From Bacteroidetes bacterium GWF2_33_38 (lineage in GTDB: Bacteria > Bacteroidota > Bacteroidia > Bacteroidales > GWF2-33-38), in NCBI GenBank assembly GCA_001769505.1, contig MEOF01000040.1, forward strand, positions 1 to 64,000: a stretch of DNA of 64,000 nucleotides, written 5' to 3'. Numbering within the stretch: the first letter of the stretch is position 1; each line of letters starts with the position of its first letter. The notes beneath the pieces were generated by a model. That model was not told the origin of the DNA, did not search any database, and worked only from the letters and a program-made list of their open reading frames with translations. Position numbers and translations under genes: made by a program. Positions 1 to 64,000 of the stretch are shown one piece after another.

Positions 1-122
1 TCATAAACTTTACATACATAAAAGTAAATTTCTATTAACTTTAACGCCTTAGCCTCTGGAATCATATCATAAATGTTTTTTGTTACTACATCTAAGATAC
101 TGATTCCTAGGCTATTAGCCAA
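1..122 (-). other. Possible partial reading frame leaving the left edge
   Basis: On the minus strand a frame stays open from a TTG at 120-122 (in-frame stop at 135-137) to the window edge, about 40 residues. The composition looks coding, with residues such as YDMIPEAKALKLIE near the edge. There is no ATG at the expected start and I do not recognise the family. It could be the 5' end of a gene lying mostly outside the window, or a decayed fragment. Confidence 0.2.
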
Positions 123-219
123 ATTTTTATTAACTTATTTTATTGATTGTCAATATTTTATGACTTTTTAATATCTTTGTTTTCAACCCTTAATTCGCAT
201 ATTTACGTAAGAATGGCAG

Positions 220-711
220 TTACATAAAAGTAATATTTCTATTCGTTTTCGGAGTTTGATTAGTGGGAGTTTGATTTTCAAACGATTCGCGTTTGAATAT
301 TTCCATTTCCAACATCATTTCGTTGTACAGAATATTAAACATTTCCATGTTTTGTTTAATTTGCGATTCAAAACAATCGTCGTGATTAAAATTCTTTTCA
401 ATGATTGAATCCTGAAAAAAACGATTGTTGAAAAATGGCTCATTGGCAAAACCAAAGGGTTGATTAAAATGTTTTTGAAAATCAATAAAAACACTATCGT
501 TCATAAATGTTTCGTCGCCCGAACTTGAATAAAAATAAGTATAAGTCGAGTCATAACGAGTCAGGTTCCCATTTTCGTCGTATTCTTTATTTACTTCAAC
601 ATTAGTTTGTGGATTTGCATTTTTTGGCAGATTTTTATCCAAACTACTTTGGCTCATGCAGACGTTTATAATCGCAAACGAAAAAACAAAAACTAAAATA
701 TTGCGTTTCAT
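220..711 (-). CDS. Hypothetical secreted protein
   Basis: About 163 residues, unrecognised. A longer frame opens at 840, but I place the start at the ATG at 709-711 because a signal peptide begins there: MKRN, a hydrophobic stretch, then CMSQ, with likely cleavage before the Gln as is common in Bacteroidota. The mature part is polar. It has a YDENGNLTRYDSTYTYFYSS stretch near residues 45-65 and a Phe/Asn-rich middle with a Met-rich helical segment (QNMEMFNILYNEMMLEME). There is no lipobox of normal form. It is divergent from the DUF58 gene at 864, so the two could share the 712-863 control region. The function is unknown; periplasmic location is inferred from the signal peptide. Confidence 0.55.
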   Translation of the reverse strand: MKRNILVFVFSFAIINVCMSQSSLDKNLPKNANPQTNVEVNKEYDENGNLTRYDSTYTYFYSSSGDETFMNDSVFIDFQKHFNQPFGFANEPFFNNRFFQDSIIEKNFNHDDCFESQIKQNMEMFNILYNEMMLEMEIFKRESFENQTPTNQTPKTNRNITFM

Positions 712-863
712 AATTCTATCAATTTTAGGTTTAATTCTATCTCTCAACACAAAATTAAATAAAAATATTTTTCGAGTACTCTTAAAAAATGTTAAATAAA
801 TTCGCAGGTTTCTGACTTGATAAAACTTCTTTTTGTACATTTACCTACTCAAAATAATTAATA

Positions 864-1787
864 TTGAAAAACACAAGCGAAATAATACAATCGGAGCAGT
901 TTAAAAACTTGGAATTTATTGCTCAACAAATTGTTGAGGGATTTATTACAGGTCTGCACAAAAGTCCGTATCATGGTTTTTCGGTCGAATTTGCTGAACA
1001 TCGCTTATACAATGCTGGTGAATCGACCAAGCACATCGATTGGAAACTTTTTGCTCGTACCGATAAACTTTTTGTAAAAAAATATGAAGAGGAAACCAAC
1101 CTCCGCTGTCAAATTGTAATCGACGTTTCGTCATCAATGTTGTATCCCCATAACGAAAAAGGGAAAATTAGCAAGCTTGCGTTTTCTGTTTATTGTGCAG
1201 CTGCCTTAATAAATTTACTCCGAAAACAGCGTGATGCGGTTGGTATTACCTTGTTTTCGAATAACATAGACTTACACACCGAAGCCAAATTATCTGTTTC
1301 ACATGCAAAACGACTTTATGCCGAACTCGATAAGTTATTGGTTTCATCTGATAAGCCTGAACAAAAATTGACCGAAGCCTCGAAGTCATTGCACTTAATT
1401 GCCGAAAGTATTCATAAACGTTCGCTGGTCGTGATTTTTTCCGATATGTTTGAAAACGAATCGACTGACGAAATATTTTCAGCCATTCAACATTTAAAAT
1501 ACAATAAGCACGAAGTAATTTTGTTTCATGTAAGCGACAAAAACAAAGAGGAGGAATTTGTTTTTGAAAATCGACCATACAAATTTATTGACTTAGAAAC
1601 CAACGAAGAAATAAAATTAAATCCAAACGACATCAGGACTGTTTATAAAGAACGTTATAAAGATTTTGTATCCGATATTAAAAATAAGGCCATACAGCAC
1701 AAAATCGATTATGTCGAAGCAGATATAAACCGTGATTTTAATGCTGTTTTATTGCCCTATTTAATTAAACGAGGGAAATTGTATTGA
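864..1787 (+). CDS. DUF58 domain protein (vWA-like fold)
   Basis: 307 residues starting at TTG 864; no upstream ATG is available in frame. The sequence follows the DUF58 pattern: an R-x-Y-x-x-G-E-x-x-x-x-I-D-W block at about 47-60, then KLFARTDKLFVKKYEEE, then IVIDVSSSM with the MIDAS-type D-x-S-x-S at Asp87. DUF58 proteins usually sit beside a MoxR AAA+ ATPase and vWA/BatA-type membrane proteins, where they are thought to act as chaperone-like adaptors. No such partners lie to the right; a moxR gene just left of the window would not be seen. No membrane segments are visible, so it is probably cytoplasmic. The family is clear, the specific role is not. Confidence 0.8.
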   Translation: MKNTSEIIQSEQFKNLEFIAQQIVEGFITGLHKSPYHGFSVEFAEHRLYNAGESTKHIDWKLFARTDKLFVKKYEEETNLRCQIVIDVSSSMLYPHNEKGKISKLAFSVYCAAALINLLRKQRDAVGITLFSNNIDLHTEAKLSVSHAKRLYAELDKLLVSSDKPEQKLTEASKSLHLIAESIHKRSLVVIFSDMFENESTDEIFSAIQHLKYNKHEVILFHVSDKNKEEEFVFENRPYKFIDLETNEEIKLNPNDIRTVYKERYKDFVSDIKNKAIQHKIDYVEADINRDFNAVLLPYLIKRGKLY

Positions 1788-1790
1788 TTG

Positions 1791-3671
1791 TTAATCCTTA
1801 TAAAATCGAATATTTAAAGCATCGATGTTAAAAGTTTTTTTGCCTTTATTCCATGTATAAATCTTTAGCACATCGTTGTTGTCAGCAACATAATCGTCGG
1901 GAAAAGTAAAAACTTGCACAACATCAAACCATGTTTTCGATGAGTTGGTAAAATTATTAAATTTCATATTTCTCCAATATTTCGATTCGCCATTGTTTTC
2001 AATGCCGATAACTTGATTTACGTCTTCTAAATCGCTACTCTCCGAATAGCATTTTAGCGAAACAACAAGTTTTTGAAATTTGAAATCCAATTCTGAAATA
2101 TGGTAGCTTATTGACGAAGCATATTCTAAGTTTTTAGAAATTTTTAAACTCGATTTTCCTTCAAAATATATTACCGAATCACGATTTTCGATATTTTGTT
2201 CAAATGATTCAAAATTATCAATACAAGCTTGTTCCGAAAACGATGATTCATTGTTTTTTGAAAAAATGTAAGCTTCTGAATTAAAATGTTCCGAGTAGTC
2301 TTTTGTATATGGATAATATAATTTTATGAACTCAATCGTTTCGGCAAAATTTGCAATATTCGACCAAGCAAATATTAAATACGGTGTTTTACTTTCTTTT
2401 ACAATAGTTGTAAAACGAACAATGTCCTCTTGAGTGTCTATCCTATATTGTTCAAAATGAATTGAATCGGCGTCTTTAGGCAAATAGTATTGAATATAGT
2501 AGGGTTTGTTAATGTTTATTAAATTGCAAACCTTATCTTTTCCTAATTCTGAGTTCCATGTTTCAATTTTTTCGGCTATTTTTTTGAATTCGCCAAAATG
2601 CTCGGTGCTGTAATATTTTTTCTCAAAGCTTGTGCTGTAAATCAGTATTGTACTATATAAGAACAGTAAAACATAAAAAATTATGGGTTGAATATTCCTG
2701 AAAAATGAGAAGAATCCCAAAATGAGAAAGGGAAAGGAGAATAGTAAAACTGAATATTGCAAAACAGGATTTTTATAAATTGAGTAAAAATATCCAGTTA
2801 AAAAGGGAAGAAGAAACAGGATTAACGAAACAATTTGTAGCTTGGAGAACCGAATGTTTTTAATCGACAATATGAGCAAAATTACAAAGCAAATTAACGA
2901 AGTCCACAAAACGATATACGAATCATTTAAAATGTAGAATAAATATTCCCAAATCCAATCCGATTCTGGTTTTCCGAGCCAACCACCTACGCCTCCCATT
3001 TCGATTTGAGCCATAAAAATCGTTGCGTGAGGCAGATATAAAATAATTGATAAAACAATTCCGATTAGGTAATATTTTAGGTTTTTTCGGCTCAAATAAA
3101 ACAACCCGAATAAACCCATGAAAATTACAGTTAAAAAGCTGAAATAGTGAGTGTAAGCGGCTAATGCAATCGAAATCCCATATCCAATGCCGATTTTATA
3201 ATCATGTTTTTTCTCAACGAACAACTTTGTCCAAAAAAAGATATTTACTAATGTAAAAAATAGCCCAATGCTGTATGGACGTGCGAGTTGGCTATAAAAA
3301 ATTGGATATTCGAGAAACGCCAACGTTGCCGAAGCAAATAAAGCCGATTGTTTATCAAACCATTTATTTGCAACCATATAAATAAGTACAATCGAAAATA
3401 TTCCTGCCATTATAAATGGAAAACGTATAGAAAATACGCTGTCGCCAAAAATATTTGTCCAATAGTACAAAAACAGTTGAACTCCGGCAGGATGCCCGTC
3501 GGTTTTTATACCTAAATCAATTAAATCGGACAAATTATCGTATTTTAGTCTTGATAGAGCACTTAATTCATCGTTGCTAAAAGACATTTCCGACGAATTG
3601 TAAAATCGCATAATGGCTCCAATAGTTGTAATAACTGTTATTGCAATATAATCGAAATATTTCTTTAACAT
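1791..3671 (-). CDS. GT39/ArnT-like membrane glycosyltransferase
   Basis: 626 residues. The N-terminal 450 residues form many hydrophobic helices, and the first periplasmic loop carries SNDELSAL (Asp34-Glu35), the acidic motif of polyprenyl-phosphate-dependent GT-C glycosyltransferases (PMT/ArnT/DUF2723-like). A later YSQLARPYS loop is typical of the same families. They move sugars from polyprenyl-phosphate to lipid or protein acceptors on the outer face of the inner membrane. Residues of about 470-626 are non-membrane and look like a beta-sandwich ending, probably periplasmic. The gene is tail-to-tail with the DUF58 gene (3 bases between the stops). The substrate cannot be told from sequence. 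Confidence 0.75.
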   Translation of the reverse strand: MLKKYFDYIAITVITTIGAIMRFYNSSEMSFSNDELSALSRLKYDNLSDLIDLGIKTDGHPAGVQLFLYYWTNIFGDSVFSIRFPFIMAGIFSIVLIYMVANKWFDKQSALFASATLAFLEYPIFYSQLARPYSIGLFFTLVNIFFWTKLFVEKKHDYKIGIGYGISIALAAYTHYFSFLTVIFMGLFGLFYLSRKNLKYYLIGIVLSIILYLPHATIFMAQIEMGGVGGWLGKPESDWIWEYLFYILNDSYIVLWTSLICFVILLILSIKNIRFSKLQIVSLILFLLPFLTGYFYSIYKNPVLQYSVLLFSFPFLILGFFSFFRNIQPIIFYVLLFLYSTILIYSTSFEKKYYSTEHFGEFKKIAEKIETWNSELGKDKVCNLININKPYYIQYYLPKDADSIHFEQYRIDTQEDIVRFTTIVKESKTPYLIFAWSNIANFAETIEFIKLYYPYTKDYSEHFNSEAYIFSKNNESSFSEQACIDNFESFEQNIENRDSVIYFEGKSSLKISKNLEYASSISYHISELDFKFQKLVVSLKCYSESSDLEDVNQVIGIENNGESKYWRNMKFNNFTNSSKTWFDVVQVFTFPDDYVADNNDVLKIYTWNKGKKTFNIDALNIRFYKD

Positions 3672-3693
3672 TTAGTTCATATTTTTCAAGTTT

Positions 3694-3701
3694 CAAAAAT
3701 A
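3694..3701 (-). promoter_or_regulatory. -7 element TATTTTTG for the GT39 gene
   Basis: On the minus strand TATTTTTG (TAnnTTTG) lies 23 bases before the ATG at 3671, giving a short leader. No exact TTG is seen 19 bases upstream, so only the -7 half matches consensus. Confidence 0.45.
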
Positions 3702-3865
3702 ATCTTTTCTTTTAATATTAAACATACATGTTTGTATATTAAAATGCCTAATATTTCTATAAAGTTTTTTACAATAGTTGAAAAAAAATTTTTTTATTTA
3801 CAAAAAGTACTTCATATTCGTTTTTTTATATAATTTTATAATCGAAGTAACAAAAAAAAATCATT

Positions 3866-4882
3866 ATGGGTTTATTCGATAAAGGAGGCGTAAAACGCTT
3901 TATTCGTTGGGCAGAAAAAAATAATATTAAACTTCCAACTGACGATAGTAGTAAGCTAAAAGAGCTTAAAAAGTTAAATCTTAAGTTTAAAGAAATTAAA
4001 GAACTGCCCGATGAAATTGGAAGTCTTGAGGGCTTGGTCGAACTTGATTTAAGTTACAATGAGTTAACTTGTCTCCCTAAAGATATTACATTGCTTACAA
4101 ATCTTGAGGTATTGAACATTGAGCGAAATAAACTTAATTGTTTTCCTAAAGGCTTGTCAAAACTTAAAAAGCTACGTGTTATTGACTTCGAAAATAACTT
4201 TATAACTTCAATCGACCAAGAAATTGGAGCAATCGAAAATCTCGAAGTCCTTGATTTGTTTTTTAACAATCTCACAAGCTTGCCAGCCGAGATTGGAAAT
4301 TTAAAAATGTTGAAAGAATTAAAATTAAGTGGGAACAATATTACGCATCTGCCAGCCGAAATTGGTAAACTTACGAATTTGGTTAAGTTAAATTTACAAA
4401 GCAATAAATTAAATGAACTTCCAATTGAAGTAGCGAAATTGATTAATTTGGAAGAACTTGATATTTGGGCAAATAACATAAAATCGGTTCATGACGACAT
4501 CAAAAATCTACCTAAGTTAAAAAACTTTGAGTTGATTGTTAATGTTGAAAAACTGAACAAAAAACTCATCGAGGCTTCTCAAGCTGATGATGTAGTTGTG
4601 GCAAAAGAAATGCTTGTAAAAGGTGCTGATGTTAATTACAAATGGAAAGATTATGCAGGAACAGAGTTTACAACAGCCTTGTTCGAAGCAAAAAGTTTGA
4701 ATATGATTCGTCTGTTATTGTCACACGAAGCTGATGCAAGCATAAAAAGACATAAAAGAGCTCAGTCAAGTATTAAAGTTTGGGAGTCGGATTCAAAGAA
4801 TACTGATGAATATGAATCATTCTTAACAAAAAGACACTCGCCTGATGTTGAGAAATATCTAAAATATCTAAAATTATTATAA
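3866..4882 (+). CDS. Leucine-rich repeat protein with ankyrin-like tail
   Basis: 338 residues, no signal peptide or membrane helix. After a short basic N-terminus, residues of about 30-230 hold eight or so LRRs of 23 residues with the bacterial pattern LPxEIGxLxxLxxLxLxxNxL (for example LPAEIGNLKMLKELKLSGNN). Residues of about 235-290 contain an ankyrin-like pair (AKEMLVKGADVNYKW, then a RLLLSHEADASIK segment). Such proteins are cytoplasmic protein-binding scaffolds. There is no enzymatic domain and no secretion signal. It stands alone, with more than 190 bases on each side, so no partner is suggested. Confidence 0.75.
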   Translation: MGLFDKGGVKRFIRWAEKNNIKLPTDDSSKLKELKKLNLKFKEIKELPDEIGSLEGLVELDLSYNELTCLPKDITLLTNLEVLNIERNKLNCFPKGLSKLKKLRVIDFENNFITSIDQEIGAIENLEVLDLFFNNLTSLPAEIGNLKMLKELKLSGNNITHLPAEIGKLTNLVKLNLQSNKLNELPIEVAKLINLEELDIWANNIKSVHDDIKNLPKLKNFELIVNVEKLNKKLIEASQADDVVVAKEMLVKGADVNYKWKDYAGTEFTTALFEAKSLNMIRLLLSHEADASIKRHKRAQSSIKVWESDSKNTDEYESFLTKRHSPDVEKYLKYLKLL

Positions 4883-4977
4883 CAAATTTGCTTATATGCA
4901 AAGGGTTGCGGTGGAATTAAATATAATCAACCGTTAAACTTTTTTGAGTTTTAAATTTTGTTTTATTCTTAATTTAA

Positions 4978-5145
4978 GTTGCGAATTTCTCTTTTTTATC
5001 GGTAAAATACTTCGTAAAAGTAATTTACTGTAATCCAGAAGAATCGTTAGGCAAATCCCAACGTGCTTCAAGATTGTATTTAATAATTGATGTTTTGCAA
5101 AATTATCACAAAGAGGCTAGTAAAACCTCCAATACTTCACTTTAA
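4978..5145 (+). other. Possible remnant of a coding sequence
   Basis: A plus-strand frame without ATG runs from 4978 (after an in-frame TAA) to a TAA at 5143-5145. Its last two thirds read like protein (NPEESLGKSQRASRLYLIID). It overlaps the tail of the PlsC gene on the other strand. It may be a gene fragment; the family is unknown and chance is possible. Confidence 0.15.
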
Positions 5146-5869
5146 CCAATTTTTCATCGCCATTTGCATTGTAAAAATTTTCTAAATATTGATTAAATTC
5201 TTTTCGTTCTAAAGAGACTTTTTCTTTTATTTCTTGCGTTAAATCAACAAATTCGAGATCAATTTTTCGACGTTTTGCAAAGAAAATTAAATTCAAAAAT
5301 AAAATTCCAATTCCTTTTACAAAAATTTTCAAAAAATCGGGCGTTTTTTTGCTGTAAGCTTTCGACCACATACTTCCCCAAAAACCTGAAACTCGCAATC
5401 CAATAACTTGAACATCAGCTGGTAAAATAGGAATTAATTTATGAACCGATTGTTTATTTTTAATTATTTCATTCGGCGTTGAAGAAATTTGTCCCGAAGG
5501 ATAAATCATAATATCGTTTCCTTTTTCCAAAGCTTTTGCCATTTCTGAAATAATTGTATCTAAAACAGTTGCATCGCGGTTTCCAGCTTCAATATCGCTT
5601 ACGGGAATTGATTCCACAATTTTAAGAATTGGTTTAAAAATAGGATTATTGTAATAAGCATCAGAAACTGCAGTTGAAACCAATTTGTATTTAATTAGTT
5701 GTGAACCAATTAAAAGTGGGTCAATCATTGCTTTGTGATTTGGCAAAAAAAGTTTGGTTTTATCCGTTTTCAGCAAATCAACATTTGTTATTGAAACTGA
5801 ATATCGTAACGAAAGTAATCGCCGAGTAATAAATGCTGTAATTTTTGCGGATGTTTTTACTTTTGCCAT
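5117..5869 (-). CDS. plsC: 1-acyl-glycerol-phosphate acyltransferase family (PlsC-like)
   Basis: 250 residues. It carries the acyltransferase block I, NHKAMID, with catalytic His45 and Asp50, and block III as YPSGQISS (123-130), where the usual form is PEGTRS. The C-terminal part (SGFWGSMWSKA, then LNLIFFAKRRKIDLEF) resembles the PlsC segment of the tri-domain MFS-PlsC-acyl-ACP-ligase proteins more than a stand-alone PlsC. The enzyme would move an acyl group onto lysophosphatidate or a lysophospholipid at the inner membrane. The MFS gene directly upstream on the same strand is LplT-like, which supports lysophospholipid re-acylation. Annotation as plain AGPAT is the alternative. Confidence 0.8.
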   Translation of the reverse strand: MAKVKTSAKITAFITRRLLSLRYSVSITNVDLLKTDKTKLFLPNHKAMIDPLLIGSQLIKYKLVSTAVSDAYYNNPIFKPILKIVESIPVSDIEAGNRDATVLDTIISEMAKALEKGNDIMIYPSGQISSTPNEIIKNKQSVHKLIPILPADVQVIGLRVSGFWGSMWSKAYSKKTPDFLKIFVKGIGILFLNLIFFAKRRKIDLEFVDLTQEIKEKVSLERKEFNQYLENFYNANGDEKLVKVKYWRFY

Positions 5870-5960
5870 TTTTTAGTTTGTAAAGTTGAAAGAAGTAATG
5901 AGTTACAAGTAATGAGTAATGAGAACCAATTTTAACATCTAACTTCTAATCTCTAGCTTA

Positions 5961-6060
5961 TCTTAATTATCAAATCAGCACATTACCAAATTATCACATT
6001 TCTTCTGCCTTTAACCTTTTCTTCAATTAGCATATTAGCATATTGCCAAATTATCACATT
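5961..6060. repeat. Two 40-bp imperfect direct repeats, 60 bp apart
   Basis: 5961-6000 and 6021-6060 both end with CCAAATTATCACATT and share AGCAyATTrCC before it. They sit between the MFS and PlsC genes. Just upstream, 5892-5922, GTAATGAG occurs three times. They look like simple intergenic repeats; no function is evident. Confidence 0.6.
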
Positions 6061-6063
6061 ATT

Positions 6064-7302
6064 TTAATCTTTCAATCTCATAACTCTTTTAAAACTTTCC
6101 CTTACTCCATCTAAATTATTTGAAAGAAAATATACTAAATACCATGCAAACAAAGCAATAACCGCAAAAACTACTCTTGTTCCAAAAATATTCTCAACAA
6201 TTCCGAAAATTCCTGCTGAAATCAAAATAAACACGAAATTTATAAGATTATTGTACGCAATTGCATCGCCAATTTTTCGTCCTTTTACATTTTTTTGCAT
6301 CCAAGCATTTATAGGTGTTTTCATAATTCCGGCCGAAAATGCAGCCAACATTATTAAAATTGTAAAAATTGTTCCGTTTGGATTGAAAATAAAAATGACC
6401 GTATCAAAAAAAGCTAAACCAACGCCACCAATTGGAATTAATCCTAATTCAACATTTTTACGTGAAATTACTCCCGAAAGCCAAGTTCCAAATCCGATAG
6501 AAATTGCAACCAAAGCCATAACAATTCCGGTTTGTGTATTTGTCATTTTTAAAGTTTGTGGACAATGAACCAACATATTTAGTTGAATTAACGAACCAAT
6601 TAACCAAAAAGCCGACAAGCCAAAAACTGCATTGTTCAAACCTGGAACATTTAATTTTGACCATTTGTGATTTCGAAGAATAAAATTGATTGAATTCAGC
6701 GGAAGTTTACCTTTTTTCAATGGTTTACTTTCTGTTGCTTTTATAAAAGTTGAACTTATAAATCCTGAAAATGAAACAATTGCAAATGCAATGGCTATAA
6801 CAATTAATCGATGTTCTTTTACATCGGAAACAATTCCAGCCAAAAAAGTTCCGATTAAAACGCCCAAAAAAGTTAAAGCTTCAATAAAACCAGTTCCGAA
6901 CGAAATACTTTCTTCGCCACCAATATCGGTAATTAAACCAAATTTTGCAGGCGAATACATTGCACTTTGAAATCCCATAAAAAACATTGCAGTCATTACA
7001 ACGTAAATATTTTCAATCCAAAATCCTGTAAAAGCCATTGTCATGATTGGAATTTCGGCAAATTTTGCATAAAACACAATTTTTTGCTTGTAAAATGTTT
7101 TTGATAAAAATCCAGAAAATGGCGAAAATAAAATATATGGCAAAACCATAAATCCAGTTGCCAACGAAATTATAGTTGAATGATATTCTGTTGGAAACCA
7201 ATAAATTGAAATAAAGCAAATTAAGTTTTTGAGCAAATTATCGTTCAAAACTCCTAAAAAGTTTGACGAAAACAATGGAACCCAGTTTATTTTTTTATTC
7301 AC
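6064..7302 (-). CDS. MFS transporter, LplT-like
   Basis: About 412 residues with twelve hydrophobic segments. The NFLGVLNDNLLKN start is typical of the LplT branch and of the MFS part of tri-domain MFS-PlsC-ligase proteins. LplT flips lysophospholipids across the inner membrane for re-acylation by Aas. The frame can open at TTG 7323, but a TATATTTG -7 element covers 7321-7328, so I prefer the GTG at 7302 (protein starting NKKINWVPLF). The PlsC gene follows 194 bases downstream, so the pair forms a split version of the tri-domain protein without the acyl-ACP ligase. The substrate is inferred from context. Confidence 0.7.
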   Translation of the reverse strand: MNKKINWVPLFSSNFLGVLNDNLLKNLICFISIYWFPTEYHSTIISLATGFMVLPYILFSPFSGFLSKTFYKQKIVFYAKFAEIPIMTMAFTGFWIENIYVVMTAMFFMGFQSAMYSPAKFGLITDIGGEESISFGTGFIEALTFLGVLIGTFLAGIVSDVKEHRLIVIAIAFAIVSFSGFISSTFIKATESKPLKKGKLPLNSINFILRNHKWSKLNVPGLNNAVFGLSAFWLIGSLIQLNMLVHCPQTLKMTNTQTGIVMALVAISIGFGTWLSGVISRKNVELGLIPIGGVGLAFFDTVIFIFNPNGTIFTILIMLAAFSAGIMKTPINAWMQKNVKGRKIGDAIAYNNLINFVFILISAGIFGIVENIFGTRVVFAVIALFAWYLVYFLSNNLDGVRESFKRVMRLKD

Positions 7303-7320
7303 GATTGCAATTTTAGCAGG

Positions 7321-7328
7321 CAAATATA
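7321..7328 (-). promoter_or_regulatory. -7 element TATATTTG for the MFS gene
   Basis: TATATTTG on the minus strand overlaps the upstream TTG start candidate of the MFS gene and favours the GTG at 7302 as the real start. No TTG at the ideal spacing is seen. Confidence 0.4.
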
Positions 7329-7520
7329 AAATTTTTCCTATTCAAAATAGAATAAAATACATATGAAACAAGATTAAATATGTACATATGTGCAAGATAA
7401 TTAAGTGATTATGCTGAAAAGCAGAAAAGAGATGGGAGAATTGGAAATTCTTTCCCGATACAAATATACAAAGACTATTTGAAATTCAGGTAAATAACTA
7501 TTTTTTTTTCATAAAAAGTA

Positions 7521-7550
7521 TTGTTATACAAAACAGATGTTCTATTTTTG
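7521..7550 (+). promoter_or_regulatory. Bacteroidota promoter of the pyrophosphatase gene
   Basis: TTG (7521-7523), exactly 19 bases, then TATTTTTG (7543-7550). This matches the -33/-7 pattern of the Bacteroidota primary sigma factor. The start codon is at 7588, giving a leader of about 30 bases. Confidence 0.7.
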
Positions 7551-7587
7551 TAAATGAGAATTTAACTAAACTAAAATTTAAAAACGA

Positions 7588-10026
7588 ATGAAAAAGACTG
7601 TATTATTAGCATTATTAGCAGGTATTTTGCTTCCGCTTTCGACTTTTGCAAGCGAAGCTGATTTAGTGATTCCCGCAGGAATAAAATCACAAAACATTTT
7701 GTATTGGGGATTTTTAATAACAATTTTAGGATTGCTTTTTGGGCTTTACCAATTTATTAAAGTTAAAAATCTTAAAGCTCATCAATCAATGTTGGACGTT
7801 GCTCAAGTAATTTACGAAACTGGTAAAACTTATTTGATTCAACAAGGTAAATTTTTAGCAATTTTATTTGTTTTTATTGGTTCAGCAGTAGCCTTTTATT
7901 TTGGCTATTTATCCGAAGCTCATTTTGGATTTTTGGGTGTTGCTATGATTTTAGGTTGGACTGTTTTAGGAATTTTAGGTTCGTACGCAGTAGCTTGGTT
8001 TGGTATTAGAATGAATACCTTGGCAAATGCTCGAATGGCTTTTGCTTCTTTAGAAAGAAAACCGATTAAACTTTTAAACATTCCTTTAAATGCAGGTATG
8101 AGTATTGGTGTTGTGTTGATTTCATTAGAGTTAATTCTTATGCTCGTTATTCTAATGTTTGTTCCTGGAAAATATGCAGGAGCCAGTTTTATAGGTTTTG
8201 CAATAGGCGAATCTCTCGGTGCATCGGTACTTCGTATTGCTGGTGGTATTTTTACAAAAATTGCTGATATAGGTTCTGATCTAATGAAAGTAATTTTCAA
8301 AATTGGTGAAGACGACCCACGTAATCCAGGTACAATTGCCGATTGCGTTGGTGATAATGCAGGAGATTCAGTTGGTCCAACTGCCGATGGTTTCGAAACG
8401 TATGGCGTAACAGGAGTTGCCTTAATTTCATTTATTTTATTAGCCGTTACTGGTATAGAGTTGCAAACTCAAATGCTTGTATGGATATTTGTTATGCGTA
8501 TTTTAATGATTGTTACTTCTATCGTTTCATTCTGGATTAATGGAGCCATCAGTAACGCAAAATACAAAAACGTTGATGATATGGATTTCGAAAAGCCACT
8601 AACATCGTTGGTTTGGATAACTTCTATACTTTCAATAGTTGTAACTTTTATTGTAAGTTACTTAATGATTCCTGAAATGAAATTTATGAAAGACGGAATC
8701 GAAGTAATTAATACGGATATGTGGTGGATACTTTCTACAATTATTAGTGCAGGAACTCTTGGTGCTGCGTTGATTCCTGAATTTACTAAATTATTCACAA
8801 GTCCTAAATCTACTCACGTTAGAGAAGTTGTAGAAGCTTCAAAGCGAGGCGGTGCTTCATTAAACATCCTTTCGGGTTTGGTTGCTGGTAACTTTAGTGC
8901 ATTTTGGAAAGGAATGGTATTCTTTTTATTAATGTTTATAGCTTATTATGCAAGTACATTTGGATTAGATGATTTTATGATTTATCCTTCCATATTTGCA
9001 TTTGGATTAGTTGCTTTCGGTATGCTAGGAATGGGACCTGTTACAATTGCTGTTGATAGCTACGGACCTGTAACAGATAATGCTCAATCAATATACGAAT
9101 TATCCTTAATTGAAGAAGATCAAGATAAAAAAGTTGTAGAAATTGAAAAGGAATTTGGGTTTAAACCAGATTTTGAAAAAGCAAAATACTATCTCGAAGC
9201 AAATGATGGTGCGGGTAATACATTTAAAGCAACAGCAAAACCTGTATTGATTGGTACTGCCGTTGTTGGTGCTACAACTATGATTTTCTCCCTTATTCTC
9301 GTCATTAAAGGCACGTTAGGAGTTGAGCCTACCGAAATATTAAACTTATTGAACCCTTTCACAATTATGGGATTCTTATTGGGCGGTGCAGTTATTTACT
9401 GGTTTTCTGGAGCTTCAATACAAGCAGTTTCAACAGGTGCTAGTAGAGCTGTTGCTTATATCAAAGATAATATTAACCTTGACCCAAATGCTCCTAAAAA
9501 AGCTGACGTGGAAAAATCAAGAGAAGTTGTTAAAATTTGCACTGTATATGCTCAAAAAGGAATGTGGAATATATTTATAGCAATTTTCTCATTCGCTCTT
9601 GCATTTGCATTTTTATCAGCACCACAAGAAACGAATGGAATTATTAACAATGCTCCAGTTTCGCTATTTGTTAGTTATTTAATTTCAATTGCATTCTTTG
9701 GTTTGTTCCAAGCAATATTTATGGCTAATGCAGGTGGTGCATGGGATAATGCTAAAAAAGTAATTGAAGTTGATATGAAAGAAAAGGGAACTGAATTACA
9801 TGCTGCAGCCGTTGTTGGCGATACAGTAGGAGACCCATTCAAAGATACTTCATCGGTAGCTTTAAACCCAATTATTAAGTTTACAACTTTATTTGGACTT
9901 TTAGCAATGGAAATTGCCATAGCTGAACAGTTTAGATCAATAGCTCCTTATGTTGGAATATCTTTCTTACTAATTGCCTTGTATTTTGTTTATCGTTCAT
10001 TCTACAAAATGAGAATTAAAGATTAA
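7588..10026 (+). CDS. hppA: Membrane-bound ion-pumping pyrophosphatase
   Basis: 812 residues, about 16 membrane helices, preceded by a signal-like N-terminus that ends at FAS. It hydrolyses PPi and pumps H+ and/or Na+ across the inner membrane. The catalytic loop DDPRNPGTIAD (about 240-250) and the following GDNAGDSVGPTADGFETYG segment hold the Mg/PPi-binding aspartates; the second PPi loop is AVVGDTVGDPFKDT near 745-758. The potassium switch motif reads GNTFKA with Lys547, the residue that marks K+-independent pyrophosphatases (K+-dependent enzymes have Ala there). Ion specificity is not decided by this. It is monocistronic, with its own consensus promoter and a terminator right after. Confidence 0.93.
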   Translation: MKKTVLLALLAGILLPLSTFASEADLVIPAGIKSQNILYWGFLITILGLLFGLYQFIKVKNLKAHQSMLDVAQVIYETGKTYLIQQGKFLAILFVFIGSAVAFYFGYLSEAHFGFLGVAMILGWTVLGILGSYAVAWFGIRMNTLANARMAFASLERKPIKLLNIPLNAGMSIGVVLISLELILMLVILMFVPGKYAGASFIGFAIGESLGASVLRIAGGIFTKIADIGSDLMKVIFKIGEDDPRNPGTIADCVGDNAGDSVGPTADGFETYGVTGVALISFILLAVTGIELQTQMLVWIFVMRILMIVTSIVSFWINGAISNAKYKNVDDMDFEKPLTSLVWITSILSIVVTFIVSYLMIPEMKFMKDGIEVINTDMWWILSTIISAGTLGAALIPEFTKLFTSPKSTHVREVVEASKRGGASLNILSGLVAGNFSAFWKGMVFFLLMFIAYYASTFGLDDFMIYPSIFAFGLVAFGMLGMGPVTIAVDSYGPVTDNAQSIYELSLIEEDQDKKVVEIEKEFGFKPDFEKAKYYLEANDGAGNTFKATAKPVLIGTAVVGATTMIFSLILVIKGTLGVEPTEILNLLNPFTIMGFLLGGAVIYWFSGASIQAVSTGASRAVAYIKDNINLDPNAPKKADVEKSREVVKICTVYAQKGMWNIFIAIFSFALAFAFLSAPQETNGIINNAPVSLFVSYLISIAFFGLFQAIFMANAGGAWDNAKKVIEVDMKEKGTELHAAAVVGDTVGDPFKDTSSVALNPIIKFTTLFGLLAMEIAIAEQFRSIAPYVGISFLLIALYFVYRSFYKMRIKD

Positions 10027-10048
10027 TCATGAAATTATAGATAAAACC

Positions 10049-10080
10049 AAAAGCCTTTCAAAACATTGAGAGGCTTTTTT
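10049..10080 (+). terminator. Rho-independent terminator after hppA
   Basis: AAAAGCCT (10049-10056) pairs with AGGCTTTT (10071-10078), followed by T residues. Confidence 0.75.
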
Positions 10081-10081
10081 G

Positions 10082-10089
10082 TATCTTTG
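10082..10089 (+). promoter_or_regulatory. -7-like TATCTTTG before the TlpA-like gene
   Basis: A perfect TAnnTTTG only 4 bases before the ATG at 10094. If used, the transcript would be leaderless or start at or inside the codon. The -33 region would fall in the preceding terminator and has no TTG at ideal spacing. Confidence 0.3.
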
Positions 10090-10093
10090 AAAA

Positions 10094-10792
10094 ATGAAAA
10101 ATAGTTTAGTCTTAATATTATTTTTAACTATATATTATTGTTCGGCTCAAACTTTAGCCAAAGACTTTTCCTTAACCGATACCAACAATAATACGTATAC
10201 TCTTTTCGACGAATTGAACCAAGGCAAAACGGTTGTTTTAGATTTTTTCGGCTATACTTGTGGAACTTGCCAAAGTCACGTTCCGATGCTCGACAGTATG
10301 TGGCAAATTTTTCAGGATGATAATGTTTGGATTTGGGGGATAGAATCGCTAAATTTCAATAATGAAATGGTCGTTGATTTTATGAATAATTACGGAGCAA
10401 CTTATCCATGTTTTTCAACTTTTGAAAACGATACGGTGCTAGATTTGTATGGAATAAGTTATACTCCATACTATTTAGTGGTTTGTCCCGATAAAAAAGC
10501 AAAATACACAACAATTTATAACATTCCGGCTGTCGTTTCGGGATGTAATACCTTGGGTAATAATAATATGTTTCATCAACCGATAATCGACGTTTATCAA
10601 AATCAAATTACAATAAATACACAAAACAAAATATATTCGCTCACAATTTGCAATATTTATGGACAAATATTATCTCAACAAATTATCAACAGCAAAACAA
10701 CGCTTGATTTAAGTATTTTTAAAAAGGGAATGTATATTGTAAACCTTGTTGCATATGACTATTTTATTTCAAAAAAAATATTTTTGCATTGA
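10094..10792 (+). CDS. TlpA-like thioredoxin-fold protein, T9SS cargo
   Basis: 232 residues. Signal peptide ending YYCSAQ, then a thioredoxin-like domain of AhpC/TSA-TlpA type with FFGYTCGTCQ (redox Cys56 and Cys59). The last 60 residues (SLTICNIYGQILSQ, LDLSIFKKGMYIVNL, ISKKIFLH) form a type A T9SS sorting domain. So it is exported across both membranes and probably attached to the surface or released. Bacterial TlpA proteins reduce or isomerise disulfides, mostly for c-type cytochromes; an extracellular version is less common. Single gene after the hppA terminator. Confidence 0.8.
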   Translation: MKNSLVLILFLTIYYCSAQTLAKDFSLTDTNNNTYTLFDELNQGKTVVLDFFGYTCGTCQSHVPMLDSMWQIFQDDNVWIWGIESLNFNNEMVVDFMNNYGATYPCFSTFENDTVLDLYGISYTPYYLVVCPDKKAKYTTIYNIPAVVSGCNTLGNNNMFHQPIIDVYQNQITINTQNKIYSLTICNIYGQILSQQIINSKTTLDLSIFKKGMYIVNLVAYDYFISKKIFLH

Positions 10793-10886
10793 TATCTGCC
10801 TCCTTAAGTCCAATAATTTGTGGAACAATTTCGGTTTTTTGTCAAAAAGTAAAGAGTTTGCAATTTTTATTTTCTGTAAATTTAAG

Positions 10887-10894
10887 TAACTTTG
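10887..10894 (+). promoter_or_regulatory. -7-like TAACTTTG upstream of the 11042 gene
   Basis: TAnnTTTG match about 150 bases before the ATG at 11042; no TTG at ideal spacing. The 10793-11041 gap otherwise shows no gene. Confidence 0.3.
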
Positions 10895-11041
10895 TATTAA
10901 TTCATGAATGAAAACTAACACTAGCCTTCGACATATGTTTGTTTATCTATATCGCCTTATCGCAGACGTAAAAATTGAAACAAATATATCCACTAAATCG
11001 TATATTCAAAGTAGCAACCTTATAAAAACGACTTCGTCTAT

Positions 11042-11644
11042 ATGTTAACTTTGAAAAATATATTAAATAATCGTTTTATTTTATCATGGATTTTTTTTGT
11101 GGTTCTTCAACTTGTTGTATCTTCTTTTGCGAAAGCTCAGGCAGTTGATTCATTGTTTTTACAAAAAATGCATTACATGCAATCTAAAAAGATGATTGAG
11201 TATCCCGAAATTAAGAATAATACACCAATTCAAGAGACAAATAGACCTATCAATGACGATATTTACAATGCAAAGCTCATTTTAATTTCAGAAGACCCTT
11301 GTTTTGCTCAAAAAGGAGGTAATAAAGATGCTAGTCCTGATTTCTATGGAGACTCAACTAAGTTAAATCACAAATCGGTATGGTATAAATTTAAACCTAT
11401 TTCAGCAAGTAGCGTAAATATCGAAGTTCTTTGTGAGCAAGGTTTCGTATTGGAAACATCACTTGTTAAAGCAAATTGTAGTGAAAATGCAGTTTCTGAT
11501 TTTAAAACTATTGATGCAAAAACATCTTCTTTCCCCTATGTATTTACTTACAAAAATTTAGATGGTGATTGGTATTATTTAATGGTTTCTTCATCTCTCG
11601 AATATAATTTGATTGATTTTGAAATTTGTTTTAAACAGAATTAG
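11042..11644 (+). CDS. Hypothetical secreted protein
   Basis: 200 residues. An N-terminal hydrophobic segment ends SSFAKAQ, a likely signal peptide. The remainder is a single beta-rich domain with four Cys, including EVLCEQGFV and FEICFKQN at the C-terminus. A stretch around SVWYKFKPISASSVNIEV resembles the VWFTVTVPASGHLIF segment inside the giant protein downstream, so it may be the same kind of small jelly-roll (PPC/CUB-like) domain. The stop lies 9 bases before the next gene, so the two are probably co-transcribed. It has no sorting domain of its own. Function unknown. Confidence 0.6.
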   Translation: MLTLKNILNNRFILSWIFFVVLQLVVSSFAKAQAVDSLFLQKMHYMQSKKMIEYPEIKNNTPIQETNRPINDDIYNAKLILISEDPCFAQKGGNKDASPDFYGDSTKLNHKSVWYKFKPISASSVNIEVLCEQGFVLETSLVKANCSENAVSDFKTIDAKTSSFPYVFTYKNLDGDWYYLMVSSSLEYNLIDFEICFKQN

Positions 11645-11653
11645 AAATATTTA

Positions 11654-14600
11654 ATGAAAAATGTAATTATAAATAGTCGTTTTTTTTGTTTAAAATTTAT
11701 TTTATTTCTTATTGTTTTCTTTTTATTGACAGAAACAATAAGTGCTCAGTTGAATTATACTTTTACAACTGCTAGTGGCACATACACAGCTAATGCAACA
11801 CCTACTACAATACACGCAGCTGGTGTCGATGATGCAACAAGTGCTGCTATAAATATTGGGTTTACTTTTAATTATGAATGCACAAATTATACTCAGTTGA
11901 AGGTTTGTTCAAATGGATGGTTAACTTTTAATACTTCATTAACAGCAACGTCAACAGCAAATAATTTAGCAACTTCAACTACTAGAGCAGTTGTTGCTCC
12001 TCTTTGGGATGATTTACAAGTATATACAGGAGGAACAGTTAATTATAAACTAACAGGAACGTCTCCTGATCAAGTGTTTACTGTTGAATGGAAAACAATG
12101 GAATGGAACTATGGTTCTAGTGGAGATGTAATTTCGTTTCAAGTTAAACTATATGAAACGACAAATGTTATTGAATATATCTATACCCAAGGATCGGATA
12201 TTGTAAATACAGGGTCTGCTTCAATAGGATTAAGTGGAACAACTTCTGGCGTTTTTTATTCACTTGATGGGACAGGGGCTTCTCCATCTGCTTCAACAGT
12301 TACTGAAACAACTACGTTGTCAACAAAGCCCGCTAATGGTCAAATTTATAGATGGACTCCAGTAGCAGCATGCTCTGGTACTCCAAATGCAGGAACTGCA
12401 ACCCCATCACCAGCTTCGGTATGTAATGGAAGTACAAGTACAATTAGTTTATCAGGACATTCTACTGGCTGTGGTATTTCATATCAATGGCAATCTGCAT
12501 CTGCAGTGGGAGGACCTTATTCTGATATATCAGGAGCGACCTCAACTAGTTACGTCGCCACTGTTACGGCAGTTACTTATTATCGCTGTGTTACAACTTG
12601 TTCAAATGGAGGAGGAACTAATACATCAAGTATTGCAACTGTTACATTAAATGCACCAACTTCTTGTTATTGTACATCGACTTTTACAAATACAACTGAC
12701 GAATGGATTACAAATGTTACGTTTAATGCTATTGATAATGATAGCGGACAAGAAGGAGCCGACAGTTATGGCGATTATACTGCAGTATCAACTGATGTAG
12801 CACAAGGAGTTACATATGAAATTTCTGTTTCATTTTACGTTGTCGGAGCTTATGAACAAGATATTTTCGTTTGGTTTGATTGGAATCAAGATGGAGATTT
12901 TGTAGATGCCGGTGAGTCTTTCCAAATTTGTGATTATTTATATACTCCAACAACTCAAACTCTGAATATTTTAGTTCCTGCAACAGCAAGTCTTGGGACT
13001 ACAAGGATGAGAGTTATGACAACAGAAACAAGCGATCCTACTTCTTGTCAAACAGGAACTTATGGAGAAACAGAGGATTATACAATTAATGTAACAGGTT
13101 CCTGTACTCCTCCCGCCGATCCTGGTGCAATTACAAGTAATACACCTCAATGTGCAGGTACAGGTATTACTTTTACACAAGGTGCATGCTCCGAAGGAGT
13201 TTGCTATTGGCAGACTACATCAAGCGGAACTTCAACTGCGAGTTCTGCGGCAACTTATACCACCGCTACAACAGCAGGCTCTTATACAATGTATGTTCGT
13301 GCTTATGATTCGGGAGCAAGTTGTTGGAGCGATGCCGTTTCTGCAACGGGAACGATTAATGCATTGCCTGCAATTACTGTGCAGCCCTCGAATGCAACTA
13401 TCAATGTTGGGAATTCAACCACATACAGTGTAACTGCTACCGGCGATGGCTTAACTTACCAATGGCAGGTTGATGAAGGTTCTGGCTGGAGTAATATTTC
13501 TGTAGCAGGAACTGACCCAACATATGCCGATTGGACAACTTCAACCTTAGAAGTTAATACGGTTGCTATTAGTAACGACGGTTTTGAATATCGTTGTGTT
13601 GTTTCTGGAACTTGTGCTCCATCTGTAACCTCAAATGCAGCAACTTTAACAGTAACCGCTTCCTATTGTGATGCTGATGCAACAACTTGTGATGAATATA
13701 TTAGTAACGTTCAATGTGGAAGTATTTCCAATAACTCGGCTACTTGTACTGTTGGAGGATATGCAGATTATACAGCTCAGTCAACTTCTATGGATATTGG
13801 TACAGGATATGCAATTACCGTAACAAATGGCGATCCATATTTGAGCGACCAATGTGGAATTTGGGTTGACTGGAATCAGGATTACGACTTCAATGATGCA
13901 AATGAAACTATTGTTGTTACAGGAACACCTGGTAATGGACCTTACACGGCAACAATTACTCCTCCTTCAGGTGCTGCTGCTGGAAGTACCGTTATGAGGA
14001 TTCGAATTATGTACACAGGAACACTTAGTTCTTGTGGTACTGAGGATTATGGAGAGGTAGAAGATTATACAATCAATGTTACATCTCCTTGTACTGCTCC
14101 TGCTGACCCTGGAGCTATTACAAGTAATTCGCCTCAATGTGCTGGCACAGGAATAACATTTACCCAAGGTGCATGTTCAGAAGGAGTTTGCTATTGGCAG
14201 ACAACATCAAGCGGAACTTCAACGGCAAGTTCCGCCGCAACATATATTACAGCTACAACTGCTGGTTCTTACACGATATACGTTAGAGCTTATGATGCAG
14301 GTGAAGATTGTTGGAGTACAGCTGTATCAGAAACAGGAACGATTAATGCATTACCGGCAATTACAACTCAACCAACAAGTACGAGTATTTCAGCAGGAAC
14401 ATCAACTTCATATACTGTTGTTGCTTCGGGTGCTAGCTTAACATATCAGTGGCAAGTGAATACAGGTTCGGGCTGGAATAATATTACGCTTGCAGGTTCA
14501 AATCCAACTTATGCAAACTGGACTACTGCAACCTTAAATGTAAATACCGTTGTTATTGGGAATAATGGGTATCAATATAGATGCATTGTTTCAGGTACTT

Positions 14601-17401
14601 GTGCACCATCTGTTACATCGAATGCTGCTACATTAACAGTTTCTACTTGTTCTACTTTTGACGATTGTGGTTGTGCAACAGCCTTAACTGTAGGAGGAAC
14701 GTGTTCTTTTTCTGTTTATTCAAATGCAACTGCTACTGCATCTGCTGGAGAAACCGCACCAGGTTGTGGTAACTATTTAGGCGGTGATGTTTGGTTTACC
14801 GTTACAGTTCCTGCATCAGGTCATTTGATTTTTGATTCTGATGATAGTGGTGTTATTATTGACGGAGGGATGGCGATTTATTCGGGTTCTTGCGGAGCAT
14901 TAACCTTGATTGAATGCTCTGATGATGATAGTGAAAATGGTTTGCTAATGCCAAAGATAGATGCGAGTGGATTAACAGTTGGTTCTACAATATATATACG
15001 TTTTTGGGAATATGGAAACAATAATAATGGTACATTTAGTATTTGTGTTTATGATCCAGGTTTAACAGGACCATGTGCGAGTGTTACTAATATTGCAACT
15101 TGTGGGTCATCGCAAACGGTAACATCGGGTGGTTCTGGAGAGTGGAATACAAGTTTCTGTGGTACAGGTGTTCCTGGTTTAGAAAATATTTACTCGTTTA
15201 CTCCTGCTACAACCGATGATTACTATATTGTGGTAACTTCTGCCGGTTCTAATTTGTCTTATGCTTATCAAGAAGCTACTTGCCAATCAGTAGGCTGGAC
15301 TTGTATAGATCAAACAAGCACAACAGGAACTTTTGGTCCATTTAGTTTAACTGCATCTATAACATATTATTTTTTAGTTGATGATGATAATGCGACTGGA
15401 AACTCGCATACATTTTATATTAAATGTCCAGAAGCTGAGGGAACTTATATACATCCGTCTGCTACCTTGCAAGGAACATACTTAGGGGCATGTATGGTTC
15501 CAACTTGCGAGGGAACATATCAAGATGCTGGAGGTGCCGCAAATTACCCGAACCTGAGCAACAGTACATATCGAACATTTTGCCCAGATAGGACGGGTAA
15601 ATGTTTAAAAGCCGATTTTACATCTATGAGTATTAATAGTTCTGATTATTTAGGCATATTGAATGGACCTACACAAGGTAGTACTCCATTTTGGTATGGA
15701 TATGGAACTTTAGCCACTCCCGTAAATCTTTTAGGTACTTTTACCGAACCTTTTGTCTCAACAGATCAAAGTGGATGTCTTTCGTTTTGGTTTTATAGCA
15801 GTGCAGCTACAAATGCTCCTGGATGGTCGATTGATTTTTCTTGCGAAGATTGCGGAACTTCCCAAACAAATAATGACTGCACAAGTGCTACCGCTATTTG
15901 TGGTGCCACCAATGTGAATTCTGCTAGTCCTGGACCTGGCTTAATGTCTGTTTGTGGAGGATGTAATTTAAGTGAAAATTATTCGAGTTGGTATTATTTC
16001 GAGATTACCGAAAGTGGAAGATTAGATTTGAATGTAAAACCTGAAGATTTTTTCGAAGATTATGATGTCTCACTTTATAATGCAAGCGATTGTAATGATT
16101 TAGGAGACCCAGTAAGGTGTACGTATGCAATGGCTCCTGATTATTGCTATAATGTCTCCGATGATGCTGCATATTATATTTCTAATGTAACTTTCAATAC
16201 AATTAATAACACATCAACATCTAATAGTGATTTTCATTCTGATTACACATCATCATTAAGCACAACTGTTAATGAGGGAAGTTCTTATACGTTGTTTGCT
16301 ACTCTTGTAGGTACTAGCATGTATGCAGTTGCTTGGTTTGATTGGGATAAAGATATGGTTTTTGAAGCAACAGAGTACTATCAAATAGGAACTGGCAACA
16401 ATACTACGGTTTCTACAAGCATAACGATTCCTGTTGCTGCTAGAGCTGGCAAAACGGCATTAAGAGTCTATACCACTAGATCAGCCTACGTAGCATCAGC
16501 AAATGCATGTAATTCTTATTCTGATGGAGAAATTGAAGATTATGCAGTTTTTATAAACGATGGAACTCATTGTTCAAACAATGTTAAAGATGTTGATGAA
16601 ACAGGAGTTGATTGTGGCGGAGTTGATTGTGTTGACTGTACTGAAACAAATTGGGTTACAAATACAGGAATGGATAATGTTTCAATTGATGTTTCTGAAG
16701 ATGTTACTGGAGATAGCTGGGTATCAGGAGTACCCGTAAATGCAGGAGATTCATATTATTTGTTGATTAACAATTGGTCTCCTGGAGCAGCTGGATTTGA
16801 TTTAGTTTGGAATTTTTCTGAAGGCGGTGCCATGGATTGCACCATATTACCAATTGAATTATTAGATTTTACGGCTAATAAAAAAGATGTTGGTGTTGAA
16901 TTATTATGGACTACTGCAAATGAAAAAAATAATGACTATTTTACTGTCATGAAATCGTATGATGCCAATATCTGGAAACCGATTGGGAAAGTTGATGGTG
17001 CAGGAAATTCAAATTCGTATTTGGATTATAACTTTTACGATAATGAGATTTTAACTCAACTTACTTATTATAGACTTAAACAAACCGATTTTGATGGCAA
17101 TAAAACTTTTTCTGAAATAGTTTCTATTAATCCAGATCAAGTTGCATGTCTTAGCAATTTGAATGCATTTGCAAAAAACGAAACACAATTATCCGTTCAT
17201 TTCAACGGAATTCAAAATACCGAATATAGTGTCTGTTTATATGATATTACTGGAAAGCAAATTTGTAAAGAGAAAGCATTTGTCGGCGATAATACGTTGA
17301 CTTTGATTTCTATTCCAATTAGTGAATTAAGTCATGGAGTTTATAATGTAGTTGTATATTCAGACAAGGAAGTTTTAACAAAGAAAGTTGTTTTGAAATA
17401 A
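11654..17401 (+). CDS. Giant T9SS surface protein with GEVED and Ig-like domains
   Basis: 1915 residues. Signal peptide ending TISAQ. Domains seen in order: a beta-sandwich with VCSNGWLTFN (about 30-235); an Ig-like YQWQ domain (240-335); GEVED 1 (337-481); a Cys-rich plus Ig-like unit (483-669, YQWQVDEGSGW); GEVED 2 (673-810); a second copy of the Cys-rich/Ig unit (812-998); PPC/CUB-like domains (1000-1400); another beta domain; GEVED 3 (1496-1635); a DETGVDCGG motif; then the LPIELLDFTA sandwich and a type A T9SS sorting domain ending TKKVVLK. It is exported and surface-anchored, probably an adhesin or a matrix protein. No enzymatic motif was recognised. It follows the 11042 gene closely and ends at a strong terminator. 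Confidence 0.85.
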   Translation: MKNVIINSRFFCLKFILFLIVFFLLTETISAQLNYTFTTASGTYTANATPTTIHAAGVDDATSAAINIGFTFNYECTNYTQLKVCSNGWLTFNTSLTATSTANNLATSTTRAVVAPLWDDLQVYTGGTVNYKLTGTSPDQVFTVEWKTMEWNYGSSGDVISFQVKLYETTNVIEYIYTQGSDIVNTGSASIGLSGTTSGVFYSLDGTGASPSASTVTETTTLSTKPANGQIYRWTPVAACSGTPNAGTATPSPASVCNGSTSTISLSGHSTGCGISYQWQSASAVGGPYSDISGATSTSYVATVTAVTYYRCVTTCSNGGGTNTSSIATVTLNAPTSCYCTSTFTNTTDEWITNVTFNAIDNDSGQEGADSYGDYTAVSTDVAQGVTYEISVSFYVVGAYEQDIFVWFDWNQDGDFVDAGESFQICDYLYTPTTQTLNILVPATASLGTTRMRVMTTETSDPTSCQTGTYGETEDYTINVTGSCTPPADPGAITSNTPQCAGTGITFTQGACSEGVCYWQTTSSGTSTASSAATYTTATTAGSYTMYVRAYDSGASCWSDAVSATGTINALPAITVQPSNATINVGNSTTYSVTATGDGLTYQWQVDEGSGWSNISVAGTDPTYADWTTSTLEVNTVAISNDGFEYRCVVSGTCAPSVTSNAATLTVTASYCDADATTCDEYISNVQCGSISNNSATCTVGGYADYTAQSTSMDIGTGYAITVTNGDPYLSDQCGIWVDWNQDYDFNDANETIVVTGTPGNGPYTATITPPSGAAAGSTVMRIRIMYTGTLSSCGTEDYGEVEDYTINVTSPCTAPADPGAITSNSPQCAGTGITFTQGACSEGVCYWQTTSSGTSTASSAATYITATTAGSYTIYVRAYDAGEDCWSTAVSETGTINALPAITTQPTSTSISAGTSTSYTVVASGASLTYQWQVNTGSGWNNITLAGSNPTYANWTTATLNVNTVVIGNNGYQYRCIVSGTCAPSVTSNAATLTVSTCSTFDDCGCATALTVGGTCSFSVYSNATATASAGETAPGCGNYLGGDVWFTVTVPASGHLIFDSDDSGVIIDGGMAIYSGSCGALTLIECSDDDSENGLLMPKIDASGLTVGSTIYIRFWEYGNNNNGTFSICVYDPGLTGPCASVTNIATCGSSQTVTSGGSGEWNTSFCGTGVPGLENIYSFTPATTDDYYIVVTSAGSNLSYAYQEATCQSVGWTCIDQTSTTGTFGPFSLTASITYYFLVDDDNATGNSHTFYIKCPEAEGTYIHPSATLQGTYLGACMVPTCEGTYQDAGGAANYPNLSNSTYRTFCPDRTGKCLKADFTSMSINSSDYLGILNGPTQGSTPFWYGYGTLATPVNLLGTFTEPFVSTDQSGCLSFWFYSSAATNAPGWSIDFSCEDCGTSQTNNDCTSATAICGATNVNSASPGPGLMSVCGGCNLSENYSSWYYFEITESGRLDLNVKPEDFFEDYDVSLYNASDCNDLGDPVRCTYAMAPDYCYNVSDDAAYYISNVTFNTINNTSTSNSDFHSDYTSSLSTTVNEGSSYTLFATLVGTSMYAVAWFDWDKDMVFEATEYYQIGTGNNTTVSTSITIPVAARAGKTALRVYTTRSAYVASANACNSYSDGEIEDYAVFINDGTHCSNNVKDVDETGVDCGGVDCVDCTETNWVTNTGMDNVSIDVSEDVTGDSWVSGVPVNAGDSYYLLINNWSPGAAGFDLVWNFSEGGAMDCTILPIELLDFTANKKDVGVELLWTTANEKNNDYFTVMKSYDANIWKPIGKVDGAGNSNSYLDYNFYDNEILTQLTYYRLKQTDFDGNKTFSEIVSINPDQVACLSNLNAFAKNETQLSVHFNGIQNTEYSVCLYDITGKQICKEKAFVGDNTLTLISIPISELSHGVYNVVVYSDKEVLTKKVVLK
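13111..14647 (+). repeat. In-frame internal duplication, 987-bp period
   Basis: Segments 13111-13660 and 14098-14647 are close copies, offset by exactly 987 bp (329 codons), encoding the Cys-rich plus Ig-like unit of the giant protein. GEVED 1 and GEVED 2 flank them in the same register, so the duplicated unit is GEVED plus Cys-rich/Ig. Confidence 0.8.
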
Positions 17402-17433
17402 TTTCTTTTGCGGAAATAATTATAATATTTTTC

Positions 17434-17470
17434 AAGCAAAGCTTTTCAAAAAAAGCTTTGCTTCTTTGTT
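17434..17470 (+). terminator. Terminator after the giant protein gene
   Basis: A perfect 13-bp stem, AAGCAAAGCTTTT (17434-17446) with AAAAGCTTTGCTT (17451-17463), loop CAAA, followed by a T-rich run. Confidence 0.7.
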
Positions 17471-17524
17471 TTATTTCACTAAATTAGTGTGATATTTTTA
17501 ATAAAAATCAAAAAACAACATATT

Positions 17525-18652
17525 ATGGGATTATGGGATAAAATTAAAGGCGAATTTATTGATATTATTGAGTGGCTCGACCCAACCAATGATACAATGG
17601 TTTATCGTTTTGAAAGACATCAAAACGAAATTAAAATGAATGCGAAACTTACGGTTCGTGAAACACAGGTTGCTGTTTTTATTAACGAAGGACAAATTGC
17701 CGATGTTTTTCAACCGGGAATGTACACGCTTACAACTCAAAATATGCCAATTCTTTCAACCCTAAAAGGATGGAAGTATGGTTTTAATAGTCCTTTTAAA
17801 GCAGAAGTATATTTTTTAAATACAAAAAACTTTACCGATAAAAAATGGGGCACACCGAATCCGATTATGTTAAGAGACCCTGAATTTGGTCCCATCAGAA
17901 TTCGTTGCAATGGAAATTATGCATTAAAAATTACCGACCCTGTAAAATTTATCAAAGAAATTGTTGGTACCGATGGACATTTTACAACCGACGAAATTAC
18001 CGAACAACTTCGAAATGTAATTGTTACACGATTTACCGACGCCATAGGAAGCAGCAAAATACCGGTATTGGATATGGCTTCTAATTACGATGAATTATCA
18101 AAATTTGCTCATGAAAAAATCCAACCTGAATTTAAAGAATATGGTTTAGAACTTACAAAATTATTGGTTGCAAGTATTACCTTGCCTCCAAATGTTGAAG
18201 AGGCTCTTGATAAGCGAGCAAGTATGGGAATTATTGGAGATTTAGGAAAATATACTCAATTTCAAACTGCTGAGGCTATGATGGCTGCTGCTACAAATCC
18301 ATCAGGCGGAGGTGCTGCTGATGGAATGGGTATGGGAATGGGCTTTGCCATGGCAGGGCAAATGATGAATACCATGAATCCTCAAAATCAGCAACATGCT
18401 CAAAGTGGAGGAACTCCGCCACCACCAGTTCCAGGACAGGTAAAATTTCATGTAGTTGTAAATGGTCAACAATCTGGTCCATTTGATTTGAATACAATTC
18501 GTCAAATGATTACGCAAAATCAATTTAATAAAGAAAGTTTAGTTTGGAAAGAAGGTATGGCAAATTGGTCACAAGCAGGCACAATGCAAGAATTGACAGC
18601 ATTGTTTGCCCCACCAATTCCTCCGGTACCTCCAATTCCTCCAACAGTTTAA
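17525..18652 (+). CDS. SPFH domain protein with C-terminal GYF_2 domain
   Basis: 375 residues. I start at ATG 17525 (MGLWDKIKGEF), not at the GTG 36 bases upstream, because SPFH proteins of the virion-core/YdjI type begin this way. Residues 20-245 form the SPFH domain (RETQVAVFINEGQIADVFQPG, typical). Residues of about 255-300 are a Gly/Met/Gln-rich linker, followed by a GYF_2 domain (FHVVVNGQQSGPFD, VWKEGMANWSQAG) and a Pro-rich end. Bacillus YdjI, of the same family, is recruited with PspA to stressed membranes by the zinc-ribbon protein YdjG and YdjH. Here the next gene is a double zinc-ribbon membrane protein 68 bases downstream, so the same kind of partnership is likely. Confidence 0.8.
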   Translation: MGLWDKIKGEFIDIIEWLDPTNDTMVYRFERHQNEIKMNAKLTVRETQVAVFINEGQIADVFQPGMYTLTTQNMPILSTLKGWKYGFNSPFKAEVYFLNTKNFTDKKWGTPNPIMLRDPEFGPIRIRCNGNYALKITDPVKFIKEIVGTDGHFTTDEITEQLRNVIVTRFTDAIGSSKIPVLDMASNYDELSKFAHEKIQPEFKEYGLELTKLLVASITLPPNVEEALDKRASMGIIGDLGKYTQFQTAEAMMAAATNPSGGGAADGMGMGMGFAMAGQMMNTMNPQNQQHAQSGGTPPPPVPGQVKFHVVVNGQQSGPFDLNTIRQMITQNQFNKESLVWKEGMANWSQAGTMQELTALFAPPIPPVPPIPPTV

Positions 18653-18720
18653 GAATAAATAATTACATAATATTCTCACCTTGAGTTTAAGCAAAAAAGG
18701 ATGGGGTTTAATTAAGTTTT

Positions 18721-19836
18721 ATGGAAGAAAATAGTAATGCATTCGACACAAAAACAGCAGAAACAAATCAATCGGAGATTATTTGTAAAGGCTGTTCGGC
18801 ATCATTGGTTTATAAACCGGGAACAACAAATTTGAAATGCGAATATTGTGGTGCTGAAAATGAAATTATTGTCTCAAATGAAGAAATAAAAGAAATTTCT
18901 TTTGAAAAATTTCTTTCAGAAAAATACGATTCCGTTGATAAAGTTGAAGTAGTAACTGTAAAGTGCCAGGGATGTGGTGCAGAAACAACTTTCGACCCAA
19001 ACATAATTTCCGACAGTTGTGCTTTTTGTGGGAGCGTAATTGTTGTAAAAACTGGAACATCGCAATCAATTGTTAAACCGGGTTCGCTTCTTCCATTTCA
19101 AATTGATGCTAAAAAAGCTTTTTTAGAATTTAAAAATTGGATAAATAGTCTTTGGTGGGCTCCTAACGATTTAAAAAAGCTTGCAAGTCAAAGCGAGAAA
19201 ATAAAAGGAATGTATATTCCATATTGGACTTACGATTCAAAAACTTCAAGTTCATACACAGGGCAACGTGGCGATAATTATACAACTACCGAAACTTACA
19301 GAGGTAGCGATGGGAAAACAGCAACTCGAACGGTTACCAAAATTCGATGGACATATGCAAGCGGACACATTTATCATAATTTTGACGATGTGCTTGTACT
19401 GGCGAGTAATTCTTTACCCCGAAAATATACCGAAAGGCTCGAACCTTGGGATTTAGATAAACTTATTCCGTATGATGAAAAGTTTTTGAGTGGTTTTAAA
19501 ACGGAGACCTATCACATTGATATGAAAGATGGGTTTACCGATGCAAAAGCTAAAATGGACGATGCCATTCGTACAATGATTAAGAGAGATATTGGAGGCG
19601 ACCATCAACAAATTTCATCGGTAAATACGACATATGAAGATATTACCTTTAAACATATTTTACTGCCAATTTGGATAAGTGCTTACAGATATAGCGAAAA
19701 GGTGTATCGATTTATGGTAAATGCTCGTACCGGAGAAGTTCAGGGCGAGCGTCCGTATAGTTGGATTAAGATTACACTTGCAATTTTAGCCGGAATTGGT
19801 GCAATTGCAGCGGTAGTTTATTTTATAAATCAATAA
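18721..19836 (+). CDS. Double TFIIB-type zinc-ribbon membrane protein
   Basis: 371 residues. Two zinc ribbons: Cys22/Cys25/Cys40/Cys43 and Cys82/Cys85/Cys100/Cys103, each CxGC...CxxC. A central soluble domain (residues of about 115-340) contains GMYIPYWTYDSKTSS and a Thr-rich loop. One C-terminal membrane helix (about 349-369) leaves only NQ outside, so it is tail-anchored with the ribbons in the cytoplasm. The family is often misannotated as primosomal N'-like or helicase because of the ribbons; no helicase motif is present. It probably recruits the SPFH protein encoded just upstream to the membrane, by analogy with B. subtilis YdjG-YdjI. Confidence 0.7.
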   Translation: MEENSNAFDTKTAETNQSEIICKGCSASLVYKPGTTNLKCEYCGAENEIIVSNEEIKEISFEKFLSEKYDSVDKVEVVTVKCQGCGAETTFDPNIISDSCAFCGSVIVVKTGTSQSIVKPGSLLPFQIDAKKAFLEFKNWINSLWWAPNDLKKLASQSEKIKGMYIPYWTYDSKTSSSYTGQRGDNYTTTETYRGSDGKTATRTVTKIRWTYASGHIYHNFDDVLVLASNSLPRKYTERLEPWDLDKLIPYDEKFLSGFKTETYHIDMKDGFTDAKAKMDDAIRTMIKRDIGGDHQQISSVNTTYEDITFKHILLPIWISAYRYSEKVYRFMVNARTGEVQGERPYSWIKITLAILAGIGAIAAVVYFINQ

Positions 19837-19842
19837 AATCAG

Positions 19843-19864
19843 AGGAGCTTCGGCTCCTTTTTTT
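19843..19864 (+). terminator. Terminator after the zinc-ribbon gene
   Basis: AGGAGC-TTCG-GCTCCT stem with a stable UUCG tetraloop, followed by seven T. Confidence 0.85.
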
Positions 19865-19882
19865 ATTATTAATACTTCGGTC

Positions 19883-19966
19883 AACTTTGACAAAGTTGTT
19901 TTTGATAAAATTATAAGTATCTAATAATCAACAATATAAATAACTTGTGGTAACTTTGTCAAAGTT
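19883..19966. repeat. Pair of 15-bp palindromes, AACTTTGwCAAAGTT
   Basis: 19883-19897 is AACTTTGACAAAGTT and 19952-19966 is AACTTTGTCAAAGTT, so each is the reverse complement of the other. The second includes TAACTTTG (19951-19958), a match to the -7 promoter element, 45 bases before the folate gene. They could be operator sites or a dispersed palindromic repeat. Confidence 0.5.
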
Positions 19967-20002
19967 CTGATTATCAAATTAATATGAAAAATTAACGAAC
20001 TA

Positions 20003-20545
20003 TTGATGATTAACGAGGAAAAAAAGTCCTTGCGGAAAAAAATCAAAATGATTAAGGCAAATTTTAGTTTGGAATCTAAAATTGAAAAATCTAAATTGAT
20101 TTGGAAGAAAATAGAATCCTTGAAAGTTTTTCAAGATTCTAAGATTGTGATGCTTTATTGGTCAATGAGTAACGAAGTTTTTACTCATGAATTTATATTG
20201 AAGTGGGTAAAATCAAAAAGAATAATTCTTCCATCTGTTCAAGGAGATGTTCTTATATTGAAAGAATTTAACGGATTTCAGAATATGAAAGTCGGCGAAT
20301 CTTTTGGAATTTTGGAGCCTCAAGGAATGGATTTCATGGAAATAAATTCGATTGACTTAATTATTGTTCCCGGCGTAGCTTTCGATATTAAAAACAATAG
20401 AATGGGAAGAGGTAAAGCTTATTATGATAAGTTACTCTTATCTACAAAAGCATATAAATTAGGAGTTTGCTTCGACTTTCAATTATTTAAGAAAATACCG
20501 GTTGACGAATTTGATGTTAAAATGGACAAGATTATTACTGATTAA
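20003..20545 (+). CDS. ygfA: 5-formyltetrahydrofolate cyclo-ligase
   Basis: 180 residues, usual family length. It converts 5-formyl-THF to 5,10-methenyl-THF with ATP in the cytoplasm. Diagnostic parts are the basic N-terminus (KKSLRKKIK), IIVPGVAFD and MGRGKAYYDKLL near 134-145, the ATP/Mg-binding GxGxxYYD motif. The start is ATG 20003 or the second ATG at 20006; the choice does not change the protein much. It is convergent with the M20 amidohydrolase gene, overlapping it by 11 bases. A palindrome holding a -7-like element lies upstream. Confidence 0.9.
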   Translation: MMINEEKKSLRKKIKMIKANFSLESKIEKSKLIWKKIESLKVFQDSKIVMLYWSMSNEVFTHEFILKWVKSKRIILPSVQGDVLILKEFNGFQNMKVGESFGILEPQGMDFMEINSIDLIIVPGVAFDIKNNRMGRGKAYYDKLLLSTKAYKLGVCFDFQLFKKIPVDEFDVKMDKIITD

Positions 20546-21734
20546 GTAATGAAATTGTTAAGAACGACATTAATTCCATTCCCGTCTTTAGTGCATTTTC
20601 GTCAATGTCGAAAGTTGAAGTGTGAAGATGATGTGAAATCCCTTTCTTTTCGTTTCTAGTTCCAAGTCGATACATTAACCCAGGTACGGCTTGAGTAAAG
20701 TACGAAAAATCTTCGGCTGTCATTCTTATATCAAGACTTTCGATGTTTTCTTTTCCTAAATATTCAGTTGCCGCGATAATCGCTTTTTCTGTAATTTCAG
20801 GATTATTGATTAATGCTGGATAGCCTCTTTTTATATAAATTGTTGCATTTCCTCCCATAGCTTCGGAAACCGATTTTGCAATTTGCGATATTTTTTGATG
20901 GGCTGACTCTCTCCAAGCTTCGTTCATAGTTCTGAAAGTCCCCTCTATAAAAACTTCATCGGGGATTACATTAGTTGCTCCGTTTGCTGTAACTTTTCCA
21001 AACGAAAGTACAGTTGGAATCGATGCACGAGAATTTCGACTTACTATTTGCTGTAATGCAACAATAATATGCGAGGCAATTAAAACGGTGTCGGTAAGCT
21101 CTTCTGGAATGGCAGCATGACCGCCTTTCCCTTTTACAGTAATATAAATTTCGTCGGTTGAAGCCATGTATAAGCCACTTTTAAAACCAACTTTTCCTGA
21201 TTCAATAGTTGGCTCAACGTGTTGTGCAATAATAAAATCGACATCCGGATTTTTTAATACACCTTCGGTTATCATTTGATGGGCTCCTCCAGGCAACTTT
21301 TCTTCGGCTGGTTGAAATATTAGTTTAACAGTTCCATTAAAACTATTTCGTAATTCCTGTAGAATTTTGGCGACTCCTAATAATGATGCAATGTGGGCAT
21401 CGTGTCCACAAGCGTGCATAATTCCTGTATTTATCGACTTATATGTTTTGTTGGTTTCTTCTATTATGGGTAAGGCATCAATGTCGGCTCGTAAGGCAAT
21501 AACTTTTTTTGTTGGATTTTTACCTTTGATTAGTGCTACAATTCCATTTTTTGCGATTCGATTAATATTTGTTATTCCAAATTCTAAAAGTTTGGTTTCA
21601 ATAAATTTTGAAGTTTGTGTTTCATTGAACGAAAGTTCGGGATTTGTGTGAATGTGTCTTCGAATATTTTTGATTTCCTCAAAATTTTTGAGAGACAGTT
21701 TTTTTATTTCTTCTTTAATTTCTTTCATTTTCAA
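20535..21734 (-). CDS. M20D family amidohydrolase
   Basis: 399 residues, no signal peptide. The metal site HACGHDAHIA (about 107-116), FQPAEEKLPGGA with the catalytic Glu pair, and the late HTSTFDIDE histidine are those of the M20D branch (N-acyl-amino acid, hippurate or IAA-amino acid amidohydrolases). It would remove an acyl group from an N-acyl amino acid using two metal ions. The gene begins 16 bases after the stop of the outer-membrane propeller/barrel protein and is likely in one operon with it. The acyl amino acid substrate is not predictable. Confidence 0.88.
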   Translation of the reverse strand: MKMKEIKEEIKKLSLKNFEEIKNIRRHIHTNPELSFNETQTSKFIETKLLEFGITNINRIAKNGIVALIKGKNPTKKVIALRADIDALPIIEETNKTYKSINTGIMHACGHDAHIASLLGVAKILQELRNSFNGTVKLIFQPAEEKLPGGAHQMITEGVLKNPDVDFIIAQHVEPTIESGKVGFKSGLYMASTDEIYITVKGKGGHAAIPEELTDTVLIASHIIVALQQIVSRNSRASIPTVLSFGKVTANGATNVIPDEVFIEGTFRTMNEAWRESAHQKISQIAKSVSEAMGGNATIYIKRGYPALINNPEITEKAIIAATEYLGKENIESLDIRMTAEDFSYFTQAVPGLMYRLGTRNEKKGISHHLHTSTFDIDENALKTGMELMSFLTISLLNQ

Positions 21735-21750
21735 TTTTCAATTTTGCCCT

Positions 21751-24700
21751 TTAAAAATCGAGCGATAAGGATAAATAAAATACTTTGGGCAATACAACAT
21801 CTTTCTCGACTCCCCAAGCCCAGTCAAACCGAACAAAGTAACCAAACATTCTGGTTCTAAGTCCAAAGCCGTATCCATAAACCAATGCAGGACGTTCCAT
21901 GTCAACAATCACAGTAACCGATTCACGGTTCACTATTTCGTAATTGTAATTATTGTCTTTATCGAAAGGAGTGAGTCCAGACCAAGCAGAACCTAAATCA
22001 AAAAATCCAATTACTTGTAAATTTCCAAGAAAATCTGAATTTATAGGTTTGTTTGAAAAATATTTTATAATTGGCAAACGAACCTCGCTGTTGTAAACAA
22101 AAAAGCTATTTCCATTTCTAATGTTTTGAATAAAACCTCGCATATTAGTTGCAATTGCTTGATATGCATAAGTATGTTTTGTGTCGATTGGAATTGAATA
22201 ATCGAAAGTTTTGCTTGGGTCTTCAGCCAATCGAAGTTTATTGTCAACTCCACCAAGGAAATAAATCAAACGGCTTCTTCCCAGCGAAGTGCTTATTGCA
22301 AGTCGATTTGCCCAAATCAAATTTTTATGAATTCGTTGATAATGTCTAGCATCAAGTCCAAAAACAATTAATTCCGATTCTTTTTTATTGATTTGTTTAT
22401 AGAATTCGCCAAAAATTTTCATTCTTACTCCCTCCTTAATATTGAGCGTAATATCGCGAGAATTGTCGAAAATATATTCAGCTTTTATTCCACTCCATAG
22501 GTTAAACTTACTTTCCTGATTAAGATTGTAAAAATCGGTTGCGAGGTAGTCTAATCGATCGTATCTAGAACTTAGTGTGAGTTTTAACGCTGAAACTTGG
22601 CTGAATGGATATTTTATTAGATAGAATAATTCGTGTGATTGGGTTTTAATAATTGAATATGCATCAGAACTATTATAAGCTTGTTTGTGAAAAACGAGTT
22701 GTTTGTCGATTCTTTTTTTCAAATTTTCGATGCTAATCAAATATTCTACACTGTTTAAATCTAAAGGAATTCTGAAAGTTCCTGTAATTTTATAATCTTC
22801 GAATAAGTCGCTTGTTCCAATTTTAAAAAGTCCGCTCATGCCTGGATTGTAATAACCTCCACTTACTCCCGAAAAAGTTTGATAAGAAGTATTTAAAAAA
22901 CTAAAATCGACTTGCGATACAAATTGATTGTAATAGAATGACGTAAAATATACTGTTTGTTGCGGTAAAACAAATTGATTTTGGGTAGTATCGGAAGCGT
23001 CTTTTTTAATTGTATCAACTAAACTCGAATCCCTACGAGTGAATTGAATCGGTATATTTTTTTTTGTTTCTTTTGACAAAGGTTTTTCTTTCTCGAGCAA
23101 TTGCACATTTTGCTTTTTCTTATATTCTGATGTTTGGTAAGTTCCTGAAAATAAATTATTGTCGGTGTTTGAATGTAAAAATATACGGTATTTATTGTTC
23201 AAAAATAGTATGTCAGCAAAAGTATTATTGGTTGGATTGTAATCGTGTTGATGTATATTTCTCGAATAATTTGTAACCGGATTATCGAAGGATAAATATC
23301 TGTAATGCGTTGTTGTATCAATATAGCTAATTGTTGAATCAAGAGTAATTTGATGTCTGTTTTTTATTCCATTTTCGTCGGAAATAGCATAAAATTTATT
23401 TTTCTCGATTTCATAAGCTGCAAATTCATTTGCTTTCTCTGTATTAGTTAATCGTATTAGATTATTTTTTTTGTTTGCATAATCATAAATAAACAAATCG
23501 AAATTATTGTTTGTTTTTGCTCTTATGCTTGTTTCATCTTTCAATGTGTCGAGTAGCCTATTTGAAGAGAAAATTATTTTACTGGAATTTTCAATAAACC
23601 GAGGCGAAAAATCTTCGGAAAAATCTTTCGTGATTTGTTCGTTAGTATTTCCTGCAATGTGATGAACATATACATCGCTGATGCCATTTCTTACACCCGA
23701 AAGGGCAATTTTTAGTCCGTCGCTTGAGTATGAAAAGTCATTAACTTTTTCGAAATAAGGAAGAAATTTTGTAATATATTCTTCTGTTTCAAGTACATAA
23801 TTTATGAGTTGCAACTCGCCTTTGAGTTCGGTTATGATGGTTAAAACTTCGCCTCTAGGATGCCAATTTATTAAAGGAATTGAGTAATCGACAATTTGGT
23901 CGAGCCGATGTTCTTTTTTGAAAATGCGAAGTGCTTTTTCGGTATTTTTATCGTAAATCCAAATCTTGTATTGACCGTATTCGTTAGTAACGTAAGCAAT
24001 CTTATTCCCATTAGGACTCACTTTAACTTCGTTATACACACGACGTTTTTTAATTTTCTTTACAATTCCATTTCCATCGGGTGTATATTGTTGATTGCTA
24101 GGTTCTAAATATTTTTGATTGTAAAAATCTAACCATTCAAACGACATATATTTTAGTCCGGTTCCAATCACGTACATAAAGCCACTTTCAACATTTTTAG
24201 TAATTTTAGTAATATATACAATATTTGAAATGATTGATTTTCCATATTTATCGGTAACAAATTTCCAAATAGAGTGCCCAGCGTAAACGGCATCTTTTCC
24301 GGTTAAACTATTGAATTTTGCATATTTTCCACTTAAAATTCCATCTTTAACTTTATTTTCTATTTCTACATCCCAGTCGTTTGCCAAATAAGAAACCAAA
24401 CCTTTGGTAAACCATTCGGGCAAAGAAAGAAGAGTCGAACTTGCAACTTTATCTTTAATCCCACTTCCGTACAAAACATTACTTAATGCAACCTCGGCAA
24501 TTGCTGCTGTAATTTGTTTTTCAAATTTACCGTAATCGCCTTCAAAATATATAAAAACTTTATTGTTTACGATTTGAGTAACTCCTCCAATGTTATACGA
24601 ATCGTCGCCTGTAACCAATCCAATATTACTTTGGCGAAAATCAGGTAGTTTATTGTAAATTATAAAAATGATTCTTGACCCAAAAGGTTGTTCCAACGTA

Positions 24701-24951
24701 GTTTCAATTTCTTTGATTTTTTTGTCAGCAATTTGTGCTGTAAAAACAGCTAATTCACGTCCTCCAACATAAAAGTAAGTATCGAATTTTTGAAACCGGA
24801 AATATTGCCAAAAAAAATCTTTGTATTGAACTCTACTTTTTCCAAAATTCATCTGATGTCCATAGTAGAATTGTGCGTTCGAAGTCGATGGAAACTCAAT
24901 CAACAGAAGAACTGCGAACAAAAAGATAATATGCTGTAAATTTCTTTTCAG
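21751..24951 (-). CDS. Outer-membrane protein: MA-peptidase-like, TolB-like propeller and BamA-like barrel
   Basis: About 1066 residues. The first conventional start (TTG 24921) would cut the signal peptide; extending to a CTG at 24949-24951 gives KRNLQHIIFLFAVLLLIEF followed by a cleavage region ending SNAQ, a full signal peptide. Then: a peptidase-MA-like domain (about 30-260) where the usual HExxH site reads AEVALSN but the LPEWFTKGLVSYL segment remains, so it is probably inactive; a PD40/TolB-like propeller (about 300-600) with VKVSPNGNKIAYVTNEYG; a linker; and a 16-strand-type surface-antigen barrel ending in Phe (SLSLDF). It sits in the outer membrane. It may be an envelope factor or a transporter. 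The M20 gene follows at 16 bases. Confidence 0.72.
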   Translation of the reverse strand: MKRNLQHIIFLFAVLLLIEFPSTSNAQFYYGHQMNFGKSRVQYKDFFWQYFRFQKFDTYFYVGGRELAVFTAQIADKKIKEIETTLEQPFGSRIIFIIYNKLPDFRQSNIGLVTGDDSYNIGGVTQIVNNKVFIYFEGDYGKFEKQITAAIAEVALSNVLYGSGIKDKVASSTLLSLPEWFTKGLVSYLANDWDVEIENKVKDGILSGKYAKFNSLTGKDAVYAGHSIWKFVTDKYGKSIISNIVYITKITKNVESGFMYVIGTGLKYMSFEWLDFYNQKYLEPSNQQYTPDGNGIVKKIKKRRVYNEVKVSPNGNKIAYVTNEYGQYKIWIYDKNTEKALRIFKKEHRLDQIVDYSIPLINWHPRGEVLTIITELKGELQLINYVLETEEYITKFLPYFEKVNDFSYSSDGLKIALSGVRNGISDVYVHHIAGNTNEQITKDFSEDFSPRFIENSSKIIFSSNRLLDTLKDETSIRAKTNNNFDLFIYDYANKKNNLIRLTNTEKANEFAAYEIEKNKFYAISDENGIKNRHQITLDSTISYIDTTTHYRYLSFDNPVTNYSRNIHQHDYNPTNNTFADILFLNNKYRIFLHSNTDNNLFSGTYQTSEYKKKQNVQLLEKEKPLSKETKKNIPIQFTRRDSSLVDTIKKDASDTTQNQFVLPQQTVYFTSFYYNQFVSQVDFSFLNTSYQTFSGVSGGYYNPGMSGLFKIGTSDLFEDYKITGTFRIPLDLNSVEYLISIENLKKRIDKQLVFHKQAYNSSDAYSIIKTQSHELFYLIKYPFSQVSALKLTLSSRYDRLDYLATDFYNLNQESKFNLWSGIKAEYIFDNSRDITLNIKEGVRMKIFGEFYKQINKKESELIVFGLDARHYQRIHKNLIWANRLAISTSLGRSRLIYFLGGVDNKLRLAEDPSKTFDYSIPIDTKHTYAYQAIATNMRGFIQNIRNGNSFFVYNSEVRLPIIKYFSNKPINSDFLGNLQVIGFFDLGSAWSGLTPFDKDNNYNYEIVNRESVTVIVDMERPALVYGYGFGLRTRMFGYFVRFDWAWGVEKDVVLPKVFYLSLSLDF

Positions 24952-25022
24952 GATTCAGATATTTTGGTTTAAAATTAAATATAAATTTTGAAACCTATAC
25001 ATTTTTTTGAGTAATCGGTGTT

Positions 25023-26075
25023 TTAATAAAGTAAATCGTTGCTTAAACCAAATTCTTCGAGGCTGTAAACGTGTTTACTTTTGTGATGTTTTTGTTTTTC
25101 GGCTTGTGTTTCAATTTCTTTTAAGGCTGAGTCGTTTAATTCTAACTCACAAAATTTATATATTCGTGTCATGGTTGTTACGAAATTGCTTTTCAAGTCT
25201 ATATAATTGATTGGAAAGACGAACGATTTATATTTTTCATTTCTAATTATTTCATTTAATCGAGAGTAATAATATTTTGAAACAACAAGAATATTTTTGT
25301 AGAATATTTGTTTTTTTTGCTCGTCAATTTTTTTGAAATCGATAAAATTCGACAACATGCTTTTCACTAAAGAAAGACTCGAAGGAATTACTTCTTCTCT
25401 ATTTCGAATAATAATTAGAATTTTTGAATCCGTATAATTATTGATTAATTCATCAATATATAAAATTCCCGAAAAGGTTTTGCTGAAAATACGTTTGTTA
25501 GTATTGTTTAATCCTCTTTTATAAAAACGAGTTAAATATTTTTGATGTTTTTTTGTTCCAACATGTTGATTCAACGCCTGAATTAATTCATCATCCGATT
25601 TGTATTTTTTCCATGCATCAAAATACAAAAATGGCAATAGCCCATCGAAATAGCGAAACATGATTGCAGCATCATCAGTTTCGGCATGAATAAGCCCAGT
25701 CTCGTGAATTGCAGCATTGTATCCATTTCGTTTAAGAAAAATAGCATTCATTTTCGGGAGAAATGGCTTCAGAATTTTTCGTAATGAGATTGCTGAGTAT
25801 ATCATTTCCCATAGTTGATTGCCTTTCAATTGTAAATTATTGCTTAAAATAAAGCGATGAATAAAGGTAGTACCACTTCGCGGATGCCCAATTAAAAAAA
25901 TAGGTTTAACGATCTTTGTTCTTTTGATATTTAGATGGAAAAATACATAGTCAATCCCAAAAAATAAGTGTAAAATTATTTTGTATAATCCATAAACCAA
26001 AGGAACGAGCAAATAAGAAAATTTGAATCCAAATACCTTGGACAGCGTTTTGATTTTCTTATAAATTGCAATCAT
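25023..26075 (-). CDS. PAPS-dependent sulfotransferase family protein
   Basis: 350 residues. The 5'-phosphosulfate-binding loop IFLIGHPRSGTTFIHRF (about 58-74) is clear, and the 3'-phosphate region falls near IIRNREEVIPSS (about 220-232). It would transfer sulfate from PAPS to a hydroxyl or amine. The N-terminal hydrophobic stretch LLVPLVYGLYKIILHLFF may attach it to the membrane, suggesting a lipid substrate. Its ATG overlaps the stop of the KAS III-like gene by 4 bases, so the two are translationally coupled and probably act in one pathway. A purely hydrolytic role is unlikely. Confidence 0.8.
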   Translation of the reverse strand: MIAIYKKIKTLSKVFGFKFSYLLVPLVYGLYKIILHLFFGIDYVFFHLNIKRTKIVKPIFLIGHPRSGTTFIHRFILSNNLQLKGNQLWEMIYSAISLRKILKPFLPKMNAIFLKRNGYNAAIHETGLIHAETDDAAIMFRYFDGLLPFLYFDAWKKYKSDDELIQALNQHVGTKKHQKYLTRFYKRGLNNTNKRIFSKTFSGILYIDELINNYTDSKILIIIRNREEVIPSSLSLVKSMLSNFIDFKKIDEQKKQIFYKNILVVSKYYYSRLNEIIRNEKYKSFVFPINYIDLKSNFVTTMTRIYKFCELELNDSALKEIETQAEKQKHHKSKHVYSLEEFGLSNDLLY

Positions 26076-27106
26076 AATTTAACCCATTCTCCTGCAATCG
26101 TAACCATTGTAAAACCAGCAGCAGCGGTATTCATAATAATTTTATTGCCGTTTTTGAGCTTACTGTTTTTATTCAAATGCTCTAAACTCATTGGAAGAGT
26201 GGTGTTTACAGTATTCCCATACAAGTGGTGAATGATTGGAGCCTTTGCAACATCAATATTTAATTTATCACAAACTTTTTCGATAATTTTTTTGCCAGGT
26301 TGATGCGAAATAAAGTGGTCTATTTGATTTAATTCCCAACCTGTACGTTTCAAAATTTTGTGAATTTCTACAGGAATATGTTCAATGCCCAAATCGAAAA
26401 TTTGTTTACTCAACGATGAAAATTTTCGACTTGTGATTGGTACTTGGCAAATACTGTATGTTTCTGTAAACGAGGTGTTCATTCCATCAACCAATTTTAA
26501 ACATCCTTTTTCGAAAGGTTCGCGAGATAAAATCCATGCAGAGGCAGCACTTCCTAGTGTTAATCCTGCTCCTTTTTCATCTAACTCAGAAAATGAGTTT
26601 ATGTTAAAATCTATGGCAACATCGGGAAAATCGGTTGTGCAACAAATAACTTTATTTATTGATGCGTCACTTTTCATTAATGCCGATGCGACAATAACCG
26701 ACTGCATCATTCCTGCACAAGCATTTGTAATATCGAAGGCATATATTTTTTTCAAACCGATTTTGTTTGCAACTTCCATTGCCGTTGCTGGTTCAAAGTA
26801 ATCGCGATATATTCCGCCATAAATCAATGCATCAACTTCTGTTATTTTTACATTGTTATCGATGCAACATTGTTTCCCGGCTTCTACAACATAATCAATA
26901 GGCGTTTTTCCTTCGGCAACTCCTAAAAATCGGTTTTTTGAATCGCAGTAGTTAAAAATATAATTAATTCCGGTAATTATTTTTTTTAATTCGATACTAG
27001 AGCCTGTAAAATTCTGTTTTACCTTGTCGATAATATCTTCGTTAGAAACTTTATTTTCAGCAAATTTTATAGTCGGAATGGATAAGTAAATATTTTCTTG
27101 GCTCAT
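26072..27106 (-). CDS. KAS III (FabH)-like beta-ketoacyl synthase
   Basis: 344 residues, thiolase fold. Catalytic triad visible as Cys130 (DITNACAGMMQS), His269 (HFISHQPGKK) and Asn299 (LYGNTVNTT). It would condense an acyl-CoA with malonyl-ACP, or two acyl chains as OleA does. The usual FabH GIxxR motif is not obvious and no other fatty-acid genes are near, so a specialised lipid or ketone product is more likely than primary FabH. It is coupled to the sulfotransferase gene by a 4-base overlap; together they suggest synthesis and sulfation of a lipid. Confidence 0.8.
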   Translation of the reverse strand: MSQENIYLSIPTIKFAENKVSNEDIIDKVKQNFTGSSIELKKIITGINYIFNYCDSKNRFLGVAEGKTPIDYVVEAGKQCCIDNNVKITEVDALIYGGIYRDYFEPATAMEVANKIGLKKIYAFDITNACAGMMQSVIVASALMKSDASINKVICCTTDFPDVAIDFNINSFSELDEKGAGLTLGSAASAWILSREPFEKGCLKLVDGMNTSFTETYSICQVPITSRKFSSLSKQIFDLGIEHIPVEIHKILKRTGWELNQIDHFISHQPGKKIIEKVCDKLNIDVAKAPIIHHLYGNTVNTTLPMSLEHLNKNSKLKNGNKIIMNTAAAGFTMVTIAGEWVKL

Positions 27107-27133
27107 TTAATCAAATAATATTTTCATTTTTCA

Positions 27134-27141
27134 CAAAAGTA
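27134..27141 (-). promoter_or_regulatory. -7 element TACTTTTG for the KAS III-sulfotransferase pair
   Basis: TAnnTTTG on the minus strand, 27 bases before the ATG at 27106; part of a divergent control region with the plus-strand element at 27164. Confidence 0.45.
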
Positions 27142-27163
27142 ACACTTTATTAATAATAGTTTT

Positions 27164-27171
27164 TATTTTTG
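27164..27171 (+). promoter_or_regulatory. -7 element TATTTTTG for the 27197 gene
   Basis: TAnnTTTG on the plus strand, 25 bases before the TTG start at 27197. Confidence 0.45.
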
Positions 27172-27196
27172 TAATGAAATAAGAAAATTTAGAATA

Positions 27197-28099
27197 TTGG
27201 ATAAACTGGTTTTTATAATCATATTGATTTTTTCATCGAATTTTGTTGTAGCTCAAGACTTTAATCTTGATTTCGAAAATTGGACAAACACAGGACAATT
27301 TTATAATCCATCGGAATGGGATAGCTCTAACGAAACATTTATGATTGGAACATTTGTTCCTGTTACTAAGGAATCGAGTGCATACAATGGAACTTACGCC
27401 GTTGAGTTGAAAAGCACTTTTATTAGTCAGGTTGGGTCTACCTTAATTGGTGTAATTACATTGGGAGATTTTGAAGTAAATACATATACACAAAAAGCAA
27501 AAGTTTCAGGAGGAAAACCTTATACCAAAAGACCAAGCAAGCTAACAGGCTATTACAAATATTCGCCAAACACAACTGATAGTTGTGGAATTTTAATCGA
27601 TTTGTTCAAATACAATTCATCGACAAGTGACAGAGATACAATTGGTTCGGGAATATTGACTTCGGGCGAAGTTCTTGATTGGACATATTTCGAGGTTCCG
27701 ATAAATTATGTTTCATCTGAAAATCCTGACAGTTTTAATATTATTGCTCTTTCATCAGATACCAGCGATATTAAGCCGGAAAGCACTCTTTGGCTAGATA
27801 AACTTACTTTATTTGAAGAGTCTGCGATTGATGAAAATGATTTGCAAAATAGCCTTCTCGTATATCCAAATCCTACGAATGGAGAGTTAAACATTAAATT
27901 TAAAAATAATTTATTTGAAGATATTACGATTCAGCTTATCGATATTTTTGGAAAAGTTCTTTTTTGCGACTATATAACTCGAAATCAGTATTTTCAAAAA
28001 AATATATCTTTACAAAAATATTCAGCAGGCTTGTATTTTATTTCATTGAAATCGAAAGAATATTCCGTTGTAAGAAAAATTGAAATTAATGGCTTATAG
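27197..28099 (+). CDS. Secreted T9SS protein, carbohydrate-binding-like (PCMD-type) domain
   Basis: 300 residues from TTG 27197 (DKLVFIIILIFSSNFVVAQ, a full signal peptide). Residues 25-215 form one beta-sandwich: FENWTNTGQFYNPSEWDSS, GTYAVELKS, KLTGYYKYSP and LWLDKLTLFEE are the marks of the PCMD/T9SS-associated carbohydrate-metabolism-like family. Residues 225-300 are a type A sorting domain (VYPNPTNGELNIKF, SAGLYFISLKS). No catalytic residues were identified. The next gene overlaps its end by 11 bases, so they are co-expressed. Confidence 0.75.
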   Translation: MDKLVFIIILIFSSNFVVAQDFNLDFENWTNTGQFYNPSEWDSSNETFMIGTFVPVTKESSAYNGTYAVELKSTFISQVGSTLIGVITLGDFEVNTYTQKAKVSGGKPYTKRPSKLTGYYKYSPNTTDSCGILIDLFKYNSSTSDRDTIGSGILTSGEVLDWTYFEVPINYVSSENPDSFNIIALSSDTSDIKPESTLWLDKLTLFEESAIDENDLQNSLLVYPNPTNGELNIKFKNNLFEDITIQLIDIFGKVLFCDYITRNQYFQKNISLQKYSAGLYFISLKSKEYSVVRKIEINGL

Positions 28100-29858
28100 A
28101 ATTTTTGTTATAATATTGTTTCTATTCACAAACTCAATTGTTTCGGCACAATATGAATTTCTTTCGCCTATTCCCAATTCTAGATACCATAATATTGAAA
28201 CAAATATTATTTTCAGGGATGGCGATTTGATAAACCCTAATTCTTTAAATTCGAATTCTTTCGATATTTACAGTTTTTCAACTGGAAATCATACCGCACA
28301 AATAACTCTATCTCCAGATGGAAAAACAGTAATTATAAATCCAGATGTCGATTTTAATACAGACGATAAAATATATGTGAGCATACAAAATATTGTCAGG
28401 CTCGATGGTAGCGTAATTGATAGTTTGAATTTTTATTTTTTTACGACAAAAAATGGTTCGAAAAATCTTCCGTATAATGAGAATTATATTTCAGTAAATA
28501 CTGCACTTTATAAAACAAAATCAATACCTGAGTCGTTTCCTGATATTTCGACTCTTGCTTACGACAATCCGTATGAGGGTTATATTTTTTTTCAAAATAC
28601 ATCAGGATATGCGAGTTATTACGACAGATTTATTTCTATTATCGACCACAATTTGAACCCTTATCTTTATATTCAAGATAATAATCGAGGATTATCTTTT
28701 ACCAAACAAAAAAATGGACAATACAGTTTTTTTAATCCTTATGGATACAGTTTCTATACATTAGATACAACTTTTGCAATAGTCGATTCTTTTGCATGTG
28801 GAAATGGGTATAACGCAGATTTTCACGATTTTCAACTATTAGAAAACGGAAACTCATATTTATTGGCTTATGATGTGCAAATTGTTGATATGAGTGAATA
28901 TATTGAAGGAGGAGAGCCGGAAGCTCAGGTTACAGGAGTTGTTATTCAAGGACTTGATTCTCAAAAGAATGTAATTTTTCAATTCCGAACTTGGGATTAT
29001 TTTGAATTTGCCGACGCTTTACATTACGTCGATTTAACATCACATTATTTTGCGTATGCTCATACAAACTCAATAGATATTGATGAAAACGGAAACGTAT
29101 TAATCTCAAATTATTTAATGGATGAGTTGACTTTAATTAATGGGAAAACTGGTAATATTAAATGGCGTTTTGGAGGAAAGAATAATCAATTTACTTTTTT
29201 GAACGATACAATTGGTTTCACTACACAGCACGATGCTCGTAGATTGTCGAATGGAAACATAACTCTTTTCGATAACGGATTATTTCATACAGATGTAGTA
29301 TCAAGTGCCAAAGAATATGAACTTGACGAAGTGAATAAAACAGCTCGATTAGTTTGGGGCTATACACATCCCTTGCATTTTTCATCTCCTCGTTCAGGAA
29401 ATGTTCAACGGCTGCCAAATGGAAACACCTTTATTAATTGGGGCTGGCGACCAAGTAATCTTTTTCCTTCTATGACAGAAGTTCGACCAGATAGCACAAT
29501 AGTTCATGAAATATCGTTTGCTAAATCAGACCATTTAGTTTATCGAGCTTATAAATTTATAATTTCAGAAAGCGATTCAACGGATATTATTGTTGATAAA
29601 AAATTAAAACTATCTAAGATAAATGCTTATCCAAATCCCGCTCAAGATTTTGTGATTATTGACTCTAATTTTGAAAACTCAAATTTACGAGTTCAAGATG
29701 TTAGTGGTAAGGATATTAGCTGTCAAGTTTGTGTTGAAAAACATGCGAAGAATTCTTCGCATATACTTAATACGTCTTCTTTATCTACAGGACTTTATAT
29801 CTACATCATCACTTCAGGAGTCGAGATTCAATCAGGAAAGTTTGTTATTATTCGATAA
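28089..29858 (+). CDS. Aryl-sulfate sulfotransferase family protein, T9SS cargo
   Basis: 589 residues from ATG 28089 (MAYRIFVIILF...SAQ signal peptide); a TTG three codons earlier is possible. After an Ig-like N-terminal domain (about 25-125) comes a six-bladed propeller of the arylsulfotransferase type: HDFQLLENGNSYLL, NVLISNYLMDELTLIN, GNIKWRFGGK, QHDARRLSNGNITLFDNG, and GNVQRLPNGNTFINWGW. The repeated histidines in these loops are the candidates for the sulfo-histidine. The enzymes move sulfate between aryl sulfates and phenols without PAPS. A type A sorting domain ends the protein, so it acts at the cell surface. It overlaps the preceding gene by 11 bases. No link to the PAPS sulfotransferase at 25023 is proven. 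Confidence 0.75.
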   Translation: MAYRIFVIILFLFTNSIVSAQYEFLSPIPNSRYHNIETNIIFRDGDLINPNSLNSNSFDIYSFSTGNHTAQITLSPDGKTVIINPDVDFNTDDKIYVSIQNIVRLDGSVIDSLNFYFFTTKNGSKNLPYNENYISVNTALYKTKSIPESFPDISTLAYDNPYEGYIFFQNTSGYASYYDRFISIIDHNLNPYLYIQDNNRGLSFTKQKNGQYSFFNPYGYSFYTLDTTFAIVDSFACGNGYNADFHDFQLLENGNSYLLAYDVQIVDMSEYIEGGEPEAQVTGVVIQGLDSQKNVIFQFRTWDYFEFADALHYVDLTSHYFAYAHTNSIDIDENGNVLISNYLMDELTLINGKTGNIKWRFGGKNNQFTFLNDTIGFTTQHDARRLSNGNITLFDNGLFHTDVVSSAKEYELDEVNKTARLVWGYTHPLHFSSPRSGNVQRLPNGNTFINWGWRPSNLFPSMTEVRPDSTIVHEISFAKSDHLVYRAYKFIISESDSTDIIVDKKLKLSKINAYPNPAQDFVIIDSNFENSNLRVQDVSGKDISCQVCVEKHAKNSSHILNTSSLSTGLYIYIITSGVEIQSGKFVIIR

Positions 29859-29862
29859 ATTC

Positions 29863-29892
29863 TTGTTTTTATATTATTTATTTATATTTTTG
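29863..29892 (+). promoter_or_regulatory. Bacteroidota promoter of the 29929 gene
   Basis: TTG (29863-29865), 19 bases, TATTTTTG (29885-29892); the ATG is 36 bases further on. Confidence 0.7.
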
Positions 29893-29928
29893 TAGTTCAA
29901 AAATAAGTTAAACCAAAATTAATTAATT

Positions 29929-32469
29929 ATGAAAAAATTTACCTTTTTATTTTTAATGTTTGCGATTGTGTTTACTTCTTACGGTCAGAGCAGATATGAA
30001 AGCTCGATAGCAGTTGTAAAAAAACAAAAAGAAACATTTAAAGCAATTAAAGCTACAAACACAGCGAGTGTAGCAAAATCAATTAGTGCTGTTGAAGATA
30101 CACTTTACAACGATGGTGGTTTAAGTACTGCTATTGGTGCTGGTGGTGGAGATTTGGCAGTTTTTACAGAATTTCAAGCAGCTGATTTAGCTCCTTTTAT
30201 TGGAAAAGAAGGTCTTGAAATTAAAATAGGTCTTAACGATGCAGCTGAAATTACTGCATTAGAGATTTTAGTTTATACTGACACAAATATTGTTGGTGGT
30301 GCAATGCCAATACATTATCAAACCGTACCTACTTGGGTTGATGGTTGGAATACATACGTATTAGCTCCTTCTTTTACAATTGATGGAACTCCTTTATTTG
30401 TTGGTTACAATGTAACTTACAATGCTGGAGGTTATCCTGCTGGTTGCGATGCTGGTCCAGTAAATATTCAAGGTAACTGGCTTTATTACGGTGGATGGGC
30501 TCATTTAAATGATTTATCAGCTTCTTTAACAGGAAATTGGAATATTAGATTAAATGTTGGTTCTGCTTTAACTTGCCCACAACCTTACGATGTTGCTGCA
30601 AGTAATATTACTACAACAAGTGCTGACATTGCTTGGACAACAGGTGGTGCTGCTGCTTGGAATTTACAATATGGTGTTTCTGGTTTTGTTTTAGGAGCAG
30701 GAACTACAATTGTTGCTACAAATCCTAAAACCTTGACAGGTTTGACTCAAAATACCGATTATGATGTTTATGTTCAAGACGATTGTGGTGGTGAGCAAAG
30801 TGCATGGTCATTTGTATATACATTTACTACTGCTGCTGATTGCCCAGTGCCATCTGCATTAAATGTAACAAATATTACTCCTTCTTCATGCGATTTAGGC
30901 TGGACTACTGGTGGTGCTGAATTTTGGAATGTTGAATATGGTGTTGCTGGTTTTACATTAGGAACAGGAACTAACGAATTAGCATTATCAAATCCTTGGC
31001 CAGTTGCTGGCTTAGTTGCTGGAAATTATGAATTCTATGTTCAAGATTTTTGTGGAACAGGTACTAGTGACTGGGTTGGTCCATTCGCTTTTACAATTCC
31101 AAATTGCTTACCTGCTGACCAATGCGAATATGTATTCGATTTAAGAGATTCTTATGGTGATGGTTGGAACAATGCAACTCTTACAGTAACTGAGAGTGGC
31201 GTTGCAGTTGCAACTATTGAATTAGCTGACGGAAGTGCAGGACAACAATTAGTTGCTCTTTGCGATGCAAAAGCTATTGAAGTTATCTATAACAAAGGAG
31301 ATTGGGATAGTGAAGTAGGTTTCACAATTACCGATCCTTTTGGAACAGAATTATATACTATTGACGATTGTGATGCAATCACTGAAGGACAAGTTGTATC
31401 TTCATTTACTTCAGCTTGTACTCCTCCAACTTGTGCTGCTCCAACAGCTTTAGCTGCAACAACTACACAAACGACTGCTTCTTTATCTTGGACAATTGGT
31501 GATGTTGAAACAGCTTGGAATGTTGCATACGACGAAGCTGGGTTCGATATAGGAACAGCTACTCCAGTAGCAGTAACTGCTACAACTTATCCTGTTTCAG
31601 GATTAACTGCAGGAACTGCTTATGAATTTTATGTACAAGCTGATTGCGGTGGAGACGTAAGTGCTTGGGTTGGTCCATTTGCTTTCAGTACTCCTTGTGC
31701 TGATGTAACTGCATTCCCATACACAGAAGATTTCGAAGATGCTGCTGCATGGCAAGCATGTTGGTCAAATATGACAGGAACATTAGCTGATGGTACTGAC
31801 ATGGCTGACGGTGGTTCTTGGTTTGCTGTTGATTCTACATCGTTTACAAATCAAGGTGCTGATTATATTTATTCAGGTTTAGGTTCAGTAGGTATTGGAT
31901 ATTCTGCTCCTGATTTTCAATGGTTAGTTTCTCCAAGTATTGTAATTCCAGCAACTCCAGCTTATGATTTAAAATTCTGGTTACATACTGAAAGTAGTGT
32001 TGCTGACAGTTGGATTTCTCTTTTCTACGTAAAAGTATATGCTGATGGTGTATGGACAGAAGAATTTGCTCATACAGATGGTACAAACAATTTATTTGAA
32101 ACTCAAGTTGTTGTTGATTTAACTGCTTATGCAAATAAAACAGTTAAATTAGGATTTGTTTTTGAATATAACGATGGTTATGAATTGTCTTTAGACGATG
32201 TTGTTGTTGACCAAGTCGTTGGTGTAAACAATACAACTTCAGAAAGCATTAGAATTTATCCAAATCCAACAAATGGAATGGTTAACATTACAAATGCAAA
32301 TAACTCTACTATCAATGTTTATAACATGATTGGCGAAGTTGTTGCTACAGTTAACGCAACTGACAATTTCAATACAATTGATCTTTCTAATTTATCACAA
32401 GGATCTTATATTGTAAAAGTTGTTGCTGGTGACAATGTAATTACTAAGAAAATTAATTTGATGAAATAA
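29929..32469 (+). CDS. T9SS fibronectin type III / cleaved-adhesin-like protein
   Basis: 846 residues. Signal peptide ending TSYGQ. Residues 50-215 form an N-terminal sandwich; then two FN3 domains (about 222-390; TTTSADIAWTTGG and ITPSSCDLGWTTGG), a DLRDSYGDGWNNATLTV domain (about 400-500), a third FN3 (about 505-590), a choice-of-anchor/cleaved-adhesin (MAM-like) domain (about 595-765; PYTEDFEDAAAWQACW), and a type A sorting domain (IYPNPTNGMVNITN, ITKKINLMK). It is a surface or secreted adhesin-like protein; no protease motif is seen. It has an exact consensus promoter and a strong terminator, so it is probably well expressed. Confidence 0.82.
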   Translation: MKKFTFLFLMFAIVFTSYGQSRYESSIAVVKKQKETFKAIKATNTASVAKSISAVEDTLYNDGGLSTAIGAGGGDLAVFTEFQAADLAPFIGKEGLEIKIGLNDAAEITALEILVYTDTNIVGGAMPIHYQTVPTWVDGWNTYVLAPSFTIDGTPLFVGYNVTYNAGGYPAGCDAGPVNIQGNWLYYGGWAHLNDLSASLTGNWNIRLNVGSALTCPQPYDVAASNITTTSADIAWTTGGAAAWNLQYGVSGFVLGAGTTIVATNPKTLTGLTQNTDYDVYVQDDCGGEQSAWSFVYTFTTAADCPVPSALNVTNITPSSCDLGWTTGGAEFWNVEYGVAGFTLGTGTNELALSNPWPVAGLVAGNYEFYVQDFCGTGTSDWVGPFAFTIPNCLPADQCEYVFDLRDSYGDGWNNATLTVTESGVAVATIELADGSAGQQLVALCDAKAIEVIYNKGDWDSEVGFTITDPFGTELYTIDDCDAITEGQVVSSFTSACTPPTCAAPTALAATTTQTTASLSWTIGDVETAWNVAYDEAGFDIGTATPVAVTATTYPVSGLTAGTAYEFYVQADCGGDVSAWVGPFAFSTPCADVTAFPYTEDFEDAAAWQACWSNMTGTLADGTDMADGGSWFAVDSTSFTNQGADYIYSGLGSVGIGYSAPDFQWLVSPSIVIPATPAYDLKFWLHTESSVADSWISLFYVKVYADGVWTEEFAHTDGTNNLFETQVVVDLTAYANKTVKLGFVFEYNDGYELSLDDVVVDQVVGVNNTTSESIRIYPNPTNGMVNITNANNSTINVYNMIGEVVATVNATDNFNTIDLSNLSQGSYIVKVVAGDNVITKKINLMK

Positions 32470-32489
32470 TCAGATTAAGTAATAATATG

Positions 32490-32518
32490 AAAAAGCCACT
32501 CAAACGAGTGGCTTTTTT
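32490..32518 (+). terminator. Terminator after the FN3 protein gene
   Basis: AAAAAGCCACTC pairs with GAGTGGCTTTTT around the loop AAAC. Confidence 0.85.
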
Positions 32519-32613
32519 GTTTTATGTATTGGAAGACTACGTGGCAAAAAATGTTGCTTAAAATGTTTTATCCCAATTATGATTCAATGTGACCGACACA
32601 ATTTAAAAATAAG

Positions 32614-32774
32614 ATACCCGCTTTTGCGGGTATGTGGTAATTTTTTGAGGCACATTCCCTTGAAAAAGGGAATCTAAAAAATCACTTATGTGTCATATGG
32701 AAATAGAATTGGTATTATACCATACTAGGTAAAAAAAAAATGAAAGAACGTTGAAAAGGTTTCAATGTTCTTTC
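32614..32774. repeat. Three hairpins in the 32.5-33.1 kb gap
   Basis: ATACCCGC-TTTT-GCGGGTAT (32614-32633), ATTCCCTT-GAAA-AAGGGAAT (32654-32673), and a 15-bp near-perfect stem at 32742-32756 with 32760-32774, one G-T wobble and a 3-base loop. The last could be a terminator for either strand. The 635-base gap 32470-33104 otherwise holds only the fragments listed next. Confidence 0.5.
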
Positions 32775-32799
32775 TTTGTTTTATGGAAATAATGTATAG

Positions 32800-32898
32800 T
32801 TTGTAGTTCAAAATAAAGTACATAAAGACGGAAAAAGAAAAGTCAAACAAGGCTACCAATGTTTAGAATGTTCTCTTAGCCATTTTGCAAATGAGTAG
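32800..32898 (+). pseudogene. Possible transposase N-terminal (zinc-ribbon) remnant
   Basis: The frame after a TAG at 32797 reads VVQNKVHKDGKRKVKQGYQC, then LECSLSHFANE and a stop. The K-x-G-x-x-x-x-x-Q-x-Y-Q-C-x-x-C pattern is that of the N-terminal zinc ribbon of IS1-like and related transposases. No start codon and no catalytic part remain, so it would be a dead fragment. Confidence 0.3.
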
Positions 32899-33026
32899 TA
32901 AATGAAAATGGATGAAAAAAATCCATCCTTTAAACTACTTTTTTACATCAATATTATTACTTTCGGTTTGCTCCTCAGCAGAACTCGGATTCTCTTTTTG
33001 TTGATGTGTAAATTAATATAATAGTT

Positions 33027-33052
33027 TGTCATTTCGACGATAGGAGAAATCT
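33027..33052. repeat. Dispersed intergenic repeat unit (ATTTCGACGATAGGAGAAAT)
   Basis: The sequence TGTC-ATTTCG...GAGAAAT-CT resembles a short dispersed repeat that I remember from many Bacteroidota genomes. Only one copy is in this window, so this rests on memory rather than on internal repetition. Confidence 0.3.
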
Positions 33053-33104
33053 AAAATATTGCCGAACCAATGTAATACGTATTTTTATTAAATTTGTGCC
33101 CCAT

Positions 33105-34187
33105 TTATGACACATTACCTTTTTTGTTGATTGCCAGCCGCAAAGTAAATACGTGAGAATAAATATTGAAAAGTTTATTTCCAATATTCGATAAAGCATA
33201 ATCGATGTATAATCTGTTCAAAGATATTCCAAGCCCTAGTCCAGGTTGCATATTTATGGCAGTTTGCTTATCAAACAATAATACATTTTGAATGTTTGAA
33301 ACGCCACCTCTCAAAAACACTTTGTTTTTGTAAGAAAGTTCCAATCCTGCATGCGGATCAAGACTGAGGAAATCGGTTCGTAAAACGGTGTTTCGTTTTC
33401 CATCAAAAGTTATATCTCCATCAATTTCTGTTGTTAAATTAATTTTTTCGGAAATTTTAAAAGTCTTTGCAGCAGCAAGAATTAAACGTGGCATTGTGTA
33501 TTCAATTGAATTTTCAGGAATTTCATTTCCAGTTTCATCAAAAACATCTTCAAAGGTTTCTGTATTAAATTTCCATGCATTAAATGTTGACGTAATATCT
33601 CGACCAACGGCTGCAAAACGCCATGATTTATTCACGTACATTGCCGATACATCTAGCCCAAACCCCCATGCTGATGCAAAATCGCCAACTATTCGACGAA
33701 TAATCTTAAGATTCCCACCAAAAGATAGTCCGTTGACATTCGATTTTTTTGCAAAGGAAGTAACAAATGCATAGTCGGCAATCGAAAAAGAAGTTATTAA
33801 ATCGTATCGAATTTGACCGTTATTGTCGATTAAATCTAGTGTATTTGGAATGTCATCAACTCCAAAACGAATAATCGAAAAACCTAAAGCCGATGAATCT
33901 GATGTTTTAAAAGTTGCGGCTCCATAATCGTACGAAGCAATTCCATAACTGTAAGCCGAATGCATTGCACCCATTTGCATATCGCTCGAAAGTTCCAATA
34001 AGCCCGCAGGATTCCAGTAAGTTGAAGTTGCATCATTTGAAGAAGCAATACATGAATTTCCCATCGCTAATGCTCTTGAACCAACACCAAGCGACAAAAA
34101 TTCATTGCTATATTTTACCTGAGCTTTAGTTGTAAATGCTAACAAAAGCAACGAGACAGAAAATGCAAAAAGTCGTATTTTAGTCAT
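33105..34187 (-). CDS. PorV/PorQ-family outer-membrane protein
   Basis: 360 residues. Signal peptide ending TKAQ, then the family start SLGVGSRALAMGNSCIASSNDATSTYWNPAGL (residues of about 30-62; the RALAMG and WNPAGL boxes are diagnostic of UPF0164/PorV-PorQ proteins, which have a FadL-like barrel). PorV and PorQ shuttle T9SS cargo from the translocon to the attachment complex; other family members have no proven role. Given five cargo proteins in the window this one may serve the system, but it is not beside other por genes. It is a single gene, divergent from pssA. Confidence 0.75.
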   Translation of the reverse strand: MTKIRLFAFSVSLLLLAFTTKAQVKYSNEFLSLGVGSRALAMGNSCIASSNDATSTYWNPAGLLELSSDMQMGAMHSAYSYGIASYDYGAATFKTSDSSALGFSIIRFGVDDIPNTLDLIDNNGQIRYDLITSFSIADYAFVTSFAKKSNVNGLSFGGNLKIIRRIVGDFASAWGFGLDVSAMYVNKSWRFAAVGRDITSTFNAWKFNTETFEDVFDETGNEIPENSIEYTMPRLILAAAKTFKISEKINLTTEIDGDITFDGKRNTVLRTDFLSLDPHAGLELSYKNKVFLRGGVSNIQNVLLFDKQTAINMQPGLGLGISLNRLYIDYALSNIGNKLFNIYSHVFTLRLAINKKGNVS

Positions 34188-34246
34188 TAAATTGAATTAT
34201 TAACGCAAGATAATATTTTTTCTTACTCGAATTAAAAGAATAAACT

Positions 34247-34254
34247 TATTTTTG
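34247..34254 (+). promoter_or_regulatory. -7 element TATTTTTG for pssA-purS
   Basis: TAnnTTTG 25 bases before the TTG start at 34280; no TTG at ideal -33 spacing. Confidence 0.45.
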
Positions 34255-34279
34255 TATAAATTATTGTTATACTATAAAA

Positions 34280-35026
34280 TTGGAAACAAAAAACGCAACA
34301 GGAATAGTGAAGCACATTCCGAATTTTATTACTTCTCTGAACGTATTTAGTGGGTCATGTGCGATAGTATTTGCTTTTAGCGATAAGTTGCATATTGCAG
34401 CTATATGTATATTAATAGCTGCTGTTTTTGATTTCTTGGATGGCTTGGCAGCTAGATTGTTACATGCATATTCTGCTATGGGTAAAGAGTTGGATTCTTT
34501 GGCCGATGTTGTTAGTTTTGGAGTTGCTCCTGCAGCAATCGTTTTTAATCTTTTTATGATTCATCAAGACACTTATCAGATAATGTTTTTACAAGAAAAT
34601 TCTTTTTTTTACTTCTCGGCTTTTATAATTGCTGTGTTTTCTGCGCTACGATTAGCTAAATTTAATATTGATACTCGTCAGACAACTTCATTTATCGGTA
34701 TGCCGACTCCTGCAAATGCAATTTTTTGGGCGTCGTTTCCATTAATCCTTTATTACAATCCAGACTCATTCATTTCTAATATTTTAGTTCATCCATATGT
34801 TTTGTTTGGATTAATTATTATAAGTTCATTTTTATTAATATCAGAAATCCCGATGTTTTCGTTGAAAATGAAAAGTTTTAAGTTTTCTGAAAATTATACA
34901 CAGTATATTTTTTTAATATTGTCGATAATATTATTTGTTTTTCTAAACATTATTGCAATTCCTTTCGTAATTTTGCTTTACATAATAACATCTATATTTT
35001 TTAACTTGATAATAAAAAACACATGA
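34280..35026 (+). CDS. pssA: CDP-diacylglycerol-serine O-phosphatidyltransferase
   Basis: 248 residues, about seven membrane helices, starting at TTG 34280. The CDP-alcohol phosphotransferase motif is complete: DFLDGLAARLLHAYSAMGKE followed by LDSLADVVSFG (residues of about 53-83; D-G-x2-A-R-x8-G-x3-D-x3-D). It makes phosphatidylserine from CDP-DAG and serine in the inner membrane. The SFGVAPA ending of the motif is typical of bacterial PssA. The stop overlaps the purS ATG by 4 bases. Confidence 0.92.
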   Translation: METKNATGIVKHIPNFITSLNVFSGSCAIVFAFSDKLHIAAICILIAAVFDFLDGLAARLLHAYSAMGKELDSLADVVSFGVAPAAIVFNLFMIHQDTYQIMFLQENSFFYFSAFIIAVFSALRLAKFNIDTRQTTSFIGMPTPANAIFWASFPLILYYNPDSFISNILVHPYVLFGLIIISSFLLISEIPMFSLKMKSFKFSENYTQYIFLILSIILFVFLNIIAIPFVILLYIITSIFFNLIIKNT

Positions 35027-35274
35027 AATTTATTGCTCAAATAAATGTAATGCCTCTAAAAGCTCTTCTTGACCCACAAGGAAAAGCAGTAAAAACATCG
35101 ATGCAAAATACCGGACATAAATCTGTTTTAGATGTTCGAATCGGAAAACACATTACGATGGAACTTGAAGCCGATTCAAAAGAAAAGGCTGAAAAATTAG
35201 TGGAAGATGCTTGTAAAAAGATTCTTTCAAATCCTATAATGGAAAGTTATGAATTTAAAGTAAAAGAAGCTTAA
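35023..35274 (+). CDS. purS: Phosphoribosylformylglycinamidine synthase subunit PurS
   Basis: 83 residues, the normal PurS length. Recognised by INVMPLKALLDPQGKAV, the central NTGHKSVLDVRIGKHI and the LVEDACKKILSNPIMESYEF end. PurS bridges PurL and PurQ in the FGAM synthase complex of de novo purine synthesis. It overlaps pssA by 4 bases; purQ and the small-type purL are not in this window. The 3' end forms half of a terminator hairpin. Confidence 0.9.
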   Translation: MKFIAQINVMPLKALLDPQGKAVKTSMQNTGHKSVLDVRIGKHITMELEADSKEKAEKLVEDACKKILSNPIMESYEFKVKEA

Positions 35275-35296
35275 TTTAAGCTTCTTTTACTTTTTT
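35260..35296 (+). terminator. Terminator overlapping the purS stop
   Basis: A perfect 15-bp inverted repeat, GTAAAAGAAGCTTAA (35260-35274) and its complement (35276-35290), followed by CTTTTTT. The first arm is the last codons and stop of purS. Confidence 0.7.
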
Positions 35297-35387
35297 CGCA
35301 CATACAATCTTCCTAGTATTTGTTTAGTTTTGTATAATTCATTTTGAAATCGACAATGCGTTAAGTTTAAATTTATCGTTCGTTTTT

Positions 35388-35428
35388 CTAAATCAACCTC
35401 TTAATTTCCTCAATAATTTATTTGCTAA
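35388..35428 (-). pseudogene. Second copy of the glmM 3' end
   Basis: TAAATCAACCyCTTAATTTC and the following CTCAATAATTT...ATTTGCyAA match 37182-37223, the last 14 codons and stop of glmM, with two substitutions and a 1-base deletion that breaks the frame. The copy is in the same orientation. See the findings: the hsdS segment lies exactly between the two copies. Confidence 0.6.
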
Positions 35429-35460
35429 CTTTTTTCAAGCAGTTTTCAATTCCTTTGAAC

Positions 35461-35729
35461 TCTGCGTTCAATTACGTAGTGTTCCTTGCAGGAGATACTG
35501 CTAGAAATGAAAGCAATCTACAGAAAAATCTTTGCCACCCCGTCAGTTTTCAACTGACACCCCTCCACAGGATGGGAATTTAGCTTCGAACTATGATTTT
35601 TTGAAATTGAAATTTTTCATTTTCTTCTCCCCAAAAATTCTCCTCCCTTGGAGGAGTGTCCGCAGGACGAGGTGGTTATTTTCTGCGTTCAATTACGTAG
35701 CGTCCCTTGCAGGAGACAATGCGGGAAAT
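35461..35729. repeat. 48-bp direct repeat flanking a palindromic element
   Basis: 35461-35508 and 35682-35729 both begin TCTGCGTTCAATTACGTAG and continue yGTyCCTTGCAGGAGA with scattered changes. They bracket the inverted-module element at 35535-35675. No gene is present in 35297-35733. Confidence 0.7.
35535..35675. repeat. Composite palindromic (REP-like) intergenic element
   Basis: The left module CCACCCCGTC...GACACCCCTCC (35535-35566) and the right module GGAGGAGTGTC...GACGAGGTGG (35650-35675) are the same unit, CCACCyCGTC-N-GACACyCCTCC, in opposite orientation. An extra hairpin CTCCTCC-CTT-GGAGGAG covers 35640-35656. This is the layout of a BIME-like pair of REP sequences; similar units are, from memory, common between Bacteroidota genes. 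Confidence 0.6.
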
Positions 35730-35733
35730 AAGG

Positions 35734-36882
35734 TTATATAAACATTTTTTGCAACAAGCCTTTTTTCCATTGTTCCATTAGGGTTATTTTATTTTCAGCG
35801 TTGCTTATTTTTTCATCAAGTGCTGATAGAAAATTGGCGATTTTGGTTTGCTCGGAAAAACAAGGAAGTTGAATTTTAATTTTATAAATTGTAGAAGCAC
35901 TTAAACTTGGAACGCCTGATGCTTCATTATATAAATACCAATTTATATTTTGAAATTGAAAATATAACCATTTAGGAAATGTATTAGAAAAAACATCTGT
36001 ATAAAAAAGAGTATCAACAGACCAAAATGGAGTTTCCATATAAACAGGTTTATCAATTGTTCCTTTTCTACCAATAAGAACAGATGCTTTATTACATAGA
36101 AAAGAGTTTGTTTTACCAATTATACCGCCTGTCCCTAAAATTGGATATTTACCATTTTCATCTATAACTTGTTTTTGGTCTTTTCCATACATTATTTTTG
36201 CTAAATCAGAAAGATTTTTTTCTTCCCAATCTTCAAAATCGTTACCATTATCGTCTTTAAATCTCAATTTTTGAGAGAAAATTTGTTGCATTACACCTTT
36301 TTTGTATTGCGATAAAAGTTCTTTTTTTTGTTTTAATTGCGTGAGTTTTTCGTCAACTGCTGTGAGAAATGTTGCTATTTTGGTTTGTTCGGGAAGTGAT
36401 GGAATGTTAATTTCAAGATTTTCTAAATCACTTTTCACAAAACCTTTAATTGATGTGCCTTGATTAAATTCTAATAATTTATTGGTTTTGAATTTAATTA
36501 AATATGCTAAAAAAATATAATTGTCCAATTCAACAATTAGATTGGTAAAATCTTGACTTGTACAAATTTCTGTTTCATTTATTGCTACTTTGCCAACACC
36601 AACTCTTGAAACAATTAAAATACTTTTTGCAGGAATTAGTTTTGTCGCAGTCTGTGAAATGGCTTCTCTTGAAATAAATCTTGATTTATTAATTTTATAA
36701 ATGCTTTCATCTGAAATATCCGAACTTGAAATCCAAGGAACATCTCCATTCCAAAAATTTGCATTTTTTGTAGATGGAGTTCCTCCTCCGATAAAATTTC
36801 CAATTTCGCCCAATTTTTTATTTTCCCACGTATCAGAAAATTCAGGAAACCGCAATTTTGGTATATTGTTGTTTTGGTTCAT
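35734..36882 (-). CDS. hsdS: Type I restriction-modification specificity subunit HsdS
   Basis: 382 residues with the two-TRD layout: TRD1 from about 20 (LGEIGNFIGGGTPSTKN, WISSSDISDE), the central conserved helix (IPSLPEQTKIATFLTAVDEKLTQL, about 155-178), TRD2 from about 215 (IMYGKDQKQV, LIGRKGTIDKP) and the distal conserved helix (FSEQTKIANFLSALDEKIS). HsdS gives DNA specificity to HsdM and HsdR. Neither partner gene is in the window, so this is an orphan, or it supplies an alternative specificity to a system elsewhere. A truncated second copy of its 5' end lies upstream and the whole segment is rich in repeats. Confidence 0.9.
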   Translation of the reverse strand: MNQNNNIPKLRFPEFSDTWENKKLGEIGNFIGGGTPSTKNANFWNGDVPWISSSDISDESIYKINKSRFISREAISQTATKLIPAKSILIVSRVGVGKVAINETEICTSQDFTNLIVELDNYIFLAYLIKFKTNKLLEFNQGTSIKGFVKSDLENLEINIPSLPEQTKIATFLTAVDEKLTQLKQKKELLSQYKKGVMQQIFSQKLRFKDDNGNDFEDWEEKNLSDLAKIMYGKDQKQVIDENGKYPILGTGGIIGKTNSFLCNKASVLIGRKGTIDKPVYMETPFWSVDTLFYTDVFSNTFPKWLYFQFQNINWYLYNEASGVPSLSASTIYKIKIQLPCFSEQTKIANFLSALDEKISNAENKITLMEQWKKGLLQKMFI

Positions 36883-36906
36883 TGGTTTGTTTTGTTTGTT
36901 TGTTTC

Positions 36907-36936
36907 CGTAGAGACAAGGCATGCCTTGTCTCTACG
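36907..36936. repeat. 30-bp perfect palindrome upstream of hsdS
   Basis: CGTAGAGACAAGGCA followed by its exact reverse complement; centre at 36921/36922. A second, imperfect copy is at 37109-37136. It lies 25 bases before the hsdS ATG, so it would form a hairpin in any hsdS leader. The GTAGAGAC ends recall a dispersed repeat class found in several phyla. Confidence 0.75.
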
Positions 36937-36987
36937 TTGAAAACATACGTTTAAAATACGTTTCGTATTAATTAAAATGATTTTTAT

Positions 36988-37083
36988 TTATTTTTCACAA
37001 TTTGTAATAATCAATTTTTTATTTTCCCACGTATCAGAAAATTCAGGAAACCGCAATTTTGGAATATTGTTGTTTTGGTTCAT
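36988..37083 (-). pseudogene. Truncated hsdS copy
   Basis: Starting at ATG 37083, 24 codons (MNQNNNIPKLRFPEFSDTWE, NKKL) are identical in protein to the intact hsdS; the frame then runs IITNCEK and stops at 36988. It is a remnant of a duplicated specificity gene or the product of a local duplication. Confidence 0.75.
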
Positions 37084-37180
37084 TGTTTTGTTTTGTTTGT
37101 TTTTTTCTGTAGAAACAAGGCATGCCTTGTCCCTACGGTGTTCTGTACAATTATTAAAATTTCACATTCAAACAAAATCA

Positions 37181-38563
37181 TTAAATCAACCCCTTAATTT
37201 CCTCAATAATTTTATTTGCCAATTTATCAGCGTTTTGCATTGTGGTGCTTTCGCTATAAATACGAATAATTGGTTCGGTGTTCGATTTTCGCAAATGAAC
37301 CCATTCGTTTTCAAAATCAATTTTTACTCCATCAATGGTTGATGGTTGCATATGAGCATATTTTGCTTCCATTTTTTTCAAAATTCCATCAACATCAATT
37401 TCTGGTGTGAGTTGAATTTTATTTTTCGAAATAAAATAATTTGGAAAACTTGCTCTAAGTTCAGAACATTTTTTGCCCGATTTTGCCAATTGTGTTAAAA
37501 ACAAAGCAATTCCAACCAACGCATCGCGTCCGAAATGCAAATCAGGATAAATAATTCCGCCGTTTCCTTCGCCACCAATTACTGCATTGGTTTCTTTCAT
37601 TTTGTTTACCACATTTACTTCGCCAACTGCCGATGAAGCGTATTTTCCGCCGTGATTTTCAGTTACAACTCGTAAAGCTCTTGTAGATGACATATTCGAA
37701 ACTGTGTTTCCTTTTTTGTGTTGCAAAATATAATCGGCAACAGCCACCAACGTGTATTCTTCGCCAAACATTTCGCCATTTTCCATAATCATTGCAAGGC
37801 GATCAACATCTGGGTCAACCACAAAACCAACATCGGCTTTTTGAGTTTTTACAACCGACGAAATTTCGGTTAAATGTTCAGGAAGTGGTTCTGGATTGTG
37901 TGGAAATTCGCCATTTGGAGTACAGTAAAGTTCGATAATCTCTTTTACTCCCAATGCTCTCAGAAGTTGAGGAATTGCTGTGCCACCAACTGAATTTACA
38001 CAATCTACCGCAATTTTATAATTCATGTTTTCAATTGCCATTTTATCAACTAAGGGCAAATCAAGAATTTTTTGAATATGAATATCAGTATAGTCGTATC
38101 GATTTATAGTTTTTCCTAAATCATCGACTTCAGCAAATATTACATCTCCGCTTTCGGCAAGAGCTAATACTTCGATTCCGTCGTTGGCTGAAATAAATTC
38201 GCCTTTATGATTTAATAATTTAAGAGCATTCCAATTTTTAGGATTATGGCTTGCAGTAAGAATAATTCCGCCATCTGCTTTTTCTTCAGTAACTGCTATT
38301 TCAGTTGTAGGAGTTGTTGCAAGCCCGATATTAATTACGTCAATCCCGATTCCAGTAAGCGTACCTACTACAATGTGATTTACCATTTCGCCACTGATTC
38401 GGGCATCGCGACCTACAATCATTTTTACCTTGCCCGTCGATTTAGATTTTATCCAATAGCCGAATGCCGCAGTAAATTTCATTACATCAATCGGACTTAA
38501 GCCTTCGCCAGCTTTACCTCCAATAGTTCCTCGAATTCCTGAAATAGATTTTATGAGTGTCAT
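37181..38563 (-). CDS. glmM: Phosphoglucosamine mutase
   Basis: 460 residues, all four alpha-D-phosphohexomutase domains. The phosphoserine loop is ILTASHNPKNWNALK (about 98-112), the metal loop DPDVDRLAMI (about 235-244), the sugar-binding EGNGG, and the phosphate-binding RKSNTEPIIRIYSE near the C-terminus. It makes glucosamine-1-phosphate for peptidoglycan and LPS precursors. The Bacteroidota GlmM/phosphomannomutase branch has this length; a mannose or glucose mutase is the alternative. Its 3' end occurs a second time near 35.4 kb. Confidence 0.85.
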   Translation of the reverse strand: MTLIKSISGIRGTIGGKAGEGLSPIDVMKFTAAFGYWIKSKSTGKVKMIVGRDARISGEMVNHIVVGTLTGIGIDVINIGLATTPTTEIAVTEEKADGGIILTASHNPKNWNALKLLNHKGEFISANDGIEVLALAESGDVIFAEVDDLGKTINRYDYTDIHIQKILDLPLVDKMAIENMNYKIAVDCVNSVGGTAIPQLLRALGVKEIIELYCTPNGEFPHNPEPLPEHLTEISSVVKTQKADVGFVVDPDVDRLAMIMENGEMFGEEYTLVAVADYILQHKKGNTVSNMSSTRALRVVTENHGGKYASSAVGEVNVVNKMKETNAVIGGEGNGGIIYPDLHFGRDALVGIALFLTQLAKSGKKCSELRASFPNYFISKNKIQLTPEIDVDGILKKMEAKYAHMQPSTIDGVKIDFENEWVHLRKSNTEPIIRIYSESTTMQNADKLANKIIEEIKGLI

Positions 38564-38577
38564 TGTTTTCTTTTTTG

Positions 38578-38585
38578 CAAAACTA
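38578..38585 (-). promoter_or_regulatory. -7 element TAGTTTTG for glmM
   Basis: TAnnTTTG on the minus strand, 14 bases before the ATG at 38563, giving a leader of about 9 bases. Confidence 0.45.
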
Positions 38586-38731
38586 ATTAAAATTTACCAA
38601 ACTCGTTAGTTTATAAAGTTTGTAAAATTGAATTAAAGTTTAGAAAGAAAATTTTGAATTTGTTTGGAATAGCATGGATAATCTTATAAGAGTATCTGAA
38701 AAAATAATAGGCTTGAACAGTATAATTTTTG

Positions 38732-38739
38732 TACCTTTG
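38732..38739 (+). promoter_or_regulatory. -7 element TACCTTTG for the pseudouridine synthase gene
   Basis: TAnnTTTG 18 bases before ATG 38758. It lies inside the longer open frame that begins at 38674, so it decides the start in favour of 38758. Confidence 0.5.
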
Positions 38740-38757
38740 TTTAAAATAAATCAAGAA

Positions 38758-40047
38758 ATGAGAACGAGAATCCCTAAAGACAACAATAAACGTTCATTTG
38801 TAAAAAATGATGAAAAGTCGCAAGCAATTGAGCAAAAACCTTATAAAAAAAGAGACCAAGAAAAATATTCGGACAAAGACACTAAACCCATTGTAAGAAA
38901 ACGACGTGATGATGACTCAAAATCTTTGGATAGAAAACCATTTAAAAAAAGTCCGTCACACGATAAATACCCTGCTAAAGAATCGACTTCATACGAACGA
39001 AAACCTTACAAAAAAAGAGCGCAGGACGAAAAATATTCGGATAAAGACACTAAACCTATAGTAAGAAAACGACGTGATGACGACTCAAAATCGTCTGAAT
39101 CAAAACCATTTAAAAAAAGTCCATCTCACGATAAGTATTCTAATAATGATACTCCTTCTCGTGAAAGAAAAAGAGATTCGCAAACTTCAACCGAAAGAAA
39201 ACCTTATAAGAGAAGAGATTCAGACGATAAATCTACCGAAAAAGATAGGAAATATTCAGAACATAAAAGAAATCCAAAACCTAGATTAGGGAAAACCGAA
39301 AACAGTAAACGAAAAACATTTAAAAGCGATGAGCCTATTCGATTAAATAAATACATTGCTAATTCTGGTATTTGCTCTCGTCGTGAAGCCGACGAATATA
39401 TAAAATCGGGTGCTGTTACAATTAACGGAGTAGTTGTTAAAGATATGGGCATAAAAGTTCATCGGAGCGATAATGTGCAGTTCGAAGGCAAACACTTAAA
39501 CCCTGAACGAAAAGTATATATTTTGTTGAATAAACCTAAAGATTACGTAACAACGTTGGAGGATAAACATGCTGAAAAAACAGTACTCGATTTAATTAAG
39601 GGAGCTTGTTCCGAAAGAGTTTATCCTGTTGGCAGACTTGATAAAAATACAACTGGTGTTTTGCTTTTAACTAACGATGGTGAATTAACTAAGTATTTGA
39701 CACATCCATCGCATAATAAAAAGAAAATTTACCATGTTCATTTAGATATTCCGTTTAATATGAATGATTTTGATAAACTGCTTCAAGGTATTGAGCTTGA
39801 AGATGGTTTTATAAAAGCTGATGAATTGCAATACGTTGACCCAGCTGATAAAAGCCAAGTCGGTGTCGAAATACATTCTGGACGAAACCGAGTTGTACGT
39901 AGAATTTTTGAACACTTCGGATATACAGTAAAAAAACTCGATAGAGTCGTTTTTTCAGGCTTAACCAAATATAATCTTCCTCGTGGGAAATGGCGTTTCT
40001 TAACCGATAAGGAAATTAACATGCTTAAAATGGGAGCTTTTGAGTAA
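38758..40047 (+). CDS. rluB: Pseudouridine synthase, RluB/RsuA family, with basic repeat extension
   Basis: 429 residues from ATG 38758 (MRTRIPKD). The frame is open from 38674 but a -7 promoter element lies between. Residues 1-190 are a low-complexity Lys/Arg/Asp/Ser extension with two copies of a 55-residue unit (KYSDKDTKPIVRKRRDDDSK) and a partial third. An S4 domain follows (IRLNKYIANSGICSRREADE), then the RluB/RsuA catalytic domain with GRLDKNTTGVLLLTNDGEL (catalytic Asp) and SGRNRVVRRIFEHFGY. It would modify a uridine in 23S (RluB) or 16S (RsuA) rRNA. The tail is probably unstructured and RNA-binding, as in other Bacteroidota RluB proteins. Confidence 0.85.
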   Translation: MRTRIPKDNNKRSFVKNDEKSQAIEQKPYKKRDQEKYSDKDTKPIVRKRRDDDSKSLDRKPFKKSPSHDKYPAKESTSYERKPYKKRAQDEKYSDKDTKPIVRKRRDDDSKSSESKPFKKSPSHDKYSNNDTPSRERKRDSQTSTERKPYKRRDSDDKSTEKDRKYSEHKRNPKPRLGKTENSKRKTFKSDEPIRLNKYIANSGICSRREADEYIKSGAVTINGVVVKDMGIKVHRSDNVQFEGKHLNPERKVYILLNKPKDYVTTLEDKHAEKTVLDLIKGACSERVYPVGRLDKNTTGVLLLTNDGELTKYLTHPSHNKKKIYHVHLDIPFNMNDFDKLLQGIELEDGFIKADELQYVDPADKSQVGVEIHSGRNRVVRRIFEHFGYTVKKLDRVVFSGLTKYNLPRGKWRFLTDKEINMLKMGAFE

Positions 40048-40303
40048 ATGTTTAACATAACTATCTGATACTATTTTGTTGCGAAATACAAAATGAATTT
40101 TGCTAAACCTAAAATTTGAATCCTCTTAAAATAGGCTGTAAAGCAATAATTTAGCACCTAAATATGTTTCGTTTTATCAAACATAAGGGGATTAAAATTA
40201 ATAGAAAAAAAAGCAAAACGAGTTGCTCTATATTGAAATTATTGTTGTTCGAAAAAAAATAGTTTACTAACTGAATTTTCCATTCCTTTTCCGCCAAAAA
40301 AGC

Positions 40304-40311
40304 TACATTTG
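40304..40311 (+). promoter_or_regulatory. -7 element TACATTTG for the repeat-channel gene
   Basis: TAnnTTTG 24 bases before ATG 40336. No TTG at ideal spacing. The gap 40048-40303 shows nothing else. Confidence 0.4.
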
Positions 40312-40335
40312 TATTAAATCAAAAACGCAAACAAG

Positions 40336-42084
40336 ATGATAACCAATTATCTTAGCTATAAAATTAAAATAAAAGACCTTGAGTTTGTTACAGAAGATGG
40401 ACGAAAATTCCCTAACACTGCAGCAATTTCTTTTTACGACATAAATAAAAAAGAAACCGATTATATCGAAAAGGCATTTGTTGAACAAGAAACGGTTTTT
40501 CAATTAATTGATAATGGAGAAGATATAAATATTAATGAATGTTATATCGAAAACTTTTCGTTAAAAAATTATCGAAAATCAAGAAACATCGAAAAAGACG
40601 AAATCGTAAAAATAAAAAACTTTTCGGCAATTGATTGTTTTTTCGATTCACACGGAGAAACCGATTTTTCTTTTGCTGTTTTTCAAGGAGATTTTGCTAA
40701 TTTTTCAAAGGCACATTTTATAAATGGCGGTATAAATTTTGATTCCGTTAATTTCGAAAAAGCCGATGCCGACTTCAGTTATGTATATTTCAACAATGGA
40801 AATGTAGATTTTGCCAATGTGATTTTTAGCGGAGGCGATATTACGTTTAAGAATACGCTTTTTGGAGAAGGGGAGAAGAATTTTCAATATACCGATTTTG
40901 GAAAAGGAAAACTGAGTTTTATAAATACTGATTTTGGAAATGGTGATGTTTTGTTCCTGAATTCCGATTTTAGCGATGGAGAAGTTTCGTTTAAAGTCGC
41001 TCGATTTGGAGACGGAAAAGTCGATTTTCATTTCTCTAAATTTGGAAAAGGAGATATTAGTTTTGAGCAAACCGACTTTGGAACAGGGAAAAAAGATTTT
41101 CGAAAAATAGAATTTGGCTCCGGAAAAGTAAATTTTAACCGAGCTGTTTTTGGCGATGGAGATATTTCTTTTGAAGCCTGTCAACTTTCGAAGGGGAAAA
41201 TAACATTTAAAAAAACTATTTTGGGAAACGGACTCAAAAGTTTTGAACTACTCGAATTTCACGATGCCGAGATTTTAATAGAACGTGTGGATTTTGGAGT
41301 CGGAAACGTTTCGTTTAACAAATCGCATTTAAAAACCTTATCTCTTAAATCGTGCCATTTGGATAATTATATTGATTTGCGAGTTGCTAAATGCGATTAT
41401 GTCGATTTATCCGATACCATAGTTCGCGACATTTTGGATATTCAGCCCTACGATTTTGACGTTAAAATTACTAACCTGAATATAGTAGGAATGAGGCTGC
41501 TTGGGCGAATTGATATCGATTGGTATAAAAATAAAGTTGACAAAATAATTGGTCTACAAACAGATACTACGCATTTCGAAAAAGCCGAACAATTTAGAAT
41601 TTTAAAAGAAAATTATGGAAATATAGGATTGTATAATTTCGAAGATTTAGCTTATGTGCAATTCAAACGATTTGAACAAAAATCAGATTTTCATGTTGCA
41701 TTATCTAAAAATAAATTACACGGTATTTGGCAGTTTCCTGCCTACGGTTTTAAATGGTTAATGTTTGATAAGGTTGGATTATATGCGACTTCTCCATCTC
41801 GCGTTTTTCTGAGCACAATGGTTACATATTTATTTTTCTCGTTAATTCATACCATTTTGCCATATATGATGGATACTGCAATTAACTGCATTGACCCGGC
41901 TACTGGTTTCATGTCCAGATTTTTAAATACAATGTATTATAGTGCAATCACATTCTTTACAATTGGTTATGGCGACTGTTCTCCTGTCGGATTTTTACGA
42001 GTAATCGCAAGCCTTCAAGGATTTATAGGTGTGTTTATGATGTCGTACTTTACAGTTGCTTTTGCCAGAAAAATATTGAGATAG
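40336..42084 (+). CDS. 12-residue F-repeat solenoid fused to a K+ channel pore
   Basis: 582 residues. Residues 1-105 are a soluble N-terminal domain. From about 112 to 328 the chain follows a strict 12-residue period with Phe (or L/I) spaced 5 and 7 apart, FxxxxFGxGxxx (for example DFGKGKLSFINT; Phe at 164, 171, 176, 183, 188 and so on to 279), about 18 repeats. A pentapeptide-like stretch follows (LSLKSCHLDNYIDLRVAKC). The C-terminus is a two-helix channel module: helix 490-511, pore helix 529-541, selectivity filter TIGYGD 542-547, helix 552-576. The filter is the canonical K+ signature. No signal peptide, so the solenoid is cytoplasmic. Fusions of pentapeptide repeats to this pore module are known; this exact repeat I do not recognise. 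It stands alone. Confidence 0.8.
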   Translation: MITNYLSYKIKIKDLEFVTEDGRKFPNTAAISFYDINKKETDYIEKAFVEQETVFQLIDNGEDININECYIENFSLKNYRKSRNIEKDEIVKIKNFSAIDCFFDSHGETDFSFAVFQGDFANFSKAHFINGGINFDSVNFEKADADFSYVYFNNGNVDFANVIFSGGDITFKNTLFGEGEKNFQYTDFGKGKLSFINTDFGNGDVLFLNSDFSDGEVSFKVARFGDGKVDFHFSKFGKGDISFEQTDFGTGKKDFRKIEFGSGKVNFNRAVFGDGDISFEACQLSKGKITFKKTILGNGLKSFELLEFHDAEILIERVDFGVGNVSFNKSHLKTLSLKSCHLDNYIDLRVAKCDYVDLSDTIVRDILDIQPYDFDVKITNLNIVGMRLLGRIDIDWYKNKVDKIIGLQTDTTHFEKAEQFRILKENYGNIGLYNFEDLAYVQFKRFEQKSDFHVALSKNKLHGIWQFPAYGFKWLMFDKVGLYATSPSRVFLSTMVTYLFFSLIHTILPYMMDTAINCIDPATGFMSRFLNTMYYSAITFFTIGYGDCSPVGFLRVIASLQGFIGVFMMSYFTVAFARKILR

Positions 42085-42281
42085 GGGATTTAACATTAGC
42101 AAGTTCGTCAACAAAGTTCGTTTTTTAGCATACGTATTTTGAGAATCTCAACTTTCCACATTATTGTTTCACTCAATTAAAGAAAATTACATTTTATTTC
42201 AAATTGCTTATTGAATTGGCAAAATAAATTTTATTTTTACAAAGTAGTGAAATTCGGATTCTAAATTTTAAATTTAAATTA

Positions 42282-44555
42282 GTGCCTAAATTTTTAAAAA
42301 TAAGTTTTGTTTTTTTCTCGATAATTGTATCGCTTTCAACTCAGTGTGTTTCTGATGAGTTGATAAATAAGTCATTAACCATTGATACCGCTACGTTTAA
42401 TAAAATTTATCATACTTTTGAAAAGTATTATGAGTCAGAAAATTATGATAGTGCTTATTATTATGGTCAGCAGGTTGTTTTACACTCATATAATTTGTTT
42501 GAACGAAAAAAGTCCATTACATACTCGTACATGGGAGAAATAGCCCAACGAAAAAATTTGTACACAGATGCTATTTTTTACTACAAAGAAGCGATGGCAA
42601 TTTATAATAAAACCGACGATTATAAATCAATAGCCTCAATAAATTCAACAATTGGCTATTTGCTGTATGTTACAGGCGAATACGAAGAAGCTTCTGTATT
42701 ATTGTCAAAGAACGAATCGTTTTGCTTTAAACACAATTTAAAGACCTCTTTAGCCCGCACATACATGGGATTAGGCTTTGTGTACAGAGGTTTAAATGCT
42801 TTTGGAAAAGGGCTTGAGTTTTTTTCTAAGTATTTAGAAATAGCATATGAATTAGATAATTATCAAGATATTTCAACCGCTTTAAACGAAATAGGAAACG
42901 TTTATTTGCTTTCAGGTGATTATGAAAAAGCAATTTCGTATCAAATTAAATCGATTGAGGTAAAGGAAGAATACAAAGATACCTTGGCTCTTTGCTATTC
43001 GTACAACGATATTTCGCTTTCGTATAAGTATTTGGGAAAATACGATTTGGCTTTGGAATATTTATTAAAGTCGGAAACAATAGCTATTAATTTTAAGTAC
43101 GATTATGTGCTGACAGCAGTTTACATAAATATTGCCGATATTTATAATCAAAAAGGAGATTTTACAAAAGCAGAAATCTATTTGAATAAAGCCTTAGCCA
43201 TTGCGTTGGGATTAAATCTAAAAAGCGAATTATCGGCTGTTTATGCTGAATTTAGTAGATTTATGGCTGAAAAAGGCGACTATAAAAAAGCCTACGAGTA
43301 CCAAGAGTTAACTACTTTGTACGCTGACTCGCTGCTCAACGAAAATGTTCATAAACAACTTAACGAACTTGCTGCCAAATATGAATTCGACAAAAAGCAA
43401 AAAGAAATAGCTTTGTTATCGAAAGATCAGCTTCTTCAACAAAATAAAATTACACAACAAAAATACATTCAATATACCTTGATATTCGGAATTGTTGTTT
43501 TTGTGATTGTATTAATAATTTTGGTTAACAGATATCAAATCAAACAGCGAGCAAATAAAGAATTGGCAAGAAAAAATGAAGAGATTTTTCAACAAAAAGA
43601 AGAGATAAGTTCTCAACGTGATGAGATTGAATACCAGCGTGATAAATTGTTGGATTTGAACTCCGAGATTTCAACTCAACGCGACCAGGTTACTTTACAA
43701 CGCGACGAAATTGTTGTGAAAAATAAAGAAATTAACGATAGCCTTAATTACGCAAAACGAATTCAGCAGGCATTGTTGCCCGATATTTCAAAAATATTTA
43801 ATGAAATAAATTCTAGTCTAGGAGAGTTGGGGGAGCCATTTGTTTTTTTTCGACCTAAAGATATAGTTTCAGGCGATTTTTATTGGATAAGAAAAAAGAA
43901 TAATAAGGTTTTTCTAACAGTAGCCGATTGTACTGGACATGGTGTGCCTGGTGCTTTTATGAGCATTCTGGGAATATCAGCATTAAATGAAATTATCAAC
44001 AACAACATTACTGAATCATCACAAATTTTATTGCAATTAAAAGCTTACATCATAAATTCGTTGCATCAAACCGGAAAAATGGGTGAAATGCAAGACGGAA
44101 TGGACATGGCTTTTTGTATAATCGACAGCGAAAATCGCACAATTGATTTTGCGGGAGCAAACAACTCGCTTTACATAGTTAAAAGTTTGCCAAGTTCATC
44201 AAGTTATAAAGTAGACGAAAAAACAAATTCCAACTTTATGAACTTTGAACTTTATGAACTAAAAGGAGATAAAATGCCATTGGGGATTCATGTTTCGGAA
44301 AAACCATTCAAAAGTGTATTTATAAATTACTTAGAAAACGACAGAATATATTTATTTACTGATGGCTATAAAGACCAAATTGGCGGTGTAAATAATAAAA
44401 AACTCAAGACCGTAAATTTTAAAAATAAAATTTTACAAATAAGCCTTCTGTCAATGACTCAACAAAAAGAAGAATTGACTAACTATTTTGAACAATGGAA
44501 GGGTTCAAACGAACAAGTTGACGACGTGCTTGTTTTAGGCATTAAACTTAAGTAA
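42282..44555 (+). CDS. TPR protein with membrane helix, coiled coil and SpoIIE phosphatase
   Basis: 757 residues from GTG 42282. Signal-like N-terminus (FLKISFVFFSIIVSLSTQC), then seven or so TPRs (about 50-360; for example YDLALEYLLKSETIA), a membrane helix (about 398-417), a coiled coil (about 425-490; EEISSQRDEIEYQRDKL) and a PP2C/SpoIIE domain (about 495-757) with FRPKDIVSGDFYW, VADCTGHGVPGAFMS, GMDMAFCIID and DDVLVLGIK, which supply the metal-binding aspartates. The TPRs lie in the periplasm and the Ser/Thr phosphatase inside, so it is probably a transmembrane signal receiver acting on an anti-sigma or anti-anti-sigma partner. No partner gene is adjacent. Confidence 0.85.
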   Translation: MPKFLKISFVFFSIIVSLSTQCVSDELINKSLTIDTATFNKIYHTFEKYYESENYDSAYYYGQQVVLHSYNLFERKKSITYSYMGEIAQRKNLYTDAIFYYKEAMAIYNKTDDYKSIASINSTIGYLLYVTGEYEEASVLLSKNESFCFKHNLKTSLARTYMGLGFVYRGLNAFGKGLEFFSKYLEIAYELDNYQDISTALNEIGNVYLLSGDYEKAISYQIKSIEVKEEYKDTLALCYSYNDISLSYKYLGKYDLALEYLLKSETIAINFKYDYVLTAVYINIADIYNQKGDFTKAEIYLNKALAIALGLNLKSELSAVYAEFSRFMAEKGDYKKAYEYQELTTLYADSLLNENVHKQLNELAAKYEFDKKQKEIALLSKDQLLQQNKITQQKYIQYTLIFGIVVFVIVLIILVNRYQIKQRANKELARKNEEIFQQKEEISSQRDEIEYQRDKLLDLNSEISTQRDQVTLQRDEIVVKNKEINDSLNYAKRIQQALLPDISKIFNEINSSLGELGEPFVFFRPKDIVSGDFYWIRKKNNKVFLTVADCTGHGVPGAFMSILGISALNEIINNNITESSQILLQLKAYIINSLHQTGKMGEMQDGMDMAFCIIDSENRTIDFAGANNSLYIVKSLPSSSSYKVDEKTNSNFMNFELYELKGDKMPLGIHVSEKPFKSVFINYLENDRIYLFTDGYKDQIGGVNNKKLKTVNFKNKILQISLLSMTQQKEELTNYFEQWKGSNEQVDDVLVLGIKLK

Positions 44556-44740
44556 TCGGTTTCTAATTCTTTTTTTTAATTATATTTCTTTAGGTCTTAT
44601 TTTATATTGTTTAGATTAGGGTTTTATATATTCAAGTTTATGCATCTATCAAGTTATCATAGGATTAATCACACTAAGATGTTAAATTTATTAAGAGCTG
44701 CTCTAGTTTAATTTGTTGTCGAAATTTTTTATGTACATAC

Positions 44741-44770
44741 TTGAGAAATTAGATTATTTATGTAAATTTG
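44741..44770 (+). promoter_or_regulatory. Bacteroidota promoter of the restriction-modification cassette
   Basis: TTG (44741-44743), 19 bases, TAAATTTG (44763-44770), 13 bases before the first ATG (44784). This is the only clear promoter of the three-gene cassette. Confidence 0.7.
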
Positions 44771-44783
44771 TAACCATTGTGTA

Positions 44784-46037
44784 ATGTTAACTAATATGGT
44801 TATGAAAGAATATATTTCTCTATCTGAAGCAGCAGAATTATTAGGAAAAAGCAAAGAAACTTTGCGTCGTTGGGATAGAGAAGGAAAGTTAACCGCTGTG
44901 CGTGAACCGATGAGTAATTATCGAGTTTACAAAAAAGATCAATTCGATTTGTTTTCAAATTTTTTATTGAAAAATGAAATAGAAGAAGTTTCAAACTATG
45001 CAAAAGCCGAAAAAGAATATACCGTTTTAGAATTATTTGCAGGAGCAGGAGGTTTGGCAGTAGGACTTGAAAAAGCTGGTTTAAATTGTGTCGCTTTGAA
45101 TGAAATTGATAAATCGGCTTGTCAAACTTTACGCAAAAATCGTCCATTTTGGAATGTTTTAGAAGGAGATATTAAAGATTATTATTTTTCGGAATATTAC
45201 AATAAAGTTGATGTTGTAACTGGAGGATTTCCTTGTCAAGCATTTAGTTATGCAGGAAAAAAATTAGGTTTAGCTGATGCTCGAGGAACTTTATTTTATG
45301 AATTTGCGAGAGTTGTAAAAGAAGTTAATCCACCAATTTGTATTGGCGAAAATGTTCGTGGTTTATTAAGTCACGAAAATGGAAAAACTTTGCAAGGAAT
45401 GATTTCAATTTTAGATGAAATTGGCTACAATGTAGTTCCTTATGAAGTTTTAAAAGCTATAAATTTTAAAGTTCCTCAAAAACGAGAACGATTAATTTTG
45501 GTTGGAATTAGAAAAGATATTGATATAAAATACGAATATCCAACACCATTTAAGAAAATTTACACACTTTCTGATGCTTTGAAAAAAAGCGAATTATTCG
45601 ATTGTGATGTTCCTCAATCTGAAGGTTCAAAATATCCAAAACATAAAAAAGAAGTTTTAGATTTAGTTCCTCAAAAAGGCTATTGGCGTGATTTACCTTT
45701 AGATATTCAAAAAGAATTTATGGGACAAAGTTTTTATTTGGGCGGTGGAAAAACTGGAATGGCACGGCGTATTGGTTGGGATGAACCGTGTTTAACATTA
45801 ACTTGCAGTCCAGCACAAAAACAAACAGAAAGATGTCATCCAGAAGAAACTCGTCCGTTTACGGTTCGTGAATATGCCCGAATTCAAACTTTTCCTGATG
45901 ATTGGCAATTTGAAGGTTCAATTTCGCAACAATATAAACAAATAGGAAATGCGTTTCCAGTTAATTTGGCTCGTGAAGTTGGATTTTCGATTGTGAAATT
46001 TCTGAATAATTTCTATCATAACTTTAAAAACAAATAG
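44784..46037 (+). CDS. DNA (cytosine-5) methyltransferase with N-terminal HTH
   Basis: 417 residues from ATG 44784; ATG 44802 (MKEYISLSEAAELLG) is an equally good start. Residues of about 8-60 are a MerR/excisionase-type helix-turn-helix (ISLSEAAELLGKSKETLRRW). The C5-methyltransferase motifs follow: I LELFAGAGGLAVG, IV GGFPCQAFS with the catalytic Cys, VI GENVRG, VIII PQKRERLILVG, X QIGNAFPVNLA. Its TRD region is short. It protects host DNA against the endonuclease encoded 2 bases downstream; the HTH may let it repress its own promoter, as with HTH-carrying M.EcoRII/M.MspI-type enzymes. Confidence 0.9.
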   Translation: MLTNMVMKEYISLSEAAELLGKSKETLRRWDREGKLTAVREPMSNYRVYKKDQFDLFSNFLLKNEIEEVSNYAKAEKEYTVLELFAGAGGLAVGLEKAGLNCVALNEIDKSACQTLRKNRPFWNVLEGDIKDYYFSEYYNKVDVVTGGFPCQAFSYAGKKLGLADARGTLFYEFARVVKEVNPPICIGENVRGLLSHENGKTLQGMISILDEIGYNVVPYEVLKAINFKVPQKRERLILVGIRKDIDIKYEYPTPFKKIYTLSDALKKSELFDCDVPQSEGSKYPKHKKEVLDLVPQKGYWRDLPLDIQKEFMGQSFYLGGGKTGMARRIGWDEPCLTLTCSPAQKQTERCHPEETRPFTVREYARIQTFPDDWQFEGSISQQYKQIGNAFPVNLAREVGFSIVKFLNNFYHNFKNK

Positions 46038-46039
46038 AT

Positions 46040-46876
46040 ATGACAAAACAAGAAAGAGTTGCTTTAGCAATTAAAGAAGTTGTTTCAAAAATGATGAATA
46101 GAGTTATGGATAACGTAATGATAAAAGATCCATTTATCAAAGAAAAACATCAAGCTGCAAAACCACTTTATGCAGCTTTAGTGCCTGATGAAATTTTTAA
46201 AGGTTCGCATTTCGAAAGACGGTTTGTAACTCCTTTTGGAAGTGTTTGGGAACGATTAGCTCAAGTTGTTGCAATTGAAGCTCACGGAAATTGCACAATG
46301 GGACATAATGTAAGTGGAATTGTTGGAAGCGAAAGTTTAAGAAGAATTCAAGAAGTATTAAATAGACTAGAACATAACAAAAAAGGAGAATTTAAATTTA
46401 AACCTGATTGGAAAAGCGAACTTAAATATATTCATGAAGGTGGTGGAGAGCCAATTCCTGTTAGTGTAACTTGTGATATTTTTATTCATAATAAAGAAAC
46501 AAATACAAAGTATGCTTTTGAATTAAAAGGTCCTTTACCAAATAGCGACCAAACAAAAGTAAGTAAAGAAAAAATGTTCAAATTATTGGCAATGAAACCA
46601 AAACAAGTTGATTTTGCATATTATGCCTTGCCTTATAATCCTTATGGAAAAAAAGAAGATTATAAATGGGCTTTTCCTTTAAGATGGTTTAATATGCAAG
46701 AAGATGAGTCTGTTTTAATCGGAAATGAATTTTGGGAATTAATTGGAGGTGCAGGAACTTATAATAACTTCATCAAAGAAGTTAATCTTTTAGGACAAGA
46801 ATATAGAGATAGAATTTACAGAGAATTTTTAGAAATTGAACCTCCATTGAATTCAGAAAGCAATTTATTAAAATAA
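46040..46876 (+). CDS. TdeIII-family type II restriction endonuclease
   Basis: 278 residues. It matches the TdeIII family along its length: LYAALVPDEIFKGSHFERRF, GSVWERLAQVVA, the PD-(D/E)xK-like CDIFI...YAFELKG (about 147-173), PNSDQTKVSKEKMFKLLA, YYALPYNPYG, and WFNMQEDESVLIGNEFW. The family is, from memory, tied to GGNCC-type sites; the exact site here is not known. It starts 2 bases after the first methyltransferase and ends 10 bases before the second, so it is embedded between two protective enzymes. No frame damage, so probably active. Confidence 0.85.
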   Translation: MTKQERVALAIKEVVSKMMNRVMDNVMIKDPFIKEKHQAAKPLYAALVPDEIFKGSHFERRFVTPFGSVWERLAQVVAIEAHGNCTMGHNVSGIVGSESLRRIQEVLNRLEHNKKGEFKFKPDWKSELKYIHEGGGEPIPVSVTCDIFIHNKETNTKYAFELKGPLPNSDQTKVSKEKMFKLLAMKPKQVDFAYYALPYNPYGKKEDYKWAFPLRWFNMQEDESVLIGNEFWELIGGAGTYNNFIKEVNLLGQEYRDRIYREFLEIEPPLNSESNLLK

Positions 46877-46886
46877 AATTTGAGAA

Positions 46887-48419
46887 ATGAAACAAAATAA
46901 ATTTACATTCATTGACCTTTTTTCAGGAATTGGAGGTTTTAGAATGGCCCTCGAAAATATTGGTGGAAATTGCTTAAATTTTAGCGAAATAAATAAAGAT
47001 GCAATAAATACATATTGTACAAATTTTGATGAAGATTTTGAATATAATTTAGGAGATATTACCAAGATAAAAAAATTGCCAAATCACGATTTACTAACTG
47101 GTGGTGTGCCTTGTCAAAGTTGGTCAATTGCAGGAAGAAATCTAGGTTTTGATGACGATAGAGGACAATTATGGAACGATACAATTTATCTTCTTAATCA
47201 ATCAAAACCAAAAGCATTTATTTTTGAAAATGTTAAAGGTTTAGTTGACCCAAGAAATAAAGAAGCATTTTCTTATATATTAAACCGCATTAGAGAGGCA
47301 GGATATTTTGCAAATTATTATTTAATTAATTCTTATGATTATAGCGTTCCGCAAAATAGAATGCGTGTATATATTGTTGGTTTTAGAGAAAAAGAATTTG
47401 CTGAAAAATTTAATATCCCAAAACCATTAAAAAACAAAATACGATTAGGTAATATATTGTCAAATTTTGAAGTTAAATCAATACAAAATGAACCAATTGT
47501 TCAGAAAAATTTATTTGGCGAAAATATTACAACTCGAAATATGAGTTTATCAAATAGCAACGGGTTTAATGACTATTTTTTATTTAATGATTTACGAAAT
47601 GGTCATTCAACAATTCATTCTTGGGATATTTTAGATACAACTGAAAGACAAAAAAATATTTGTTATTTATTATTAAAAAATAGACGCAAAAGTGCATATG
47701 GTAATTTAGATGGAAATCCTTTGTCATATAAACATTTTAAAGAATTAGATAATTCAATATTAGAAAATGAACTAGAAGAATTAGTTACATTAGACATATT
47801 AAAAAAAGAAGGATATTCATTTTCAATTAATGATTTTGACAAAAAAAATATTTCAGAAGATGAAAAATGTATTCTAGATTGTTCTATTAATAATTTCTTA
47901 TTTGTTGAGAATTTAAAAACTGATAGAAATTTAAAGTTAAAAAAAATATCAATTTCTAAAACATTAAAAACATTACAAGAAAAAGGAGTAATTTCAAGTT
48001 GTGAAAATAGATATGATTTTAAAAACACAAAAATAAGTACTGGTTTATTTGGTATTAATAGAATATTTCTACCAACTTCAAATATTTTTCCAACATTGGT
48101 TGCAAGCGATACAAATGATTACATTTCAACTAAAGAAATTAATGCAAAAACCCCAATTGAATACAAAAATATTTTTATTGAAGAAATTTTTAAAAGAGGA
48201 AATTTCCGAAAGATAACAAAAGAAGAAACTTGTCTTATTCAAGGTTTTCCCAAAGATTTTAAATTGCCCGAAAATAGAGCAAGATGGATGAAACTTTTAG
48301 GAAATAGTGTTTCAGTTCCAGTTATTGAGATGTTAGGAAAAGCTATTTTTGAAACAGGCATTTTCGACTTAAATGAGAATGTTTTAGAATATAAGCCTGT
48401 CGCAATGAGTAGCTATTAA
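46887..48419 (+). CDS. Second DNA (cytosine-5) methyltransferase
   Basis: 510 residues. Motif I FIDLFSGIGGFRMALE, IV GGVPCQSWSIAGRN with the catalytic Cys, VI FENVKG, VIII PQNRMRVYIVG, and X LLGNSVSVPV. Between VIII and IX is a long target-recognition region (about 190-440) with RNGHSTIHSWDILDTTERQK and a Lys/Glu-rich, very AT-rich stretch (47.6-48.0 kb). It ends 17 bases from the convergent fdhA gene. With the first methyltransferase it could protect the two strands of an asymmetric site, or a second site. AT-richness above the neighbours suggests the cassette was acquired. Confidence 0.9.
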   Translation: MKQNKFTFIDLFSGIGGFRMALENIGGNCLNFSEINKDAINTYCTNFDEDFEYNLGDITKIKKLPNHDLLTGGVPCQSWSIAGRNLGFDDDRGQLWNDTIYLLNQSKPKAFIFENVKGLVDPRNKEAFSYILNRIREAGYFANYYLINSYDYSVPQNRMRVYIVGFREKEFAEKFNIPKPLKNKIRLGNILSNFEVKSIQNEPIVQKNLFGENITTRNMSLSNSNGFNDYFLFNDLRNGHSTIHSWDILDTTERQKNICYLLLKNRRKSAYGNLDGNPLSYKHFKELDNSILENELEELVTLDILKKEGYSFSINDFDKKNISEDEKCILDCSINNFLFVENLKTDRNLKLKKISISKTLKTLQEKGVISSCENRYDFKNTKISTGLFGINRIFLPTSNIFPTLVASDTNDYISTKEINAKTPIEYKNIFIEEIFKRGNFRKITKEETCLIQGFPKDFKLPENRARWMKLLGNSVSVPVIEMLGKAIFETGIFDLNENVLEYKPVAMSSY

Positions 48420-48436
48420 TTTTTTTTTTGGTAATG

Positions 48437-51121
48437 TTATTCCATATTTATTTTTTCAATTTTAATCGAACAAACTTTCGTTTCCGGAATTTTTGCAACA
48501 GGGTCAATAGAGCAAATTGTTAATTCGTTCGTTGGTGTTTCAAAAAAATGAAAAGTCATTGAAACAACCCCTTGTGGGCAAATTTCGTTCACATCGACCT
48601 TGACAGTAACTTCTCCGCGTCGAGATTTTGCTTTAACCATATCGCCATGTTTGATTCCATATTTTTTTGCATCTTCAGGATGAATTCGAAGCAATTCTTC
48701 ACTGTCGAGTATTCGTAATCCTTCAACTCTGCGTGTCATAGTGCTTGTATGATAATGGAATAAACTTCTGTCGGTAGTAAGCAATAATGGATAATCTTTA
48801 TCAGGAAGTTCGTCAGATAAACGATAAGTTAACGGAATAAATTTTGCCTTTCCCGAAGCAACCGCAAAACGTTCGGTATGCAATATTTTTGTGCCCATGT
48901 GTTCAGTTGTAGGGCAGGGCCATTGCAAACCAACTTTTTCAATCCTTTCGTAGGTAATTCCGGCATAGCTTGGCGTTAATTGACGGATTTCTTCGAATAT
49001 TTCTTCTTCCGATTCAAAATCGAATCCTTTTTCCCCCATTCGTTTTGCAATTCCGCAGGTAATTTTCCAGTCTTCTTTTGAATCACCAATTGGGTTAATT
49101 GCTTTTCTCACTCGTTGTACTCGACGTTCGGTATTGGTAAATGTTCCGTTTTTTTCGGCAAATGTTGCTGCTGGTAACACTACATCAGCGTATTTTGCCG
49201 ATTCGGTGAAGAAAATATCTTGTACAACAAAAAAATCTAATTTGTCAAGAGCTTTCTTTACGTGATTTGCATTTGCTTCGCTCAATACAGGATTTTCGCC
49301 TACTTGGTACAATGCTGTGATTTTTCCTTCTTCTATTTGATCAAAAATTTCGGTATGTGTTATTCCAACTTTATTGCTTAATGAAACGCCCCATGCTTTT
49401 TCAAATTTTTGTTGTGCCGCAGGATTTGTAACATTCTGATATCCTGTATAAACATCAGGTAAACCGCCCATATCGCAAGCTCCCTGAACGTTGTTTTGTC
49501 CTCGCAATGGATTAACGCCCGATGATTCTTTTCCAATATTTCCAGTAAGTAATGCAAGATTACTAATTGCCAACACATTATCGGTTCCGTGCGTGTGTTG
49601 AGTAATTCCCATGGCATAAACTATTGATGAAGGGGTATTGGTGGCGTATAATCTTGCTGCTTCAATAATTTGTTTTTGAGGAACTCCTGTAAGTTTTTCA
49701 ACTTGTTTTAAGCTAAATTCGGCTAACGATTCTACCAATTTATCATAATCTTCGGTTCGTTCTTCAATAAATTTTCTGTCAACCAAGCCTTCTTCAATAA
49801 TTACCCGTGCCATTCCCATTACTAAGGCTACATCAGAGCCAGGTTTTTGACGAATATGAATATCGGCAAATCTTACTAAGTCAATTTCTTTAGGATTTGC
49901 AACAATGATTTTTGCTCCGTTTCTCTTAGCTTGTTTAATGTGTAATCCAATAATTGGGTGAGCTGCAGTTGTATTTGAACCAATCGAAAAAATAGTTTTT
50001 GCATTTATAAATTCGTCAATTGAATTTGTCATGGCTCCACTTCCGAAAGATTGTACTAAACCCGATACCGTTGGTGCATGACACAATCTTGCACAATGGT
50101 CTATATTGTTGGTTCCCATAACTGCACGGGTAAATTTTTGAATCACGTAATTTTCTTCGTTTGTAATTTTAGCCGAAGCAAGAGCTGCAAATTTATCTTT
50201 CTTACTTTTGGCAAATTTTTCGGCTATCAAGTCAAATGCTTCGTCCCAGCTTGCTGTTACAAACTTTCCATCTTTTTTTATCAAAGGAGTGGTTAATCGT
50301 TCATGATTGTTCACAAATTCATACCCAAATCGTCCTTTTACACACAATCGTCCTTTATTTACAATACTCGTTCTGTCTCCTCTGGAACTTACAATTTTGT
50401 TATCTCTAACGCCAAGAATTATATTGCAGCCAACGCCACAATATGAACAAACTGTTTTTACTTCGCGAGTAGGAATTTGTGTTTTAATGGGCTGAAGAGC
50501 ACCAACTGGGCAACGAACTACGCATTCGCCACACGACTCACAAACCGATTCGATTATCGGTTTATTCATAAACGTACTGATTACGGTCTCAAATCCTCTG
50601 TTTCCGTAGTTTAATGCGTTAACTCCTTGCACTTCGTCACAAGTACGAACACAAATTCCGCACATAATACATTTATTGTGGTCGAGTATGAAAAATGGAT
50701 TTGATTTATCGGGTTCGATATATGGCTTGGTTCGTCGCAAATTATTAAATCCTTCTTGATTTATACCAACAAATGCGGTTACTTTTTGCAATTCGCATTG
50801 ATTGTTTTTTGAACAAGTTGTACAATCTTGAGTATGATTTGCATGAATTAATTCTAACGAAGTTTGTCGAGTAAGTTTTATATCCTCACTTTCTGTTTTT
50901 ATTGTCATTCCTTCGGTAATAGGAGTTTTGCACGCAATTGTTTGTCCTCTCATACCTTCAACTTCGACTAGACACATGCGGCAATTTCCTGAGGGGACTA
51001 AATCTTCGTGATGACAAAGATTCGGTATATAAATCCCATTTTCGAGTGCGGCTTCTAAAATGGTCTTGTTCGAACTTGTTGAAATTTTTACTCCGTCGAT
51101 AATTATGTTAACATTTTTCAT
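48437..51121 (-). CDS. fdhA: Formate dehydrogenase catalytic subunit (Mo/W bis-MGD, Cys type)
   Basis: 894 residues, cytoplasmic (no Tat signal). Iron-sulfur sites: [2Fe-2S] Cys36/47/50/64; His-ligated [4Fe-4S] His96, Cys100/103/109; two ferredoxin [4Fe-4S] at Cys151/154/157/161 and Cys194/197/200/204; and the bis-MGD domain cluster Cys225/228/232/260. The active site reads HCARLCHAPT, so the metal ligand is Cys347, not selenocysteine, followed by His348. This NuoG/HydA-like front with an FdhF-like core is the architecture of NAD-linked or electron-bifurcating formate dehydrogenases. Last gene of the mobA/nuoE-nuoF-fdhA operon, 3 bases after nuoF. A nitrate-reductase-like or NuoG role is less likely. 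Confidence 0.9.
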   Translation of the reverse strand: MKNVNIIIDGVKISTSSNKTILEAALENGIYIPNLCHHEDLVPSGNCRMCLVEVEGMRGQTIACKTPITEGMTIKTESEDIKLTRQTSLELIHANHTQDCTTCSKNNQCELQKVTAFVGINQEGFNNLRRTKPYIEPDKSNPFFILDHNKCIMCGICVRTCDEVQGVNALNYGNRGFETVISTFMNKPIIESVCESCGECVVRCPVGALQPIKTQIPTREVKTVCSYCGVGCNIILGVRDNKIVSSRGDRTSIVNKGRLCVKGRFGYEFVNNHERLTTPLIKKDGKFVTASWDEAFDLIAEKFAKSKKDKFAALASAKITNEENYVIQKFTRAVMGTNNIDHCARLCHAPTVSGLVQSFGSGAMTNSIDEFINAKTIFSIGSNTTAAHPIIGLHIKQAKRNGAKIIVANPKEIDLVRFADIHIRQKPGSDVALVMGMARVIIEEGLVDRKFIEERTEDYDKLVESLAEFSLKQVEKLTGVPQKQIIEAARLYATNTPSSIVYAMGITQHTHGTDNVLAISNLALLTGNIGKESSGVNPLRGQNNVQGACDMGGLPDVYTGYQNVTNPAAQQKFEKAWGVSLSNKVGITHTEIFDQIEEGKITALYQVGENPVLSEANANHVKKALDKLDFFVVQDIFFTESAKYADVVLPAATFAEKNGTFTNTERRVQRVRKAINPIGDSKEDWKITCGIAKRMGEKGFDFESEEEIFEEIRQLTPSYAGITYERIEKVGLQWPCPTTEHMGTKILHTERFAVASGKAKFIPLTYRLSDELPDKDYPLLLTTDRSLFHYHTSTMTRRVEGLRILDSEELLRIHPEDAKKYGIKHGDMVKAKSRRGEVTVKVDVNEICPQGVVSMTFHFFETPTNELTICSIDPVAKIPETKVCSIKIEKINME

Positions 51122-51124
51122 TTT

Positions 51125-53005
51125 TTAAACCTCCATTTTTAAAATTCCTGGATTACAATCTATTGCACTGAATTTTGTTGGACATTTTTCGTAACATACT
51201 CCACATTTAATACAAATATTTTGGTCAATTGTATGTTTTTCTTTTGGATTTCCAATGATTGCATCAACCGGACATGATTTTGAACAAATATGGCATCCGG
51301 TACATTTGTCATTTTCAATGTGATAATGCAACAACTCTTTGCAAACCCGAGCTGAACATTTTTTGTGTATGATGTGGTCTTCGTATTCGTTTCTAAAATA
51401 CCGAATGGTTGTGAGAACAGGGTTTGGAGCTGTTTGTCCGAGTCCGCACAACGACCCTTTAATAATTCCTTTTCCGAGAGATTCTAATAAATCAATGTCT
51501 TCAATTTTTCCTTTCCCCGAAACAATATCTTCTAGAATAGTAAGCATTTGTTTGGTTCCTAATCGACATGGGGTGCATTTTCCGCACGATTCTTTTTGTG
51601 CAAAATCGAGAAAATATCTTGCAACGTCAACCATACAGGTATCTTCATCCATAACAACTAAACCGCCTGAACCCATTATCGAACCTGCTTTTGCGAGAGA
51701 TTCATAATCAACAGGTGTGTCTAATAAATTTTCGGGAATACAACCACCAGAAGGACCTCCTGTTTGTACAGCTTTAAATTTTTTTTCGTTTGGAATGCCT
51801 CCGCCAATATCAAAAATTATTTCTCGTAAAGTTGTCCCTAGAGGAACTTCAATTAGTCCTGTGTTTTTTACTTTTCCAACCAATGCAAATGACTTCGTAC
51901 CTTTGCTATTTTCGGTTCCATATTGTGAAAACCATTTGGCATCGTTTTGAAATATTCGAGCAATTGATGCTAAAGTATCAACATTGTTAATGATGGTTGG
52001 CTTGTTCCAAAGTCCTGATATTGCAGGAAATGGTGGGCGAGGATTAGGCATTCCTCGCTTACCCTCGATTGATGCTATAAGGGCAGTCTCTTCGCCACAA
52101 ACAAACGCTCCGGCACCTTCTTTAATCTTGATGTGAAAACTAAAATCTGAACCTAAAATATTATCTCCCAGCAAATTGTTTTCTTCGGCTTGCTTAATTG
52201 CTAAGCGAAGTCTAGTTAGTGCTAATGGATATTCGGCACGACAATAAATATATGCTTTGTTCGCACCAATTGCATAACTCGCTATAATCATACCTTCGAG
52301 AAGCGAATGAGGGTCGCCTTCCAGCAATGAACGATTCATGAAAGCTCCGGGATCTCCTTCATCAGCATTGCAAATCAGATATTTTTGTTCCGACTGGGTC
52401 TCTTTACAAAATTGCCATTTTTTCCATGTGGGAAAACCGGCTCCACCGCGACCTCTTAATCCTGATTCTTTAACAATTTCAAGAATTTGGTCAGCATTCA
52501 ATTTTAACGCTTTTTTTACACCTGAATATCCTTTGTTTGCAATGTAATGATTAAGATTAGTCGGGTCGATGATTCCGCAGTTTTGAAGAACTAAGCGAAT
52601 TTGTGGTTTCATTACCGGAAGAGATTTTAGGCTGGGAATATTATGATTTGTATCGTCTTTTAGAATTCCGATAATATTGTTTTGAGACATTTCGTTTTGT
52701 TGAATGTTCTTAGAAATTAAATCCAAGGCATCTTTTTTACCAACATTACCATAAAAAATAAATGGATTGTTGGGATTGTAAATAGCAACTATTGGTTCAA
52801 GGTAACACATTCCAATGCAACCAACTTCAAAGACATCGATATCAAGATTTTTTGCAGCGATTTCATTTTTTAATTCATGCATGATATCCATTGAGCCAGC
52901 TGAGCGACCGCAAGTTGCATTTCCAACAAAGAATGCAGGTTTAGAGCCACCTAAAAGTGTTTTCCATTCTTGTTCAGCTTGTTTGAATATATTTTTTGAA
53001 TCCAT
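51125..53005 (-). CDS. NADH-binding NuoF/HydB-like subunit of the formate dehydrogenase
   Basis: 626 residues. N-terminal thioredoxin-like [2Fe-2S]-type domain (about 20-75) with only three Cys (32, 63, 67), one fewer than usual; NADH/FMN domain with GLRGRGGAGFPTWKKW (182-197), ADEGDPGAF and GAGAFVCGEETA; the SLBB region; the [4Fe-4S] SCGKCTPCRLGT; and two C-terminal ferredoxin clusters (CTGCHICSKSCP, CIKCGVCYEKCP). This is the HydB arrangement of bifurcating [FeFe]-hydrogenases and formate dehydrogenases. It carries electrons between FdhA and NAD(H), possibly with ferredoxin through the C-terminal clusters. Gaps to its neighbours are 2 and 3 bases. Confidence 0.88.
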   Translation of the reverse strand: MDSKNIFKQAEQEWKTLLGGSKPAFFVGNATCGRSAGSMDIMHELKNEIAAKNLDIDVFEVGCIGMCYLEPIVAIYNPNNPFIFYGNVGKKDALDLISKNIQQNEMSQNNIIGILKDDTNHNIPSLKSLPVMKPQIRLVLQNCGIIDPTNLNHYIANKGYSGVKKALKLNADQILEIVKESGLRGRGGAGFPTWKKWQFCKETQSEQKYLICNADEGDPGAFMNRSLLEGDPHSLLEGMIIASYAIGANKAYIYCRAEYPLALTRLRLAIKQAEENNLLGDNILGSDFSFHIKIKEGAGAFVCGEETALIASIEGKRGMPNPRPPFPAISGLWNKPTIINNVDTLASIARIFQNDAKWFSQYGTENSKGTKSFALVGKVKNTGLIEVPLGTTLREIIFDIGGGIPNEKKFKAVQTGGPSGGCIPENLLDTPVDYESLAKAGSIMGSGGLVVMDEDTCMVDVARYFLDFAQKESCGKCTPCRLGTKQMLTILEDIVSGKGKIEDIDLLESLGKGIIKGSLCGLGQTAPNPVLTTIRYFRNEYEDHIIHKKCSARVCKELLHYHIENDKCTGCHICSKSCPVDAIIGNPKEKHTIDQNICIKCGVCYEKCPTKFSAIDCNPGILKMEV

Positions 53006-53007
53006 AA

Positions 53008-54066
53008 TTATTTTGTGTGCTTTATAAATAATTCTTTAACTTTTTGAGGTGTTAAATTTGCAGCAACCTTTTCGTTAATCATAATGCAAGGAGCTAAGCT
53101 GCAAGCTCCAATACATGCAACACTTTCGACCGAGTATTCTAAATCATCGGTTGTTTCGCCTTCTTTAATTTTTAATTGCGATTCAATTTCTTCTAAAATT
53201 CGAGGGGCTCCTTTTACATGGCATGCTGTGCCTCGACAAATCATGATATGATTTTTTCCTTTGGGTTTAAATCTAAATTGTGCGTAGAAAGTTGCTACTC
53301 CGTATATGTTGCTCAATGGAACTTTCGTAAATTTGGCAATTGCTTTCATCGATTCTTCTGATAGAAAACCAAATTCATTTTGAACTTTTTGAAGCAAGGG
53401 AATTAATTCTTCTTCGCTTCCTTTAAAGTTCGAAAAAATATAATCATAAGGTGTTTGCATATGCGTTTTATTTATTCTCAGTTCGTTGATATTATTAACA
53501 TCTTCAGGATAATTTACATTCGCAAAACAGTGTTCGAAGTTGGATGGAATTTCGCAGTAAAAAGCCTGTCGGGTATCGATAAAAAGTCTGATTTTATGGA
53601 ACTTCGATGTTTCGATAAAATTGATTAATTCAGGCAAAACATTTTTTGAATAAAGGGTAAATAAGGGCTCAATTGAATTTTGTTTAGTAGGAACTAAAAT
53701 TTCAGGATTTTCAATAAAATATTGATTTACAAAATAATTAACAACTTCTTCGTTGATATTTGGCATGTCGCAAGCTATGACAAAACAAGTCGAATTATTA
53801 GCATTTTTTAGGGCTGCGTGAATTCCTCCAAGTGGTCCAATGTTTTTATATTCGTCGCCAACAATACGAACATCCTTAAAATTCATATACGAATCGGGTA
53901 AATTTGTAACGATAATTATATCTTCGAATAAGGCATTAAGAATTCGAATATATTTTTTTATTAGAACTTCTCCGTTAATTTCCATAAAAGCCTTATCAAT
54001 TCCATTGAAACGAGAGTTTTTGCCTCCTGCCAAGATTGCACAACTGATGTGTTTGAATTTTCTCAT
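53008..54066 (-). CDS. MobA-NuoE fusion (molybdenum cofactor guanylyltransferase + [2Fe-2S] subunit)
   Basis: 352 residues in one unbroken frame. Residues 1-195 are MobA: AILAGGKNSRFNGIDKAFM (nucleotide-binding), GPLGGI, CDMPNIN and the EPLFTLY segment. MobA links GMP to molybdopterin to form the MGD needed by formate dehydrogenase. Residues 205-352 are NuoE/HydC: LLQKVQNEFGFLSEESM, GVATFYAQFRF, and the [2Fe-2S] ligands Cys277, Cys282 (CRGTAC) and Cys318, Cys322 (CIGAC). An in-frame ATG at 53460 (Met203) could also start a free NuoE. First gene of the operon. MobA fused to this subunit is unfamiliar to me and ties cofactor synthesis to the enzyme. Confidence 0.85.
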   Translation of the reverse strand: MRKFKHISCAILAGGKNSRFNGIDKAFMEINGEVLIKKYIRILNALFEDIIIVTNLPDSYMNFKDVRIVGDEYKNIGPLGGIHAALKNANNSTCFVIACDMPNINEEVVNYFVNQYFIENPEILVPTKQNSIEPLFTLYSKNVLPELINFIETSKFHKIRLFIDTRQAFYCEIPSNFEHCFANVNYPEDVNNINELRINKTHMQTPYDYIFSNFKGSEEELIPLLQKVQNEFGFLSEESMKAIAKFTKVPLSNIYGVATFYAQFRFKPKGKNHIMICRGTACHVKGAPRILEEIESQLKIKEGETTDDLEYSVESVACIGACSLAPCIMINEKVAANLTPQKVKELFIKHTK

Positions 54067-54199
54067 TCGTTGAATTTAAAAAACATTTAAAAGTATAAAA
54101 AAAATATGAATTTGATAAATCTATATATGTAGAATTATTAAATTCGTATTTTTTGTTTGGCATGAATTGTGCAAACCGAAAGGTTATAAAATTAAAAAT

Positions 54200-54204
54200 G
54201 GAGG
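54200..54204 (+). promoter_or_regulatory. Strong Shine-Dalgarno GGAGG of the small protein
   Basis: GGAGG ends 6 bases before ATG 54211. Most genes in the window lack such a site, so it stands out. Confidence 0.6.
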
Positions 54205-54210
54205 TATATC

Positions 54211-54420
54211 ATGGCACGATTAGTTTTTAAAGCAAGTTTAGAGGATAGTTTAAGTCAAATACTTAAACTGGTAATGCCTTACATGAAAGGTCTGGTTTAT
54301 GAAGAAATTTGTGTATTGGCTGATGGAAAATCTAGAATTGTGATGCAAAGAACTAATGAAGGCTATTTATTGTATGGTGCAGTTTTAACTCCCGACAAAA
54401 TCAAAAAAAGATATTTCTGA
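54211..54420 (+). CDS. Conserved-looking small protein of unknown function
   Basis: 69 residues, soluble, not recognised. It begins ARLVFKASLEDSLSQILK, continues with a hydrophobic LVMPYMKGLVYEEICVLADG segment split by charged residues, and ends LTPDKIKKRYF. Support for a real gene: a strong Shine-Dalgarno site, a full terminator 32 bases after the stop, and no competing frame. It is divergent from the formate dehydrogenase operon (144 bases between starts), so shared regulation is possible. No metal-binding or membrane motif is present; a small accessory or regulatory protein is a guess. Confidence 0.65.
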   Translation: MARLVFKASLEDSLSQILKLVMPYMKGLVYEEICVLADGKSRIVMQRTNEGYLLYGAVLTPDKIKKRYF

Positions 54421-54452
54421 AATTTTAAAAAGATATTTCTGTGTACAGAGTG

Positions 54453-54480
54453 GTCGGAAGAATTTTCTTCCGACTTTTTT
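54453..54480 (+). terminator. Terminator of the small-protein gene
   Basis: GTCGGAAGAA with TTCTTCCGAC, followed by six T. Confidence 0.85.
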
Positions 54481-54680
54481 GTTTATATCAACCTATTATT
54501 GTTAATGTAATTTTTTGATTATCATTTGATTGAATTTAAGAAGTTAACTGTTTTTTTATTCTTTGTATTACTGACAATCAAATAATTATGGCAAAAGAAG
54601 ATTTAAATTGGAAGTCTAAAAATTAGTTAATGCTCTCATTGGTTTAATGCTGAGGGTGCCCGGATAAGTTCTAAAAACAT
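54481..54680. other. Intergenic stretch with a broken micro-frame
   Basis: No intact gene. ATG 54588 opens MAKEDLNWKSKN and stops at 54626; the adjacent frame then reads LVNALIGLMLRVPG to a stop near 54667. It could be a frameshifted tiny gene, or chance. Confidence 0.2.
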
Positions 54681-54716
54681 AAAAAAAGTGGTCGGATTTT
54701 TCTTCCGACCACTTTT
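54681..54716 (-). terminator. Terminator of the S46 peptidase gene
   Basis: On the minus strand AAAAGTGGTCGG pairs with CCGACCACTTTT (stem arms 54684-54695 and 54705-54716) and runs into seven T. Its core GTCGGA matches the opposing terminator at 54453. Confidence 0.8.
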
Positions 54717-54753
54717 GATTATTGGCTACTCTTTTTATAGATAAATTAATATA

Positions 54754-56907
54754 TTATTTTACAAGATCCATCTCGTCAATTAAATGTTTAGCTCCTGCGT
54801 ACTTATCAATTACAAAAAGAACGTATCGAATATCGCAAACGATTGTTCGTTGTAAATTATCGTCAAATTCGATATCGCTACTCATTGCTTCAGAATTTCC
54901 GTCAAAAGCAGTTCCAATTATTTCACCATTGGCATTAATTACCGGACTACCTGAATTTCCTCCGGTTATATCGTTATTTGTAATAAAACCAACAGGCATT
55001 CTTCCATCAACACCATATTGTCCAAAATCTTTGGCTTTGAAAAGTTCTTTTAATTTAGGCGAAACAATAAATTCTTCATTACTTGGGTCTTCTTTTTCCA
55101 TTACTCCATCCAAATATGTTCTAAAATCATATTCAACAGCGTCGGCAGGATCGTATGGCATAACTTTTCCGTAAGTACAACGCATAGTTGAATTTGCATC
55201 GGGATAGAAATTTTTATCAGGGTGCATTTCGCGTAATCCAGCTATAAATAATCGTTCGGCTTTATTTAGTTTTTGGTCTGCTTGACCTTTTGCCATATTT
55301 ATTTTCATAAATGTTTTGTAAAAGGCTTTCATAATGCTTAGGGCTGGGTCGCTACCTAAAACTTTCGCACTTGGTTTTTCTAAAAAAGCATTTAGTTTTG
55401 CTTCATCAGCAAAAATTGATTTAGCAAATACCACATCTGTATATTTTGAAAAATCGCCTTTATATTTTTTGTAAATTTCAGTTAATTCTTCAGGATGAAA
55501 TTCTGCTGGAACATCTTTGTAATATGCATCTAACATTGCTGCCATTATTTTCATGTCTGTTTTGGCATTATAATCTTTGTAATGTTTTTCAGATGCTTTT
55601 TTTAAATCAGCAATGGTTTGTGTTGCATCGCCTTGCGATTTTAATATTTCTTCAAGTTGGTAAGCATTTAATGAAAACGTCATGATTTCAGCTCCGTTCA
55701 TAAAAGTTAATTCCACAAAATACCAATAAGCCAATTCGTATTTATTATCCGCTATTTCCTTATAACTATCGTTTATGTCTTTGATAACTGCACCATATTT
55801 CTTTTGTTTTTCAGGATTTTCATTAGCCCACTTTTCAAATTGGTCTTCAAGTTCTTTCTTTTGTTCAACAACTTTTAACTTCAATAAAGCTTTGATTTGC
55901 TCTTTATCTTTTTTCCAAAAGTTTCCAAGAAAAGCATATTTAGCAGCATATTGAATTCTAACTTTGTCGTTAGTAGACATGTCTTCGTGCATTATTTTCA
56001 TTTTAGTATCTCGAAGTTTAACGCATGCAGGATTAGTTTGTTTTATTTTCAAATCAATACCAGCAGAAGGTAAATATCTTTCTGTAGTTCCAGGGTATCC
56101 CCAAATCATGGCAAAATCGTTTTCTTGAACACCTTTTAACGATACGGGTAAATGATGTTTTGGTTTAAACGGAACATTATCTTTTGAATATTCAGCAGGT
56201 TTTCCGTCAGGACTCATGTAAACTCGGTACATACTAAAATCTCCTGTATGACGAGGCCAAACCCAATTGTCTGTATCTCCACCGAATTTTCCGATTGATG
56301 ATGGTGGAGCACCTACTAAACGTACATCGTTATAGGTTTCGTAAACAAACAAATAAAATTCATTTCCTGACAACATACTTTGCACTAAAGCTTCATAATT
56401 ATTTTCAGCCGTAGCCTCTTTTTCAATTTCTTTAATTGCTTTACCAATTGCACTTTTTCGGTCGGCGGCACTTGTTTCATCAGTAATTCCAGTTAATACC
56501 CTAGCAGTTACATCTTCAACTCGTACTAAAAAAGATGCTGACTTTCCATTATTTGGAAGTTCATCGGCTCTAGTCATTGCCCAAAATCCATCGGTTAAAT
56601 AATCGTGTTCAACAGAGCTATGAGATTGAACATCGTCAAATGCACAATGATGATTTGTTAACAATAATCCTTCTGAAGAAATCATTTCTCCTGTACAATT
56701 TCCATGGTCAAGCATTACAATAGCATCTTTTAAACTACTGTTGTTAATATCATACAATTGCTCTTTGGTTAGTTTTAATCCTAGACGTTGCATATCGTCG
56801 TAATTTTTTCCTAAAAGAAGTGGCAACCACATCCCCTCGTCAGCTTTGACAAAGAGACTACTTGTGAACAAAAACGCAAATGCGTAAATAAAAAGTTTAG
56901 ATTTCAT
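54754..56907 (-). CDS. S46 family dipeptidyl peptidase (DPP7/DPP11-like)
   Basis: 717 residues, normal for the family. Signal peptide ending FVKADEG. Chymotrypsin-like triad parts: LLLTNHHCAFDD (His86/87), FGGDTDNWVWPRHTGDFS (Asp near 226) and ITGGNSGSPVIN (Ser near 650). S46 enzymes remove dipeptides from peptide N-termini in the periplasm and feed amino-acid fermenters. The residue that sets DPP7 (hydrophobic) against DPP11 (Asp/Glu) specificity lies after the Ser, near GTAFDGNSEAMSSDIEFD; I could not assign it safely. Single gene with its own terminator; an amino-acid-fermenting life style would fit. Confidence 0.92.
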   Translation of the reverse strand: MKSKLFIYAFAFLFTSSLFVKADEGMWLPLLLGKNYDDMQRLGLKLTKEQLYDINNSSLKDAIVMLDHGNCTGEMISSEGLLLTNHHCAFDDVQSHSSVEHDYLTDGFWAMTRADELPNNGKSASFLVRVEDVTARVLTGITDETSAADRKSAIGKAIKEIEKEATAENNYEALVQSMLSGNEFYLFVYETYNDVRLVGAPPSSIGKFGGDTDNWVWPRHTGDFSMYRVYMSPDGKPAEYSKDNVPFKPKHHLPVSLKGVQENDFAMIWGYPGTTERYLPSAGIDLKIKQTNPACVKLRDTKMKIMHEDMSTNDKVRIQYAAKYAFLGNFWKKDKEQIKALLKLKVVEQKKELEDQFEKWANENPEKQKKYGAVIKDINDSYKEIADNKYELAYWYFVELTFMNGAEIMTFSLNAYQLEEILKSQGDATQTIADLKKASEKHYKDYNAKTDMKIMAAMLDAYYKDVPAEFHPEELTEIYKKYKGDFSKYTDVVFAKSIFADEAKLNAFLEKPSAKVLGSDPALSIMKAFYKTFMKINMAKGQADQKLNKAERLFIAGLREMHPDKNFYPDANSTMRCTYGKVMPYDPADAVEYDFRTYLDGVMEKEDPSNEEFIVSPKLKELFKAKDFGQYGVDGRMPVGFITNNDITGGNSGSPVINANGEIIGTAFDGNSEAMSSDIEFDDNLQRTIVCDIRYVLFVIDKYAGAKHLIDEMDLVK

Positions 56908-56958
56908 AGTTTTAAATTTTTGTTAATATTACTAAATTTATATTTATTCAAAAAAGTT

Positions 56959-59391
56959 TTATTCATATTTTAACGAATCAATTAATTCTGTTTTTGTTGT
57001 TTTTACAGCCTGATATGCTGTGATAATTAGTGAAATAAGCAAAGAAATCACCCCTGCAAAAATAAATGGCAAAGCAGAAATATCAACATGCTGGTCGAAA
57101 CTTTCGAGCCAAACGGAAATTCCCCAGTATGAAATAGGTGCAGCAATTGCATTTGCCAAAATAATTAAATAGATAAATTCTGCCGAAATTGTTTTAACAA
57201 TCGAAAATGTCGAAGCTCCCAACACTCTTCTTATACAAACCTCTTTAGTTCGAAGATGGATAAGGAACGATGATAAACCTATTAAACCGGTTGTAGCTAT
57301 CAAAATGATTAATATCGAAAATATGGCGGCTGTTTTTCCGAGAGTTTCTTCTTCTATGTATAATTCACTCAGTTCGTCTTCGAGCGACATATATTCAAAT
57401 GGTCGATTTCCACAATAATTTATCCACTTGTCGGTTACATAATCAAGGGTTTCTTTCAATTCTTCTTTATCTCGAATTTTAAAAGAAATGTACCTTGTGT
57501 ATTGCGAAATTTCTGCAGGATATTCCTTCATGTCAATTACAAACGGAACTTTGGGAGAGTGAAGAGATGTTACATTAAAATTACGGACAACTCCAATTAT
57601 TTTCTCATCTCCAAAAAGCGACTTAAATTTTTTACCAATCGCCTCTTGGTTGCTTTTCCAACCCATGTGTTCAACTAAAGCTTCGTTTACAATGATACTT
57701 GACTTTTCGTCATCTTTACCCGGAATATAATCACGTCCAGCAATTAACTGTATTCCAAATGTTTTAATAAAATCGTATCTCACAATAAAAGTTGGCACAA
57801 AAGTCCAATCATTTTCCCCTTTACCATGTGGAATATACTCGTGAGTGTTATGATTAATTCCCAAAATATCTTCAGTAGCTGTAATACTTTCGATGTTTTT
57901 ATTTTTTAGCAAATCAGCTTTAAACAATTCATAATTAGCGAGGATTGGAGTATGTTCAATAGGAAGTAAATAAATATTTTCTTTCTCAAAACCCAGCGAA
58001 GTGTTTCGCAAAAAACTTAGTTGTTGAAAGGTAATAATAGTTCCAATGGTAACAATAATCGAAATAGTAAATTGCAATACAACTAGCGTTTTTCTAGCAA
58101 AACTCGATTTGTTCTCAATTTTTGTGTTGGTTCTGAATATTTTCAACGGCTTAACAGTAATCATGTAAATTGTTGGGTATAAGCCCGAAAGCAAGCCTAC
58201 TAAAAATGATATTCCAATCATAAAAAAAATAGAAGCCGCATTGACATATTCTCCTAAATCGATGTTTTTACCAGTAAATTGGTTAAAACTTGGAATACTT
58301 AATTCGACAATTACAAGTGCGAAAGCAAGCGATATAAAACTTAACAAAACTGCCTCAGAAAGAAATAATGCAGCGAGTTGCCATTTGTTGGCTCCATGAA
58401 TTTTTCGTATGGCGGTTTCTTTTGCCCTTTTTGCCGAAATTACAGTTGCAAGTTTTGCATAATTGATACAAGCAATTAAAATTAAGAATAAAGCTATTGC
58501 CGACAATATTTTGACATATAGAATGTTTCCATTTGGCGAAATTTCATAATCGAGCTTCGATTTTAGATGAATGTCGGTTAAGGGCTGTATCGATAATGAA
58601 AAATGTTCCTGCCCTTTTTCCTTTTTCATGTATGTTGAAATAATGCCGGGCAACTTTTCTTTGATTTCTTCCGGCGAAACATTTTCGTTCAGCAAAATAT
58701 AAGTCCAGCAGGGATTCCACACCCAATTATCGGGCAGCATTCCACGAAATATATACCGAACAGTTGACATTGACGCAATAAAATCGGGACGAAAATGCGA
58801 TTGTAAAGGAATATCTTTTATAACTCCTGTAATCGTTAAATTAAGCTTCTTCTCTGAGAGAATCTGCTTCCCGATAGGATTTTCTTCATTGAAATATTTT
58901 TTCGCAATCGATTCGGTTATAATTACGGAAAATGGTTTATCTAAAGCCGTTTTTGAATTACCTCGAATAAATTTATAATCAAAAATATCGAGAGCACTCG
59001 AATCAGCAAAAAAGAAATGCTTTTCGTTAAACGATTTATCTTTATATTCGACAAGATTTTTAATCATTTGAAAATTGAAGAAACGAGCCGATTTGCTAAT
59101 CATCGTCGGCAATTCTTTTTCGAGTGTCGGACCGACCGGAAAAGCAACGCTTGACGCAATTTCTCCAACACCGTTATTATCGTATTTACTAGTTACACGA
59201 TAAATCCTATTTGCATTTTTATGATATTTATCAAAACCTGTTTCATCTTTTACAAAAAGTGAGATAAGAAGAAACGCTGCTAATCCAATAGTTAAACTGC
59301 TTATGTTAATAATTGAATAATATTTATAGCGTATTAGGTTGCGTAAAGCAACTTTGATGTATGTTATAATTGAATGATTAAACATTAACAT
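56959..59391 (-). CDS. ABC transporter permease, MacB/FtsX type
   Basis: 810 residues. Two MacB_PCD periplasmic domains and two FtsX domains: a membrane anchor near 20-45 (SIINISSLTIGLAAFLLISL), periplasmic part to about 285, three helices around 290-440 (with the AIRKIHGAN coupling box), a second periplasmic part, and three last helices with VCIRRVLGAS. This double layout is common in Bacteroidota. With the ATPase it forms a mechanotransmission-type exporter or lipoprotein/antimicrobial peptide efflux system. The ATPase gene lies upstream by 12 bases. Substrate unknown. The start is ATG 59391 or 59385. Confidence 0.85.
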   Translation of the reverse strand: MLMFNHSIITYIKVALRNLIRYKYYSIINISSLTIGLAAFLLISLFVKDETGFDKYHKNANRIYRVTSKYDNNGVGEIASSVAFPVGPTLEKELPTMISKSARFFNFQMIKNLVEYKDKSFNEKHFFFADSSALDIFDYKFIRGNSKTALDKPFSVIITESIAKKYFNEENPIGKQILSEKKLNLTITGVIKDIPLQSHFRPDFIASMSTVRYIFRGMLPDNWVWNPCWTYILLNENVSPEEIKEKLPGIISTYMKKEKGQEHFSLSIQPLTDIHLKSKLDYEISPNGNILYVKILSAIALFLILIACINYAKLATVISAKRAKETAIRKIHGANKWQLAALFLSEAVLLSFISLAFALVIVELSIPSFNQFTGKNIDLGEYVNAASIFFMIGISFLVGLLSGLYPTIYMITVKPLKIFRTNTKIENKSSFARKTLVVLQFTISIIVTIGTIITFQQLSFLRNTSLGFEKENIYLLPIEHTPILANYELFKADLLKNKNIESITATEDILGINHNTHEYIPHGKGENDWTFVPTFIVRYDFIKTFGIQLIAGRDYIPGKDDEKSSIIVNEALVEHMGWKSNQEAIGKKFKSLFGDEKIIGVVRNFNVTSLHSPKVPFVIDMKEYPAEISQYTRYISFKIRDKEELKETLDYVTDKWINYCGNRPFEYMSLEDELSELYIEEETLGKTAAIFSILIILIATTGLIGLSSFLIHLRTKEVCIRRVLGASTFSIVKTISAEFIYLIILANAIAAPISYWGISVWLESFDQHVDISALPFIFAGVISLLISLIITAYQAVKTTKTELIDSLKYE

Positions 59392-59403
59392 TTCGCTAAA
59401 ATA

Positions 59404-60105
59404 TTAACTAAGATTTTGAATTTTTTTCATGTTTTCGTTTATTATTTTCCCGTCGAATAAACGAACGATTCGTTGGCTGTATTCGGCATCCCGCTCCGAA
59501 TGTGTTACCATAATTATCGTAGTTCCTTTTCTATTTAATTCTGCAAGTAAACTCATTACTTCGTCTCCTTGCAAAGAATCTAAATTGCCGGTTGGTTCGT
59601 CGGCAAGTATCAATTTGGGATTTGAAATGATAGCTCTCGCTAATGCTACTCGTTGTTGTTGCCCCCCCGAAAGTTGAACAGGAAAATTCTTTTTTCGATG
59701 CAAAATATGCATTTGATCAAGAGTTTCTTCAACTTTTATTTTTCTTTCTTTTGAATTTAATCCTAAATAAATTAGAGGTAATTCAATATTTTCAAACACA
59801 GTTAATTCATCAATCAGGTTAAAATTTTGAAAAACAAAACCGATGTTATTTTTTCTAAGTTGTGATTTTTGTTTTTGCGATAATTTTCGTGTATCGTTTT
59901 CTAGAAAGTAGTAGTTCCCATTGCTTGGAGCATCTAATAAGCCAAGAATATTTAATAAAGTGGTTTTCCCGCAACCTGAGGGGCCCATAATTGCTACAAA
60001 GTCGCCTTGATTTATTTCCAACGAAACATTGTTCAATGCACTTGTTTCAATTTCTTCGTTTCTAAAGACTTTTGTTAAACCAATGGTTTTAATTAACTGA
60101 CTCAT
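59404..60105 (-). CDS. ABC transporter ATP-binding protein, MacB/LolD type
   Basis: 233 residues. Walker A GPSGCGKTTLLN (about 40-51), signature LSGGQQQRVALARAI, Walker B LILADEPTGNLDS and the H-loop MVTHSERDAEYSQRI. It powers the permease encoded 12 bases downstream. The sequence groups with LolD/MacB-type exporters. First gene of the two-gene operon. The 60106-60330 region upstream has no recognised promoter element. Confidence 0.93.
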   Translation of the reverse strand: MSQLIKTIGLTKVFRNEEIETSALNNVSLEINQGDFVAIMGPSGCGKTTLLNILGLLDAPSNGNYYFLENDTRKLSQKQKSQLRKNNIGFVFQNFNLIDELTVFENIELPLIYLGLNSKERKIKVEETLDQMHILHRKKNFPVQLSGGQQQRVALARAIISNPKLILADEPTGNLDSLQGDEVMSLLAELNRKGTTIIMVTHSERDAEYSQRIVRLFDGKIINENMKKIQNLS

Positions 60106-60330
60106 CTTTACTCTTTTTGTTAATACTCACAGTAATTCAAAATCTGTTATTTTGAATTTTCCGATTTAAAAACTCAATTGTATTTGTATTTTTTGGTCAA
60201 TGCGATGCGGGGGATAGCATTAATTATACCACAATACATAACTGCCATGTAACATGATAGATGTGATTGGGTTTTTGAATTATTAACTGTACGATTATGT
60301 GTTTTTGATGTCCGATAACGGACAGGTTTC

Positions 60331-60361
60331 AAAAAAAATCCGATGTTTTTAAAACATCGGA
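60331..60361 (-). terminator. Terminator of the C1 peptidase gene
   Basis: On the minus strand TCCGATGTTTT pairs with AAAACATCGGA and continues into eight T; it lies 19 bases after the gene's stop. Confidence 0.8.
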
Positions 60362-60379
60362 GGCTAAGTTAATATCTAT

Positions 60380-61774
60380 TTACTCTTCCATCATAAACAT
60401 TGGATCCCAAGGAGGAAGTTTTATCGGTTTAAGATTTAAATAGTCTAAGATTTTTGCGTCAACATACTTTTTATTTACCACAATTCGAAACATGTATTGG
60501 TCGAACCATTCGTCGGTCATTGTTAAATAACCATTGTGTCCACTTTGCCCGCCCCAACTATTTTCGAGCTGCCATTTAGTAATTTTACCATTAGCATCTT
60601 CATCAACTCCAACCAATGCCATTCCGTGGCTTGAACCACTTTCTCGTGTTTGAATCCGCTGTTTTTTGTCCATTCCGAATTTTACTCCAAACAAGGATTC
60701 AAAGTCGTAATTATCTAATGCCAAATAACCTTCAGTTGAGTTAAGTTGTTTTCCCACATCACAAGAAAAATACATAGCTTCGTTGTCGATAATCGACTTG
60801 CGTGCAAATTCTTTTATTTCGGTTGACGGAAGATTAATAAATCTCCAGTTTGTTCCTTCGTACATATTTCTATCGTATTCGATTTCGTAAAGCTTATAAT
60901 ATTCGCGAGTTGGGTCGTCCATAAGCAATACATAATCACTCAAATTAACTTTTACATACTCATCATAAAACGATTTTGGAGTATATTTTTTAAGTTCTGT
61001 AATTTTATTGTCTTTATCAACATAACGCCAATTAAATTCGGTTGGTGGTTCGCCGAGCGAGATGGCTAGAATTCGGTAAATTTCACTTAGCATTTCAATT
61101 TTTTTATCTTGAATTTTCTTTTTGTCGTTTTTAGCGGCATACATATCGCGAAGAATGATTCCATCTTCGCGTAATTTACGTTTAATCAACGATTGAATTG
61201 CTCCAGTATTTTCAGAGCTTTGACTTTCGGGCATAACGTCTTTTGGCACGGTGCCGTATTTATTAATTAAATCAACAAATAAATTCCAAACTCCGCCATC
61301 GCCTATTGCATTTTCGAAAAGCCAAACGACAGTTCTATCGTCAATTGATTTGTCCGATGTTGCAATAATTCCTTCCAAAAAAAGATTTGCTTTTTCAAAT
61401 TGATCCCAAAAATAAAGGTAATTTGTCGAGAATTCGAATCCATCAATATTTGCATTTGCCAATACCTTAGGACGCATTACATTTAGTCCCGTAAACATCC
61501 AGCAACGACCCGAACTTTTTTGGTCGGTTATACCTTTAACCGAAACTTTGTATTTAAAATTATGGTCAACATTAATCTTTGGAGCATCAGTTTCAACCAG
61601 TTTTTTAATATCGTTGTGAATTACCGCATTAGAAATTGCCTTTGTTTCCGCATCGTGTGTATTGTACGATTTTTTAATTTTTTCTAATAATTCAGGTGTT
61701 ATGCTTCCGGGAATTTGAGCAAACATATATCCGGAAATAAGAAACAATAAAGTTAAAAAGTTAAGTTTTTTCAT
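60380..61774 (-). CDS. pepC: Secreted C1 family peptidase (aminopeptidase C / bleomycin hydrolase-like)
   Basis: 464 residues. Signal peptide LTLLFLISGYMFAQ, so it acts in the periplasm, unlike cytoplasmic PepC of Gram-positives. Active site: Gln85 and Cys91 in DQKSSGRCWMFTGLN, His in SSHGMALVGVDED, and Asn in WQLENSWGG. Bleomycin hydrolase-type enzymes are hexameric aminopeptidases. It lies 57 bases after the gluzincin-like gene and is probably the last gene of the operon with the two ATP-grasp ligases, though a separate promoter cannot be excluded. Confidence 0.9.
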   Translation of the reverse strand: MKKLNFLTLLFLISGYMFAQIPGSITPELLEKIKKSYNTHDAETKAISNAVIHNDIKKLVETDAPKINVDHNFKYKVSVKGITDQKSSGRCWMFTGLNVMRPKVLANANIDGFEFSTNYLYFWDQFEKANLFLEGIIATSDKSIDDRTVVWLFENAIGDGGVWNLFVDLINKYGTVPKDVMPESQSSENTGAIQSLIKRKLREDGIILRDMYAAKNDKKKIQDKKIEMLSEIYRILAISLGEPPTEFNWRYVDKDNKITELKKYTPKSFYDEYVKVNLSDYVLLMDDPTREYYKLYEIEYDRNMYEGTNWRFINLPSTEIKEFARKSIIDNEAMYFSCDVGKQLNSTEGYLALDNYDFESLFGVKFGMDKKQRIQTRESGSSHGMALVGVDEDANGKITKWQLENSWGGQSGHNGYLTMTDEWFDQYMFRIVVNKKYVDAKILDYLNLKPIKLPPWDPMFMMEE

Positions 61775-61831
61775 GCTAAAAACAGTTTATAAAGTTTGTA
61801 AAGGTTAAAAGTTCATAAAGTTAAAGAAAAA

Positions 61832-62623
61832 CTACTCCTTAAAAAAAGATTTACAATAAGATAAATATTTCTCTTCCATGTTGCCAAAAGTATCTCCTGT
61901 AACTTTCTCAAATTCCTTCTCAAAGCCATCTCGTTTTAAAACAAAAAGTTTATTAACTTTATCTACACCATAAATTTTAAATAGCCACTGTAAAAAAAAT
62001 CCCGATTGAGGATAAAATTTACCTTCAATTATTTTTTGAGCATTCAATAAATCTGTGGGTTTTTGCAAATTCTCTGCATTTATAAAATCAAGAATAGGCA
62101 TATAATAATACTTATCTTCAATTTCTTTTGCTGAATAAGTTCCGCTAATTGCATTTGCATATCCCTCTGTAAAAAGAAGAGTCTTTGAATCCCCAATTTC
62201 ATTAAAGGATATGATGTGAACAAATTCATGCAACCCTATGCGAAAAGTCCTATTTCGTTCAATATTGATTCGTGGAATTTCAAAATAAGTATAATATATA
62301 GATCTTTTTGATGGAATTGCACCTCCACCTCCATTTGTTCCTATTTGCTCCTTCGCCTCATCGAAATTGTATAAATATATTTTAACTTTTGCTGTATAAT
62401 TGACTTTAAGTTCTTTATTAATTTCGTTTACACAATAAATCGATTCTTCTAAAATTTCATTTATAATTTCGAGAGTTGGTGATGGAGAACTTGTATAATT
62501 TTCGGGACGAGTAAATAATATTATATTTTCTTTTTTTGTAATAACCCATTCTTTTTTAAAAATACTTGAATTTGAAACAAGTACAAATAGTAACAGTAAG
62601 AATAAAACACTTATTTTTTTCAT
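61832..62623 (-). CDS. Secreted gluzincin-like (peptidase MA type) protein
   Basis: 263 residues from ATG 62623 (MKKISVLFLLLLFVLVSNSS); the frame begins 27 bases earlier but the signal peptide starts here. The zinc motif HEFVH is intact (GLHEFVHIISFNE, near residue 140), followed about 15 residues later by LFTEGYANAIS with the third ligand Glu. This is the gluzincin pattern HExxH-E. So it is a probable active periplasmic metallopeptidase. The first ligase of the operon lies upstream by 35 bases. Substrate unknown. Confidence 0.72.
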   Translation of the reverse strand: MKKISVLFLLLLFVLVSNSSIFKKEWVITKKENIILFTRPENYTSSPSPTLEIINEILEESIYCVNEINKELKVNYTAKVKIYLYNFDEAKEQIGTNGGGGAIPSKRSIYYTYFEIPRINIERNRTFRIGLHEFVHIISFNEIGDSKTLLFTEGYANAISGTYSAKEIEDKYYYMPILDFINAENLQKPTDLLNAQKIIEGKFYPQSGFFLQWLFKIYGVDKVNKLFVLKRDGFEKEFEKVTGDTFGNMEEKYLSYCKSFFKE

Positions 62624-62658
62624 TCCAAATAAAGTATTAAATATAAGCAATCTAAAGG

Positions 62659-63636
62659 CTACACAGCATCTTCCAAAATTCGAGTCATCACTTCTGAAAA
62701 CGGAATTCCTGCTTTACTGCATGCTGCAACAAAACCGCCATCTGGCGAAATGCAAGGATTTGTATTAATCTCGAGTATGTATGGATTTCCTTGTTTATCG
62801 ACTCTGAAATCGACTCTGGCATAACCTTTCAATCCGAATGTATTCCAACAATCGATGCAATATTTTTCGAGTTTAGCTAGTAATTGTTTATCTGTGTTAT
62901 CAAAATCGAAAGAACGAACGGTGTGTTTGTATTCAAACGATTCTTCGTCCCATTTTGCTCGATATCCAATAATTTTAGGTTTATCGGCAGGGTAATCTAC
63001 AAATTTTATTTCAGCAAATGGAAGCACTTGTGGACCTTTTTTTCCACCTAAAATAGAAATGTTAAACTCGCGACCATCGATATATTGCTCTGCAAAACTT
63101 TCGTTTTTAGCAATTTTTCTTTCGCTTAAAATTTTAAAAATATCTGCTTTATTGTTATAAAACTTAAACACTTTTTCATCAATCCCCACACTTGCATGCT
63201 CCCAAATGGACTTTATTAGATATTGTTCTGTCTCTTTGACTTCAATTTTTTCAATATTTTGGAGCGTAATGTGTTTTGGTGTTGGCAAATTGTAGCCATT
63301 AAATGTCATTTTAGCGGTTAACTTATTCGAGGTTAAGTATATAGCGTCGGCAGGACAACCGCTGTACGAAACATTCATATGTTCGAATAAAACCGGAGCA
63401 AAATTGATAAAACGACCAGCACCATATATAGTTTCAACTAAGTTGAAAATCAAATTGGGTTTTTCAGATTCAATAATTTTTTTGGAATCATCAAGATTTG
63501 TAGTAAACGGATATACACTAACTTGATATCCCATTTTTTCTAAAATATCTTTTATAAATGCAGCTTCATGCAATACATCCTGTTCATCAGCAGGTGCATT
63601 TTCAGGAACTTCACTATGAAATATTATTGTTTTCAT
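62659..63636 (-). CDS. ATP-grasp ligase, D-Ala-D-Ala ligase-like
   Basis: 325 residues, cytoplasmic. The layout of Ddl is recognisable: an N-terminal Rossmann-like part with FHSEVPENAPADEQDVLHEA, LIFNLVETIYGAGR (as in the Ddl FN-x-hEG), then KLTAKMTF, the ATP-grasp EHASVGIDE, EQYIDGREFNISILGG, and the metal/ATP site GYARVDFRVD...YILEINTNP. It would join an ATP-activated carboxylate to an amine, probably an amino acid or small peptide. Canonical Ddl genes lie in mur clusters; this one lies in tandem with a second ligase. The preceding ligase ends 23 bases upstream. Confidence 0.82.
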   Translation of the reverse strand: MKTIIFHSEVPENAPADEQDVLHEAAFIKDILEKMGYQVSVYPFTTNLDDSKKIIESEKPNLIFNLVETIYGAGRFINFAPVLFEHMNVSYSGCPADAIYLTSNKLTAKMTFNGYNLPTPKHITLQNIEKIEVKETEQYLIKSIWEHASVGIDEKVFKFYNNKADIFKILSERKIAKNESFAEQYIDGREFNISILGGKKGPQVLPFAEIKFVDYPADKPKIIGYRAKWDEESFEYKHTVRSFDFDNTDKQLLAKLEKYCIDCWNTFGLKGYARVDFRVDKQGNPYILEINTNPCISPDGGFVAACSKAGIPFSEVMTRILEDAV

Positions 63637-63659
63637 TTTTTTGAGTTAAAAATTAGATG

Positions 63660-64000
63660 TTAATTAATTCTCTTTACGGCTGAGTCCATTATCATTTTTA
63701 TTACTTCAACATAAGAAATTCCGTTTAATCTCGACAAAATAGGCAAGTCCGAATCAATCGGATGCAAACCCGCTAGAGGATTAACTTCTATAAAGTTTGG
63801 AATACCGTTTTTGTCCATTCTTATGTCGACTCTTCCACCATCCCGACAACCTAGTCCAATCCACGATTTTAAAGCAACATCATACACGCTTTCGAGAATT
63901 TCTTTCTCAGGAACAAGATAATCGATATATTGTTCATAATTTGCCTTATTATCATATGAATAAACATCGGATTTAGTATTTTTTCTAAATACAACCTCCA
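63660..64000 (-). CDS. Second ATP-grasp ligase (partial, right edge)
   Basis: The 3' 113 codons of a gene whose 5' end is beyond the window. It reads on the minus strand in from the edge with EVVFRKNTKSDVYSYDNKAN, then GLGCRDGGRVDIRMDKNG and FIEVNPLAGLHPIDSDLP, which hold the metal/ATP ligands Asp and Glu-x-Asn of an ATP-grasp fold. It is homologous to but distinct from the next gene. A GTG at 63887 could be a start, but the upstream frame is open and clearly coding, so the gene is longer. Confidence 0.75.
   Translation of the reverse strand, partial: EVVFRKNTKSDVYSYDNKANYEQYIDYLVPEKEILESVYDVALKSWIGLGCRDGGRVDIRMDKNGIPNFIEVNPLAGLHPIDSDLPILSRLNGISYVEVIKMIMDSAVKRIN

Follow-up and report, generated by a model that had tools for sequence, protein, structure and literature searches.

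A predicted two-helix potassium channel with a crown of 12-residue pentapeptide-type repeats in a Bacteroidales genome

The window analysed here, the 64,000-nucleotide stretch at the start of contig MEOF01000040.1 from Bacteroidetes bacterium GWF2_33_38, encodes a protein in which a long and regular 12-residue repeat is joined to a two-helix potassium pore. The combination raises the question of what kind of repeat this is, and of what might control a channel that carries it. The reading we favour, with a probability of about 0.6, is a K+-selective channel gated by a cytoplasmic ligand and presumably tetrameric, with the architecture of HalA: crown, linker, outer helix (TM1), selectivity filter and inner helix (TM2).

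The gene and its predicted parts

The open reading frame begins with ATG and runs through 582 codons with no internal stop. Its parts and the element preceding it are the following.

40304 to 40311, + strand: TACATTTG, putative promoter element just 5' of the start codon, from a reading of the sequence
40336 to 42084, + strand: whole gene of the solenoid-crowned two-helix K+ channel, 582 aa, defined by the ORF, full-length homologues and alignment A1
40336 to 40629, + strand: N-terminal cap domain, residues 1-98, mixed beta/alpha by DSSP of the AlphaFold model
40630 to 41520, + strand: predicted beta-solenoid crown, residues 99-395, with 24-residue coils (AlphaFold)
40666 to 41349, + strand: strict 12-residue repeats FxxxxFGxGxxx, residues 111-338, 19 registers, PF13576 type with Phe spacing 5+7
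40846 to 41205, + strand: most conserved coils, residues 171-290, by entropy per position
41536 to 41787, + strand: predicted helical linker, residues 401-484 (alignment and AlphaFold)
41794 to 41868, + strand: TM1 (outer helix), residues 487-511
41908 to 41976, + strand: pore helix and selectivity filter (PF07885)
41959 to 41976, + strand: TIGYGD filter, residues 542-547
41995 to 42081, + strand: TM2 (inner helix), ending in the near-invariant RKILR that forms the exact C-terminus

The octamer upstream of the start codon might serve as a promoter element, as it fits TAnnTTTG, the Bacteroidota -7 promoter consensus. The architecture, the type of repeat, the filter and the lack of any cytoplasmic tail or domain after TM2 are established at the level of sequence and predicted model.

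The pore corresponds to Pfam Ion_trans_2 (PF07885) over residues 512-580, with E=1.3e-10 and 41.4 bits against a cut-off of 22.5, and the same family is matched by 19/19 members of alignment A1. A preliminary description of the locus, made from the letters of the window, had proposed a two-helix pore with a TIGYGD filter, and the PF07885 match bears this out. The filter, T[IV]GYG[DE], is kept in all 97 family members (97/97), and in all 97 the C-terminus lies 41-42 residues past the start of the filter motif and reads RK[IV]LR or RRVLR. The linker carries a conserved QFRxLK..GxYxxEDxAYxxFKR and the beginning of a DxxGLYATxPxRV segment. Neither a signal peptide nor a hydrophobic segment before residue 480 is apparent in the protein. 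Because it has no apparent signal peptide, and because TM2 ends in the basic RKILR, which should lie on the cytoplasmic side, we infer that the crown is cytoplasmic. Four crowns would form a collar.

The repeat and the fold of the crown

The periodicity of the crown is exact. Residues 106-340 contain 67 identities at lag 12, where 5000 shuffles gave 18.3 +/- 3.9 and at most 33; at the same lag there are 30 Phe-Phe pairs. Aligned in register, the repeats start at residue 111 and continue to about residue 338, with Phe in positions +0 and +5, so that the 12-residue period of the preliminary description holds, while its count of about 18 repeats becomes 19 registers. Tandem Repeats Finder did not detect the array in the DNA, where it is too diverged, which indicates that the repeat is old and maintained at the protein level; judging from the sequence, it is kept by selection acting on the protein.

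The same description had called the repeat undescribed and unlike pentapeptide repeats. The channel protein alone indeed has no repeat-family match in a Pfam search, and to this extent the claim stood. Its homologues, however, match PF13576 (Pentapeptide_3, cut-off 27) with 58.9 bits in L020, 42.6 in L015 and 42.4 in L016, and 8/19 members of A1 match it at E<=1. An artificial sequence made of the pure 12-residue consensus scores 34.1 bits as a control, rising to 96.5 bits when each repeat is cut to 11 residues; a control of pure five-residue repeats prefers PF00805 to PF13576. In a tblastn search, Streptomyces plasmid proteins with the annotation "pentapeptide repeat-containing" proved to carry the 12-residue repeat of the channel as well (E down to 2e-28); they score 100.7 and 78.0 bits on PF13576. 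The Streptomyces proteins WP_329583145.1 and WP_124283611.1 have an identical F-x4-F-x6 repeat with GGTVxF-type turns; they differ in lacking the K+ pore, and their hydrophobic stretches are, from a reading of the sequence, N-terminal. Since homologues, consensus controls and Streptomyces proteins all match PF13576, the repeat belongs to that known type and is one residue longer (Phe spacing 5+7, not 5+6), and a novel repeat family is ruled out. By way of the homologues, the repeat was thus assigned at high score to an established Pfam family whose fold is known, and the claim of an undescribed repeat is to be given up.

Weak Pfam matches to Reov_VP3_MTase2, Cadherin_3 and CDtoxinA were judged to be chance. 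The Knotted Solenoid fold, a triangular and dimeric structure exclusive to a specific bacterial group (Brevundimonas), with pentapeptide repeat proteins as its nearest relatives (PMC13123833), was set aside on that description.

AlphaFold modelled the full protein from a 19-member alignment with a mean pLDDT of 90.4, and the crown mostly at 91-97. The solenoid fused to a K+ pore that the preliminary description had proposed is thereby recovered as a confident single-chain model. The strands return at intervals of 24 residues (169/193/217/241 and 259/283/307/331), so that each coil is built of two repeats and has four Phe positions. In canonical pentapeptide proteins such as Qnr and MfpA a coil has 20 residues in four pentapeptides, and the crown, with 24, falls outside that definition. 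It shares with PF13576 and with QnrB1, MfpA, EfsQnr and AlbG the Phe pairs set five apart in a solenoid, and differs from them in a linker between the pairs that is longer by one residue and in the fused K+ pore. The model indicates that PF13576-type repeats evidently accept a regular 24-residue coil.

Searched against the PDB with Foldseek, the full model has HalA (9nyi) as its top match, with E=1.5e-4 and probability 1.00, the only one with E<0.001. The pentapeptide proteins 6fls and EfsQnr come next, and AlbG, QnrB1 and MfpA are within the top ten. No match to viral models fell below E=0.001. Over the full model the TM-score to HalA, normalised by query length, is only 0.22, and the two proteins accordingly differ in overall arrangement and in the size of the crown. 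To see whether the HalA match reaches beyond the solenoid, residues 400-582 were modelled separately from 49 sequences (pLDDT 87.3). This linker-plus-pore model aligns with HalA over its whole length, in 194 columns with a TM-score of 0.68 and an rmsd of 4.4, where the other matches listed reach a TM-score of about 0.42. Because HalA ranks only fifth by E-value in this search (Foldseek E=0.027), the weight of the match rests on TM-score and coverage.

Distribution, conservation and gene neighbourhood

Clear homologues combining solenoid and pore occur in about 20 of 99 relatives' genomes, full-length or nearly so and 38-64% identical; the reading frames of all the matches listed are uninterrupted by stops. 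Across 84,980 species genomes, a scan confirmed 348 related stretches, of which 80 were kept. Nearly all of these are full-length, and they come from Bacteroidota MAGs, three of which bear the title Chlorobiota. The expectation that the same fusion would recur in several genomes is amply borne out. The family looks vertically inherited, and belongs to Bacteroidota, mostly Bacteroidales. Among 396 genomes sampled across the phylum, the full protein was seen only in the genome under study, and since the other matches are mostly of the pore alone, this sample says little about distribution beyond the order. Phage records and viral contigs gave no match to the channel, and a phage or viral gene is ruled out.

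Members fall into a short class (88 counted), almost all of about 580 aa, and a long class (n=6) of 648-671 aa, longer by some 84 residues or seven repeats. The long-class crowns (L012, L013, L014, L016, L019 and L020) have about seven extra repeats, equivalent to 3.5 coils, which would leave the N-terminal cap rotated by half a turn compared with the short class. Within the repeat array of the crown, the mean entropy per position is 0.93-1.40 bits at residues 171-290 and 1.83-2.04 bits in the coils just before them; residues 171-290 include conserved polar or charged positions such as K220, E244, R245, R256, N268 and R269. These coils are a candidate interface for a ligand or for another subunit.

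Two loci at the margin of the family deserve mention. A related large protein (L102, 510-2411) has a pore-like end with the filter TLGFGN, and might have a non-K+ or dead pore. In another genome (G016), a short channel remnant (L103, 1375-1515) lies between addB and trmD, and is a decayed copy at the ancestral place. One might ask from the degraded filter of the former, and from a genome that retains just a remnant beside addB, whether the protein described here is itself non-conducting or a relic. The preservation of the filter and C-terminus in every full member (97/97), together with frames unbroken in all listed matches, leaves that idea with hardly any credit.

The gene is often found beside addB, which encodes a DNA-repair nuclease. 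Of about 78 loci with flanking sequence, 55 have an AddB-like nuclease gene upstream in the same orientation; in 47 it is the immediate neighbour, and the gap is often 35-170 bp. Farther upstream, 35 loci have the radical SAM gene TIGR01212 and 30 a RecB-like AddA. On a tree of 90 members the adjacency is present at 57 tips, deep clades included, and changes 13 times, a pattern consistent with an ancestral arrangement that was lost on several occasions. In the genome under study addB is on contig C69 and the channel on C40, and the link is missing from its clade and from those long-class members that the tree includes; in some loci it is broken by an oppositely oriented superoxide-dismutase-like gene. 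An obligatory operon is ruled out by these absences and breaks, and the link is suggestive without being proof of a shared role.

The channel might be functionally tied to AddAB, a nuclease acting at double-strand breaks, its crown sensing the enzyme or the DNA fragments it makes, and its flux reporting DNA damage or phage DNA. The frequency and depth of the adjacency, the company of the TIGR01212 and AddA genes and the ability of HalA-type crowns to respond to DNA all point in this direction. The absences and breaks just described point the other way, as does the presence of addB in 94/99 genomes against about 20 with the channel, and shared ancestry of gene order could account for the linkage; we consider such a tie rather improbable. 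A step more doubtful is its extended form, a chromosomal, vertically inherited relative of HalA, ancestrally co-expressed with AddAB, whose crown would sense DNA ends, single-stranded DNA fragments or the status of AddAB and switch K+ flux. Were it true, a HalA relative sensing DNA would be the housekeeping counterpart or the ancestor of the defence channel.

The genomic context of the channel is housekeeping in character and conserved in many relatives, and no nucleotidyltransferase is apparent beside it. In the window it lies between an RluB-like gene and a gene for a TPR-SpoIIE phosphatase. The former (38674-40047, + strand) encodes an RluB-like pseudouridine synthase, whose N-terminal extension is long and charged and holds a 168-bp tandem repeat at 38835-39134. 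The latter (42282-44555, + strand), with TPR and SpoIIE-type phosphatase domains, lies directly downstream of the channel and is not among the neighbours conserved in the relatives compared. Farther along, 44784-48419 (+ strand) is a complete-looking type II restriction-modification island, with a TdeIII-type restriction endonuclease between two C5-cytosine methylases. An HsdS-type specificity subunit (Methylase_S, E=7e-50) is encoded at 35734-36882 (- strand), with no HsdM or HsdR ORF recognised nearby. At 53008-54066 (- strand), next to NuoF- and formate-dehydrogenase-like ORFs, a MobA-like NTP transferase is fused to a 2Fe-2S thioredoxin-like (NuoE-type) domain.

Gating and comparison with HalA and other channels

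Under the favoured reading, a cytoplasmic ligand would bind the conserved coils at residues ~171-290, and the movement it causes would reach TM1 and the pore by way of the linker and the invariant DxxGLYATxPxRV hinge. Gating would act through TM1 or the linker, since nothing follows TM2. The preliminary description had suggested a cytoplasmic collar gated by a ligand or by DNA, and by analogy this is reasonable, because HalA is a pore with a pentapeptide-like crown that was solved with oligodeoxyadenylate. For the ligand, the guess we rank first is a nucleic acid or nucleotide, prompted by the HalA analogy and the frequent linkage to addB; it stays a guess because the crown is net acidic (32 K+R, 46 D+E), a composition that lends no support to general DNA binding.

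Pentapeptide solenoids commonly bind proteins, and the channel could equally be gated by a protein partner, an ordinary small ligand, an ion or membrane tension, the solenoid serving as a scaffold and the likeness to HalA being architectural only. The acidic crown, the vertical inheritance and the lack of any defence or nucleotidyltransferase partner agree with this, as does the protein-binding habit of such solenoids. Nothing specific indicates a ligand of that kind, and the strong conservation of the central coils calls for a defined binding partner, so we hold ordinary gating to be unlikely, if far from negligible.

HalA itself is the effector of the Hailong anti-phage system (Tan et al. 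2025, as cited in PMC13275509 and PMC12265719). According to these citing papers, poly-dA adducts made by HalB block the HalA ion channel (PMC13275509), and oligodeoxyadenylate is a negative regulator of immune activation (PMC12265719). The structure 9nyi is of HalA in complex with oligodeoxyadenylate, with four identical chains, and the visible stretch of its crown sequence is itself pentapeptide-like. If the protein described here were a true HalA, it would be a Hailong effector held shut by oligodeoxyadenylate from the HalB nucleotidyltransferase. The top fold match, the superposition of linker and pore, a weak match of one family member to the HalA model NF051894 (E=3.3e-4) and the restriction-modification genes near the channel could be read in this way. 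The channel protein itself, however, has no match to NF051894 at E<=1 (cut-off 250 bits), and HalA does not appear in the lists of the 60 best sequence matches to alignments A1 and A2. The HalB model NF051895 finds only short and weak matches in the genome under study, the best with 20.1 bits against 190, and none over its cut-off in the 99 genomes searched. With no nucleotidyltransferase apparent alongside and a housekeeping context conserved in many relatives, identity with HalA is highly improbable, and since neither model reaches its cut-off a Hailong system was rejected. Judging from the models, the channel most likely works like a HalA-type channel, and it should not be filed as HalA.

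HalA has been presented as a DNA-controlled effector of phage defence. The present family has the same architecture, is non-mobile and lacks HalB; it is near constant in size, has an invariant C-terminus and often adjoins addB. With it one can ask whether K+ channels crowned by a solenoid form a broad class that serves ordinary roles in the cell, and whether the sensing of DNA by such crowns is older than defence.

Literature searches for the combination of pentapeptide repeats with Ion_trans_2 or a potassium channel found no account of it. Ordinary pentapeptide K+ channels of Bacteroidota (L101 and L109) are alike in having a pentapeptide domain, a linker with GYGxxP and an Ion_trans_2 pore, and differ in their canonical five-residue repeats and short crowns. 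One of them (L101, 660-1976, genome G028) scores 37 bits on the HalA model, whose cut-off is 250, and matches the HalA crown. Kir7.1, KirBac and Kv channels have a similar pore segment, Kir7.1 being the top sequence match (E=4e-7), whereas the gating domain here is N-terminal on TM1. KirBac and RCK channels carry domains after TM2, and the channel here has no such domain. With HalA it shares, as far as the models go, the order of a pentapeptide-like crown, a helical linker and a two-helix pore. It differs from HalA in a far longer crown of 12-residue repeats, in a length of 582 against 371 aa, and in a family that is vertically inherited and does not lie beside a nucleotidyltransferase. The type of repeat and the crown-linker-pore architecture are thus already known; the long crown, its 12-residue repeats, the absence of HalB and the vertical inheritance are what sets this channel apart.

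Follow-up and report, generated by a model that had tools for sequence, protein, structure and literature searches.

We describe a protein of 582 amino acids from Bacteroidetes bacterium GWF2_33_38 that is best read as a stand-alone crown channel of the HalA type and as a variant of the known pentapeptide/Ion_trans_2 architecture. Its gene is a complete open frame with an ATG start, in the 64,000 nucleotides of contig MEOF01000040.1 that we analysed and refer to as the window. We consider it likely that the protein is a subunit of a tetrameric, K+-selective channel with two transmembrane helices (2-TM) and a cytoplasmic pentapeptide beta-helix crown, coupled to the pore by a hairpin in the HalA layout. 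The first-pass annotation of this DNA had proposed a K+-channel-type pore carried on a repeat solenoid, and this much held up, as both a PF07885 pore and the 12-residue units were confirmed. Orthologues align over residues 1–582 with identities of 64–45%. The N-terminal cap is conserved among them and keeps its CYIENFS motif; inspection of the cap by eye gave no evident signal peptide. The features are listed in Table 1.

Table 1. Features of the channel gene, with positions in the window and residues of the encoded protein.
Feature	Residues	Positions	Strand	Basis
Whole gene, pentapeptide-solenoid channel, 582 aa	1–582	40336..42084	+	ORF; orthologues; AlphaFold model
N-terminal beta-rich cap, short helix at 51–59	1–110	40336..40665	+	model secondary structure; conserved CYIENFS motif
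19 units of 12 residues, FxxxxFGxGxxx, Pentapeptide_3-type beta-solenoid	111–338	40666..41349	+	period; PF13576; model strands
Last irregular solenoid coils (SCHLDNY..DLSDTIVRDI..GMRLLG)	339–395	41350..41520	+	strands 352–357, 366–368, 378–382, 391–393; conservation
Helical linker with conserved EQFRxLKxNF..G.Y..ED.AY..FKR hairpin	396–486	41521..41793	+	invariant columns; helices; Foldseek of 396–582 against HalA
First transmembrane helix	487–511	41794..41868	+	model; PF07885
TIGYGD selectivity filter	542–547	41959..41976	+	near-invariant in 60 sequences except the I/V position
Second, pore-lining transmembrane helix, ending YFTVAFARKILR-stop	554–581	41995..42078	+	model; invariant Y571–F576, R578, K579

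The repeat is strictly periodic in the protein. Phenylalanine occupies 34 of the 38 key positions in 19 consecutive units, whereas none of 2000 shuffled versions of the protein exceeded 9. Self-identity within the repeat region is 0.30 at a lag of 12 residues and 0.32 at a lag of 24, against about 0.03–0.13 at lags other than multiples of 12, and Phe-Phe pairs occur at lags of 5, 7 and 12. Over 60 relatives the consensus of the unit is F-x-x-[ATS]-x-F-G-x-G-x-[VIL]-[SDN]. The first-pass annotation had counted about 18 units at residues 112–328 and had suggested a repeat finder as a check on the period. The 12-residue register is indeed exact by the lag identities, and the count was nearly right, with 19 units at residues 111–338. 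Tandem Repeats Finder reported no 36-base array in the DNA of the gene, only short weak arrays, which indicates that the periodicity is old and selected at the level of the protein.

It had also been claimed that the repeat matches no known family, and a match to an established Pfam family had been named as the result that would overturn this. PF13576 (Pentapeptide_3) is such a family. Scanned alone (positions 40666–41355), the solenoid matches PF13576 with an E-value of 3.5e-8 and 34.0 bits, above the curated cut-off of 27 bits. Three orthologues (L006, L010 and L012) score 42.8, 42.6 and 58.1 bits, and a protein from a Streptomyces plasmid whose 12-residue Phe period is identical (WP_329583145.1, annotated as a pentapeptide repeat protein, lag-12 identity 0.55) scores 100.7 bits. 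Judged by these matches of the solenoid, its orthologues and the Streptomyces protein, the repeat is of the established pentapeptide kind, with a 5+7 spacing. The Streptomyces protein differs from ours in its N-terminal region and in that a Pfam scan found no channel domain in it. Weak matches to Reovirus VP3, CDtoxinA, Cadherin_3 and similar families were dismissed as below cut-off and inconsistent.

One could instead regard the 12-residue repeat as a new class of solenoid, unrelated to pentapeptide repeats, since the five-residue register is broken by the FGxG insertion and the full-length protein, searched against Pfam and NCBIfam, returned the pore and not the repeat family. We believe that this missing report of PF13576 is probably a filter effect. 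With scores over the cut-off for the isolated solenoid and strong ones for the orthologues and the Streptomyces protein of the same period, and with pentapeptide structures as the next Foldseek matches after HalA, we give the idea of a new class practically no credence.

The AlphaFold2 monomer model, built on 60 aligned relatives, has a mean pLDDT of 91.5 and a pTM of 0.83. It consists of a beta-rich cap at residues 1–110, a beta-solenoid that runs to residue 395, helices at 401–480, and a membrane part with a helix at 487–511, a pore helix at 525–542 and a second membrane helix at 554–581. The longer strands of the solenoid lie at 259–268, 283–292, 307–316 and 331–338, and because they recur every 24 residues, one coil corresponds to two 12-mers. 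Regular pentapeptide helices have 20 residues per coil. Here the FxxxxF plus FGxGxxx spacing lengthens alternate faces and the beta-solenoid is retained. The Phe-ladder beta-helix is common to PF13576 proteins, HetL, AlbG, MfpA and 6fls, whereas the period of exactly 12, the FGxG turns, the 24 residues per coil and the fusion to a channel set our protein apart from the solved pentapeptide proteins. A second aligner (VIA) placed HetL on the solenoid with a Z-score of 16.6 and an rmsd of 2.8 over 223 residues, and the pentapeptide matches from Foldseek and VIA agree with the modelled beta-helix in placing the solenoid in the PF13576 family. As a point against our reading, phage tailspike beta-helices take higher ranks than HalA when the full model is searched with the general aligner. 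We read the high Z-scores of tailspikes and polysaccharide lyases, at 6–9% identity, as generic beta-helix similarity.

The C-terminus matches PF07885 (Ion_trans_2) with an E-value of 1.3e-10 and 41.4 bits (cut-off 22.5). The match spans residues 512–580 in the window protein and starts at 490–502 in orthologues. Besides the profile match, the region has the two helices and the TxGYGD filter of a K+ pore. Across 60 relatives the filter reads T-[IV]-G-Y-G-D, with T542, G544, Y545 and G546 invariant and D547 present in at least 90%. The second aligner matched the pore to those of HCN, SthK and the plant channel GORK with Z-scores of 11–12. Eight linker residues (L423, K424, G431, E436, D437, Y440, F443 and R445) are as invariant in the 60 relatives as the filter, which is as expected of a joint that transmits force.

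When the full model was compared with solved structures by Foldseek, the sole match at E ≤ 0.001 was HalA (9nyi), the DNA-gated channel of the Hailong anti-phage system, with an E-value of 1.6e-4 and a probability of 1.00; the ranks after it include the pentapeptide proteins 6fls, AlbG and MfpA. The whole-protein match has a low TM-score, 0.24 of the query; differences in crown length and hinge angle may be the reason. When residues 396–582 were folded alone, HalA was again found with a probability of 1.00, now with a query TM-score of 0.63 over the whole stretch, and the channels other than HalA among the matches listed had TM-scores of at most 0.40. The structural alignments with HalA have 10–13% identity, so the relationship is remote. 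HalA is absent from the top 50 of VIA for both models, which we do not count as evidence against it because long beta-helices or pores take up that list. Computation thus assigns the repeat and the pore to their families, gives the monomer fold and shows a conserved linker and a HalA-like layout. Like the window protein, HalA, which was solved with bound oligodeoxyadenylate, runs from a crown through a helical linker to a 2-TM K+-type pore. The window protein differs in its much longer solenoid of 12-residue register, in its extra N-terminal cap, and in that no HalB, the DNA-synthesising nucleotidyltransferase encoded with HalA in Hailong, was found alongside it. A protein that combines ordinary pentapeptide repeats with a pore of this kind (L015), from a genome of the window's order, has a sequence match to the HalA crown (E 0.007). 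This HalA-like channel with its ordinary pentapeptide crown (locus L125, positions 3660–4979) adjoins a histidine kinase and a response regulator, and no nucleotidyltransferase was evident beside it.

Our working model, which we hold to be the most likely, is a crown-gated K+ channel that responds to a cytoplasmic ligand. Channels of the 2-TM kind are expected to be tetramers, and for this protein we infer tetramer assembly, cytoplasmic placement of the solenoid, K+ selectivity and gating by the crown. In each subunit a cytoplasmic beta-helix of the Pentapeptide_3 kind, with 24 residues per coil, would be joined to the pore via the helical hairpin. By analogy with HalA, the four solenoids should crown the cytoplasmic mouth, above the inner opening of the pore. 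A cytoplasmic ligand or protein that binds to the crown or the N-terminal cap, or leaves it, would then act through the hairpin on TM1 and TM2, and the pore would open or close.

The family is widespread in Bacteroidota. Of 60 genomes of relatives, 18 held a match, and 12 of these matches (besides the window's own) were long enough to include the solenoid. A collection of 85,000 species genomes gave 282 confirmed relatives, and the 80 that we kept are almost all from Bacteroidota or Chlorobiota, as judged by title. In 395 genomes sampled evenly from the phylum, the pore matches were all more distant, and so the close family appears to be mostly restricted to members of the phylum near the order of the window. 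The fusion of the repeat to a pore in several genomes, which had been named as support for the original proposal, is borne out by relatives across many genomes.

A simpler explanation would be a housekeeping K+ channel that is gated at the pore by voltage, pH or tension, with the solenoid as a passive scaffold, a tetramer-stabilising anchor or a dock. The variation among orthologues fits this. Their solenoid surface residues vary while the Phe ladder and the glycines are kept, and the longer orthologues (666–701 aa) have about 7 more units than the 582-aa protein, with the distance between anchors increased by 81 to 89 residues, a difference in unit number that could be incompatible with a precise ligand site. 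In most genomes the gene also sits in conserved chromosomal context (AddAB, TrmD, RibH) and not in evident mobile islands. However, the invariant hairpin between crown and pore and the match to HalA suggest coupling, and the N-terminal cap is likewise conserved in orthologues. We therefore consider a passive solenoid rather unlikely, and we continue to prefer the crown-gated channel.

The layout also brings to mind an anti-phage role. In Hailong, poly-dA made by HalB is described as blocking the HalA channel (PMC13275509), and phage exonucleases as relieving the block (PMC12657230). Since the closest solved structure is blocked by oligo-dA, the guess in the first-pass annotation of a collar gated by DNA has a precedent. 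In an effector like that of Hailong, the crown would respond to DNA oligomers or to the activity of phage nucleases, and the channel, once released, would stop growth. HalA as best structural neighbour, the restriction-modification genes that adjoin the channel in the window, and addB, which encodes part of a DNA-end-processing nuclease and lies directly upstream in 48 of 81 genomes, all point this way. Against it, Pfam searches found no HalB-like nucleotidyltransferase among the window genes around the channel, and in the whole genome (PF18765, PF01909) only MNT-type proteins of 104–106 aa on other contigs. PADLOC gave no match. The order-wide and mostly syntenic distribution is atypical for defence genes. 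Nor is the crown basic: the net charge of the solenoid is −5 in the window protein and on average −6.6 in 60 relatives, and a mildly acidic solenoid does not favour binding of nucleic acids. We judge an anti-phage effector to be improbable.

In the window, Pfam places a pseudouridine synthase upstream of the channel and a TPR-SpoIIE protein downstream, followed by a type II restriction-modification set. The pseudouridine synthase (38674–40047) is of the RluB type; its long N-terminal extension is highly charged and is based on a tandem repeat of 168 bases. The protein directly downstream (42282–44555) combines TPR, coiled coil and a SpoIIE phosphatase. In the restriction-modification set (44784–48419), two C5 cytosine methylases flank a TdeIII-type restriction enzyme, and the first methylase has an N-terminal MerR helix-turn-helix. 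Further along, a MobA-like NTP transferase is fused to a thioredoxin-like [2Fe-2S] domain (53008–54066) and adjoins NuoF- and NuoG-like redox subunits.

Across the 81 loci, the only conserved neighbours of the channel are housekeeping genes such as addB. This gene is the called gene immediately upstream on the same strand in the 48 loci mentioned above, commonly 30–200 bases away. The usual order in many Bacteroidota (loci L025–L104) is addA, a radical-SAM gene (TIGR01212-like by sequence), addB and the channel, where we assigned the names addA, addB and radical SAM by reading the sequences ourselves. Mapped onto a tree of 60 proteins, the label for the upstream gene needs 5 changes, compared with 13 for the neighbour downstream. 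This suggests an ancestral linkage of addB and channel that was broken several times, although it is only suggestive because the downstream label can take more states and some of the "no" labels result from intervening or split ORFs. In the window's own genome, addA, the radical-SAM gene and addB lie together on another contig (L126) and the channel is not with them. A more speculative version, to which we assign very little probability, is that the channel is co-transcribed with AddAB and guards DNA-end processing, as a HalB-free relative of Hailong whose crown would sense DNA fragments or the state of AddAB and open the K+ pore when a phage disturbs them.

The channel had been put forward as the best candidate for an undescribed system, which we cannot maintain, as the combination of pentapeptide repeats with Ion_trans_2 exists elsewhere, even in archaea. 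A Salinibaculum protein (WP_302083717.1), annotated as a pentapeptide repeat protein, has the same domain order as the window protein (PF13576 163.7 bits, PF07885 27.5 bits) and 22% identity over window-protein residues 62–581, but it is archaeal, has 779 aa and differs in repeat spacing. A literature search for pentapeptide repeats combined with a channel gave nothing relevant. No solved channel other than HalA has this layout among the structures that our searches returned. Our results suggest a broad bacterial class of HalA-like crown channels, most of them without the Hailong partner and with crowns of very unequal length. The recurrent position of the channel behind addB is a concrete lead, and the family of the window protein is a chromosomal relative in which to ask what else such crowns sense.
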